Source: Tubulanus polymorphus
Lineage: Eukaryota; Nemertea; Palaeonemertea; Tubulaniformes; Tubulanidae
Assembly: GCF_964204645.1 (NCBI RefSeq)
Contig: NC_134031.1
Coordinates: 20,581,307-20,645,306, forward strand
Reading direction: 5' to 3'
Length of the DNA stretch: 64,000 nt
Each line of letters begins with the position of its first letter. Position 1 is the stretch's first letter. The notes beneath the pieces were generated by a model that did not search any database, was not told the origin of the DNA, and saw only the letters and a program-made list of their open reading frames with translations. Shown one piece after another: positions 1 through 64,000 of the stretch. Position numbers and translations under genes: made by a program.

Positions 1-370
1 GTGAACAGTGGACGTTTCTGCAACTTCTGACCGTATCAGCCATGCTGGAAACATCTATCTTGAGGCCGGGTGGTTACCGTAACTCATAAATGGATCTTTC
101 CCTTGTTTTCAACGATGATTACATACATTCAACAATTTCATTATTATTTTTTGATTTACTGGAGATTTTTGTGACCATTCTCATGGAATGGAGAATGAGC
201 CTGCTTTATACGTAAAGGCAGCCAGGATTTCTCTACTTTCATATTTCATACATATATTCATTGATTCTTTAAGCAAGTTCCGACCCTGGTAAGCGCGCAG
301 GGATGATAAAGCTGAACATGCTGCCAGGCCGTCTACACGGCGCTGTGTTTATATAAATATATATATATAC
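1..370. other. Left edge, no supported gene
   Basis: No coding exon, RNA gene or repeat array that I can support. A short (AT)n run sits at about 354-370, immediately left of the donor side of the candidate exon at 371-583. The Vav SH2 and C-terminal SH3 exons, expected further left on the minus strand, are not seen here. Confidence 0.5.
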
Positions 371-583
371 CTACCACGAATAACCGTTCAAATCGTGAAG
401 ATTTACGTAAGAATGTTGAGATTTACGAAATAAGTTGTAAAACACTTCGCCCTCGGGCACGTCACCGCGGGGTCCTCCGCTGACGACGTAGGGTGGAGTA
501 GCCGGCGACGATATATTGGACAAACGCTGGGACGACGCCGTTGAACTACTACGCGAATGATTGCACACAACAAAGTCACCAGA
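371..583 (-). CDS. Candidate spliced exon, Ser/Tyr-rich tail, possibly Vav 3' end
   Basis: On the minus strand a clean acceptor (tttttccag) opens a phase-0 reading frame of 70 codons with G/C-rich third positions. It starts SGDFVVCNHSRSSSTASSQR and ends YVNLHDLNGYSW followed by TAG (371-373). It can also be left through a GTAGGT donor two bases into the Trp codon. The frame is Ser/Thr/Pro-rich and has spaced tyrosines (PPYVV, VFYNLF, SYVNL). YVNL fits the pYxN consensus bound by the Grb2 SH2 domain (established motif). The previous Vav exon (2715-2861) ends in phase 0, so this exon can be joined to it in frame. It may be a Vav tail, an alternative Vav exon, or the end of another minus-strand gene. 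No known domain is recognised. Confidence 0.35.
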   Translation of the reverse strand, partial: SGDFVVCNHSRSSSTASSQRLSNISSPATPPYVVSGGPRGDVPEGEVFYNLFRKSQHSYVNLHDLNGYSW

Positions 584-2714
584 CTGGAAAAATGGTAAAA
601 AGCCTCTACGGTATAGTTATATGATTTACGGCAAAAAGAAAAACGTTACTTTTCCCGAAGCGTACATCGAAAGCATTCTGTTGATATAATATAAACGAAT
701 AGTACAACCACCTATCGGGAGGTAGACAACGAAAGCATCGATTCCAGTTATTCCATCTGAGGAGTTAGGAGAACTGTTCGCTACATTGAAACGCTCAATA
801 CAACCCGGCAACCAGATGTAGTACAGTCGAGACTTGGATTTATGATGAGAATAGACTCATCTCGATTCTATGACCAATCTATAGCCGCGATCACGCGAAG
901 ACGATTAAGCCTGGTCCGACGGTTTTGGCATGGGCCCATTTGGCACGCATGTAAACGTTGTCCCAGGTGTAATTTGGCCAAATTTCAACCGAGCAAAGTG
1001 ATCTTGGCCATCTATTAAGACAGGTGTTAAGATTTCAAAACCGATTTTGGATTTAAGTCACGACTGTATCTACCGGTTATTGAGTCGAATTAAACCCTTC
1101 ACTGTGGAACTGAGCTGTACTCATAGATTATTCTACATCTAATGATAATGACTACAAGATTAAAAGTCGTAGATCTATCAGTTTTCAGGTCCATTCTTTC
1201 TCTATACATCGTTCGATTAAAGAATTCAATTAGCATTCGATTGAAAATGAGAATGTTTTCATATTGCTTCTTCAATAATGATCTTTTTATTGAAAATTAC
1301 ATTGGGTGCAGAAAACTGGGCGGCTTAATGGATAAAATGGATGAAACACTGATAGATCTATTTGACGTGTTGTGTATTATAATGTGATTAAAAAGAAAAT
1401 GACAAAAAACAACACTGCACTGCATCGCTGACTCATGTGGTGATAATACTAAACGCAGGAGTAGGTCGGCCTTGTGACTGCCAGCAACTCTTTGTCACGC
1501 TGTAAATACCTGTCAATCTACATGCAACATGTCACACTTGTTCTTCTGAGATAAAAATTCCAAGTTTTTCCCATTTCACAGATATTATATAGGAAAATGT
1601 CGCCTTTATAAAAAGGAAGAGATACCATCATACTACAGTCAATATTTTAGCGGTGACTGGTTGATTAAGGGGATTTTCAAAAGAAATTGCTGAAGAAAGT
1701 TGCCCTTAGCAAACGCTATAAGTGATATGTAAATGAATCTCCCGAATATTTCCCGGATTAGAGGAAAATTTCTAAAAATCCCGAATATTTCCAAACTTTC
1801 CTAAGTTTTTCCCAATTTCCCGGTTATGTTAGAACAATGAGTTTGACACACACACCATCACCCGATTTGCGACCAGTTGCAATCCATCGCGCTCCATGTT
1901 ACAAGCAATCACGAGTCGACCTACGCCCGCGTTAAGGTTGGGGATTATAGAGTACGTATGACAAAAATATTTCTACAAAACAAAAAGAGAATATATGAAA
2001 GAAAATCAATGAAAACGTGGATAGTATTTAAAGCATCATCCTCGATGTACTCGTCCTCGATGTACTCATCCGCTGATAACAGTCGAGGATCTGCAGTGAT
2101 CTTATGCCGCTGGTTACGCGAGTTAATTTCACCTTTGCCAATGAGCAGAGAACTGTGTTTTTGATTTGATACTATTACTGTGTTACGAACTATGTTCTAC
2201 GCGTATTTGGTTAACCGTTTGTTAGGTAGCCAGATTTATATTTTACACTCCTTTCACTATTTAATTCACTTCAAACAGATAAGCAGTAAGGGAGGAGGCA
2301 ATCCAGAGAATCAGAACATTCGGCCCGAAATAAGAAATTGTCGGTGTTTTAGACGTGAAAGTCATTTGGATTGGTCAGCTAACTGACGAATGAGAACTGA
2401 GAACAAGGACATTTTGATGATTGGTCCAATGCATTCTCAGCTAGTTTACCAATAAGAACACTTAACCTTGACAGAATTGCTTTTAGATATTGTTCTGATC
2501 TCAGATCGTTAAAAACATTTCCAAACTGCCGAATGTTTTTTTTTCAGTTCAGTTATCTACTGCTGCATAGGCGAAAATGTAAATTTTCTTCGTAAAATTT
2601 CAAAGCGCCGACCGATACCGAGATTCTACACGACTGCGTGTATCACCAAAAGCAGGCGTAAGAGTATAATGTGCTAGCGGCGCCATCTACGATCACCGGA
2701 GAGACATAGTTAAC
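584..2714. other. Non-coding stretch or Vav intron with dispersed repeats
   Basis: No exon is well supported. A minus-strand open stretch at about 626-840 (contains LPGCIERFNVANSS) has no clear splice signals or family. About 1630-1840 holds a dispersed repeat whose second copy is at about 35650-35870. About 1020-1075 has the motif 'aagtcacgactgt' shared with the inverted-repeat elements described elsewhere. Two ATTGG/CCAAT-type motifs lie at about 2368-2440 in an imperfect inverted repeat. No SH2-type FLVR codons were found on the minus strand. Confidence 0.4.
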
Positions 2715-3740
2715 ATACCACGGATATTCGTTCATATCGGGATAATGACGCGGATGATCGGAGGGAGGAAGAGGGGGCGGCGCGCCATTTTCATCCGTGC
2801 CATTTACGCCAATAGGTACCGAGTGAGTGGTGTGCTCCTCGTAAGACGTCGCCCGACCCATCTACAAATAACATATAAATATATACATTTCTACAGCTAG
2901 TTTAAATGATTCTAGGATAATGCTGTGGACAGAAGCCCACCGGTTTATTGCTCTCCACAATAACCAGCGCCTAATAACCCCCTAGACAATAATCCCCTCG
3001 CATATTGTCTGGAGAATTAAGGTCACTTCGTTACAACTGTGCAACAGGGCCATGAGTTCAACAAAAAAAAAGAATTTCAACATTTATGCTTCAATCAGTT
3101 GCTATAAGAAACTTTTGAGAAAAATCTTTCATCTATGCATTCAAACATATGGTGAAATAAAAGTTTTTCTGTAACAAAAAATTCAGTATATTTAAGACAT
3201 CTGAAATGAAATATCAGGCTTGTATTAAAAATGACGTGCTCATAATTAGATCATTATAACGCATTCAATATTTTCGTGAATTTTTAGTGTTTCAAATGAT
3301 TTTTCAAGTCTTTATGAACTTAATTCACTGAATTCATTTTTGATACAAATATAAAGGGACACTTACACCAGGCCTGTGTTCTCGCACATTATTACTTGGA
3401 AACCAACCTTCTTGTCGATGAAGCCTGCCCTGTAAAAACAAAACAATTTACAATCAATGAGTGAACTGAAAAGCGTGGTTTAATTAGAAAATATATTTTC
3501 CATCTTAGTCACTCAAATAAATGTATATCAAAACTAGGAAGTACAGACAAAGGGATGAACAAAAAGGGAATGCTGAGGCCTGAGTGGGCTAAAAAAAAAA
3601 GTTGGAAAAGCTTACCTCCCACCAAGTCGAATCTTCACGATTGATCACTTCTAATACATCTAACGGATCAAATTGCAGACCTTTATATCCATTTGGCGGG
3701 GGCGGCGTTCCACGGTAACTTCTGATAGCTTTTACTTTTA
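2715..3740 (-). other. VAV: Vav first SH3 domain and inter-domain linker
   Basis: Exons 3616-3740 ([20 protein letters not shown], then [19 protein letters not shown]) and 3367-3429 ([20 protein letters not shown]) form the atypical proline-containing N-terminal Vav SH3, with the conserved WWE and GWFP. Exon 2715-2861 is a linker ([14 protein letters not shown]..., [11 protein letters not shown]) that ends DMNEYPWY, the usual entry into an SH2 domain. Donor GTTAAC follows. If this donor is not used, the frame runs on 23 codons to TGA at 2643. Confidence 0.85.
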
Positions 3741-6700
3741 CTGCAAGATCAAAACATACATGCATTCAGTGAAAAGAGGGTCGCGGTCCTGCGATCAGAA
3801 AATCAAACTTTCCGATGAAAGGCTGTGAATAATATAACAGTGAATACTGTTATACTATAATCTGGATTTAACTGTGTACTATTTCAAGCATGAATTATCT
3901 TTTATACGTTGGGCAGTTTGTGATTTACACATCATCGAACACATGTATTTATACCGTTCAATGATGTACTGTGGGTGAGAAATAAACTAAACATCTTTGA
4001 ATACAGTCATTTGTCCCCTATCATAGTTTACCAGGGAACACGTTTACAAAGCCCTCGACAAACTGGTCTCTGATCATAGGCTAGAAATGATGATACGTAC
4101 CTATACACGGTCTCTGAGGCAGACGATGTGGAGATCCTGATGTTACCGGCGGTCGTGGAGGTGGCTCTGGTTTCACTGAATTACGAAGTGACGTCGCCGC
4201 TGAAATAAATTCAGTACAATTTTGGTTTTCAAACTGCCAATTTTTCTAAACCACTTTCGTTTCATTAAATTCAACTATGAATAATATCTATCTTACTGTC
4301 AGCTTTCTTGATGCATTCTTTGTGGACAGCCATCTGAGAATCTGCAAACAAATTTAACAATCATGGAATCTACTGACTGCATGCTCTGCATTACTTGGTT
4401 CTAAGGGGTAAATATCCTCTACAGGGTTGTAGGTGTCAGGGCTGCTAACCTCTATGATTGTTGTATAATTGAAAATGAACTCAGTGTTCCCCGGACTCAC
4501 TGATATATCAACTGGTCATGGAGTGCCTTGGAAAATAATACGTCAAAAACAGGGGCAGCATTTTTTTGTCAGCCATTTTGAGGAGATCGTCAAATTTACC
4601 CAGTGTGACTAACAAATCATGATTAGGAAAATAATCTGATTTGACAGGATAAATTTGCCTTCGCGATAATGCTCTGCAATTTACTTACTTTTGCATAGAT
4701 ATCCTTGAAAGAAGACACCCCTGAGCAACCGTCCACAAACATTGCATTCTGTCGGTTGAGTGAACGTATGCATTACAAAGTCATGATTGTTACGTCTATA
4801 TCCGTCTGGCTGATTGTTATCTCTGAATCATAATAAAAGAGGTATTTTCATTTTTAAAAAGGACTAGAGAGATGAACTAAAATTTATAGAAATATTGCGT
4901 ATAAAATCTAAAGCCAAAATCGCACTAAGATCAAATCCGATTTCTGTGAATTGGTCTTCAGAACACAAATTTTTTTGCCATCGTTTAACTATCTGTTCAT
5001 GTACCGCTATCTCGATACTCTTCCCAAACATTATTTTCCCCAATTGCCTGATTTTCCAGGTTTATCGGACCGGAGTGGTCACCCCGAAGAAGTATACCAT
5101 ATACCCATACGTGACCTGGGAACGCACAAAAAAACAAACGGTAATATTTACAGCGCAATTTTGATGTTTTCGATCCATTTATCTCGCATGTCATCGGTTT
5201 TAGCGTAAAATGTAATCGCTGTTGTGTTATTTTTCTCCACAAGTAAAAACGGACTATTCCACTGAAATGACAGAAAATTATTTGAATCAACATGGTAAAG
5301 AAATTAGAGGGAAAATAGATCAAGATTGAAAAGTTACTTCCGATCCCCATCCATAGTATCAGTCATACGTTTCAAAGCAGTGTTAACCACCCTAGTTTAC
5401 AAACTTATACCAACACATGACCTACTGCAATAGGGGAGCCTATACATGCACCATAACTAAGTAAAATCTGACATAGTTTAATTGAAAATGAACTAGAAAT
5501 GACTCTGACATTTTCATGATGTCATCGAATGGGTCAAGTTAACCCTGCTTTAAAAAATGATGCTCGTGTAACCTATTTATCACAGACCTGATCAGAGATT
5601 TATGCTCACCTTATCACCTTTAGTTTTTAACATATTTCCGGCATTGTCTATTTTATAGTTAGCCAGAATCAGACAATTTTTGTAGCTATAAACTTCACCC
5701 TGAAAAGACACAGAAAACAAAATGGCGTTTTTATTTGAATATCGATCATAGTTGATGAAATCCACTGCCAAATCAATTCAACTGAGGACTTTATTCAAAT
5801 CTACATGCAAAGTTGTATCGATGAAACCAGCCATTTTAATCATATTACTTGTGTACAAATTTTCATGCATCTGAATTTCATTGAGTTGATAAATCCTTTA
5901 TGATCAAATAACATATTATATATAAATTAAGGAAGTGCTGTAAATAAGATTTTTAAGCCAGCTAATTTTTTTGAGGATGTTGGGAAAATTTAACCTTAAC
6001 CCAGTATGAAATTTGTTTTCAGTAGAACTGATATTTGACACTCTTGTGTTGACTGGTTTCTAATGTTTTTACAACGCACAAACAGTAAAGCCTAGAATAA
6101 ATCTTTTTTTCAAAGACCTTTAAAGTGGTGGTAACATAATAGTTTAGAGATCGGGTTAGGTTTCATTTCGAACGAACTAGATCGGCATACCGTCACCTTT
6201 AAAAATACATTTCACTGCAGAAATTCAAGCCTGAATTCAAGAAATACGATGAGTATCATGTAATAATCCGATCTACTCTAACCTTTACTGATAGAAATAC
6301 CAATCATAAAAGTGCTGCAATCTTTTTTTGGCTCTAGAACTACGACGCATAACAGAATCATGGAACATAAATGAATCGAAGTATTAGGTGAGTTTCACCA
6401 GTACATTGTAACATCAACGTTCCTCATTGATAAGATTCAAATACAGTATGACGATTGTAATGATTTTTGATCAATGATTTCGCAGAAAATTCTGAAAAGC
6501 GACGCCGAGTTCGACCAAAATGATCGTGTTTTCCACGGTATTGAACGTCCTCACACATAGAAGCAAACAGAAATTCCACGGAGTAGCTAGCTAACTTGAT
6601 GACTTTTCTAAGATTTCATTGAGGTTTTTTGTAAATCATGTAACCATTGATGATCCCCTCTTATGCTTCAATAACTAAATAGTATACATGTACATGCATT

Positions 6701-9700
6701 TCAGCCATTTTGTGCGTAGAATATACTGTATTTGTTTGAGAGCTACCGTTTCATATCACAACAAAATTCTTTGTTTTTCTATTTGAGCACTTTCCATTTT
6801 ATGTTTGTTTGAGTAAGACACCTGTAAGATCACGACCCTTGGAATTTATATTAAATCTAATCACAAAACGCAATGTCCGCGCTCCAATTTTAACTTAGAA
6901 GTCTAAAGTTCTTTTAAGATATCACTCAATTCCATATACAGAAGAACCTCATTACAATGAACTTGAGGGGAAATATGCCGATTATAACTGATAGTTCGTA
7001 ATATTTAGTGATGAAATCATTAGAATTTATGCATTTGGCACAAAATTCTAGTTTGACAATAGTGAATAAATTGTTATACTGGAGGATGTTGTAATGAGGT
7101 TTCACTATACATTACATTATACTCTGTTACTATTCAGATATTTTTTTTTAGAGTAAGATATTCCACAAAACTTGTGCCTTTTGCTACGGTACATTACACT
7201 GTCTACTTACCAAAAACATTCACACATACAAATAACGCCTTTAAACTAATTTAATCTACAATAGTTAGGGTTCAATATTACAAGATTTTCAGATAATACA
7301 TCCTTACAAAAATTACAAGCTGCACCCTCAAAATGGAGTCACAAACATAGTAGAAATCAAGGGTCAGTTGCAAAATGATTTTTAAACTTAGGTGATGACC
7401 GCGAAAGTGTACCGAAGAGATGCGTTTTTATTTGTAATATTGAACCCATTGAGTACATCATGCAGCAGCATTGCTTATTTTGAATGAAAATAGATCGAAT
7501 TAAGGTAGAGACATCGATCAATCCAGTGACCTTGACCTTGAATTAATAGCGTAGCGCATTAGTCAAAATTTTGCATAAACGAACATTTCTTTAACGGCGC
7601 ACGGACTTCTTGTGTCCTTGTACCCCATCAAACATTACATTTCGGTTACCCAATAAACGTCTTTGAAGCACTGATTTGTTAAGTTCAAGGTCACATTGGA
7701 AAGAATAGAATTAAGAGAAGAATGATGACGAGAGTGAGATATAGAGGCTTACCCATAATAACTTATCCACCATCTAGAAATAAAAGAAAAACAAAACACA
7801 CGAAACATGACAACAACATCGACTAGTCGAATAATGATATCGCGCGATGACCAATCAGGATTGAGCTGACCAATCGAACTGACCAATCACGAGCGACGAT
7901 GACAGTGATTTGACCAATCAAGTGACGGATGGGTGTGGTGAGATTTTGATAAAAACAAGCGCAGTAATTGAGACAGTAGGAGAGAAAATCGAAACTGGTT
8001 GTTTTTAACAGAGAAATTCATGTTTCGATCGATATTATCGTCGAATTGGTTGTTTGAAAATGAAATATCAACTGAAGATAACGCAACGTGATATTTGATT
8101 CAACTGAGTTTTAAATCGTTTCGAATTAGGTCTGGTTTCGTACAAATGAATCCTTAAAAAAAGTTTAAAAGAATAATTTCATGCCATAGTTGATGATAAA
8201 AGGGCACAATAGAGACCAAAATATTCCACATAATTTCACAATATTTCATAGAAAATAATAATTCATACATAGTACTAGAATTAAGCTGACTTGTTGCGTT
8301 TGACTAATCTTAATAATGGGAAGGTAATAAAGAAAGTAAGGCCACAAGTAGAGTAAGGAGACGGTTTGTGACAAGGAGATGAAGAAATGAGTGAGTCAAA
8401 GAGTTCAATAACTTCGCAACACCACATAGTGACGAAAAATGATATTACAATGAATATTCTCTGAGAAAAAAACCAGCACAAAAATCACCACGTACACTGA
8501 CCGAATCTACACATTAAAATACGGTAATTATATATTCAACTATCATTTCTAAACATTGATTTAAATATACCGGTAAATGTTGTATTCATTAGTAAGCGAT
8601 TACTTCTGTAAATAACTTATCGTAAGCTAAGATGTACGGAAACAGTACCGAGTGTAAGATGTACGGAAACAGTACCGAGTGTAAGATGTACGGAAACAGT
8701 ACCGAGTGTAAGATGTACGGAAACAGTACCGAGTGTAAGATGTACGGATACAGTACCGAGTGTAAGATGTACGGATACAGTACCGAGTGTAAGATGTACG
8801 GATACAGTACCGAGTGTAAGATGTACGGATACAGTACCGAGTGTAAGATGTACGGATACAGTACCGAGTGTAAGATGTACGGATACAGTACCGAGTGTAA
8901 GATGTACGGATACAGTACCGAGTGTAAGATGTACGGATACAGTACCGAGTGTAAGATGTACGGATACAGTACCGAGTGTAAGATGTACGGATACAGTACC
9001 GAGTGTAAGATCTACAGATACAGTACCGAGTGTAAGATGTACGGATACAGTACCGAGTGTAGACTATATGTATTTTTAGAGAAATGCGATGCGTTAGGTC
9101 GGCCTGTGTTAATGTATTCTATGGACATATTGATTGAACCCCTATTATTCCTGACCTGCAATTCTTGAATAGTTAACCCCTCATGACCAAACAGCTGCAT
9201 TAAATTCACTGCAGTTCAGGGGCTGGTTGCTCAAAAGTTGGTTAGAGTTAACCAGTGGATAGTTGATATGGTGACAATTGAAATCTCATTGCTACTACGG
9301 TATTTAACGGCCGGTTATCTCTAACCAACTTTTGAGTAACTGGCCCCCAGAAGACAAAGAGTCAATTGTTCCAGGATCACATCCAGATTTAAGATTTAAC
9401 TTATTACCGGTAAGCGGGTTTGCCTATAAACCCAGCATAGAAATGCTGCTATTTGGTTTGCAGGGTTAAGATGTGTACGGTAGTTGGAATGGATATTCAT
9501 AAACAAAATGTATGACCAAGATTAGTAGTTGGTGTCATCATCAAATTATATGCGGCCATGCTTGTGTCGGTTCGGAATGGATGGGATTCAAAAATCAAAT
9601 TTAACAGAACGGTCGACAGGTTCCGTCGAGATGTTTGACCAAGCGCGGAGACCAACCAGTTCGATTTGAATTCGGTCTCCACAAATTATCGAGAAAATAT

Positions 9701-12700
9701 CGGTTTATTTTCACATACCTTCGATTTGCACATTAGCATGACTCGATCCAGTAGAAAAATATACCTACAAATAAACGAAGAAATTCACGATTCAGATATT
9801 CATCGGAGAAAACTGAGAAGGAAAAACAAAAACAGTTTTACAAGTTTGTTGCCAATGAGATATCTCATAGTTCTGGTTGCGACTGGTCACTACATGGGCG
9901 GGTACTTCAGATATCCCGTTTTATTCTAGCCCGGGTTTTTCTAATTATAGTTTATCCACGAAATTTGCTTTAGCGATTATACAACGGGCAATCTCATTGG
10001 CAAGCCCGCTTATGTACCTTCGCACTGGGGCTAGTGTGGCTGGGTTTCGTACCATAGTGAGTCTCGATGCCATTGGGTTCCAATCCCTGCCTACTATTTG
10101 TATTCCGACAATCAGAATGACACAAATCCTAATTGGCTGATACTTTAAACAAGCAGTTTCAGCCTTAATGCTTATTGGTCAATTCAGAACAATAGCTAAG
10201 TAACAAATAGCTACTAACAATGGCAACCAAGAGATAACGACTAGGACCAAGTTCCACAGTTGAGAGTTAGAGTTAACTCTTGAGTTAAAATTACCGGGTA
10301 GTTCATTTTGAATGAGTTAACTCTGAGTCAAATCTTAACTCAGAACTGTGGAACTGGACCTATAAGTAGCAACTAATCACAGTGGCAGCAGCTTGTTTAA
10401 ATACTTCAATCAAATTACAAATTTCGATCAAAACAAACATCGAGATTATAAGATTTCTAATTGAAGTTACCGGTACCTAGTTCTTGACCGAGGATCGTCG
10501 TGTGATTTGACACGTAGCTCGCCGTCTTTCTGTAGTCGACCGTAGTCCCTCAACGACGTGTTCTCTGGCTGTATTCATAACAAAAACACACACACATACA
10601 CTTTACATATACATACAAACGTACCAGTACATGTACAATAACAAATATATATCTGAAATACTTTTGAACCCTTCGTATTTATCTAATTAGTCCCTCAATC
10701 TACTGGACATCACTCAGGACATTATTGGCAGGTTCAAGGATTGTTTTTCCCAATTGAAGCCAAGGGGTAGAGGCGAGAGAAGAATAGATCAGGATTATAT
10801 GTACCTGTTAAATTGTAGTAGTTTCACCTAAGATGAGAGTAATTTGACATGAAATATTAATCTGATTTTCTGAGTATTTTGATATTTTAGGGAGTAATTG
10901 AGGTAAAGAGTAGAAAATATGTAATCTCAAATAGAAGCCGTTGTCAAGTTTGGAAAAATGTTAGGCGTACTCAATGGCGCTACCAGGATTCAAACCTATG
11001 AACCTTGGAATAATGAGACCAGTGAGTACGTGACAAAAAGTGAGTATGAACTGCTAGGGCCCTCAGAATCCAGTAATAAAAGTCAATAAAATCAGGGATG
11101 GATTTTCATTTGCGAGGAATAGTCTCAAATATGCTGTTCAATGATAGTAGCAACCAAAATGAACGACGCACGTCTGAGGACTAATGGAATGGGACTTATT
11201 TGTGGGTGTTGTCAACCCATCTGAAGTCATACGACAGTTCAGAGTAGTCCTAAAAGAAATACCACATCAGGCAAATCTTATGTCAATAGAACTGGAAGAA
11301 AACTTGGGATTTTTCTGAGGAAATATTTTAATAATGTCAACATTAACAAACCTCGTTTTAGTATTACGTACCCATGTGAGATCAATTATACTGAAAAAAA
11401 TATAAACAATAATATAATCTTCGACATTAATTTGTCATCAGTTAAACAGGTATCTACTGATCAGAGTGTTTCACAGTTAACGGTATAACGCACTTACCTG
11501 CTTTGAATTTCATTTAATAATTTCAACGATTCGTTGTCTCGTTTTACCTCATTTACATAAGTTGATAAATCCTAGAAAATAAACCATGTATTATAAACAG
11601 ACCCGTAGCCAGGTACCGGGTACTTTCTGTAAGGAGCATTCATCAAATGTAGTAATAGTCAAGGTTCACTATTTCAACCTGAACATTACAGATCAATAGA
11701 GTATATAATTCATTAATACGTATGACCTACGTGCATAGCATCAAGAGCCTTTTCAAGACCAGCCCTATCTTCATGGTCGCGGTCTGTTTGTTTTAATAAT
11801 TCCTGTTCAAAGAAAAAGATTTCTAGGTTAGTGGCGCCGTTCTGATGATGAAAATCAAAATCGAAGAACTTTTCTCATATAGAAAGTTGATCCCTGAAAG
11901 TTAATTTACTTTGAGCGTAATAAACTGACCTTTAATAATAGATGATATTTGAGTACTCGTTGCATTGGTACCGACAGCAGATCGCGTAGTCGAAATTTAC
12001 CATCATTCGCTTTCTTCTGACATTCCTGAAATCGCAACAAATCCAAAACCACATGAGACTCTTTATTATCTATTTACTTTTCGATTATGAATACAGGGCT
12101 AATCCTAGAAAGTCCTTAATGACAAATTCTTACCATAATATGTGACTGATAGGTATCATTTTTGCCAATTTCGTCGATGTGAGCTTGTGCGTCTGGCAGG
12201 TGACTACAAAAATCCCCGTATATCAATAACTTTTGTTTCCACTTCAAGAAACAGTCGCTGATTTTCGGTAATCCTATCGTGCAAGCTTTATATAGTTCAC
12301 TATGAAACCCTGTATGAATCTGTGCCAACTCCTGCAATGAAAAACAAACGTATTTATATTCATACCTCGATCCAAGTGGTGAACAAGTCAGTGACCATAC
12401 TTAAGATTTTTTTCAAACTTTTTCATTTCCATGATCCTTGAAAACTCAGTAAGTAAACTTCGAATTTATCCAAATTCAACAGGTTGAATCTATGCTATAT
12501 AAACGTACCTCAACATGTCTGAAGATGACGTCACGATCTCCCTGTGGTATGATGCCCCTCAACGGTCTCATAAAATGCTGAAACGTAAACGACATTTTAC
12601 TACGAACCGATAATCAGTACAACAAAAAAGACCGGTCTAACTGAACAAACAAGAACATAATCAAAACAGCTTCACATGTTTGAATCACTTCAAACTGCTA

Positions 12701-15700
12701 AATCTGATCCATATCGCTTGTAGCGAGCATTTAATAAGAAATCATTGTATACTCACAGTCATTATCATATTGAGAGCATCGACGTAATTCTTCTCGGTTT
12801 CAACCAGTTCTTTTACGCAATAATCGCGCTTCGATTTCGGTTCTTCCGTCGGACTCTATATAAAAACAGTAGAAATTCTTAATTCAGTTTCACGAACACA
12901 TACTCAGCAATTTCACTTTATCCACGTTCAAAAATTATTTCTTCATCCTTCACCGTTTCATACAGATATTTTTACCGTTTTGCCATAAAACCATCGTCAT
13001 TTCAACTCCCATTTTGTTTCGTGATTTCAGAGTAAAATGGGGAGGTCGGCGAATTGAAGGCGATCGCTTCGTGATCATGCATGACACAATATGAAACATT
13101 TGTGGGATTTTACTGTTATTTTTGCATCACGGATTATTGTGATCTTATCGATTCATTGAATAAATCTAATAAGTCTACGTATGATATGTATATACCGGAC
13201 AAGCAAAGCAAGCACATTCATCACAACGAAAATCAGAATTCATCTTGCTAGATGAATTCTGCATTCGAAGATTAAAATCATTGTAGATTTGTTAAAAACT
13301 AACTAAAATCGGTACAAGGAAAGTTAGTGAGGTTAATACCATTCAAAAAATCTTTAAAAACCAAGGTTTAAGCAGATCAGGCTATTTATTCGTGAATGCA
13401 AATGCTTTGACTAAACTCCTAAAAAGAAACTTAAAAGTTTATAACTCAAATTCTGCAGATCTGCCGCTGTCCTGGATTTCCAAGATAGGGTTAGTACATA
13501 TAGATATAATTTAACAAATGAGGACATTTTTTCCGCCGATAATGATGACGATGAAAGGTGTAATGGAAAGAAATTGAGGAAAACTCAGTCTGCGAGATCT
13601 CACCAAAAATATCCGGGACCTTATGACTGACTCAAAAATGAAGACTTTTTACTTTTGAAGCACAAAACAGCACCTTCATAATTCAAATTCATCTCACTCA
13701 TACAGCCTAGATAAATCTTCCCCCAAAGACACAAAACATTACACATAAAATACTCTAGTTCTTTGGTACCAGTCGCCCGATCAAAGATTAAGCCTGCAGG
13801 ACATCTTTAACCAACAATTGAGCTACTGGCACCAGGTTTTCACGAAGATTTATTTGGAGGAAAATGAGAAGTTTATCGAGGCTGTATAATTCGTGTGCGT
13901 TTCCATTTTTGTAAACACTATTACAATAGCTCATATAGATATACATAATGTTATAAAGCGATGCATAAAACAAGGACATATCATCATCAAGTGTAGGAGG
14001 TTAATAACGATGACCAGGCCCTGAAACCGATTGGATCCATAGCACTAGTCAACATTTAGCAAATAATATTCAATGTATATGTTCATTGTATTCAGATATA
14101 ATATGCCAGTTGCGTCGAGGACAGTTGCCTAAAAGTAGATTGAAGTTCAACTTTCTGATGAATACCAAACCATTGAAATGATGAAATTTTTTGAATCGAC
14201 ACTATGTCAATTATCCACAGGTCAACTTGAACCAACTCTTAAGCAACTAGCCCTCGAAATTTCATAAATTCTCACATTTCTTCCAAAAATTTTGACTGAA
14301 ACATTTGGATACCAAAATGGAAATTCTTCCAAACTTTTTTACTAAAGAAAATGATCCTTTTCATACAGATACCAGGGTGTACAGATTGGGTAGCAAGTTT
14401 CTACTGTACGAAATGACTTTTTTGAAATTTCGGATAATTTAAAGCCTTCCAAAAATTGAGAGTAAACTTAAATTAAAAATAGAATTTGAATTGAAAATGA
14501 ACCAGAAACTAGAAACAATTCTGATTTTGAGAGTATTTTGATATTTTTGGGCGTAGTTGAACTCCAGTAGTAAAATAGAAACTACTCTCAAATACAGAAA
14601 TAGTCGTACCCAGGTCTGCATGTACATAATACTCTAAATGAGAATTGATGAAATTCGATTGGATACTAAAAGTTAGCAGGTCACAAAGGTCATTCATACA
14701 TGTGGCGCGGTAACCGAGGAGGGACGGTTCGCGACAAAAACGTCGTAAATTTTTTCGCCTTCTTCGTCGGAATCGGAATCCATGTCGTAAACGCCGGCTG
14801 AGTGATTCTCCAAACCGCTGAAAATATTAGAAAAACAAATAACGCGATGGCTACAAACGTTATCGAGATCTCGCGTACGTGACTCGTTCGTCAGCAGCCT
14901 CCGTGTCCATCTCCAGTTACACGTATTACTCCAGTTCCAAGAAGAGTTGGATTAAATTCATCCGATCACCCAATACATTGTCGCTATCTGAAAATTTGTC
15001 CAATCAGTGTTTAGATATTCCTATGTGGTATTGAACAGCAATTAAAATCTATACGTCAACCAAAACTTCGACCAATGACTGGAACCGTGAAAGCCCTGAA
15101 ATTTGAAATAAAATGTCGTAATTCATCGAGATTGTTATGGAAAATTCACCACAAATATATTGCCGCAGAAAAGCCTTGATATAAGAAATGCCTTCAAAAT
15201 AAATGAGCCTGAAATATAATAAGAATGAGCCTTCTGACGCAGTCGACTGTGGATATCAAGGATTCCACTCATGGCATCCACCAGACGCCAATATAGTGCA
15301 TTACGACATCACGATGCCGGATTTTTTTTCAGATTTATCTTACTTCTATGAACAAATGATGAATGAAATCGTGCCATATTTTAACCCTAAACATCAATCT
15401 GGGTTTATCTTATCTATCGAGACATGATTTGCTTAGTTTTTGAAGAAAGGCGATAAAAATCTAGATCAAAAGTTATTAGAAAATAAACGAAATTTTGATA
15501 GAGTTGTCCAGTGCACGTCAATTAGCGGGAACTCTGGTGGCGCGGTGTCCCCATCGAATACCGTTACGAGATCTGAAATAAAGAGATGATACATATCTAG
15601 CGAGATGAACTAAATCATAGAGGTCGCAGACAGCTACAAGGTAGAGCAAAGATTGAGGGAAAATTATCTGTTAGATCTAATACATAATCACACGCACACC

Positions 15701-18700
15701 AGACGAAAGAAATCATAGCTAATCACTTCATCATTATAGATAGATACAGGGAGCAGACAAACGAAAAAGCTAATTCTATTCTTCTATGTCTATTCTATAA
15801 ATAAAACATCATAAATCGAACGCAGATTCCTTCTTTTTTTTTTAAGGCGCAGAGAATCAGTTGCCGTTAATAATCATGTGAACAAGATGCTTATCATCAT
15901 ATCATCATAGCAGAAAATGATTTCCAATCAATGCAGGTACTGATTATAGACACCACCATTTTATTGCTAGAGCATCGTGTTTATGCAGCTGATAGCTGGT
16001 TCTCAACACAATAAAGAGATTTAACTGCGTTGTTTTTTCTGAACCAATCACCCTTTCAGACTTATGATACGGCAGACAGATCTAAAGCAGTCAATCTTAG
16101 CGTTACTTGAAAGTGACTTCAAAACGAAACTCTACGGTTAACCTAGGCCTCAAACGATGATACTTATTGACTAGACCAGACCGTTTTATCATTTTTCATA
16201 AAGAACCTTCTTGAAAAATCTTGCAACGCAATTTGCATTCTCGGTTAAAGATGCTTGTTATTTATTCGAGAGTATGCAGGTCTAGTATGAAACTGAAATT
16301 CACCTTGATCCAAAAAGACTCGGTACATGTACCGGTACATCAAGTTGCTTTGTATCATTTTAACGTGTTTCACAATCATAATAAACTGTGGACCCAGATC
16401 CACTGCTCAAATGAACAATCTTACGCATAGTTTAGACTTTAACCGATTTCGAACTCGGTTTGGCTTAGTAGTACGTATCATACGTTCTGAAAGGGTACGG
16501 TACAGAAAACATTATCAAATCTTTTTATTTCATTCACAAGAAAAAGATGTAGATTTTGAGACGTCCGAAAAATGTATGGTAGTTACGTAGTAAAGAATTT
16601 AAGAAAGGATCTGAAAAAACCGCGTGCAAACATCAAATAAACCCATTTCTAGATGGCACTGTATTCATCGAAACATGGTCTTGTGATACATCAATGTTCA
16701 TACTACTCAATCAATACAATAGAGATGATATTTGTGTCAACCACGACACAGATTATTCAACGTTTCTCGACTATTTCTTATAGTGATCTTTATGAATACT
16801 GAAGATGACTTATGTGAGCGTTTGGCCATTTAACACGTCCACTGCCACTGAACTAATACCGCTCTGCACCCAATTGCCACTATGAATATACTCATATAGG
16901 TTGGCGCTGGAGCTGTTAGAGCTTTAGCTCAAAATTGACCAATGAACTTTGAGAATGAAGCAGAGCTTTTTCAACAGCCAATCAGGAACTGTGTCCCGTC
17001 TGCTAAAGTGCAAATTTCAAACTGCAAATAGGAAGAATCAGCTACGAATATATCCATAGTGGCGCTGGTGACAGAACCGTAATTATGAGTATGTTCTTAG
17101 CCGGCAGCGAACGTGTTAAAGGAAATACATGATACGCCAGTGCCATCTATTAACGAGAAAACGTAACGTAGAAACACTACTCCAAAAAGATTAGGCAAAC
17201 ACAACGTAATGAATAACCAGCATGTTTTCGTTATATACCGGTTGTTGAGCGCGACATGAACAGAGATCCTCGTAAATATCCTGTTCCTCTTCCATCGGGT
17301 CTCGATAGATACTCTCGGTATCGTTCTCCATTTCCCTAAAGTAGCATCGCGTAAAAAAAACGAACAACATTAGAACATACAGCGGTCATTGTGAATGGGA
17401 TGACGATATTAACTGTCACCAAATCACTGATGAACATGTATAGGCTAATTATATAGTACTCTCGTCAGGAGAGACATGATCCCCATCCCGTACTGTTTTT
17501 GTTTTCATAAACCAGGATCCAGCTCTATTGTTCTTGTCTCATAATTCATCTCTCAGATTAAGACATTGAATGCACTGTTTCGCTCCCGGCAGGTGAAGTG
17601 GGCTTGTAATGGATACACCAAATAAACATAAATAAATTATGGACTAATACCTTCTCTAGAGTCTAACTTTTCTGAGATCTATAGTACTGGACCCTTTGAG
17701 TCAGAGATAGGTTATAAGCCCTGACCAAGAAACATATCTTCACCGGGGTTCAAAACCTAAAAGCTCTCGGTTGTGAGTCAAAACTCAATCTACCAAGTCA
17801 TGACGAGGGCAGTAAGACAGTTTGAAGTGGATAACGTGGTCTGGGATTACGTACATACTACGTGCGCAGGTATGAAAACATCAAAGTAGTATTACTGGGT
17901 AAGAAATGAACAGGATTCTGAACAGGATTCCCCAAACAGGATTGTAATGATCGATGATCATTGAACATACCAGTAGTTTCTATAGGCAGCTATACTGCAG
18001 AGATCTTACAGCTAACCGTATTGGTTGTCAAATATAAGAAGTGTTTTACATGACAGATCCTCGATGAAGTTTGTAAATCATTAGTTGTTGCTCCAGCACT
18101 GGTTGGCTAATAAACTATATCGACGTCATGTGCAGGATGTTAATACAGGGCGACGGGTATACTGGCAGCTCAACAGGTTCCCCATCACGTTATCCCTGAG
18201 ACAGAAATCAGTTCCCTGTGTTTTCTAGAATGGTGGTCACCTCGTTGTGACATTCCACGAGAACACCATCAGAATAACCCAGCACGGTAGATAAACGATT
18301 TTTTAAACAAACAATTCATTCATTTTCGTCGTCGTCGTAAATAAGGAAGGAAAGCGCTCAGCGAGCTCAGAAAAATCTTCGTGCAATTTAAGTACGAAAC
18401 ATTTCTTTTCTTTAAAATTAAATCTTCATTATGAATGAATTGATCAGTAAAAATACTTACGGCACAAGTAAATCCAATCCATTATAATATTCGTGTTCAA
18501 TGTCGACTGATTCATTTCGAGGCGGAAAACCGCTAAAATAAAACATAAGAAATTTAAATTACAAATTAAATTAAATCATTCCTGAAAGAAATATTTCAAC
18601 TTTATACTACTGATTATAGATGAATTTGGTCCCATGGATTATTTTCGAACCTTCCTCTAAAAAAACTAATAACTAACCTGCCAACAGCTGCCTGAGCTTG

Positions 18701-21700
18701 TGGAGTTTTCGACAGTTTTGATAAAGTGCTGATCACCTATTAAGAAAAAAGAAAAAAAAAACGCGATTAAATCTTAGTGCGATAATCAATAACGAATGAA
18801 CTTGTTTTTAAACTGATTAAATCTGTCGATCTGAAATATACTGTAAATGTGATGTAAGCAAATAATTCTGATTTTTCAGCCTGAAGTCGAAAGAGATAAA
18901 AGTAAAAGGAAGTGATAAAGTTTGAGCGAAGCGTTCACTTCCACGGATTCTTCTAAGTATTGTTTTTCACTGATAAATCACGCGTAGTGAAGATATAACG
19001 TTTAAGTGGGAAAAGAAAACCGAAACATAACAAGATTATGAACAGTTACTGTTTTAACCCACGTCGAAACTTCAAGCATTAATTCACCAGGATCTAATCC
19101 CATTATACGGCTCGTGCAGAGACGATTTGGCCCTCGAGTCAAATTTGGGCTGTGAGGCTTCCCTGGGTTCTTCTAATTCTCTGAGTTTGGCAGGTTTTCC
19201 AAGACAGTGGCCAACTTGTTACAAACCTGTCGGGTTACCAACCGACAGACAGGTAGACGATTAGCTAAAGCCAACTTGAATCATGCATCAAGTATATCTA
19301 TCATGTCTCGACCAAAGCCACTCTGATATTGTGGCCGTGTGCTGAGGCGCTATTAACATCATCAATCAGGGTACCGACAATGCTACTAGGGTAGCGAGCA
19401 AGGATTCTCCGGGTGGCCAGTCCCAGCTGAAATGCACATTGTTTCCCCTGACTTGAATTGATTTGCTAAGAATGTTATCAACTAACACAGTCAAATACGT
19501 AAGACATGGACGAAAACTGTTTCACTTAACCCGCAATCTAGCAAACATATTTGCTTGTTTAATCCCGGAGTTTAAGCTTTTTTTTTAACAAATTTCCAGA
19601 CTATTCCCTGATTTCTTAAAGGAAAGAAAATCCTCAGACTTTTTCCTGATTTCCAGGTATCCGTGACGATCCGCCAGTGGTTTTACTGGGTTATCGCGCT
19701 TCAGTGAAATTTATACCATACACCGAGTGAAAAAGTGAATCTTATATCTATCCAATAACTTATTCGATAATCTTTAGATTAATAGCCAGGTCAATGATCT
19801 CCCCGTCCCGGGTCGATAACAAACAGCATTCGAGGATTTGAAAGGGTTAAAACATACCTTGCCGAAGTTTCTCATATCGAACAGATCGTACGAATCGAAC
19901 AAATCACTTTCTCTCATCGCGAACGTGATTTTACACGTTTGTAAAAACGCTCGTATATTCTTCAGGCATAAGAACTGCAACGATAAAAAGAGACATTTAA
20001 CGTAAAACTTTAAAAATTGGAACATTCCGCGCTTTAAAGTCATCATCTATCTCCGTCTGTTCAACAGGGAATGATTTCATGCGTTCACCGTATTTTGATG
20101 ATCACTTCCTGAAAATATGGTACCGTATTTTGATGATCACTTCCTGAAAATATGGTGAAGCGCCCTGTACCACAATTCTACAGGGTGGCGCCACTTTCCA
20201 CCGATTCACAATGTCGAGTTTTCCATGATTTTTCTCGGTTTTAACAAAAAATTAGAGTAATTTCTAGGATTAAAATTTCACAATTCATTCATTTTTCACA
20301 GCGAAACATGCACAGATGAAGAAACAATAAAATGGTCAATAAAATATTCACATTTCCTGAGCTTTCCAGGTTTTCCAGGTCAGTAGCCACCCTGCATCCC
20401 AACCTAAAGTTCATCGAAGAGTTTGCGATAATCTCAAGGGATTTTTTTTATAAACCAGGAGAATTTAGACAGAGGTATTTTTTCGCACATGATTTAAAGT
20501 AGCTGTCTGTCTCCCGCCACCAATTACCCAATAATGGGTTACTATGGAAACAACTACCGGGCAAACATTTGTAACAAGTAATTTGTACATCGGACGAAAA
20601 CCATAAACTATGAGAGCTGGACAAAAAGGTCAAGGCCTTTCATTGCCCTTTAATACGTGATAAAACTATCTTGCCTTAGTAAGAGCATTGGCAGAAAGAT
20701 TCAGTAGACTCCCGTACTTGTCCACATGGACAAACGATCAGGTTTAATTGAAAGTGAACTCGTGATAATTCAAATTTTAAGAGCATATATTTCAATAGGT
20801 TAAAATCTATGACTGAGAGAAAACAAACTACTACCCGATATCAGGAGGGGGGGGGGCGTATTTTGTACCAGTTTTTGGAGTTAATATTTGACATTAGTAT
20901 TCAATAAGGGAATCAGGATCACTTGAAAAATGAAACTGCGAAAGAGGAGTTCACAACTGAAACACCCACAGGCCAATTTGAAAGACAAATGATTTCTGTG
21001 AACTGAATATCAAATAAAATCAAACTGTCTTCGAAAGATAAGTCGTCACCTCGCTGAACAGTTGTCATATTTTTAAACGTAATGATGGTCTCAACTGAAG
21101 ACGACATAAAGCAGGTTGGACTGTATTTACTTTGCTTTTCCAGAGCATCATTTACTGGCTGGTTGACATTTCAAGATAGTCAATAGTAAGCCCTACATAG
21201 ATTTGCAGCTTTAAACTACACTGGGGGGTTATAATAAAGGTCATTGATTCAATAATAAGATATGATGATTCTTATTTGAGCTCAAGGTTGTCATTATGAA
21301 TCATTCTTATGTAGTCACATTTGCTGCCTGACCCAAAACCCCAATACACCACACAGAATTTGATAGTTTAAGCTCTTTTCGTCATTTATCTTAAAAATAT
21401 CGCAGTGGATATTTTACTGTATGCGGCAAAGTGTTAACTTCCGCTATCTTACCATACATCGTCGCTGATTGGCTGATTAATGCCGCCCATGCGCAGAAAG
21501 GTGCGCGACTTAGAAAATTCGAGGAAAGTGTGGAGAATAGAGTTAGAGAAAATAGAGCGGATTGAGCGAGACTCGAACCCGGGCCAGTAAATTACTAGCG
21601 CAGCATCATACCACCAGACCACCGAGCTCGCTGAAAACCAATCTATCTAATAGTACTTCACCTTACCCTAATCCTATTCCTAGGGGTAAAACGGACCCTA

Positions 21701-22686
21701 ACCCTATGGGTCCTTTAGACCCTAAACCCATCGGAACCCTAACCCTAACCCCAATAAAATGATTATAGTAATGATGTAGGGTAAAATAGCGGAAGTTAAA
21801 TATCCACTTCATTACCTTTTGGTTTAAAACAAACTACAAATCCTTGATGTAACTTTGCCTTCACTCAAATGAATAACATAGCAGTTTGTTACTGACTAAA
21901 CCACAGTCCTGTTTATGACTGAATAAACTGCAGTCCAGTTAGGCCTACTGTCTAAAACAAAAAAGTCCTCCTGTTGCTGCAGTCAGGAAGGTACTGAGTA
22001 AACCGCACGTTGGCCTAGGGGAATCAGGGGGAAGCAATAGGTGATGATTGAATTATCATTAAAATCACCAAGTCAGTGTGTTAGGCGCGCTTGAAGAATT
22101 CTTTTGAGGATTCATTGAGACTGAACCATATAACTGACAAAACATGACTAAACCGCAGTCCAGTTACTGACTAAACAGCAGTCCTGTGACTGACTACAAA
22201 GCAGTCCTGTGACTGCCTAAAGCAAAGTCAATAGTTAAGAGGCCTTCAGTGTAAAAAAGTAGTAGTAGTCGAAGAAAATGACGTAAAACTACATCATTAC
22301 CAGTGAAATGGTGAGCGATATAAAGTAGACATTCAATTCATCTTACGATAATATATAAATAAAATATCATTGCAGAGAGTAGAAACAATACCTTCAAAAT
22401 AACCAAACCGAAACTTATTTTTTGACAATCTAATTACACCTACCTGCGACATTTGAGGTCGGGAGTTGAAGTCTTTCGGATCGACGCAGTTCGCCGATAG
22501 AACGTTCAATAGGTGACATATTAATACACCGTCTCGTAGACTTTGTGCTAGGTGTACGACCTCGGCGTCTGGCCCAGTAGCTTCGTGGTTCGCCGGTAAA
22601 ACTTTACACCTGACGAGCCATTCTACACACATTCGCCATTCTTCCTTGTTAGCCGCAGCCATTTTGTTTTTTTCCAGATGATTCAA
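2715..22686 (-). CDS. VAV: Vav-type Rho guanine nucleotide exchange factor (partial, 3' end not visible)
   Basis: Vav proteins load GTP onto Rho/Rac/Cdc42 at the plasma membrane downstream of tyrosine kinases. Reading the minus strand gives CH, acidic tyrosine region, DH (RhoGEF), PH, C1 and the first SH3 domain in canonical Vav order, about 720 residues per isoform. Exons: 22444-22686, 19858-19974, 18678-18736, 18461-18532, 17239-17335 or 14700-14817, 12757-12855, 12509-12577, 12134-12331, 11930-12025, 11731-11802, 11498-11571, 10477-10568, 9719-9764, 5610-5699, 5152-5261, 4689-4822, 4297-4341, 4101-4199, 3616-3740, 3367-3429, 2715-2861. All splice sites are GT-AG, and phases agree except at the 11498/10568 junction. 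Two starts are possible: Met1 at 22686 or Met9 at 22662. The second better matches the usual Vav N-terminus. The SH2 and second SH3 (about 170 residues) are missing from the window. Confidence 0.93.
4101..4822 (-). other. VAV: Vav C1 domain and proline-rich linker
   Basis: Exon 4689-4822 gives [20 protein letters not shown] and then VFFQGYLCK. Exon 4297-4341 gives [15 protein letters not shown]. Exon 4101-4199 gives a linker with [20 protein letters not shown]. In typical C1 domains the last half reads C-x2-C-x4-H-x2-C and ends with one more Cys. Here it reads [12 protein letters not shown], so the second Cys of the pair is Ser, and no final Cys follows within 20 residues. The proline-rich linker precedes the SH3 as in other Vavs. 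Confidence 0.88.
7753..7773 (-). other. VAV: Possible optional 21-nt Vav exon (MVDKLLW)
   Basis: Minus strand: acceptor tatttctag, then seven codons ATG GTG GAT AAG TTA TTA TGG, then donor GTAAGC. Both flanking Vav exons (9719-9764 end, 5699 start) are in phase 0, so inclusion would add MVDKLLW between the PH strands without a frameshift. Known Vavs have no residues here. It begins with ATG and lies about 80 bases downstream (minus orientation) of four CCAAT boxes, so it might instead be an alternative first exon. Chance occurrence is quite possible. Confidence 0.25.
7849..7922. promoter_or_regulatory. Cluster of four CCAAT boxes in a Vav intron
   Basis: The motif GACCAAT occurs four times in about 70 bases (CCAAT at 7851, 7870, 7883 and 7914), always in the same orientation. 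It matches the NF-Y core ACCAAT(C/G). NF-Y sites in series are typical of promoters or enhancers (established), but no TATA or initiator is evident. It could equally be a small degenerate tandem repeat. Confidence 0.35.
8632..9060. repeat. 27-bp minisatellite, about 16 units
   Basis: Direct repeats of a 27-bp unit (atgtacggaWacagtaccga + gtgtaag). The first four units have 'ggaaac'; the next ten have 'ggatac'. One degenerate unit and a final 'ggatac' unit follow. Because 27 is a multiple of 3, the plus strand is open ([18 protein letters not shown]), but the array lies inside a minus-strand Vav intron with no start context or family similarity, so the ORF is judged fortuitous. Confidence 0.95.
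9220..9350. mobile_element. MITE-like inverted-repeat element
   Basis: Terminal inverted repeats: left arm 'caggggctggttgctcaaaa' followed by gttggttagagttaacc, and right arm 'ggttatctctaaccaactt' followed by ttgagtaactggcccccag. No coding capacity. Structure and ends resemble the elements at 10244-10360, 36221-36317, 37197-37334, 39707-39812 and 40531-40672. Confidence 0.6.
9853..10140. mobile_element. tRNA-like SINE fragment
   Basis: About 10018-10085 (gcactggggctagtgtggct ... gggttccaatccctgcc) matches about 57605-57675 (gcactcgggctagtgtggca ... cgttcgaatccctgccg). Both have a Pol III B-box-like GTTCNAATCC and an A-box-like GGCTAGTGTGG. The segment just upstream (about 9935-9995) matches 57512-57570 in inverse orientation. 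Best read as a tRNA-derived SINE or a composite relic; too degenerate for a functional tRNA. Confidence 0.5.
10244..10360. mobile_element. MITE-like hairpin element
   Basis: Ends 'ggaccaagttccacagttga' and 'actgtggaactggacc' are inverted repeats, and the interior is also palindromic (gagttagagttaactctt / gagttaactctgagtc). No ORF. A close relative lies at 36221-36317. It is inside the Vav intron. Confidence 0.65.
11498..12855 (-). other. VAV: Vav DH (RhoGEF) domain exons
   Basis: Six exons in uninterrupted phase 0 (12757-12855, 12509-12577, 12134-12331, 11930-12025, 11731-11802, 11498-11571) encode the Dbl-homology domain. Landmarks are [20 protein letters not shown] (CR1), [47 protein letters not shown] (CR2), [20 protein letters not shown] (CR3), and [17 protein letters not shown]. 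This domain catalyses GDP release from Rho GTPases. The last exon ends with two bases of a split codon, which does not match the phase at which the next recognisable exon (10568) must be read. Confidence 0.93.
14700..18736 (-). other. VAV: Vav acidic region with two alternative tyrosine exons
   Basis: Exon 3 (18678-18736, [19 protein letters not shown]) ends the CH domain. Exon 4 (18461-18532) carries [10 protein letters not shown], the equivalent of the first regulatory tyrosine (VAV1 Tyr142 region), and ends with two bases of a split codon. Two exons can follow. Exon 5a (17239-17335, 97 nt) reads [18 protein letters not shown]. Exon 5b (14700-14817, 118 nt) reads [20 protein letters not shown]. 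Both supply the one base that completes the codon and both end in phase 0, so each joins cleanly to the DH exon at 12855. Each carries two acidic-context tyrosines like VAV1 Tyr160/Tyr174, whose phosphorylation relieves autoinhibition in known Vavs. Confidence 0.85.
16830..17120. mobile_element. TTAA-ended MITE-like element in Vav intron
   Basis: Terminal inverted repeats 'ttaacacgtccactgcca' and 'ggcagcgaacgtgttaa' bound about 290 bp with no coding capacity. A diverged second copy is at about 31705-31935 (left end ttaacatgttggctgccactg-like, right end ggcagcaaatgtcaaa). A TTAA at both termini is the target signature of piggyBac-type elements (established); autonomy or family cannot be shown here. 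Confidence 0.55.
20090..20157. repeat. Tandem duplication of about 32 bp
   Basis: The sequence 'accgtattttgatgatcact' + tcctgaaaatatggt occurs twice in tandem, at about 20088-20122 and 20122-20156, in the Vav CH-domain intron just before the CAGGGTGGC element. Confidence 0.7.
20180..20396. mobile_element. Element with CAGGGTGGC inverted ends
   Basis: Left end 'cagggtggcgccactttcca' and right end 'ccaggtcagtagccaccctg' are inverted repeats around about 215 bp. Related sequence in the other orientation is at about 29575-29743 (ends ggaaagtggcgccaccctg), with partial matches at 34930-35035, 19560-19670, 42330-42425 and 42780-42870. No ORF. It has the character of a non-autonomous DNA transposon. 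Confidence 0.5.
21565..21640 (-). mobile_element. tRNA-like SINE head or tRNA pseudogene
   Basis: On the minus strand 'gctcggtggtctggtggtat' (A-box-like) is followed by 'cccgggttcgagtctcgctc' (B box GGGTTCGAGTC). The outer AGCGAG/CTCGCT bases can pair. The would-be anticodon loop lacks U33, so a functional tRNA is unlikely. It directly abuts the telomere-like stretch. Confidence 0.45.
21655..21760. repeat. Degenerate interstitial telomere-like (CCCTAA)n
   Basis: Many variants of CCCTAA (ttaccctaatcctattccta, cggaccctaaccctatgggt, aaccctaaccctaacccc) lie within about 100 bp on the plus strand. A single ctagggttagggttatc occurs at about 22903. TTAGGG is the metazoan telomere unit. The array is short, impure and internal, inside the Vav first intron. 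Confidence 0.7.
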
Positions 22687-25600
22687 TGGGGAGCTGCAAC
22701 GCCAGCTGTCCCCTACAGGTGGCGCTCAAGTCAAAGTGGGTGAACAAAATTGGCCATTATCCATTTGAATTTTCAGATGGCCTAGAAGCCCCTGTTCTCG
22801 TGGCTTTTTCACAAACAAGAGGTGGTGAGGTTCGAACCCTAATTCAATTGCGATTAACTTCGCCTGCACTGGTCAACCAGTCTAACCAATCTAGGGCCTA
22901 GGGTTAGGGTTATCTTCTTAGACCGGCAACCAGTCTCTCTGGACCTGGTAACCAGTCTATCGTGGTAATTGTTGCAAAGAAAAATGATATCACGAATATT
23001 TTAATTTTAATGATCCACCTTATCAGCTGATGATACCATTTAATGATTGTCCTATCAATTTGAAATATTTCTCATCTTACATATTTGTTCTTATTTTAAG
23101 AATATTTAGTATTTTTAGCCCAAAATTACAAATCTTATATTTTCCAGCATGTTTCGCTGTTACAGGGGTACGCCACCGAAATTCCGTAAATCGAAAAATC
23201 TCGCCTTTTAAAACGGTATTATAACCTATTCCACTATCTACTGTCGACGGATTTTAGCGCGTAGAATCATCGTCAGCTGCAGGATGATCGGTAAGAAATG
23301 TTTAAAGCTCATCTTTTATCGTTTATTCGTGTTTATTTTGAGATAACGAAGCGTTGCCATGCGCAATCACTTCCGGGTTGGTCGAAAAGCGATATCAATC
23401 AGACTCCTTTCTTGTAAAAGATGACTTGAAATAGGTGACATCAACCATGTTCCAGCTTGCCTGATGCCCAACCATGTATTCATTATCTAAAGAATTGTTG
23501 AAGGCGATAAGAAACAGAATTTCTCTGACTTCGATGATGATACTGATAACAGATACAACTCTGATGCTCTCTCTCTCTGACTCTGGCTGTGGTGGAAAAC
23601 GCTTCTGCCGCCCTCTGGCACCGGCAATATCCAGACAGGATTCTATTAGGTCACCTTAAACGTTGTGCTATTTCTTGCAAATTTGGCCCTCCGGTGACGC
23701 CCATAAACACGCCCACATGTGATAGTCAAATATTTGAAGGTTTTATTTATAGACAAAAGCCTCATCACACCCCATGGATGCAGTGAAAGTACCAATTCTT
23801 TTTTTGTCGAGTCATCGTTTAAGTCATAATTCATCTGAGTTTGAATGATATTGAAGTATGTCGCAATGGCTTAGGCCTTTAGGTTTTTTTTATAATGTAT
23901 CATTAGATGTGTCCTGTTTATATAAACTACAAATGGAATTAGATATTGACGATAACCTGAATTTATTGTGGGATTTCTCTTGTCTTCATCTAATACGGAA
24001 ACTGTGTATTTTCTCAGCCTTTAAGACGATATCTTTCTCATTGATTGTTTTTGACAAATTCTATCGGTGTTGATATATATCTGAGCTTTAGAAATTAGAA
24101 ATGGTATATAATCATTCGAATATATGATTAATTATCTGGAGATCCCATCTAAGAGCACTTGATTTGAAGAACATTCCTGGGGGGTTTCTTCCGAATTCTC
24201 AAAAGGCTGTAACCGAATGATTCTGGTTTCAAAGGTCAGCTGAAATGTAAGCAGCAAAGTTTAGCCAGGGTCCCTTATAAACAAAATTGCTTTTAAAGAG
24301 GTGTAGGTGCTTGAAACTCCTTTGATTCGGGCGAAATGTCCAAAGATCTTTTAAAACTCCTTTAATTAAAAAAAAATAGGCAACAAAAATGTTTGTAAAC
24401 TGTGCCCAATTCGATACAGTTGGAAGCGGGATTTGTTTTTACCTAAGGAGTCAAGTTTAGTTTAGTGGTTTAAGGATAACAATTTTCTTACAAAACCACT
24501 GAATTGACGGTTTACCGAGATCCTAGTGTACCGGTTAATGAAGAGCCAGTAATAAGGATATGAAAGTGATGCAGAATTTGAAATTTCTTTATTAAAACTC
24601 CTTAATGCCTCCTTATATCCAGGTATGCCTTATCCATATAGGGACCTTTTTAGCGCAAATAAACATTGTCATTGAACAAATATACTTAGTCTATCTAAAA
24701 TATCCTCGAGTCTAAACATTCACCCAAATAATTTATTACAGAAATCAGCGCGATGATATCACAATGAAAACAGATAAAATGCGATGATATAACTTTCGAG
24801 GAACGGTCGTCTTCAGACTTGATTTCATATTACGCGATCCCTGCTATTATACACTGTAGACACACACTGTACACGGATGCTCAACAACAATGACGTAGCA
24901 GCGCTGAAAAACATTAATCAATATCAGCTCGGTTCAGTATCATCAGAAACCACTGCGCCATCGTAGTCGAGTCTCAGGCAAAACATCGAAATAATCTTCG
25001 TCATTTTTTCGTTAATTTTGTAACTGTTTGAGAGAAGTGTCGGTTTAGTCTGCTGCCTGCAGGTGTATTGGATTATATATATATATATATATATATACAC
25101 GCGTGCGGTCTATTAAACTGACAGTAGACATAGACATACTACTTCAACCGGGTCTTTACATCAGCAATCTTTATATCATTCACTCTTATGTGTGAGTATG
25201 TTTTGATAGTTTTATATGATTTGTTATCGTGGATATTGCTGGCATGAATTCTCTTGCTATCTTCGATGATTCATTGTTACCGTAAGTTATGATTTTGAAA
25301 AAGGAATATTGGAATTTAGTCGCTCAGTTAGTAAACTGGCGCTCTCTTGTATTGTGAAGTTTGATGACTCATTATTATAGGCCTAGTGCATTATATTTCT
25401 TAAATCCCATCTTCAATATGCATTTGTTGAATTATTTTATTCAGAGGAATATTCATTATTTTTATATGAATAATGCTTTTAAATAAGTCGTAATGCATCG
25501 GTATAAGGTATTGTCATTTCAACATATGGCTGGCGACAGGCTGTAGAAAATATGAAAGAAATATAAAATTTACTTGCATTCCTTAGAATTCTTATCCAGG

Positions 25601-26393
25601 CGTATACAATCATTTAAAGATTAATTGTACATGATCAGAAATTATCTCGCAAACTCTAAATTCTGGCAAACGTGCTCTGAATAGACATATCTTTCTGCTA
25701 AATGTACGAAATCCTTATATAAGAATATTTCAACATTTCCTTATCTTTATTTTGCATGGAAATGTTTTGCCAAAAATACGTTAAGTTGCTCTTTTTCCAC
25801 TTTTGAATTGAGGTTTGAATACATTTTGAATGGAAATGAAAATGATACATCGCCGTGGCAATTCTTGCCGTTGCCAATAGATTTTGAATGAAACTATATG
25901 AATTGCTGTTGTCTCGCTCGTCTCCGCTTTTATTAAGGCAAATATAAAGCAAACTCGAATTTCGATGATGCATCGATGTATAATGCCGCTGTACTGAAAA
26001 TATATCACAAAAAAACTAGGATCAGGAAGTGCTTTATACTAACTATATACGTAGGCTTGGTAATGAACTAATACATCTGGTCAGCTGGTTGAATTGATTT
26101 TTGAAAACGGTATTATTTTACAAGTCTTTCGACAAATATAGCAGTATATCTGATAACTGAGAACCGCTTTCATCCTAATTACCAGACATCGTTGTCTCCT
26201 GGTCTATTATTCTCACTCAGCACACTGTGGTGGTTGGACTGTCATTTGCCAGACGTTATTCATTACGACTGATGTCTGAATAGCACCACCATCAGCAGCG
26301 TCAAACTATCATAGATCAACTCTAATTGTATCAGAGGATGGGTTTAGAATTCGCATAATGATGATTATGTGTCTCGCTTATGCTGGTCTCAAG

Positions 26394-26432
26394 TCAATGT
26401 GATCAGTCAATGTGATCAGTCAATGTGATCAG
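26394..26432. repeat. 13-bp tandem repeat, three units
   Basis: Three perfect copies of tcaatgtgatcag. It is separated by about 25 bp from the 27-bp array at 26457-26546. Confidence 0.9.
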
Positions 26433-26456
26433 TTTGTCAGTGGATCTGTGTGTTTA

Positions 26457-26546
26457 AATGAGGAGCAGTCGTGCACCTCCCTGAATGAGGAGCAGTCGTG
26501 CACCTCCCTGAATGAGGAGCAGTCGTGCACCTCCCTGAATGAGGTA
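26457..26546. repeat. 27-bp tandem repeat, three units plus a partial
   Basis: Three perfect copies of aatgaggagcagtcgtgcac + ctccctg followed by aatgagg. The period equals that of the unrelated-sequence arrays at 8632-9060 and 32712-32870. Confidence 0.95.
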
Positions 26547-29046
26547 TTGCTAGCGTAGACTCAAGGTGTAACTGTGTCATGGCGTGGATCAGCGCTGATC
26601 TTCTGTATCAAATACGTCATGTCTGTCACTGTCTCTACCGTAGTCTCTACTGTCACTAGATATTCACACAGATCTCTTAGACTCTGTGCGGGAAGTGTCT
26701 GTGAAACAACTACTTGCCCATGCACACAATTTGACTACAAATCTATTTAACTGGGCAAAAATCAACGACCCTTTTACGAGATCGCAATGTTTACAAAAAT
26801 CGACCTATTTTGAAACTGAATAAATATTTCCTAATCGATTGTGGAAATGAATCATATCAACTTTAGTCAAGAGTTGTATCAATGACATAACAGCATAGAG
26901 CATTGAGCTCTGGCTACCGTTTGAACTAAAATCATTGGTTGTAAACTGTTGATAAGCAGAAAACAACGTATTTTGCTGGACAAGATTTTCTGAACACAAA
27001 CCATAGCAGGTAACGATCTATTTGACAAAAATCCACTATGTTCAAAATAGAAATGATTCAAAAGTGCCTCAATAAGGTGTTAAACTGATTTGACCGGGAT
27101 GAGTCAGCTTAATTACACAATATAAAGATATTTATGATAAGTTTGGTATCAGATACGGAAAAACCAACGTAAAGAATTTTAAAATAAATCGAAAATCTGT
27201 GGGTAGTTATAGTTTCTGTTCCACTGATGTTCATTGAAACGAGGTTCATCTAAAAACCATTAATGTTAGTCTGAAATCATAAATTATCCCGGTGCCCTAT
27301 TTTTAATGATTTCATGAATCACGTCTGATAATAGTCCATTAAACCAAATGATTTATGTAAAATTTCATAAACCTTTTTTGGCCGTTAGGCTAGAGCTACA
27401 TATATTGGTGTAAGGAGAGGATATATTTTGAATTTTCGGAATTTTCCGAGTGGCACCTTACTAAGTTCCTCCACGGTTGACTACAGGTTTTCTTTACTGC
27501 CGTTTTCGACTTGAAGCGTTTTATCTCGATATTATTATTCATGTGCTGATGGATTGTAAAAGAGTTATTGTGCGTCTTACGTGTTGTGAATAATGCTGCA
27601 GATCATCAGAGTGACTAAAACTGGATCGATCGTAGAAACCGATGTGGATACCAGAATATACACAGTATTGAAACGTAGATTGATGTGGAATGTTTTTCAT
27701 GTAGCTGGTATAACGATTTATACCTGGATGAACAGATTGATAACGCGATTAATCTATATGTGAATCCAGATTGTTAAAACAATTCGACTCTCGTTGTTGA
27801 GATTCACGGTCAGGATATCGGGAAACCAGACTCGTATAGCGCGACTGATTTTAATCGGAAGTTTGTTTTCCTTGAAATGCAGGATTCAACGTTTATTTTT
27901 TCGATCGCTTTCCTTAGTTGCATCTGTCCCTGATAATCTGGTCGTGGATTCACTTTAAACAACTTGAAACTAATGAAATCATTCGATGTCTCCATTATAG
28001 AACAGATTTCAACATTACTGAGTTGTGTACAATTGTGTATTAGTTCGACTAAAAACTTTTATGTCTTGAACCATAATACTTAATCCGGTAAACAAATGTT
28101 TCATGAAATGTACTTATGCGTTATAAGTATTTGCCCAGGGTTGAACCGCCAGGTTTATTTTATCATATTTCTGCTTTCAAATAATACGCACTCAAAACAC
28201 TGCGTATATGTCAGCGCTATTCGTAAGCAATGCCAAGTTTCAAAACAGGTTTTTCCACGTTCATATAAGCTTAAGCTCGAAAGGCAAGCGTCCCGGGGTT
28301 TTTAGAAATAGCTAGTTTCAGCGCTGAAATTGTTACCTTTTAATGTAAACATTTTCATACAGAAATAGCTCTATTCTTCGCAGTGAATTGCTGACCATTG
28401 CTAATAATTAGAAACCTCTACAAAGTTATTTAAAGAGCACTATGTGTATGCATTATATCTTATAATAAACGTGTGGAATTAAACAGAATTTCAGTAGTTC
28501 CTACGCAGACAGACGTTGAAATACCATTTTGTGAATATTTCGTTCACATTTTTTCTGTTTTTCTAGGTAAGAAAGTTTTAATTCTGTTTGTGTATATCTT
28601 CAATGAAACATAATATCTCGGTTAGATAAAGGATGCGGCGGTAAATAAAACATTTTCCCAACAGCGTTTTGATGGTTTTAGCTCTAATTGTGCGGTATAT
28701 ATCAGCCACTACAGTGCCGGTAGCAGAGATTGCAAAGATTTCTTTAAAAGAACATTCTTATGAGATTTTTTTCAGAATTAAGATCGTTTTGTACAGATGC
28801 GGGATATTTGAATATTCAGATCTATGTAAATAAAAGCTACTCAGAAGGGGGAGGGGGTGCCACAGCGATCAGAGCACCCTTTAGATCAGCACTTGGTACA
28901 GACGCGGATCTAAGAAGGTGTTTTGGCTGCTAGAGACCCCCTAACCCTTTGTAAATCATGTGGTACAACCTGATCTTGAAATAATGTCTTTTAAATGAGC
29001 TTTAATGTGTTTATACATTGTAGGTGTTGTTGAATGTGAGTTATAA

Positions 29047-29337
29047 ATGTATCGACCGAGTGGTAGAACAGATTCCGAAGTGTTATCGTGTATACATTCT
29101 CGTTACCAGGACGCCGCGTTGTTGATCTTCCGGCAGAATCAGAAGCGCTCGCGATCGCCGGTGAACTACCTGCAACTCGGCGATTCGTCGAAATATACGA
29201 CGTTTGGACGCTACGGCAACCAACAACACCGCGTCGTCAAGAATTACGGCTCAAAACATCCTGCGGCTAACGGTCGTGTCGCGGAGACACCTAGTGGCAT
29301 AATCGCGCATCAATCAGCGGTTTGTAGTGTCCTATGA
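29047..29337 (+). CDS. Small basic ORF (96 codons) upstream of RABEPK
   Basis: ATG at 29047 is preceded by an in-frame TAA, and the frame ends TGA at 29335. The codons are strongly biased to C/G in the third position (for example GAC GCC GCG, CGC TAC GGC AAC), like the neighbouring RABEPK exon and unlike the intergenic sequence. The product (SRYQDAALLIFRQNQKRSRS... QHRVVKNYGSKHPAANGR) is basic, has no signal peptide, and matches no family I recognise. It lies about 450 bp before the RABEPK acceptor at 29783. All three frames of the RABEPK leader carry stops, so it cannot extend RABEPK in frame. It may be a real small gene or an ORF in an upstream leader exon. Confidence 0.45.
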   Translation: MYRPSGRTDSEVLSCIHSRYQDAALLIFRQNQKRSRSPVNYLQLGDSSKYTTFGRYGNQQHRVVKNYGSKHPAANGRVAETPSGIIAHQSAVCSVL

Positions 29338-29782
29338 TAAGAATTCTACTCGTCAGTGAGTGACGGTATTGTCATAGCAGAGTAGAGAGAGTAGGCTGAA
29401 ATTTCCCCATAACAGAATAGATTTTCTGATCCCCTGTCGCCAGTTGCGGAGTTGAGCATTCTTCGCCTTGTTAATGTTTATAACAAGTATTTTCCAATAA
29501 AACCAGTGTTATGATGAAATGCCACAATTGGATATAAGTTTTGATTACAACTGTGCAACTGGGCCTCTCCTGAAATCTGGAAAACTCTAGGAATTCGGAT
29601 AATGCTAGTTTCATTATCAGTAAAAAATTAATGAATTGTAAACCTAGAAATTTCTCTGATTCACTAAGGGGGAATTTTGTGTAATCACTTAGAAAATCAA
29701 GGGAAACTCAGGATGGAAAGTGGCGCCACCCTGTAATAGTAGCCTGTATCGAGAAGTTGAACATTTCGTTTTCTATTTTCAG
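29338..29782. other. Interval between small ORF and RABEPK leader exon
   Basis: No coding signal. About 29575-29743 is a relative of the CAGGGTGGC element (inverse orientation to 20180-20396). About 29545-29567 has the 'caactgtgcaactgggcc' end motif of the hairpin elements. The polypyrimidine tract and acceptor for the RABEPK exon lie at its right edge. Confidence 0.5.
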
Positions 29783-29851
29783 GGGCCGAGTAGATGACAA
29801 TTAGAGCAGCAGTCAACATCTAACGACGAAGACTGCTGCTTCGAGAACAAC

Positions 29852-31500
29852 ATGGAACTTCACGCGATGCTCGAACGCGGCACCAACCCGAACGCCGGTT
29901 TATGGTACGTCGTTTCAGCGATCGGTGATTGTCCGACGATGAGAGTCGGTCACACGTGTACCCACATACCGGACGTAGACGGCGCCACGAATGGAAAAGT
30001 TTACGTGATCGGTGGCGCGAATCCTGACGGACCGTTTAACGACGTGCGCATTTTAGATTTAGAAACGCTTAGTTGGGATATCTGCGACGCGCAAGGATTC
30101 ACAGCGCGGTACGAACATTGCGCGTTCACGCCCGACTGCGATCCTCGTAAGATTTACGTATTCGGCGGCGCGCAACAGACGGGAAACGTAACGAACATGC
30201 AAGTTTACGATACTGAAGAGAGAAAATGGGAGACTGTTAAATTGAAAGGTACGTGGCCGTCGCCGAGGACATTTCATACGGTCGCGGCGAACGGGAATAA
30301 GTTGTACGTTTATAGCGGGGGTGAAAATGGCGCCGAACCGGTGAAAGATCGAAAAGTTTATCGCTTCGACGCGGAGACTCGCGTCTGGGACGTGTTATCT
30401 GTACGCGGTGATTCGCCGAAACCGCGTCACGGTCACGCTATGGCCGTCGTGCGGGATAAGTTGATCGTACACGGCGGTATGTCGGGACCGACTTTCTACG
30501 ACGATCTTCACTTTCTCGATCTCGAAAAACTGACGTGGAACAGCGTGAAACAGAAACGCAATTATCCGTCTGCTCGAGCCGCTCATTCGGCGATTGTCAT
30601 GGATACGAGACTTTATATATGCGGTGGAATGGGTCTCTCCGGTGCCTTAGACGACACGTATTGTTTAGACACAGGTAATTATTGACTTGTTTCAATTTTA
30701 TAAGCTCATTCTTAATTACACAGAGTTGCTGCTAGATTTGTTGATAAGATGCTTAGAAAATATTCATTTGACTTAAACCGGATTTCAATGAAGCAGGTAA
30801 TACAATCAATATCAGTAATAAAAATAAGAATTTTTTTTAGAAACAATGAAATGGAGAAAAGTCGAACAACACGGTCCACCTCCGGAGTGTAGACTGGACT
30901 TCGCGTCCTGCGTGGTTAAACTAACCGTACCCATCAACAATGACGACAGTTCGAATGTAACCGACGATGTTTTAACGACGAGAAAAGTTGCAGACGTGCT
31001 CGAGAACGAGATGAATAGTCTCGATATAAACAATGTCACGAATCTAAATGAATCCAATGATATTGAACGGGCTAAGAATGATAACGTTCTCGGTATGTAA
31101 AAGTTTCTGTTTTCAAATTACCAGTTATACACTGGTTTTGATTTTGATGTTACATAAAATCAGTTTATTTTTCAGTCAAATAGTTATTTTCAGTTATAGT
31201 CAAATTTCATCTCATAATTGTGGAACTGGATCAAGAGTTGAATGCTTTAAAACTGCTGATTCATATGATATATCAATAAGATGTTGAGGAATTTTACTTT
31301 ATTTTCCAGCTGTGTCGGCAACGAGTGCTGAATCATCGGATCGTCTGTCCATATCGTCAACAGAGGGCAGCACCTCGCATAGTCTCGGCGTAAAAACGGA
31401 AACAACAGAAACTAAAACGATTCACATGCTTCTCATACACGGTGGAATGGATACTCACGGGACTATATTTTATGATACTCTAGCTACGTTAATCGAATAA
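29852..31500 (+). CDS. RABEPK: Rab9 effector protein with kelch motifs
   Basis: Three exons: leader acceptor at 29783 with ATG at 29852 to 30674, 30841-31092, and 31310-31500 (TAA). Phases agree and the product is 421 aa (human p40 is about 370). The first exon encodes a kelch beta-propeller with landmarks LWYVVSAIGDCPTMRVGHTC, KVYVIGGANPDGPFNDVRIL, ARYEHCAFTP, IYVFGGAQQTGN, SPRTFHTV, RHGHAMAVVRDKLIVHGGMS and YICGGMGLSGALDD. The second starts the last repeat and enters a Ser/Asp/Asn-rich disordered insert. The third closes the propeller with LLIHGGMDTHGTIFYDTLA, matching the family C-terminus. RABEPK binds Rab9-GTP and supports endosome-to-trans-Golgi transport (known for the mammalian protein). 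A possible poly(A) signal (aataaa) lies at about 31726. It is convergent with VARS. Confidence 0.93.
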
Positions 31501-32921
31501 GGGTCAAGTTTTGATAGTTGTTCCTTACTTCTTACCCCTGTATGCTACGTTGATGTTTTACATCTATATGCAATGCGTTGTTGTTAAAACATCCGATGTT
31601 GATTTCCCTCAGATTTAAAAGAAGAACGATGATGTAAAAGTCATAGTGAATAAGTGAGGGTTTTGCTCGTAACACAAGATGGTAAAATTCATTGATTTTA
31701 GTCGTTTAACATGTTGGCTGCCACTGTGATAAATAAAACAGTGCTGCCCCCTATTGCCATTACGAGTGTACTCGCGTAGATTGGCACTGGAGCTATTACA
31801 GTTAGCTATTGTCCAATGAACATTGAGAATGAAGCAGGTGTTTATTTAGTTCACATTGCCAGCCAAGATAGAGTGCAAAAATCTAACTGTAAATAGGAAG
31901 TATAGCATACTGTTAGCTGGCAGCAAATGTCAAACATCTTTCATAATAATTGACTCATGAATATCGCTAAGATAACCATTATAAGTGATCTAAGACTGGT
32001 CAGTATCATGTGTACTTAATTCGTAAACTCATAAATCCTAAGTACGTAATAAAGAACTTACAGAAATCTACTGCTTAAATTATAAATACTTCACATGTTC
32101 TGGTTATTTCTGAATTACTATTACAATTACTTGTAGATTTGCCTACAGTTCGACAGTCGTGGGATACATTAAACCCGTAAGTCAAAGTATTTTCATTTGT
32201 TATGACTGTGGAACCGGGTCACTTGTAAGAATGTACGATGTCTATCAAAATATTAAAGAATTTTTGTATTATTCGTAAAAAATATAATTATTTGAAAAGA
32301 AAATTAGACGTATTCGAGTTAAATATCAGAAGGGAGACAAAACCACACAGACCGAAATATCCCTATTTCAAGAATGGGGCAAATCGAGAGGTCAATCTTG
32401 AAGGAGGACGTGTCACACCCCAAAGGGCACTTTTATCTCTAAAAATGCAATATTGATCATATTCCTACTCTGAAATGCTCTTAGTTGACAAAATGAAAAA
32501 GGGGACTCAAAATATTTGATGGACAAGTCTCTTTAAGTGCCCTCGGATCCGGCCCTGAAGATAGAATAAGTTGAACGCACTATTCCCATCAAATGAATTG
32601 ACATTTATTTATCTGTGAGTCAGTGGTCACGCGCGTGAAACTGCGTAAACAAGACTAGAAAAATCCATCCGGATAAATAAATTACAGCGCAGTAAAAGCT
32701 TTTGACGATAGACCTCCGCAGCTGAAGAACAGTTAGAAACCTCCGCAGCTGAAGAACAGTTAGAAACCTCCGCAGCTGAAGAACAGTTAGAAACCTCCGC
32801 AGCTGAAGAACAGTTAGAAACCTCCGCAGCTGAAGAACAGTTAGAAACCTCCGCAGCTGAAGAACAGTTTGAGATTTAAAAGTTTCCCATACATAATATT
32901 AGTTATTGTCTATTGTTTCTA
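31501..32921. other. Convergent 3' ends of RABEPK and VARS
   Basis: Holds the RABEPK 3' UTR, a diverged TTAA-ended MITE copy at about 31705-31935, AT-rich sequence, a minus-strand AATAAA equivalent at about 32603, and the 27-bp array at 32712-32870 close to the VARS stop. No further gene is seen. Confidence 0.6.
32712..32870. repeat. 27-bp minisatellite, six units, next to VARS stop
   Basis: Six near-perfect copies of cctccgcagctgaagaacag + ttagaaa begin at 32713, 32740, 32767, 32794, 32821 and 32848. The array ends about 50 bp beyond the VARS stop codon (minus strand), so it is probably transcribed in the VARS 3' UTR. Confidence 0.95.
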
Positions 32922-35900
32922 TCACTGCATCTTTCCTAATGTCGCCAGTGCGCTGGCTAATTTCGTGATTTCTTCTTCAATGGTTGTCATCTGAAAAAAG
33001 AACATATTAATTTAACTAATAAGGTATTGTCACACACCAAATACCAGTTAATCTCTGGTTAGAAATAGTCAAAATTAATCCTGGATTTTAAGACACCTAA
33101 ATCTAAATATTATCAAACGAGTCATCAAATATACCGGGGTAGATTTCACTGTAAACTGAATAACCTCGGAGAAAATTCTAATTCAATTGAAATGTGGAAG
33201 AAGCATTGAAGCATTGAAAATGAGTAACTACCAGTGACATCTGGTGGATCCTCGTAGAATCCTCATTTGCCACGGTACTCTAGTTTCGTAACAGTAATTG
33301 GGCAAAAAATCCTGGACTGGGTTTCATAGATATGGAAGAAAAATAGTCCCTGGGAACATTTTGAAATTTATCACTTATAACCATGGTTTCTCATTGTTAC
33401 TATGGTGGTTGTCACCCAGATTGAGGATTTACCCGTAGGGATAACTTTGATACTCAGTCTATGAAACCGGGCCCTGGTCCAAACTGTACTGATTTAGGCG
33501 TAGTCTACTTACTGCACATTTACTAAAATTTCTAAATTGCCTATTTCTACAAATTGAAGGAATTTCAAAGGAGTTTCAAGCATCTCGAAAAGCATTAGAA
33601 GGAGTCTCTAAGGAATCGAGGCGCCTTGGGGACCCTGGACAGAAAAATCCTTACCTTTTCGGAGTTTTGTTTTCGAACGTCCTCAGGAACTTTGGTTTCG
33701 TAATCAGCTTTCTGCATTTCCGTTACGAGTTTCGTCAACTGTTGGTCCAATTTCACTTTTTTCTCATCGATTTTCGTCATTTCACGAGCGACATCGATAA
33801 GACCTGCAGTGCACGTTAAAAAAAAAAACAAACATTCAATTTTAACAAGAATTTGTAGAACCTGGTTAATTGGGATCATTCTGGACTGAAATCAACTCAG
33901 GATTAAATATATTTCATAAGTCAGGGAATTATGTTGAGATTGCTAATTCGCGTGTAAAATCAAACAGTGTCCGTCTATGTCTTAAGTATTTGACTGTGTT
34001 AAATTGATTGGATTCTTAGCAGATCAATTCAGGGAAAAAGCAAATCAAACACAATCGGCCAACCTGAGAAGGTAGAAAAATGCTCTACTTTTTGCATAGG
34101 CCTTCAAACTTTATGAACAGGGACCTCACCTTTTAGCATAAGATGTACTTCACACTTTGCCGACACTGTATAAATAGCACATCCGAGCGGAACAGCAGCA
34201 GAATCACCGAGCACGTCGATCGCTGAAGAGTTTGATAGCGTCGCTATGACGTCCGTGTATTGTTGTAATAGTAACACCGTATCGTCGTCATGGCATTTCA
34301 AATATACTGAAAAATCAATGATTCTACGCATTGAATATTCGATATATATTCTCTCCAAATACAGAAGGAAACATTTCGCACTATTTTTCAGAGTTAGATT
34401 TTTGTAGTTAATTTCATAATCATTCTTCCAAAAAGTGACCTATTGATAAAATGATGAATATCTACTGATAAAAGAGGTGGATCATGCGGATGACAGCTCG
34501 ACATCGGCAAACATTTCACCCCCGCCCTGTCCTAGTAACAGGAGATATAACACGTACCATCAGCTTTGTCTATATTCGTTAACATATAATCAGCTCTCAT
34601 TGAACGAATAGTTTTTATCACATTCTGCATGAATTCTACTTCGGATTCTAACATCACGTTTCGTTGGTCGACCTACATAAATAAATCAATATAACCGGGA
34701 CCCCAATTCATTCTTTCATGCAAACTAAATCAAGATTGACATATATATTTTCAAATGCATTCAGAGGAGGAGTTGAAATGATTGTATCTAGCATTCACAG
34801 GTACATACAATGTTATACAATGTACCGATGTGTTTACTTCAGTGACCAGCCTAAATCAGGTTTGTCATCTTCAATTCACTTTTCAATCAATCATGTACTG
34901 ATAAAGAAACACGTGGTCAATAGGATTGATTATCCAGATTCCCTGAGTTACAGGTTTCTGGTCAAATTCCATGAGTTTTCCCAAATTTTTCCTAGATTGT
35001 TCTGATTCCCTCAGTTTTCCAGGTCAGTGTCCACCCTTGTGCAGTATATTGAATCAGAATGTAGCAATGGCGCATGTTGAATGCAATGACCTATTCCCAG
35101 GAAGTTTAACCCATTATCGTTGTATATTTGCAACAACTGATTGATCTATTATGTTTAAATTTCCCGAGGAGTCGATAGATCACGGTTTAAACCGATATGA
35201 AACAAACCTCTTTGATTTCCGGGTACGGAGTCACGCAGATACTCGGCGGTTGATTCTCAGTTCTGCGAGGCAAGCGTTGATAAAGCTCTTCGGATAAGTA
35301 CGGCATGAACGGATGTATCAATCGTAAACCGACGTCTAAACACGTGTATAATACAGCTCGACATACGCACTTACTGTCGTCATCTGTTCCATTAATTATC
35401 GGTTTCATATATTCCTACAAATACAAACTGTAACAATGAGTATTCTTCTCTACATGTGTCGACTGTCGAATGAATCGAGGATTCTTCTTGTGGCAAGTGA
35501 GGATCACTCAGGGTAGTTTGTCGACTAACAACCAAACGCATTGTAGTTCGGTCTTATCTCATTTCACAGTGTCGGCCATCTTTGAACTAGATCTGAACTA
35601 CAGATCCGATCCCATGGTTGACTATTTCTGGACTATAGTTCGATTCAAGTCAACATTTTACTGGTGACTGGCTGATAAAGGTGATTTTCAAGGGAAATTG
35701 CTGAAGAAAGATGCCCTTGGCAAATGCAATACGTGAAATATAATGAATTTCCCAAAAATTTCCCTGATTTGAGGAAAATTTATCAAATTCCCAAATATTT
35801 CCAAACCGGGAATTATCATTTCAAAAGTTTTTCCCAATTTCCCTGTTCTGTGGGAACCATGTCGACTAACTGACATTTGGTCTTACTTAGTTCGCAATGA

Positions 35901-38900
35901 AAGTTAATTGAAAATGAACTAAATTTGATCGAGTTCTCGTCGTTTAACTCACCAGGTAATAATCGCACAGTTCGTATAACCAGAAGTTGAAACACGCCGT
36001 CGTCGCTTGAGGGAAATCATATTTGACGAAACCGTCGTTACACAACTCGACGGCGTGAGCCAGACGACTGAGCACCCATCGATCCATCGGCTGTTCCTCA
36101 CCGGATACCTGCGTTTTTTAAAAAGAGAAAGCGTCATCTACTGGGCCACGGTAAACTATTCGCGGACCAGACTACCTGACATCTCTGAACGTAATAGGTT
36201 TCATCTTATATTAGAGACCAGGGCCCAGTTCCACAGTTGTGAGTTAGAGTGAACTCTCGGTTAAAATCAGTTCATTTTCAATGAGTTAAATCTTAACTCA
36301 CAACTGTGGAACTGGGTGTATTGTTACTTCTACAGCGGTCAGCAGTATTTCAGACTTTGATCTTCTTTTAGTTATACATATCTTCTGAATTAATGACTCA
36401 CCATATGTTGCGGTAACGGTTTATAATCTTCGCCGAGATTCATCAACGCGAATTTCGTCGCGTTCCAAAGTTTATTACAGAATTTCCTGTAACCGAGCAC
36501 GCGTAATACATCCAGATTGATATCTCTACCTACAATCAATTATCTCATATATACAGCAACTTATGAGAACTGTGACAAGGATCTGCAGGGGTTTCAAGGC
36601 AAAGTTTCATTCAAATTTTTTGTTTAGTTGCTTCATCTTTTTAGCGCGAGAACTAGAACTAAAACTGAACCGCTTCTTCAAGAAACTTTTTCATAGAAAA
36701 ATGTCAAGTTAAGTTTGAGCGAAAATTTCATCATTTTCAATGTTGAACCCCTGCAGTGAAATCGGCCCAGGTTTGCTAATAATGTTGACAGGAGTCGGTT
36801 TTAAATACTTCAATTTCAACGAAATTCGAACTGGAAATAAACCAACTGTCTACTTACCTTGTGAAGTATAAGCGCATAACGCAAACCGTAACGCGTCTGT
36901 ACCACATTCTGGAATACCGTTTGGATAATCAGCTCTTTGTCCAGCTTTTGCTTTTTCTACTTCTTTCTTATCTAAATTTCCACCATCGAGCAGTTTTTGC
37001 AGATTCTATAAAACATTACTAAAATGTTACCGAAACTGGTCTAGATAATCGTCATTGGTTTAATAATAACAAAACCAAAATACCAATAGATCGGTCTTAA
37101 ATCTAAATCTTGTCTATAAACAACTGCTTGAGGGACTTATAAGGTTTAACTACAAAGAAGTGTTTCTATCCTTAACCAAAACACCTGGGGCTGGTTGCAT
37201 AGTCATGGCTTAGACTTAAGATCAGTCTTAGACCAACTTAGTTCTATAGCCAATCTAACTAACAACTTAACACTGACCAGTTTTAAGATTTAAGACCACT
37301 TTTGGGCTTAAGTCACGACTGTGCAACTGGCCCCTGATCTTAAATGACAATCATTCAGCATGAAGGTCTCATTCTGAATACGGTTAAATTTCAATATTAT
37401 AAGTAGTTGTTTACACTACAATAGGGAATGATGTCTTACCTCTAATGTGATACCGTTTATCACATCTACAGGATCGATGACATTTCCTAACGATTTACTC
37501 ATTTTACGACCGTGAGCATCGCGCACCATAGCGTGTAAATAAACCTGTAATTAATAATCATCGTTCAACAACATCGTTCTACTGGAGCTAACTACATTTT
37601 ATCTGTTAAACTCAGGCCCAAGAGTACAATAGCCTGTATGTTCCTTTTACCCGTGGAGAGATGACTGATATACAGTAAGAAATGGGCTAGGTCTATACAA
37701 ATTGATTGAATGCATCTGAGGATACTAATTATTGCTATTTCATTAAAATTTGAATGATATAGTTCAAATCATAACATATTTTAAAGGATTATCTGATCGG
37801 GGGATGGCTGCCATTTTTGTTTGCCCCTATTCTACAAATCGGTTTACCTTTTACCGCCAAAAGAAGTCAAAATTTCACATACCTCCTTGAATGGCAACTG
37901 ATCGAGTAACTCCAGACCCAACATAACCATTCGAGCCACCCAGAAAAACAAAATATCATGCCCGGTCTCGAGGAGCGTTCCGGGATAGAATACTTTCAAT
38001 TCTTCCGTCTGCAAAAACATTAAAACATCAACCATTTTTAAATTACAATTTATCATTACATAGGAAATAATGATTTCATGAAGCGAATAATAACCTGATC
38101 GGGCCATCCAAATATCGAGAATGGGAACAATCCAGAAGAGAACCAGGTATCCAACACATCCTCATCTAAAAACAAATGGGGATCATATTGTATATTTCTA
38201 AAAGCAGATAAATCATTTACTGGTGCATAACATTATAGATCTAATGAATAATTACTTGTCTGGTAATTATTGAGGGTATGACCAGAGGTCACGAATAACT
38301 AAGGTTACGGAAATCTTGGGTTTTACTAATACTTTTCCCCAAACTATGGCATGATCTATGGTACTTTCTGCTTATACAGCATCGGTATCACATCAGTAAA
38401 ACCAAATTAGCGAAGAACCAAAATCAGGATCACGGTATTTCTACTTAAATTTCACTTGCTTTTTCCCTGACACTTGTTCAATATACAAACCTTGTTCAAG
38501 TTTGATTTTTTCCAATGGTACGTTAAATTTCTGGGCGGCTTTCGTTTTGGCTTCTTCAATCGTTCGTCCGCTGACCCAATACTCATTATCATCTTTCTAT
38601 CAATGAAAATTCAGCGGATGAATATTCCTAATTCTCATACACGGAAATTTCTACTCTACCGTCAAATGAATCCAAAAACATAATCAAAATCTATTACTTT
38701 TATCGTACCAACTTAAGTGGTAAAAGTTAATTAGTCCTTGTTTACTCAGTGAGGAACAACCATCAATAATTAACTGTTTTAGAAAAGTATTTACCATTCC
38801 CTGTTTTGCCGATGGGTCGTCAATGGTGATGAAATAAGCCGGTATTCGATGACCCCACCACAGTTGTCGAGATATGCACCAATCTCTGAATGATAAAATC

Positions 38901-41900
38901 AACACTGTTATCCAAGGTAAAGATGAATTAAAATCAAGATTATAAAGATGTACGATTACTGCAGATTTCTAGTTCAGCTTTCCGTGCAAAAATCATGAAA
39001 TTACTTACCTGCAATTGTCGAGCCAAGCAAACCAAGTTTTGTTGTGCATATCGGGTATCAATTTCAGATCTCCATTTTTCACAGCCTACATAAAGAGACA
39101 ATATGAAATACCTCTACAACATAAATGGGAATAAAGAAAGTTGAAAATTTTATGCTCAAAACTTGGTTTCAAATTCCTGCTGAGGGAAAGACGGTGGGTC
39201 TGCCCCGATCAGTGGGTATCTTGCCAGTTCATGTTGAATAGAAGATTGTTTAGACGAATCAGAATTCACAACTTTGAAAATTTGGACATATGACTATAAC
39301 TATATTGAGTACACACTGCATTTCAGTGTATCGTTAGTTCACTAATATTTCAGGATGTTTGACTAAAGTAACAATTACATGGATACATCGCACCGCGGGG
39401 TTGAGTCTGGATTATTAACCGGGAGGGTAGAATCGTAGAGGTATATTTACAGACTAACCTGTACAGCTCGTTCAGCCATGTTTGCACAGTTGACGTACCA
39501 CTGCGGTTTTAACATTGGTTCGATGATATCTTTACTGCGACTACACGTAGGTACGACCATAGGATTATCGTCGGTACCGCGGTACAGACCTTTCTCCTCG
39601 AGGGCTTTCAATACGGCTTTCCTCGCGTCGAAACGTTTCATACCCTATTATAATACGAGGTACAAATATCAGTCGCGATCAACATTTCGAGCAACCTTTA
39701 TGAGCACCAGGGCCCGGTTTTATAGACTGGTATCAACTTTAACCCAAATCATTTTCAGTTGAGTTAAACCCCCGGGTTAAAGATAATACCAGTCTATAAA
39801 ACTGGGCGCTGGATACCAGATCTATTTACACAATTATGATGCCAAACTTACGGAGAATTGTCCACAACCGTCAGCGATGAGACCGGTATCTGTTAACATC
39901 GTTAGGAAGGGAAGATTGTGGCGTTTACCGACGTCGTAATCATTAGGATCATGAGCCGGGGTTATCTTAACAGCACCTACAAAACAACATATAACAATTC
40001 AATTCATCGATTTCTTAAAATGATACTCTATTCGAGATATTAGTTCCTTCTCGTTTTATGACTACCACCGAGGTTCAGAGTTATAACTGCTAAAATATTT
40101 CAGGGGTTCTCTGATGGGAGGGATAGTCGGAATTTATCTATATTCCAGATACTATTTGTTTTCATTACCAAATTTTTAAATTTTTTAGGCAAGCATCTAT
40201 TTTTTACATCAATCTGACCACAGAAATAGAATAAAATATGAATTTCACTTACCGGTACCGAAGCTCATGTCGACGAAATCGTCGTGAACAATCGGTAATT
40301 TACGATCACAGAACGGATGCAAGACGTATTTTCCGTGATAGTTTTTGTAGCGTTCGTCGCTAGGATGAACAGCGACGGCCGTATCACCGAGCATTGTTTC
40401 AATACGTGTCGTAGCAACTACTATTTCATCATCTATAAAAACAAACGAAAATGTCAAGAATTTGTTCTTCGGGGGCCAGTACCATAGTCGAGACTTACGA
40501 CCAAAAGAGGTCCTAAATATCCTATAAGTCTGGGGTCGGTTCCATAGTCATGACTTGAGACCAAAAGTAGTCTTAAATCCTAAGATTGGTCTTAGTTGTT
40601 AGATTGGCTATAGAACTAAGTTGGTTTTAGACTGGTCTCAAGTCTAAGCCATCACTGTGGAACCAGCCCCTGGTCTTAAGTTGTTAGATTGGCTATAGAA
40701 ACCAAGATGGTCTTAGACTGGTCTTAAGTATAAGCCCTATCTATGGAACCAGCCCTATGAATTGAATTGAAATCTTTTACGAGATAAATGAAAACATGAT
40801 ATGATTAATGATCAGAATTAACATTAACATAGACTGTTTTGAAGCAGTTATAAAGACAAACAATAATCTGTTTGATTTTGATATGTTTTCACCTGAACCG
40901 TCCACTTTATAGGCAAATGATACGAGAACACCGAATTCTACTTTATCTTTGTACCCAGGAACAGCTAGCAGAGTTCGTCCAGTGAGTTCTTTCTTATCCA
41001 CCTGAATGCAACAGAAATAATTCCAGATAATTCGTGCCTCAGTTCATTATAAAGCCGGACATAAGTTGGCCTTATGACAGCCAGCCATTCATTGCGAGGT
41101 CAGTGATAACTACGCAAAGACCTATCAACTTACACACACCCTTGTGACGGCTAATAATGAATTCGCTGTTGTGACTGACGATCGAGTCACACGTACTCAC
41201 TGACAATCACGCCATCTGATTACTAGGTCGTGACAAATAATAATGAAAACTCTGAAAATAAAAACTGGTCCCATTTACCTCGATGTCTGAAATGGCGGAG
41301 TTTAATGTACACGACCAGTTGACCAGACGATTAGCTCGGTAAATCACTCCTTTTTCGTGCAGACGTATAAACGCTTCCGTTACGGCTTGGCAAAGTTTCT
41401 GAAAAAGTCAATAAAAATATAAAACTTAAGACTGATCATCTGTGGATGTTAGATTCGCTATAGAACTTCAGTGTTTACTGTAAGCTATGACTGTGCAACT
41501 GACCCGTGGTTTATATAATAGATATTACCAGTGATTATTACTACTTACTGGATCCATAGTGAAACACGCTCGGTCCCAATCAAACGAGCCACCAATTTTC
41601 TTCAATTGGTCGTATATATGATGTCCTTTCCTGTACAACGATATTAATTTATCAATTACATTAGTTCTGGTAAACATTCTAATCGAGGATGTTTCCTACT
41701 TACTCATCTTTCCACTTCCAAACTTCAGCGACGAACTTCTCGCGTCCGAGATCGTGTCGCGTGATGCCTCGTTCCTTCGCTAGTTTTTTCTCGACGACGA
41801 CCTGAGTGGCGATACCTGCGTGATCGCAGCCCGGGTTCCACAGCGCCATTTTACCTTTCATACGATTCCTGCAGAATCAGAACACATTATCAATCTGCGA

Positions 41901-43613
41901 CGCTCCTTCACACATTTACCATTGGTTAGTGAGGTTTTGATGGGCAGAAAAAAACTAATTTCTATTGAAGCCCCAGAATTGCCCTTTTTGCTAAATTCTA
42001 ACGTGGAGTCCTTCCTTGGGACTGAAATGCATTTTGTTTTTTGATGGAAATGTAATTTGAAAAGGCCTTCGTTCATTTTATTCCGATATGTCCGGGGTGA
42101 AATCTGTCTGTACTTACCACCTGGTAATAGCATCTTCAACAGCGTTTGTAAGAGCGTGACCAAGATGTAGCAAACCTGTGACGTTAGGCGGAGGAATAAC
42201 CATCATAAAAATGCCTTTATTATTCTTTGCTTCCGATAAACTTTTCCTCTATAAATAAAAGAACAAACCACTGAATATCCCATACAGCTGATAGAATCCG
42301 TTTGATTTTACGCGAGATATAGCAATCTCAACAAATTTTCCTGACTTTCCCCCGATTTTTAGCTTTTTTTGATAACATTTCCTTGACTTTTCCTTGATTT
42401 CTAGAAAAAGTGGCTGCACCATGTTTTATGATATAAGCCTATAAAGCTTTTTCAAGGAAGAAGGCAAACGAAATGACATCATCCCCGAACTTACCCCGTA
42501 TTCAGGTTTAAAGAATCCACTTTTTTCCCACCAATCGTACCAGGCAGCTTCAACATAACGTGGACTGTATGCATCAGGCATTGCACAAGATGTATCTGAA
42601 ACACATTATAAACAGTATGCTAACCCGAATGAAGATTTTCCTCGATTCAGACTATATTTTCATAATCTTATCATGAGGGCTCAGACATGATGAGACTTGC
42701 CATGTATTCGTGAAAAACAGAGCTTCTGACTATGAAGAGCCTATGATTGAGCTACTTTTTAAATGTCCTGATTTTAAAGAAAAGAGCCAGTATTCCCTGC
42801 AGGGAAAAATAAATCTGGAATTTCCTGATTTTTCCTGATCTATAAGAACCCTGATCTCAAGGGTCTTTCATGTAAATCACGATCGCCGATATTTTGCATT
42901 TTAATCAAGTCTTTCATTTTCTGGTGTTTTTTACCTTTTTTCTCGCCTTTTGGAGTTGGAATATCGTACGTGATGACATCACTGGGCGACTTTTCCTTTT
43001 TTGGTTTCTTTTTCTAAAATGAGAAAGCATGTAGTGTAGAAAATGAGCAGTGATCATCAAACCCAAGAGTCATTTATCAACCATTTGAATAAAAAATCTT
43101 AGTTTTTTTCTGAGGTTGCAAGTTTTTCTGAATCAACTGATTATTAACAGAATCAAAGATCAATACTTTGCTCAGGGAGGATGTAGTTCACTGACAGACA
43201 GAACAGTAGGGTTCTTGGTGAAAGATAGGTTAAGACAATGTTGTCTTGTAACAAAGTTGGGGTCCAACTGCAATCAATCCAAGCTTTATCCTAGCATAAA
43301 CACAAGGTAGTCCTCAGTGTGTTTTGGATACTGAATATTGCGCGCGGCCGCATTATAAGCAGTCCGCTGCTGGCAGCGTCTGTCACAACGGAAAAAGCCA
43401 AAAGCCTACCTCGTTGTTTGAGCTGTTTTGCTGTTTCTGCGCCATTTTCTCTTGTTTCGCCTTGAACTTTTCTAATTTCGCTTTCTTTTGAGCTTCTTTC
43501 TTCAGTTGAGCCGGGGTTTTCTGCTTCAGTTCGTCGCCGTGATTATTATCCGCTTCATTCTGACACGATGAATCAGCGGCCACGACGCAGCCGGTTTTTT
43601 CGGTGTCTGCCAT
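32922..43613 (-). CDS. VARS1: Cytosolic valine--tRNA ligase (valyl-tRNA synthetase), complete
   Basis: Class Ia synthetase that activates valine, charges tRNA-Val and edits mischarged threonine. Twenty-five exons read in consistent phase, giving 1068 aa: 43410-43613, 42935-43013, 42495-42595, 42118-42248, 41704-41868, 41549-41630, 41279-41398, 40893-41001, 40253-40432, 39852-39976, 39459-39644, 39009-39085, 38795-38885, 38491-38596, 38095-38165, 37883-38008, 37440-37544, 36858-37005, 36402-36529, 35953-36108, 35208-35414, 34558-34672, 34130-34306, 33655-33803, 32922-32990. The catalytic signatures HLGH and KMSKS, the editing domain, the anticodon-binding domain and the C-terminal coiled coil are all present. 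Eukaryotic cytosolic type is indicated by the Lys-rich N-terminal extension. The vertebrate GST-like N-terminal domain is absent. Confidence 0.96.
35646..35880. repeat. Second copy of a dispersed 220-bp repeat
   Basis: Aligns by eye to about 1630-1840 throughout (gtcaacattttactggtgac, aaattgctgaagaaagatgc, tttttcccaatttccctg). No ORF, and no clear terminal repeats. It is in a VARS intron. Confidence 0.65.
36221..36317. mobile_element. MITE-like hairpin element in VARS intron
   Basis: Near-perfect hairpin: 'cccagttccacagttgtgag' at the left and 'ctcacaactgtggaactggg' at the right, with a short loop. Same family as 10244-10360. Confidence 0.75.
37197..37334. mobile_element. MITE-like hairpin element in VARS intron
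   Basis: Ends 'ggggctggttgcatagtcat' and 'cgactgtgcaactggcccc' are inverted repeats. The interior has matching arms (cttagacttaagatcagtct / taagatttaagaccac). Related to 40472-40757. Confidence 0.7.
39305..39402. repeat. Fragment related to the 49.33-49.49 kb insertion
   Basis: The stretch 'cagtgtatcgttagttcact' ... 'acaattacatggatacatcg' matches 49350-49470 in the right GPCR duplication unit. No coding capacity. Confidence 0.5.
39707..39812. mobile_element. MITE-like hairpin element in VARS intron
   Basis: Ends 'ccagggcccggttttataga' with ctggtatc, and 'gataccagtctataaaact'-like right arm ending gggcgctgg, form a long hairpin. The central arms (aactttaaccca / gggttaaagata) also pair. Confidence 0.65.
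40472..40757. mobile_element. Nested or tandem hairpin elements in VARS intron
   Basis: A full copy (about 40531-40672, ends tggggtcggttccatagtca and actgtggaaccagcccctgg) is flanked left by a half copy (ggggccagtaccatagtcga) and right by another (gttagattggctatagaaac ... atggaaccagccc). This suggests insertion of one copy into another, or tandem amplification. Confidence 0.6.
42118..43613 (-). other. VARS1: VARS N-terminal extension and HIGH motif exons
   Basis: Exon 1 starts [15 protein letters not shown] and continues into a Lys/Gln-rich helix ([20 protein letters not shown]). In vertebrates this helix follows a GST-like domain. Exon 2 (42935-43013) adds [20 protein letters not shown]. 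Exon 3 (42495-42595) has [20 protein letters not shown]. Exon 4 (42118-42248) has [20 protein letters not shown], where HLGH is the class I HIGH signature contacting ATP. Confidence 0.95.
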
Positions 43614-44380
43614 TTTTTCTAAGGATATTTTACCCGCTTAACCTACTGAGATATGACATGACGATATATTTCTGTAGAAACTGAATGGGTAGATCGCGAG
43701 TCAGCCAGCCAGCGATAAAAATAGACAAATTGTCGAAAAATATACCTCGAATGGTGCAATTCCTAGCAGACCAATGCTTCAAGAGGTAGAGACTTGTTCG
43801 TATCTGGCAAAGTCGTACGTATACGCGGCACGCTGTATCTAATCGAGGTCGAATCCCGCTAAAATACTTCGAGTTGACTCGACTACGGGTAGAAGCCTCG
43901 CTTGCCAGGGTTCGGTATCGCCCTCCGAACTCGCTTTAGCTTAGTGGGTTCGAATCCCATGACGGGTGAAGATGACTAGGAAGTTTAAGAAATAACTCAT
44001 GATATTCGAGCATCCAAAGCCTCTTGCAACGTTTTTCACACTCCTATCCTTATAGCACAAAAAAACAATTGCTGATATGTGCGTTGCACAGGGCCCTGGT
44101 TCTGGGTGTTTAGTTTGTGAATGTGATTCTTGTCGCCAAAGTTCTGTTTTGTTTCTGTGAACTTCGTACTTCTCGTGCAAAGCAAAAAAATTTAATGAAT
44201 TCAAAATTGAATGGCCATTTAATGACCCAGGTGGGCCACGACATTTGACCGCAGCCTACATGGACGTTCTCTTTGTACGATATCAATCGTTTATATATGA
44301 CATTAGTTTCAGTCCGTTGATCAGTCTTTACCCAGAGTTAATAGGTTACCGCTACTACTAGAAAATATAATTGATCAAAA
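43614..44380. other. VARS upstream region and possible bidirectional promoter
   Basis: No TATA box is obvious. At about 43838-43965 there are two B-box-like motifs (gaggtcgaatcccgc and ggttcgaatccc), the second fused to an A-box-like tagcttagtggg. This is a SINE or tRNA relic, not a tRNA. The region separates divergently transcribed VARS and Ly6-type genes. Confidence 0.45.
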
Positions 44381-44410
44381 ATGGGACAGACGCTTAGGAC
44401 ACTTCAGCGG
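44381..44410 (+). other. Possible leader exon with short upstream ORF
   Basis: AAAATGGGACAGACG... encodes MGQTLRTLQR and runs into a strong donor GTAAGTAC at 44411. An acceptor at about 44817 (ttctatttctttag) precedes the Ly6 start. If these splice together, the upstream ATG frame is +1 relative to the Ly6 ATG and ends at a TAA overlapping exon 2 of the Ly6 gene, so it would act as an overlapping uORF. Alternatively it is the first exon of another gene. Confidence 0.3.
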
Positions 44411-44835
44411 GTAAGTACACGTACGAATAGAGTACTGAAAATTGAAATTGGCCGATTGATTAAAACAGTCTCTCTACGACTTGGAATACACGATGTACAC
44501 GCAGCCCTAACACGCGTCGAAATCGCACCAACTTAGTTTTTATATCTTGTTTCGGTCGTTTTCCACGTACGTGTAAATAGTCCGAAAGCCTTTTATTGTG
44601 GTTTTTCTCGGGTATATGTTGATCCTGCAGACTAGATTGAAAAGAAGCACATTATTTTTGAAACGCAAATTATCCAGATGAGAATATCGGATCCTGCCGG
44701 GATTCGCACACTGTGCAGCTCCAATAGGATGTGTTTCTCCGTTAAGGGGTCCATGGGGTTTATTTACGCTATCATTATTTGTTCTATTCTATTTTTTTCT
44801 ATTTCTTTAGTTCCTCGTGTTGGCGCGGGCTCAAA

Positions 44836-45861
44836 ATGGAAATATATCGTGTGATCTTCTTCCTGTTTCTATTCGATTTTTTGTTCGTAGGTGAGTTTAG
44901 AGATTAGTGAGAGACGCAAGCTCCGGGATACCCGAAAAATTGTCATGTATATTCTCAAATATTGATACCGGTAATTCAACTTAAAAGCTTTGATATAGTC
45001 ATTTGGTAGTGATAAAGACAGTAAATTTTAATACGCAGCCTCCTAAATTAATCGCATCCTTGAAATACTCGCTATATCGAAAAGCTTGACTTATCAATCA
45101 AATATCGATTTATTATATTCTCTGTAGTCGATGGTTCGAACTGTTACCAATGCGAATACGGTAATTTTGAACATAAAACGTCACCAAAACTATTCCTGCA
45201 AACGGTACGTACTTTCTGAAGCTGATAACATTGATATCAGTGGCACGAGTCTTGGTAAATCTCAAACTGCGAGACGTAAAAATACATCTTTTTCGATCTT
45301 TTCAAAGGTCGAAGCTGCGCAGCTACGAAACAGCCGTTTAAAAATCCGCAGTATTTCCTACTGTACAAACCAGACTGACAAGCTTATAGCGGATAAATCG
45401 TCAAATATCTACCATCCTCATCGATGTAGTACTTCCAGGTGTATGGTAAGTTGAACTGCGAGAAGAGCCTTTTTATCTTGAAAAATTGATTTTGAAATCG
45501 GAAATCAAAGTACAGATATAGTCGGATTTTAGTCGATTTTGATTTTGGTCGTTTTTACCATTCCCACTCGAACAATCGATATAGTTTAGGATATTCTATG
45601 AGGTTTTCTAATATCATAAGAATCAACCATGCATTATATGATTTTCCCTTTTAGAAAGAAATTATCACTCTTCACGATGGATCGTTTTTCATGACAAGAA
45701 AATGCGATTCGTTATGCGAACAAAGTTACAAAAACGAGAACATGTTTACTGTTGAGACTAAGTGCTGTAATTACCCAGATTATTGTAATTCGTCTACCCA
45801 ACTACAGGGGACATTGACTGTATTATCATTCATAATTGTATCTTTACACTTTCGATTTTAG
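44836..45861 (+). CDS. Ly6/uPAR-type three-finger protein, probably GPI-anchored
   Basis: Four exons in phase: 44836-44890, 45128-45204, 45308-45445, 45655-45861 (158 aa). The first encodes a hydrophobic signal peptide (MEIYRVIFFLFLFDFLFV). The second starts the mature domain with NCYQCEY, the standard Ly6 opening. The third has YCTNQ and RCSTSRC. The last has RKCDSLCEQS and KCCNYPDYCN, the hallmark CC-x4-CN ending of the three-finger fold. A hydrophobic C-terminus (LTVLSFIIVSLHF) follows, as expected for GPI attachment. A poly(A) signal AATAAA lies at 45864. Family members sit on the cell surface as receptors, modulators or adhesion proteins; the ligand here is unknown. The last 29 coding bases are duplicated at 48132-48160. 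Confidence 0.85.
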
Positions 45862-46393
45862 CAAATAAAAGTATTTTATGATTTTGTAATTAGTTTGTAT
45901 TTTTCTAAATTCATCGCGAAACAACTTCACGTAATTGACCTTTGATGATCCGTGGGTGTGCAGAAGGGATTAAGGGTCTCCAGGATCTATCTCTTCGAAC
46001 TGGTCTTCCGATCGATATGAAACAGAGTTTATCTTTCAGTTTTTTCATTCTAATCTATAAACCCACCTCTCAACCCAATAACTCATATAATTTCTGATAT
46101 TTGTAGTGAGAAATATGTTACTACGTCACTCAGTTTATACATGTATTAAAAATTCTAGTGCGGGCGGTTCAAATTCAAATTCAAGTTTCACGGAATGCAA
46201 AATATACACAGAAATTAGACAAAAATGAAATTTATCTTCAAATACGAAATAGGCCTAGTTAAATGAAAAAATTTTTCGTCTATTTTGGTATTGGTTATTT
46301 CATATTCAATATCTACAGCTTTTTAACCGTTTTAGACTTGACCACAGAATGTGTAGTATCATATATTTTCGGGTATTTTTTACGTGTCACACC

Positions 46394-46515
46394 AGTTTCG
46401 ATACATTTTTGCTGTCAAATGGGCTATTGATAAATAGTATCTATAGCATGGGGCACGAAAAATGTAGTCCAGATAGTGATAATTTATGAAGCCGAATTTC
46501 CAAAGCTCTATATCA
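46394..46515 (-). pseudogene. Decayed GPCR fragment (left unit)
   Basis: About 120 bp (agtttcgatacatttttgct ... ccgaatttccaaagctctat) align to 47346-47463 within the adjacent GPCR coding sequence (TM2-TM3 region, antisense). The alignment has internal changes that break the frame. It is a relic of a third, older receptor copy. Confidence 0.7.
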
Positions 46516-46722
46516 TTTATTTCTGTTTCAAATAGACAAGGAAATGTGTCACCAATTTTGCAAGCGTGTTACAGACCATTACATCTTACAAGCCAAATGT
46601 ATCCAAAAGATTAGTGAGAAATTCCCAACATTTCATCATCATTTCATACCAGTAAGTCGACCGTAAATACTGTCCAAATAAGACTAAAAAAATCAAGCTA
46701 AAAGACAAAAACGGTTTTTTTT

Positions 46723-47727
46723 TCATGGGAAGGTTGACTTTGGACATTGACAAAATGAATTTCGGACAATTTTTCGAAACTTAACACTTGACAGACAATA
46801 CAGAAAGAAATTAACACATGAATCGACTTGCGAAAAAAAGGATTTTAAATAGTTCAAATACACCCGCAGGATTCCCATCAAAGCTAGAATTCGGTCAACG
46901 AGCATTGGACTTTCGCAAACAAGATAAACGATAACTGAGGACAAGGCTAACATTGTAGCTTGTACGTCACCGGTACCGACTGAGGACGACTTGGAAATCT
47001 CTTTACGTCGTGATGTTGCTCTGATAACGATTCTGATCAATCCGATATTAGTAATTGAGATAATTACTAGCGGTATCACTGCGATGGGTATGATATTTGT
47101 TAAACGACCAGCCATCCGTCCATCCGGGTGAATAGCCTCGTCAAACATGATGAGATTAAACAAAGGACAATCATTGTATACAGATTTCAAGATTTTAAAA
47201 CGCCAACGATAGACGTGTGTCATAAAACAGAAACAAAACAGTCCCACAACAGCGAACGTACATCTTTTTTGAGTAATGGTTGCTCTTGATTTCAGCGGGA
47301 ATGACAGTTGCAACCAGCGCTCAATACTGATCATAGCTATCAGCCAGTTTCGATACATTTTAACCGTCAAGTGCGCTATAGATACATAGTATTTGAGGTA
47401 AGGAGCGAGAAGACTTCTGTCCAGATAGTGATAATTTATAAAGCCGAATTTCCAAAGCTCTATAAACTCTGGAAGGTTGAAGTAACAAAAACTGAGAATG
47501 AGATAAAGAGAATCGACGACAGCTAGAATACTGAGTAAGTAGTATGTAGTGACCACACTCGAGTACATGCGTCTCAAAACAATGTAACTCAAACAGTTAC
47601 AAATCAAACCACTCGCACATACAACTGTACCACCGATAATTATAATATGTATTCGTCGTTCAGCATCATCCCAGAACCGTTGACTCAAACACTCGTGAGT
47701 TGTGTTGGATTGATTATTGTCAGACAT
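46723..47727 (-). CDS. Intronless rhodopsin-like GPCR, FMRFamide-receptor-like, copy 1
   Basis: 334 aa with no intron. N-terminal NQS and NTT glycosylation sites precede seven hydrophobic segments: TM1 about 28-52 (ICNCLSYIVLRR), TM2 60-83, TM3 ending with ISIERW in place of DRY, TM4 near 155-172, TM5 near 213-235, TM6 with VCESP in place of CWxP, and TM7 with VNFFLYCLSS in place of NPxxY. The tail has KFRKIVRNSFCQC, with cysteines suitable for palmitoylation. These variants are typical of the FMRFamide/peptide-receptor-like group that is often expanded in invertebrates (family knowledge). No Cys is visible at the top of TM3 (3.25), although extracellular loop 2 has NDCPLF. The ligand is unknown. 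Confidence 0.88.
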   Translation of the reverse strand: MSDNNQSNTTHECLSQRFWDDAERRIHIIIIGGTVVCASGLICNCLSYIVLRRMYSSVVTTYYLLSILAVVDSLYLILSFCYFNLPEFIELWKFGFINYHYLDRSLLAPYLKYYVSIAHLTVKMYRNWLIAMISIERWLQLSFPLKSRATITQKRCTFAVVGLFCFCFMTHVYRWRFKILKSVYNDCPLFNLIMFDEAIHPDGRMAGRLTNIIPIAVIPLVIISITNIGLIRIVIRATSRRKEISKSSSVGTGDVQATMLALSSVIVYLVCESPMLVDRILALMGILRVYLNYLKSFFSQVDSCVNFFLYCLSSVKFRKIVRNSFCQCPKSTFP

Positions 47728-47758
47728 TCTAAAACCGTCAATTTGGTCTCATTTATTT

Positions 47759-48131
47759 GCTAAACAGAACCTTCCATACCTTCCACCATAATCATATCTG
47801 AATATATCTCAAATATGAAACTCTTAGGATTATTAAAATGATTCAATATAGACACGAATAGAGAAGAATATTAATCAAACCAAAAATCATGTAACACGTA
47901 AATTTATGATTTTAGAATAGTAGAGGCATTCTAGAATATATTTGAGAATTGCCTGAATGAACGAATTTTATTTTCATCTTTATTAATAATAATATTTATA
48001 TATATTTATATAAATATATTTGCACAGTAGGAACGTGTCCAGAATTTTCAGCTAGGGTTTTAAAATCACTTCGGTACCCCGAAGAAGCGAGCGCCGGAGG
48101 CGTGAAGCCAAAAAGGGGTCTTTTTACTGCT
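47759..48131. other. Spacer between duplicated units
   Basis: Unique, AT-rich sequence with no homology to the ends of the duplicated units. It holds a short (TA)-rich run at about 47995-48022 and a G/C-rich patch (gaagaagcgagcgccggagg) at about 48083. It is presumably upstream sequence of GPCR copy 1. Confidence 0.6.
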
Positions 48132-48700
48132 TAATTGTATCTTTACACTTTCGATTTTAACAAATAAAAGCATTTTATGATTTTGTAATTAGCTTGTATT
48201 TTTCTAAATTCATCGTGAAACAACTTCACGTAATTGACCTTTGATGATCCGCGGGTGTGCAGAAGCGATTAACGATCTCCAAGATCTATCTCTTCGAACT
48301 GGTCTTCCGATCGATATGAAACAGAGTTTATCTTTCAGTTTTTTCATTCTAATCTATAGACTCACCTCTCAACCCAATAACTCATATCATTTCTGATATT
48401 TGTAGTGAGAAATATGTTACGATGTCACTCAGTTTATACATGTATTAGAAATTCAACTGCAGGCGGCTCAAATTCAAATTCAAGTTTCACGGAATGCAAA
48501 ATATACACAGAAATTAGACAAAAATGAAATTTATCTTCAAATACGAAATAGGCCTAGTTAAATGAAAAAGTTTAAATAATTTTTCGTCTATTTGGTATTG
48601 GTTATTTCATATTCAATATCTACAGCGTTTTAACCGTTTTAGACTTGACCACCCAATGTGTAGTATCATATATTTTCGGGTATTTTTTACGTGTCACACC

Positions 48701-48821
48701 AGTTTCGATACATTTTTGCTGTCAAATGCGCTATTGATAAATAGTATCTATAGCATGGGGCACGAGAAATGTAGTCCAGATAGTGATAATTTATGAAGCC
48801 GAATTTCCAAAGCTCTATATC
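48701..48821 (-). pseudogene. Decayed GPCR fragment (right unit)
   Basis: Copy of the relic at 46394-46515, duplicated together with the unit. The two relics are nearly identical to each other and clearly more diverged from the intact receptors, so the decay predates the block duplication. Confidence 0.7.
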
Positions 48822-48867
48822 ATATATTTTTGTTTCAAATAGACAAGGAAATGTGTCACCAATTTTG

Positions 48868-49109
48868 GGCAGCTGTGCAGTGGTTTCGAGCTGAGCCGCT
48901 GTAGACCCACGGTCGGTTATACTTGAGGCTCGGTAAGGAGTCTAATGGCTGATGTGTGAAAGCACCCACCCACACATGTCCTGAGTGTGGGCGAGCCTTC
49001 CAGGCCCGAATTGGCCTCATCGGTTATCTTCGAGTCCAAAGCCACTGATCATCGACTCCGATCGGGGAAATCATCTTCATCGTCGATCCTGACGGACGAA
49101 CATCCATGG
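48868..49109 (+). mobile_element. Insertion: 3' end of a non-LTR retrotransposon
   Basis: 242 bp absent from the left unit, precisely between 'ccaattttg' and 'caagcgtg'. The plus strand translates near 48972-49048 to HTCPECGRAFQARIGLIGYL + RVQSH, then a stop. This C2H2-like C-terminal motif (CxxCGR...RIGL...H) is common at the end of invertebrate LINE ORF2 proteins (family knowledge). It is heavily 5'-truncated. No clear target-site duplication or poly(A) tail was seen. Confidence 0.65.
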
Positions 49110-49235
49110 CAAGCGTGTTACAGACCATTACATCTTACAAGCCCAAATGTGTCCAAAAGATTAGTGAGAAATTCCCAACATTTCATCATCATTTCATACC
49201 AGTAAGTCGACCGTAAATATTGTCCAAATATGACT

Positions 49236-49498
49236 TAACCCTTTCAGTGCTGACTATTTAATACCCTATAGTGCTGGATATAATTTGAAAATTCTAAGAA
49301 ATTCCACCCTAATGTGTTGAACAACGGGAAAACCACTATAATGCGTCTACACTGCGGTGCGGTGTATCGTTAGTTACTAGTATTTCACTATGTTTGACAG
49401 GTGCTGCCATCTTTCAAGAGAGAAAATTACTAATTACATCAATACACCGCAGTGCGGTGTACTAGCAAAATCTATCACTGATTTATACACCGCACTGC
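49236..49498. mobile_element. Insertion with TTAACCCTTTC end in right unit
   Basis: About 260 bp absent from the left unit at the equivalent position. It begins ttaaccctttcagtgctgac, a TTAA plus CCYTT end resembling piggyBac-type termini. It contains internal inverted repeats (cactgcggtgcggtgtat / atacaccgcagtgcggtgta). A related fragment is at 39305-39402. No ORF. Confidence 0.6.
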
Positions 49499-49522
49499 CA
49501 AAAGACAAAAAAGGTTTATTTT

Positions 49523-50527
49523 TCATGGGAAGGTTAACTTTGGACATTGACAAAATGAATTTCGGACAATTTTTCGAAACTTAACACTTGACAGACAATA
49601 CAGAAAGAAATTAACAAATGAATCGACTTGCGAAAAAAAGGATTTTAAAGAGTTCATATACACCTGCCGGACGCCCATCAAAGCTAGAATTCGGTCAACG
49701 AGCATTGGACTTTCGCAAACAAGATAAACGATAACTGAGGACAAGGCTAACATTGTAGCTTGTATGTCACCGGTACCGGCTGAAGACGACTTGGAAATCT
49801 CTTTACGTCGTGTTGTTGCTCTGATAACGATTCTGATCAATGCAATATTTGTAATTGTCAGAATTACTAGCGGTATCGCTACGATGGGTATGATATTTGT
49901 TAAACGACCAGCCATTCGTCCATCCGGATGAACAGTCTGGCCAAACATGATGCGATTGAACAACGGACAATCATTGTATACAGATTTTATCATAACGAAA
50001 TGCCAATGATAGACGTGTGTCATAAAACAGAAACAAAACAGTCCCACAACAGCGAACGTACATCTTTTTTGAGTAATGGTTGCTCTTGATTTCAGCGGGA
50101 ATGACATTTGCAACCAGCGCTCAATACTGATCATAGCTATCAGCCAGTTTCGATACATTTTAACCGTCAAGTGCGCTACAGATACATAGTATTTAGGGTA
50201 AGGACCGAGAAGACTTCTGTCCAGATAGTGATAATTTATGAAGCCGAATTTCCAAAGCTCTATTAAATCTGGAAGGTTGTAGTAACAAAAACTGAGAACG
50301 AGATAAAGAGAATCGACGACAGCTAGAACACTGAGTAAGTAGTATGTAGTGACCACACTCGAGTACATGCGTCTCAAAACAATGAAACTCAAACAGTTAC
50401 AAATCAAACCACTCGCACAGACAACTGTACCACCGATAGCTTGAATATGTATTCGTTGTTCAGCATCATCCCAGAACCGTTGACTGAAACACTCGTGAGT
50501 TGTGTTGGATTGATTATTGTCAGACAT
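49523..50527 (-). CDS. Intronless rhodopsin-like GPCR, FMRFamide-receptor-like, copy 2
   Basis: 334 aa, intact, the paralogue of 46723-47727 with the same length and no gaps. Differences from copy 1 are scattered and include RIHIQAIGGT versus RIHIIIIGGT in TM1, YPKYYVSVAH versus YLKYYVSIAH before TM3, YHWHFVMIKS versus YRWRFKILKS in extracellular loop 2, and MFGQTVHPD versus MFDEAIHPD. Many lie in extracellular loop 2 and its flanks, where peptide ligands usually bind. The motifs SIERW, VCESP and VNFFLYCLSS are kept. A (TA)n tract begins about 120 bp upstream of the ATG. Both copies look functional. Confidence 0.88.
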   Translation of the reverse strand: MSDNNQSNTTHECFSQRFWDDAEQRIHIQAIGGTVVCASGLICNCLSFIVLRRMYSSVVTTYYLLSVLAVVDSLYLVLSFCYYNLPDLIELWKFGFINYHYLDRSLLGPYPKYYVSVAHLTVKMYRNWLIAMISIERWLQMSFPLKSRATITQKRCTFAVVGLFCFCFMTHVYHWHFVMIKSVYNDCPLFNRIMFGQTVHPDGRMAGRLTNIIPIVAIPLVILTITNIALIRIVIRATTRRKEISKSSSAGTGDIQATMLALSSVIVYLVCESPMLVDRILALMGVRQVYMNSLKSFFSQVDSFVNFFLYCLSSVKFRKIVRNSFCQCPKLTFP

Positions 50528-51645
<1,118 letters not shown>

Positions 51646-52534
51646 TCACGGGTCTTCACACACCGTATCGGCGGTAATAACATCCGGGTATAATGCGACT
51701 TTCATGCACAACCTCCTGGTAACACCTTCTAGTGTCACCGTGCAAAACTTAGCTCCCAGATTTCTACATTGGGTACCTATGAAAAAGAAAACGACAGCAA
51801 TATTTCAGTAAATTGTCATTAATTCTATCTTCATTTGAACACAATTCAGGACGACTCGGTACTGCCGACCGACCGGATACTCGGTACTGGTGAACAGATT
51901 TTGTATGAATGAATTTTATTTTCATCAATGATATTCACAGTGAATGCTATATTTTGATATATCGATACAATGAAGTACTCCCATCACGTCAATGTGCACA
52001 AATGATGAATGATAAGATGAATAAAAAAACAACAACAACAAAAAACCAAGAGAAAAAGAAAAGAAAGTGATCTACTATTTTTCACTATTTTCCACTATTA
52101 TCGCAAATTCTCGTAGCAAATGTGAAATGAGATTACGACAAAAACATATAGGAGCCACAATGAATTGCGTTTTGAATCCCCCCCCCCCTACATATTATAA
52201 TTGTATGCGTTTTCCAAAACGTTCTAAGTCCGATCTTGAAGTTCGCGTTTTGATTTTTCTCTCAGAAATTCTGTTCAGCTTTAGAAATGCATTCTTTTTA
52301 AAGGAAAATATATGGATACTCACTGCCACAGTCGAATTCATCATATCCATCACTGCAGTCAAGTTCTCCATTACAGCGCATCTCGTAGTCTCTACAAACT
52401 TTATATGCCGGGTTTGTGTACGCCTTACAAGCATTATTGAATGCACATTTACTGACATCACCATCGGTGATGATGGTGACACTCCTGGCCGCCAGAATAA
52501 CACAAGACATCAGAATAAAGCCTTGATAATACAT
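51646..52534 (-). CDS. Small secreted LDL-receptor class A protein
   Basis: Two exons, 52324-52534 and 51646-51776, join in phase (split Ser codon) to give 113 aa. Signal peptide MYYQGFILMSCVILAARS is followed by one LDLa module: CAFNNACKAYTNPAYKVC, RDYEMRCNGELDCSDGYDEF and DC, with the calcium-binding acidic cluster D-x-SDGYDE. The second exon adds a short Cys-rich tail (TQCRNLGAKFCTVTLEGV ... RLCMK ... VCEDP, TGA). A leader acceptor (cacagcag) lies 9 nt before the ATG region. LDLa modules bind protein ligands with calcium. The tail matches no family I know. No transmembrane segment, so probably secreted. Confidence 0.8.
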
Positions 52535-54822
52535 AGTGTGATCTGCTGTGATGTTAAAAAAGGAAAAATAAGTTTAGTATTCACATAGAAAGTGTGACGT
52601 AGACAAATAAAAGTTTAATAGATGTAAGTGTTATCGAAACATGCTAAATCTGTGTAAAATATAATTCAAAGCGAATTGAAAAATTAGAATCTTAAAAAAA
52701 TTTCAAGGTTTGGAAAAATCATGTTATAATCATTATGAAGAAAGTTCTCAATGTTCTATAAGCAAATATAAGAATTCCTCGTGATAATTGATAAAAAGTC
52801 TAGTCCAACTAATATTTGCCTGTTATTTTGAATACATGTTATTTCTGGTGAAATGATCGGATGATACTATTGTACAAGTGCTCTATAAGCAAAAAGTAAA
52901 ATATCTAACGATCACCGATAAAAAGCCTCATCAATTAAACAAAATTTCTTCAAATTTTACGAGTTAATTCTGACGACATATTCCATTTCTCTGATAGAGA
53001 TGAATACATCGTTCGAAAAAAATGACCGTTACCGTTTTCTATCTTTCCTGTGATATTCTCGGTGTTAGATGTTGATACGCTTTGTTCAAAGCCCAGCCAA
53101 CAATGGTAATGGCGATGCGTTTCTTCCAGCATATATTGGATAAATCAGAATTAATTAAATTGACACGAACGCTTTTAACGATACTGAAGTGTTCATCGAT
53201 GCCTTCATTGTCAGCGATCGAGATCAAACCGACATGTTATTTCTCTATTTCGTGATTGGACGAAAGGACCTCACTCCATCACATCGAAATATTTTCATCG
53301 AAAGAAATCCAATAAATTTAACGCCGCAATTTTGAAGAATCGATCGGAAATGCGACGTTCAATGATTCGTGTGGTATGATCATATTGCCCCCTATATTGA
53401 TTTGCTTTGCGAGCAGACGATCAATTTAAAATGTTGTACATAAGCAGAGTTTTTAATTCTTAGACGCACACGGACGGTTATAATTAGTATGATGATAATC
53501 AATCTAATATATAGCGCTCTCTTTCGGACAATGTTTTACTCCCAGCCCATATTAAGTCTTACTTAAGTTCTAGTTAAAATGGTCCCCGATAGCAATACCA
53601 CATTTCAAACCATATATCTATAATCACGTGTTGTCGCCGACCAGTGTAAAAAATAAAATATTAGAATAATATCAAATTGGCGTTTACAAGAACTCTTCTA
53701 TCAAGTTGAAATTCCTTCATTGAGAGGGATTTATTAAATTTGATATTAAATACTTTCATCCCATATGGCGCGAACTCGCTTAGTGTTTCAATATTTGAAA
53801 TGTTCACGTGTAACTAATCACTTAATAGTTCGAATCCATCGAAGTAGAAACAGTTGGGAAAAAGGAAAATGAAAATTGATTTTCTCGCAAAGAACTTATC
53901 ATCAGTTGAGGCGTTGTCGAAAAATGGTAATAAATGTAAGAATCTATATATATTTATTGTAAATAATAGGCTTTGTAAGAAATACGTATGATCAAAAATC
54001 CCAAGCTATTGGTTGCTGCTTGCTTATCGCTCGTGAGGCCAGTTAGCGAAGACACTGGTGGTCAAACACGATAAGTGCGTGACGGACGGAGCCCAGACCT
54101 GGAAGCTTCTTCTAGTCGTTTATTGTTGTCATAAGCCTTTTCTCGCGATGCCATTTTAAATAATGGTGTTTTTCACCAAGAATAGTTCGTATATGTCGTA
54201 GCAGATTTATTCATATTGACAGTTCATACATTTATATCATTCATCTCTCATTTCAAGCAGTCTTTCTATTCAATCAATAAATAAGTGTGCGGGGAACGCA
54301 GTAAACAGTTAATAAGACCGACACTATTTTTTGTTGTAGCAGCTGGACCATTGATATACTTTTAAGATAATCGAAAAATCGTGTTCTAGCTGGTGAAGAA
54401 ATCTATTGACACGTAAGATTTTCCCTATTTTGAAATGCATTCCATGGCGAATAGATATGTGACAAAGAATGCAATGCAAAGTTTTATATTGAACTAGAGA
54501 TTAAGGTGACTTTTTAAATTAATGTTGCTTCAAATATGTAAAGAATACCTGCCAAATTAAATACTTAGGCTCCGTATTAGGAATTATGAAGTTTTGTTAC
54601 ATAACAGATACAGCGATGAAAGAAGACAAGCAGTTTAGGATCCAGTTCCACGAAAATTGTTAATTTATTCATTAATCCCGTGTATTTTTTACATTTAAGA
54701 TGGAGCTTCTGTTTGTAAAATTAATTTCAAATAATGAAAATAAATAAATAAAAAAGATAATCATTCAGTTTACGAAATTTCTTCAACGTCAAATATCAGT
54801 TTAAATGAGAAAACTGTAATGT
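52535..54822. other. AT-rich intergenic region
   Basis: No supported gene. A minus-strand open stretch at about 53039-53227 (INSDLSNICWKKRIAITIVG) has vague transposase-like flavour but no motif I can name. A minus-strand AATAAA equivalent at about 54664 may end the transcript of the 54823-55338 gene. Confidence 0.5.
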
Positions 54823-55338
54823 TTATAGGTAACGATACGTGCCCAGTTTGCGCGGGTACGATCTCCAATCATGCGTCTTCCTCCGTGATAAACACATTTC
54901 CTTGTCGGTCCTGTTGTTCGCTAACGGTGATTTCGAGGAAATTACGGGTAATTTAAAGGTCTTTTTAGGCACTACGTTCTTCGCGTCGTTTTGCGTTACA
55001 GTCTTTAGTTTGATCTGCGGTAATTTACAAGCGATCGAATTGTAAGTTTTTTGTTGATTGTTGCCTATATTGCGATGGTACGGTTGTTTTTGATATTTAA
55101 CACTGACCGCTATACTAGGATTGATTAACGCGCTATCCTCGCTACAGTCTGGTGTTATATTATCATTCACCTCGTTCGATAACCGCCTTTCGCGACCTAA
55201 CATCACCAGCCGCTCCTTAGTCGAGTCTATTGCGTCTAAAAACATCGGAAATTCTAAATTGTCACTTTCTAAGTTAATGTTTTGGCCACTAGACTGCCGT
55301 TCCGTCATTTGTTTCATTATTCCAACCGGCGGAAGCAT
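54823..55338 (-). CDS. Hypothetical 171-aa protein
   Basis: Single open frame with an in-frame TGA two codons before the ATG (55338), so the start is well bounded. The product is hydrophilic and Lys/Asn/Ser-rich with no signal peptide or membrane segment (MLPPVGIMKQMTERQSSGQN ... ACKLPQIKLKTVTQNDAKN ... RRKTHDWRSYPRKLGTYRYL). Third positions are rich in C/G in places. It is probably largely disordered, with a basic C-terminus. No homologue is recognised. It could be a single-exon gene or a terminal exon with an in-frame start. Confidence 0.55.
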   Translation of the reverse strand: MLPPVGIMKQMTERQSSGQNINLESDNLEFPMFLDAIDSTKERLVMLGRERRLSNEVNDNITPDCSEDSALINPSIAVSVKYQKQPYHRNIGNNQQKTYNSIACKLPQIKLKTVTQNDAKNVVPKKTFKLPVISSKSPLANNRTDKEMCLSRRKTHDWRSYPRKLGTYRYL

Positions 55339-56307
55339 TATTCACACCCGACATAGCGCTTTTCATTTCAATTCAATAAATGATAATCTTCGCGCGTCGA
55401 ATTCCGATCGATTTTACAAAGATTTTTCGAATTCCTAACTTACGATCCATGATTTAATTCCTGAAAACCTAGCGTACCTTCTGCGTCCCGGATCTGCATA
55501 CGTAAATAGTTTACAATACAGTTCGTATACCTGGTTACCAATGATCTAACGATTGAAATTCAATAACACTCATGTAGCCGGTATGTCACGCTATCTCAAT
55601 TTTCAGATCACAAAGATCATATTCATATAACACATTATATTGTTATTGCGTGGAGATTGTTTGCATATTGCTATGATACGACTGTGTTTACTTGTGAAAA
55701 ATATCGCACGATTTGTGAACGTTGATTGTATATTTGTGTCATTCTACGTCATCGGCGCAATCTACCCATCTCGTTCCATTCTCCTCACATATACCGATGT
55801 AAAAAAATAAAACTGAACTTTCTTTACCCTGCCTTTCTTAGGCCATCTTGCATTACTCCTCAAACTATCAATTCTAGCTTGTTTAGACACAACGCCTGTA
55901 ATCAAAAATCACGAACTCCGGCAAAAATGCGAGGTGTGGGTGAATCTGATTGTGCTCCTTCGGTTATTTCATTACTATTATATTATCGCTATCGATAAGT
56001 TAGAAATAATTAGCTGAAAATGAATTTGAAATGACTCTCAGTTATTACTATTATTGTATGTAATTAGTGTGAATAGAATTAGTTTTGTCTGTAGAACCGA
56101 AACTGAAAAACAGAAACGACCATAAGACTTCTTCGTCCAATTACACTACACAAAACCACAAACTGTAAATACTAAATTTTATTTATTTCGTTTCATTATT
56201 GATCATCATTATTTATATTTATATAAAAAGTAAACACAGAGAAAATATTTCACAACGTATTTTTAGTATCATCATATTGTCTAAAAACATTATCGACGCA
56301 TTGGCGT

Positions 56308-56703
56308 GGCTATACGCGGAGCCGCGGCTATACGCGGAGCCGCGGCTATACGCGGAGCCGCGGCTATACGCGGAGCCGCGGCTATACGCGGAGCCGCGGA
56401 TATACGCGGAGCCGCGGCTATACGCGGAGCCGCGGATATACGCGGAGCCGCGGATATACGCGGAGCCGCGGCTATACGCGGAGCCGCGGCTATACGCGGA
56501 GCCGCGGATATACGCGGAGCCGCGGCTATACGCGGAGCCGCGGATATACGCGGAGCCGCGGATATACGCGGAGCCGCGGATATACGCGGAGCCGCGGCTA
56601 TACGCGGAGCCGCGGATATACGCGGAGCCGCGGATATACGCGGAGCCGCGGCTATACGCGGAGCCGCGGCTATACGCGGAGCCGCGGCTATACGCGGAGC
56701 CGT
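56308..56703. repeat. 18-bp CCGCGG-rich minisatellite, 22 units
   Basis: Unit ggMtatacgcggagccgc, where M is C or A. The C/A order is irregular (C5 A C A2 C2 A C A3 C A2 C3). Each junction contains the palindrome CCGCGG. It is open in two plus and two minus frames (LYAEPR, AIRGAA, SAYSRG, RIAAAP) because the unit is 6 codons long and lacks stops. No splice, start or family evidence supports translation. Confidence 0.97.
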
Positions 56704-57424
56704 GGATCTTCGTCGTTTTTGGACCCACAACTACAGTATAACGCTCACAGAAGAAACTGAAAAAGAAATGTGTTGACATTAGACTGTTTGGCTTGCGATG
56801 TGTATTCCAATATCGTTTTGCGTCTTATTTGATTAAAAGGTAGCTGTATTCAACAGAAGAGTCGCGTAGGATATGCTTTCGTTATAAACTTTGTTTTACA
56901 CGGTTCATTCGCGGGCGCCAGTTGCTCAAGGGTTGCGCATGTACTCTAAAACAATATTTACTTATTTATGCGAAAAGTGCGCCCCTGCTGCTTGACATTT
57001 ATTAGAAATAATGAAATATCAGAAATACGAAACACGCCCCAAAAACGCTATTTCTTTACATACAGAAATGTAATTATATGAACATGTGTTTGCATCGATA
57101 TTCTCGATAACTATTGATTATTGTATTAAAACTAGATAAACTAGGTCGAAATGCCACAGCCGTCTTGACCAAAGTAATGAAAATGAAGATGCTGCATCTT
57201 ATCACACTACACTAAAAACCTAAACTTATATATACCGTACACAGGACGCAAAAACGAAAAGATTTCTTTCTTGCATGGCGTATTGCATCGGGTATCTTTT
57301 ACTTGGTCCGAATCAGCCACCATACAATATTACCTGTCGTGCTATTCTATACGAAGTGAGTAATGCACAACTGAATTCATATCTACAGTTATCAAGAATA
57401 TCGTTTGCATAACACAGGCATCCT

Positions 57425-57680
57425 CAATCGGCCGGGATTCGAACCTAATAGTATCGCTATACACTCAGCCACGGCGCGAGGGGTGCGCAGGTTCGCCACA
57501 CGTAGACTTGTGGCACCAATCAGATTGCCCGTTGTAATCGCTGAGGCAATTTTCACGGATAGTTTAACTGGAAGGATTTCTGATTGGCTAATAATGACAT
57601 AATCTTGCGCACTCGGGCTAGTGTGGCATGGTTTCGTATTGTGGCGAGTCTCGATGCCAATACGTTCGAATCCCTGCCGG
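57425..57680. mobile_element. Composite of two tRNA-like SINE modules
   Basis: Minus strand 57429-57485 reads gccgtggctgagtgtatagc (A box) ... aggttcgaatcccggccg (B box). Plus strand 57607-57675 reads gcactcgggctagtgtggca ... cgttcgaatccctgccg. The 57512-57570 interval matches 9935-9995 in inverse orientation. tRNA-derived but not functional tRNAs. Confidence 0.55.
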
Positions 57681-58238
57681 AGCCGGGGATTTAACTACAC
57701 GCGGTAACTACTGAAACAAAACGCTCATATAGCAAATGAGTATAAGTAGCCTGTAATGCGCGGACGTTTCATAAATGTTTAAATTACGACGAAATCAACA
57801 CACCGGGCCATGCCATGTTTAATGTACCGAGATATCACCACATAACTCCAGCATCACGTGAGCTCAAATTCAATTGAAAGAACTAAACATCTACATACAA
57901 ATGAGTAATTATACCGATAGTACAGCAACAAATATCCGCATTTACATTTTAAGTCACACGTCTATAATATGCCTTAAAGTATGTTGACATCTGTGCACAT
58001 ATGTTATTTCTTGACACGAATTCCCATTCGAAAATGTCATGACGTCTGTGTCCAATGTTCATTTATGTCGGCAAACTTTAGGCAATTACCCAGTTTTATA
58101 TTGCAGAAATTGTTAATTGAGAAAATTGTGGAGTTAAATTATATATTTCAATCACCACAAAACAACATTAAATGCACATTAATTCCGTTCAACGGTGTCA
58201 GAGATCATTATGTATATTATAACAATACCTTATTATAC

Positions 58239-58295
58239 AATCGGTGGGCCACCTTTCAATCGGTGGGCCACTATTCAATCGGTGGGCCACCATTG
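58239..58295. repeat. 19-bp tandem repeat, three units
   Basis: Three copies of caatcggtgggccaccttt with small changes (ctatt, ccatt). Confidence 0.9.
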
Positions 58296-59975
58296 ACTAG
58301 ATTTTACATAAACAGATTCTTGTCAACGTACAACTTCTCGACATATCAAATACGAACAACTTCCCCCGATCAAACTAACTAAACAGATAAACCAGGTACA
58401 GTGAATGATGCGCCTACCGTACGATACGTCTCCTACTTGACGCGAAAACACAACTAATGCTCATCAAATATTAGCAAATGCATCAACTAGAATTACATCA
58501 ATTTCGGGAAGTTCGTATATCAAATATTGCAAATTGCGAAGTCATGATTTGAGGTTTGTAAATATATGATAACCCGATTGAATGTATCTACGGTGCTTAC
58601 GCGCGACCGAACTTTCACATTTGAGACATTTCGATGGATGTCGTTGTTGGAGAGTGCTTTTCGTTGTTCATTGGTTTCTTGTTGACACGATACAAGACGA
58701 CATGAGCTCGGAGAAAATATCGTCGTAAACAAGCGTTTTAAGAAAACGTTTAAAAATAGTTCTTTATCTTTACCAACAAATTAATGCACTACACGACCTA
58801 GTTCTGTTAGAGTGGAAGTTGATTGTGTTTCTCATCGCTAACTGTCGCTTAAAAATAAATAATTTTCAATTATTCAACTCTGAAGACAAATATTACTCGT
58901 GGAATGGGTTTCATTGTTGCTTTCATCGCTAAAAGAAACTCAAGAACTTAATTTAAAGCAAATAGCCAACCACACTTAATGCTCCCATTTCTGTAAGAGG
59001 GTCATTGTGTTCGACATCGATTTTTCGTTTTTTTTTCTAAGGAGAAAAAATCGCGGACGAAATGAGGCTGACGAGACGAAATTAGTAATGTTTGAACAGA
59101 ATTTGACGGTTAAAAAGCGGCACTAATCGAATTCCGTGACTATTTCCGCGCTGAATCGCGTAGTAAATGCAATATAGATTTTCGACACAGTCCCAACGGT
59201 ATTACAGAAAACCACGTTTTGATAATGGGGCACAAACACGCAAATTCACTGCGTCATTAATCTGCTGTTAGGGTACGCTGAGAAAGTGAGCGCCGCTAGA
59301 TATTCTATAGAGGTATTTCGGTGAGGTCGCGAACTCGTGTAATCATTCAATTCAAAATTTGGTGAAATTATTTGATCAAAAATGGAAAGAATATCGTCAT
59401 AAATCAGAATGAGGGAACGTTTGGGTTGAAAATACTCTAATAATGGCATGGTTGTCATAGTCATGAAATTCATAATAGATTTGTTGTATTGTATATAGAC
59501 GTCAGATTATGACGTTCACACGACAAACAATACATTTCACAACGCTCATCATTCAGCTCCGAAACTTCTTTTATTATTGTTACGAAAATACAAGCTGTTA
59601 TGCAACAACAAACTGAACCCGATGTGTCAGAAAAGGAACCATCTTATAACATATCTTTTTTCCGCCCTCTTATTCCACCGACTTTAGTAGAACTGCCATC
59701 TGGTACATTTTTGTAAAATCATGTTTCCCAATAGACCAGTAGTTGTACAACTGTGGTGAGTAATAAATGACTAACCTCTGGCCAAGTGGACTAATTCTAT
59801 TGGTCAACTGATTTTCACGATTTCTAGTACTAGTCCACTTGGCCAGTAGTTATAAACAGCTTGTTGTTTATGCGTAACAATATATATATACTGCTCCGAT
59901 TTCCAACAGAAATACCTAATCCTAGAATTGATAAGATTCTGCATTCATGTTGTCCATGTAATGATGAATACCTCT

Positions 59976-61720
59976 CTATACGAGCGTGCTTTCCATTCCT
60001 TCGAAGCTACTCAGTAATAACGTGCGCTCATCAGTGCCCGTGCGATTATTAATACCGACACATCCCTCCTCGTCGTCGTCTACCGATTCCGATTCGACGA
60101 TAAACGCCTGATTATCCCCGCCGCCTCCAGGGGGCGTTTTCACGCTGCTAACGATATCCGGTTTGCGATTATCGATATTCGATTCGTCCGCATTGCCGTC
60201 GCACTGGTCGAAAGCGTTGTTCCAATGTGAACTGGAAATCGAATCGCACTCGTTCAGTCCTTTCGTCTCCAGGTCGCTATCCGTGTACTCTATACTACCC
60301 TCGGGAATGGTCGGCAACGACAGGACTAGGTTATCGAACTCGTTCAGATCGGCAATACTCGCCCGATTGTCGAGCAACATATCGTCGAAAAGATCGTCGC
60401 ACATTTCGTTCAGTTTTTCGCTAATACTTTCTTTATTGTACAGCGGGTACATTTCATCGCTGCTCGAATCGAGGTAATCGCCTTCGTTGTTCAAACTATC
60501 ACTGCTACTCGAACTAGAAACCAAGTTAAATTGTCGACTATCGTGCGGCACTTGTAGCTTATCCATCGTCAAAAACTCGTCGACGGGGTGCTGCCGCGTT
60601 AGACACGGCGCGTGAGGCAACACTTTCGGCGGTGTTGCCGCCCGGTAGGGTCTATAGTCGTCCCTGCAGCACCCCCCGACGTCACACGTATATTCCATTT
60701 GATTACCGTAACAATAAGTATAATTATCCAATGATGATGATACACTCGTATCAGATTGCGTTAAACATAAAGCTGTATTATATATTTGTAAATCCCGTAA
60801 ATTGGGCAGTTCACCACAGTCTGCCGAATATCCGTTGCCGTAGAAACTGGCCTCGGTATTGTTATTATAGCAATTTCGCCCGTCTTGCAATTTATCTAGT
60901 TCGAGACTGCAAGTAATACCGGGCGTGTTGCCTTCCCCGATTTCGCGAATATTTTCCAGAATGGCGCTGGATTTCAGTAATCCGTCCTCTTCGTATTCCA
61001 TATATTCCAAGTCGTAACTCTGTGAAAGATAAAGAGCGTTTTATATTATCATAATCGACAACAGTATAAGACTCCACCCAACCCTGATAACCGATCAACT
61101 CGTCGGATAACCGTTCAACTCGTCGGATAACCGATCAACTCGTCGGATAACCGTTCAACTCGTCGGATAACCGATCAACTCGTCGGATAACCGTTCAACT
61201 CGTCGGATAACCGTTCGACTTGGATATTTTTAAAATATTTTTGTGATACTACATGTTTATATGAAATACATAACGCCAAACTCGGATATCACTAAGTCGG
61301 ACACATTTTTGTACGATCTCAAAAGATCTGCGACTTGAGCGAAGTGCACTTTATATGTTTACGGTCCAGCGTTGTGGCCCCGTGTACTGTCGATCCACTC
61401 GATTTCAGACTAGATTCATTAATTGGAATCACTTAACAGATTGGTTCGCGCTAATGTTAGTGATTTCAACGACAACAAAACCGGCGCCCGGCTCGAGCAC
61501 GATATAAACCACGCTTATTATCATCGATGAAAGTTCTTACGCGGCAAAGAAATTTTCCGTTGAAACTAAAACGGTTGAAAAGAAATGAAAGTGAGGAATC
61601 GATGAAGACGAACCGTCGACGTCGTCTGCGAACTGATTCACGGTGGAAGGTACCGTCGTGTTTATCAATTTCAGACAGCACAAACCGACGATGTTCGGGA
61701 TCTATTTGAACATGTTCCAT
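59976..61720 (-). CDS. Acidic Ser-rich protein with PDZ-ligand-like C-terminus
   Basis: Two exons join in phase 0: 61541-61720 (ATG two bases inside the exon; MEHVQIDPEHRRFVLSEIDK, then a polyarginine patch SVRRRRRRF) and 59976-61019 (SYDLEYMEYEEDGLLKSS onward), giving 407 aa. The long exon is acidic, with Ser clusters (FNLVSSSSSSDSLNNEGDYL, SSSDEMYPLY), Asp/Glu tracts (SVDDDEEG), and a conserved-looking helix EKLNEMCDDLFDDMLLDN. It ends SSFEGMESTLV, where T-L-V fits a class I PDZ ligand (S/T-x-V). No membrane segment or known domain is seen, so it is likely a disordered cytosolic scaffold or the tail of a larger protein. The long exon is well supported; the first exon less so. Confidence 0.6.
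61088..61207. repeat. 20-bp minisatellite with alternating units
   Basis: Six units of ataaccgWtcaactcgtcgg plus a partial. The W base runs A,T,A,T,A,T, so the effective period is 40 bp. It lies in the intron between the two exons of the 59976-61720 gene. Confidence 0.93.
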
Positions 61721-64000
61721 CTCTACAAACAAAATCGATCTCGTGGTCGATGGCCGCCGTAAACTGTACACATAAGCGGGCAGGGGAAAATTTATTCTAA
61801 AATAGAGTTGAAGAATATATTGTTTCAGCGATGGAGATATTTTCACCGGTGACCATTCTGATCGGCTGATTGGCTGAATAAGCTGACTAATTCCCGTTTT
61901 ATGGTTCCAGGAGCCTCGTACTATGAAGGGCCTTGTGTTTGTTTCCAAATACAGGGGATTCATTGATGATTGATTAAGTTGATCAATTCATAGAATAAAT
62001 CACATATTCTTGCATTTCGTTTCTACTAGTTCAATCCGTGATAGAGATCATTTACCAAATTATGCTAGGTAAAGGTTTTGGAGGGAACTTCTTCTTCATC
62101 GTTCTAGCGATCATATTATATTCTTAGTTGATGTTGTAACCAAAATAGCTGTATTCTGTAGGCTTTGGGCATATTGAGGAAATTGTAACCAGAGACCAAC
62201 GGTGAAAACTGACTTGAATCGTCCGTGGGAATGTTCGAATATCAGAATTTTCAGAATCGGAAAGTGGCAACAAATGCTAGTTACGGCCCTGGTGCGGATG
62301 TTTCGGTGGAATTACACGCTCAAAAATTCACGGGCATCATTTGCAACGTTGGAATGTTACCGCGGTATAATTATATCGAAACAATGCTCCGAGGTTTGTA
62401 TTGGGATTGGTCATCGGGTGACGTGCTTTCTCGACGCCGGGTGCTGCTAGTAAAGTGGAGCGTAGCGTGACATTTACATCACTCGTGCACCGGAAGTGGA
62501 ATCGTGTGTATCGAGTGACAGAGTTGAACTGCCACGTAATAAAATTAGGTCATGACGCGAATTGGCGTCGAACTAATGAACGAACATTCTCACGCGCTCG
62601 CGCAGTCCCATTTCGGAAACACACCGATAATAAATTGCATCTTTTACCGAATTAAGAAGAGCCATCAATTACACGTAGAACTGTATAGTTAGGCCTCTAG
62701 TTTGCGCAGTGCATCTTTATTTTTCTCGGTAGCAATCGATGAAAGTGCAATATCGTGTTGTAAACAGCAGCACGTTTAGTTGAACCGAGCACGTTGAATA
62801 TTTACTATTTATTTCAAACGCAATTGCACCGAATAAACGACCGTGACACGAAACGAAGAAGATTTATGGTAAAAAGACTGTAGATTTTATACGACTTTTA
62901 TTCGACTAGAGTAAAACTACATAATCTGTATACTTTTGCTGGTAAAATCATAAGACTGTTTACGTGATACAGTGCTCAGCTCACATGTAAGTCAAATATG
63001 TATTTATGTACTTTTTTATCGTTAATTTTTTCATGTATTGTAACAATCGAATTGGATACTAATGAATCACATGGCTACTGTAGAAAGCGGGGATTCAGCG
63101 ATGAAATACCAGGGGATCGCTAATGGCACCGGGCTACCGCGGCGCGTTTCAATTTCTTCCTACTTTTCAATTAAACTAGAATCGACTTTTCTCATTATCA
63201 AATCACTTTTCAGTGAAATCTACACCAAACACTGATTGAGAAAGCGAATCTTATATCTATATTCGACTTGTCTGATTTGAAAGCCTAAAAATCAAGTTCA
63301 AATTTCATTGAAAAAGAACAGATTTTCTCCACGAATGATCCGGTGTTTTGTTGTCTTTTGGAGTTTGTCGAATTAAGGAAAAAAATTAAGGAATACAAAT
63401 ACGAACAAAATATATTGAAAATGGACACAAGAAAGTCCCGGGAACCAAACTCATGTGGTTTTGAATAAATGAACTCTGAACTGATATGGCAAGTCACGAT
63501 AACATGATACTAATGAAGCTATAAGAAGGCTTTACTTTGTCTGTGAAATCCCCATCGTCTCGAATCCCGATAAAAGAAACGATCTATTTCTTTTGTACGG
63601 CCTCAACACTGACGATGCCCAAATACAGAATACACAGCCTGGATACGTAGTCTGATATATGACTGGGACATGCACAACATGATAGTCTGATTATTATTCA
63701 ACACGTCGTTCAACAAGAGAAGGTAATCACCTCGCGGGTCAGATTAATCCTGACCTGAAGTACCTTCTAGAATGTATCTCGCACCCGCAGGAATTTATCT
63801 GATATTATACGGTGATAATTCAAACCATTACGGGCTATTGCAGACGGCGCGATGAATACTGCTGGAGAGCGAGTAAAAAAGTTTAATGCCGATGTAACCG
63901 GATTGCGATGAATTTCGATCACGGCGTCGTGGTCTCATCCGTTCGTGACGTCGACGTAACGAGCGCATCTCAGACAAACATCGGTACGTAATGAGAAAAA
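61721..64000. other. Right-edge region without supported gene
   Basis: Plus-strand open stretches at 62202-62450 and 62225-62470 overlap in two frames. The second (SYGPGADVSVELHAQKF ... LPRYNYIETMLR, followed by GTTTGT) could be an exon but has no family match. A palindromic CRE-like tgacgtcgacgt is at about 63946 in a CG-rich patch. Nothing else is supported. Confidence 0.4.

What the first reader, a model, noticed from the sequence alone, without database searches (positions are those of the whole stretch)
14700..17335. Phase-enforced mutually exclusive exons encode alternative Vav regulatory tyrosine modules
Exon 5a (17239-17335) and exon 5b (14700-14817) both complete the same split codon left by exon 4 and both end in phase 0. 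Including both creates TAG exactly at the junction with the 12855 exon. Skipping both shifts the frame into a stop within 15 codons. So exactly one must be used. Each carries two acidic-context tyrosines matching VAV1 Tyr160/Tyr174 (ESIYRD/DIYEDL versus AGVYDM/EKIYDV), the switch that controls autoinhibition. This implies two Vav isoforms with different kinase or SH2-partner specificity. I know of no such arrangement in characterised Vav genes.
Basis: partly seen in the sequence, partly recalled or inferred. Interest (0 to 1): 0.75.

Follow-up and report, generated by a model that had tools for sequence, protein, structure and literature searches.

The report
Two alternative switch exons in Vav
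An invertebrate Vav gene carries two interchangeable versions of the exon that encodes its tyrosine off-switch, and the reading frame favours using exactly one; this is a known type of splicing arrangement in a gene where we found no report of it, and whether both versions are used still needs RNA data.

Summary
A Vav gene lies on the minus strand of an unnamed 268 Mb genome. Exons 5a (17239-17335, 97 nt) and 5b (14700-14817, 118 nt) both enter in phase 2 and leave in phase 0. Either alone gives an open Vav frame; both together give TAG at the 5b/6 junction; neither gives a stop 14 codons on. Each encodes a two-tyrosine acidic module aligning with Vav1 Tyr160/Tyr174; no other acidic module of this shape was found in open six-frame segments of the window. 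5a and 5b resemble each other more than chance (3 of 2000 and 1 of 400 shuffles as good), which fits tandem exon duplication. No second Vav gene was found. Best reading: frame-enforced mutually exclusive exons, a known kind, here in Vav's regulatory segment. 'Exactly one must be used' is slightly overstated: a weak acceptor 10 nt inside 5b allows in-frame double inclusion. No transcripts or related genomes were available, so use of both exons is inferred. 5a keeps the Vav1 YEDL residues and 5b has YDVF, so the isoforms may differ in autoinhibition strength.

The parts
17239..17335 (-). Exon 5a: alternative acidic module, [33 protein letters not shown] (first Pro shared with exon 4); phase 2 in, phase 0 out
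14700..14817 (-). Exon 5b: alternative acidic module, [40 protein letters not shown] (first Pro shared with exon 4); phase 2 in, phase 0 out
18461..18532 (-). Exon 4: constitutive; carries the Tyr142-like site (EHEYYNGL) and ends after CC (phase 2)
12757..12855 (-). Exon 6: constitutive; phase 0 start, begins AGT so that T|AG forms after a frame-shifted 5b; start of DH domain
14807..14816 (-). Weak cryptic acceptor inside 5b (...GGAG|AAT, exon start 14807), the best-scoring site that would allow in-frame inclusion of both 5a and 5b
18678..18736 (-). Exon 3 (CH domain)
19858..19974 (-). Exon 2 (CH domain)
22444..22662 (-). Exon 1, coding part (CH domain, M...MSQ); end derived from the printed sequence and the genome match
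9719..12577 (-). Exons 7-14 (DH and start of PH), including the 19-nt exon 12 at 11372-11390

Best explanation
Exons 5a and 5b are a pair of tandemly duplicated, diverged, mutually exclusive exons in the apparently single Vav gene of an invertebrate. Each supplies the second half of the acidic region (Tyr160- and Tyr174-like sites), while the Tyr142-like site and the DH domain are shared. Each has length 3n+1 between a phase-2 and a phase-0 boundary, so only transcripts with exactly one copy encode full Vav; joint inclusion or joint skipping at the regular sites gives an early stop, presumably removed by NMD. Shown: gene identity, open frames, frame incompatibility, 5a-5b similarity, alignment of both to Vav1 Tyr160/Tyr174, no second Vav gene found. 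Inferred: that both exons are spliced in vivo, that the choice is regulated (both donors are weak), and that the isoforms differ in strength of autoinhibition or in kinase/SH2 partners. 5a keeps the Vav1 174-177 residues YEDL; 5b has YDVF, changed at the positions equivalent to E175 and L177, where other substitutions in human VAV1 raise GEF activity.
For: Frame logic and open models. Vav1 is the best solved-structure hit for either isoform (5b 9e-69, 5a 1.6e-67); the alignment of 5b with Vav1 is gapless from the Tyr160 to the Tyr174 equivalent, that of 5a has a 3-residue gap and keeps IYEDL. 5a-5b alignment: 3 of 2000 shuffles as good; exon 4 against either, as control, shows nothing (1112 and 1437 of 2000). 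Intron-copy scan: 1 of 400 shuffles as good. Acidic two-tyrosine module found only at 5a and 5b. Weak donors, 3.7 and 3.8 bits, against 5.8-12.7 for 11 of the 12 other Vav exons scored; exon 13 has 3.1. One Vav locus, one copy of 5b. Tyr142/160/174 are ancient and invertebrates have a single Vav gene (PMC6562523). Frame-incompatible mutually exclusive exons are an established class (PMC5740500 passages). VAV1 Y174C, E175K/V/L and L177R raise GEF activity (PMC10177506 passages).
Against: No transcript and no related genome was available. Codon usage of 5b is only marginally exon-like. 5a aligns to the Vav1 segment only modestly beyond its acidic composition (75 of 2000 shuffles as good). A weak cryptic acceptor would allow in-frame double inclusion. 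No splicing-choice element was found. An unrelated stretch scores higher than either exon on splice sites alone.
Confidence: 0.75

Rival explanations
1. Only one of the two exons is used; the other is a decaying relic of an exon duplication, kept open by chance.
For: Both donors are weak (3.7 and 3.8 bits); 5b codon usage is only marginal; no RNA evidence.
Against: Both keep open frames, GT-AG sites, matching phase and two acidic-context tyrosines despite strong divergence; an unused copy would be expected to lose these. Either isoform matches Vav1 about equally (235.4 and 231.2 bits).
Confidence: 0.12
2. Both modules can be joined in one protein: transcripts use 5a plus a shortened 5b (acceptor at 14807), giving a Vav with four tyrosines in this segment; or 5a and 5b behave as loosely regulated alternative exons.
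For: The joined frame is open through exon 7 as tested.
Against: The acceptor needed scores -0.5, against 5.9 for the regular acceptor 10 nt upstream; the other in-frame combinations found score lower.
Confidence: 0.06
3. The frame-shifting joint form is itself the point: inclusion of both exons (or neither) is used as an unproductive, NMD-coupled splicing switch to set Vav level, with isoform difference secondary.
For: Joint inclusion and joint skipping both create early stops; in PMC5740500 joined reads were found for many frame-incompatible clusters.
Against: Does not explain why both exons keep the same two-tyrosine acidic design.
Confidence: 0.05

Closest known systems
Frame-incompatible tandem-duplicated mutually exclusive exons (class catalogued in human by Hatje et al. 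2017, PMC5740500; passages seen)
   Same: Neighbouring exons of similar length, same phase and similar sequence; joint inclusion or skipping shifts the frame.
   Different: Here in the acidic region of Vav; splice-junction evidence is lacking; the segment is a phospho-switch linker, whereas 87% of the human cases lie in secondary-structure elements.
Vav family RhoGEFs (VAV1; PDB 3ky9, 6nf1, 1f5x)
   Same: One gene encodes CH, acidic region with three tyrosines, DH, C1, SH2 and SH3.
   Different: The Tyr160/Tyr174 half of the acidic region exists in two alternative exon versions; the second tyrosine follows the first by 11 residues in 5a and by 14 in 5b, as in Vav1.
Zebrafish vav2 neuronal 15-nt microexon (PMC12626424; passages seen)
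   Same: Alternative splicing near the RhoGEF domain of a Vav changes output (about threefold in an SRF reporter).
   Different: A cassette microexon, not a pair of duplicated exons carrying the regulatory tyrosines.

Membership tests
Mutually exclusive exons (criteria as in PMC5740500, passages seen) | Adjacent internal exons with similar sequence | tested here: met
   ratio 0.189/0.177; 1 of 400 and 3 of 2000 shuffles as good
Mutually exclusive exons (criteria as in PMC5740500, passages seen) | Same phase, and length within 60 nt in steps of three | tested here: met
   97 and 118 nt (difference 21), both phase 2 to 0
Mutually exclusive exons (criteria as in PMC5740500, passages seen) | Joint inclusion absent, or leading to a frame shift and early stop | tested here: met
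   TAG at the 5b/6 junction; a weak cryptic acceptor is a possible leak
Mutually exclusive exons (criteria as in PMC5740500, passages seen) | Splice-junction reads bridging each exon to both neighbours | not testable with these tools
   No transcript data
Mutually exclusive exons (criteria as in PMC5740500, passages seen) | An exclusion mechanism: branch-point proximity, splice-site incompatibility, docking/selector pairing, or frame/NMD | tested here: inconclusive
   Intron of 2421 nt; no U12-like donor (consensus recalled); no pairing above shuffles; the frame route fits, NMD itself untested
Vav RhoGEF | CH and RhoGEF (DH) domains | tested here: met
   CH 6.4e-16, RhoGEF 2.6e-43; Vav1 best hit
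Vav RhoGEF | C1, SH2 and C-terminal SH3 downstream | tested here: met
   on single-exon pieces from about 4.7-4.8 kb of the window and from L009 beyond the window
Vav RhoGEF | PH domain and N-terminal SH3 | tested here: inconclusive
   PH piece 24.0 bits, under its 27.7-bit cut-off; N-SH3 piece no match (fragments)
Vav RhoGEF | Acidic-region Tyr142, Tyr160, Tyr174 equivalents | tested here: met
   exon 4 EHEYYNGL; two tyrosines in each of 5a and 5b

The most novel reading that the evidence does not exclude
A single invertebrate Vav gene builds two proteins with differently tuned autoinhibitory clamps by swapping the exon that plugs the DH active site: 5a (YEDL) a tight, canonical lock, 5b (YDVF, changed at positions equivalent to VAV1 E175 and L177) a leakier or differently triggered lock. 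Splice choice would set the Rac activation threshold per tissue, doing by splicing part of what vertebrates do with three Vav genes.
Probability: 0.3. Interest if true: 0.65.

Novelty: new member of a known kind. Interest (0 to 1): 0.45.

Why it matters
The acidic region of Vav is a well-studied phospho-switch, and mutations in it activate VAV1 in human lymphoid cancers (PMC10177506). A natural pair of interchangeable switch modules in one gene would be a ready-made experiment on which residues set the lock strength and which kinases or SH2 proteins read it. It would also suggest that splicing can supply regulatory diversity in animals that have only one Vav gene (PMC6562523).

Tried and rejected
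Docking/selector RNA pairing between the three introns: whole-intron duplex energies (8 of 14, 14 of 14 and 4 of 14 shuffles as low or lower) and best local ungapped complementarity (23, 127 and 141 of 200 shuffles as good) give no signal. The inverted repeats, one with an arm inside exon 5a, were not tested singly.

A third module between exons 4 and 6: none by similarity. The top splice-score candidate, 15150-15246, has no acidic tyrosine motif and GC 0.36; left unexplained. Second Vav gene: none found with the first 366 residues (19 matches, 10 at this locus with 79-96% identity, 9 elsewhere with 27-48%, 8 of them to the DH part and 1 to the CH part). Second copy of 5b: none. Rfam in 9000-24000: nothing at gathering scores.

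Haplotype or assembly duplication was rejected because 5a and 5b differ in most residues. Branch-point crowding was rejected because the intron is 2421 nt.

Species identification failed: no COX1 match; the SSU rRNA search did not complete; a search for the genome size in papers gave 4 papers, none relevant by title. I made no call to the search for related loci, the DNA search or search_dna_similar, since those collections hold prokaryotes, viruses and plasmids (metagenomes: no quota).

Papers: search listings only; passages of PMC6562523, PMC5740500, PMC12626424, PMC10177506; one whole section of PMC6562523. Splice-site matrices, the U12 donor consensus and the Crk-type pYxxP motif are recalled.

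Full report
What is there. The window is part of contig C7 of an unnamed 267.8 Mb genome. On its minus strand lies a Vav gene. I rebuilt exons 2 to 14 from the sequence; their introns are GT-AG and they join into one open frame with either 5a or 5b. Exon 1 (M...MSQ, CH domain) lies at 22444-22662. C1 and an SH3-like stretch follow within the window, and SH2 and the last SH3 lie beyond its low end. Pfam finds CH (6.4e-16), RhoGEF (2.6e-43), C1, SH2 and SH3 above cut-offs; the partial PH piece is below its cut-off and the N-SH3 piece has no match. The best solved-structure matches are Vav1 (6nf1, 3ky9). A genome search with the first 366 residues of the 5a isoform gives 19 matches: 10 at this locus (79-96% identity) and 9 elsewhere (27-48%; 8 to the DH part, 1 to the CH part). 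So no second Vav gene was found, as reported for other invertebrates (PMC6562523).

The frame logic. Exon 4 ends after CC. Exon 5a (17239-17335, 97 nt) supplies G, exon 5b (14700-14817, 118 nt) supplies C, and both end in phase 0 before exon 6 (12757-12855). 4-5a-6 and 4-5b-6 are open. With both, the 5b/6 junction reads T|AG. With neither, the 14th codon after the junction codon is a stop. I also enumerated alternative sites near 5a and 5b. Every in-frame joint inclusion listed needs a site scoring below 0; the best uses the GAG acceptor with exon start 14807 (-0.5, against 5.9 for the regular acceptor).

Is it more than chance? The two-tyrosine pattern of Vav Tyr160/Tyr174 occurs 3 times in 69,219 aa of open six-frame segments of 25 aa or longer; the 5a and 5b hits carry 9 and 8 acidic residues, the third 1. 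Searching the flanking introns of 11 Vav exons for phase- and length-matched copies, in the manner described in PMC5740500, gives 5b for 5a at ratio 0.189 (0.177 with the full exon); the best for any other exon is 0.081, and 1 of 400 dinucleotide shuffles reached 0.189. Aligned directly, 3 of 2000 shuffles match the 5a-5b score, while exon 4 shows no similarity to either. Among 5 candidate exons of this phase in the interval, splice scores rank an unrelated stretch (15150-15246) first, 5b second and 5a third. Results that weigh less: codon usage of 5b is only at about the 95th percentile of 853 open intron segments, while 5a is above all of them; 5 of the 11 other exons score below zero, so the measure is weak. 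5a against the Vav1 segment is matched by 75 of 2000 composition-preserving shuffles, 5b by 4 of 2000. GC is 0.485 and 0.525 in 5a and 5b against 0.34-0.39 in the three introns around them.

How it most likely works. The exons look like an old tandem duplication, alternatively spliced. Their donors (3.7 and 3.8 bits) are weaker than those of 11 of the 12 other Vav exons scored (5.8-12.7; exon 13 has 3.1), which fits regulated use. Exclusivity at the protein level comes from the frame; whether the spliceosome itself enforces it is unknown. The 2421-nt intron between them rules out branch-point crowding, the donors do not resemble U12 sites (consensus recalled), and intron pairing does not exceed shuffles. 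In the human survey, frame shift leading to NMD is one of three regulation modes drawn, and most of the exclusive exons not embedded in secondary structure are explained by it (PMC5740500 passages).

What the two proteins would do. The alignment with Vav1 puts the second tyrosine of each module at Tyr174 and the first at Tyr160; for 5b it is gapless between the two, for 5a there is a 3-residue gap. Phosphorylation of these tyrosines releases the DH domain (passages of PMC10177506 and PMC6562523). Human VAV1 changes Y174C, E175K/V/L and L177R raise GEF activity. 5a keeps Y-E-D-L at 174-177; 5b has Y-D-V-F. From this I infer that the 5b isoform may have a looser or differently triggered lock. 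Alternative splicing is known to change Vav output: a 15-nt microexon near the RhoGEF domain of zebrafish vav2 raises reporter activity about threefold (PMC12626424 passages).

Verdict. It is a new member of a known kind (frame-enforced mutually exclusive exons). I found no report of it in Vav genes in the searches, which cover open-licence papers only and were seen as ranked listings.

Noticed in passing
window 15150-15246 (-): Exon-like open stretch of the same phase (2 to 0, 97 nt) between 5a and 5b with the best summed splice score of the interval; GC 0.36, no acidic tyrosine motif; unexplained.
   Followed up: partly
window about 15508-15570 (-): GC-rich stretch after a TTTATTTCAG acceptor-like site between 5a and 5b, open in one frame ([24 protein letters not shown]); no clear donor seen by eye; not explained.
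   Followed up: no
window 11372-11390 (-): 19-nt microexon in the DH region of Vav, needed to keep the frame.
   Followed up: partly
window 8628-9061, 21882-21940, 26457-26544, 32712-32869: Four separate tandem arrays that all have a 27-nt unit but different consensus sequences (which covered 1-40000).
   Followed up: no
window about 33.6-40 kb (-): Neighbouring gene is a class I tRNA synthetase: 2 of 3 pieces match tRNA-synt_1 and Anticodon_1, the third nothing; valyl type is my recollection of the motifs.
   Followed up: partly
window 17294-17311 and 15411-15428: 18-nt inverted repeat (89% complementary) with one arm inside exon 5a and the other in the 5a-5b intron; may be chance.
   Followed up: no
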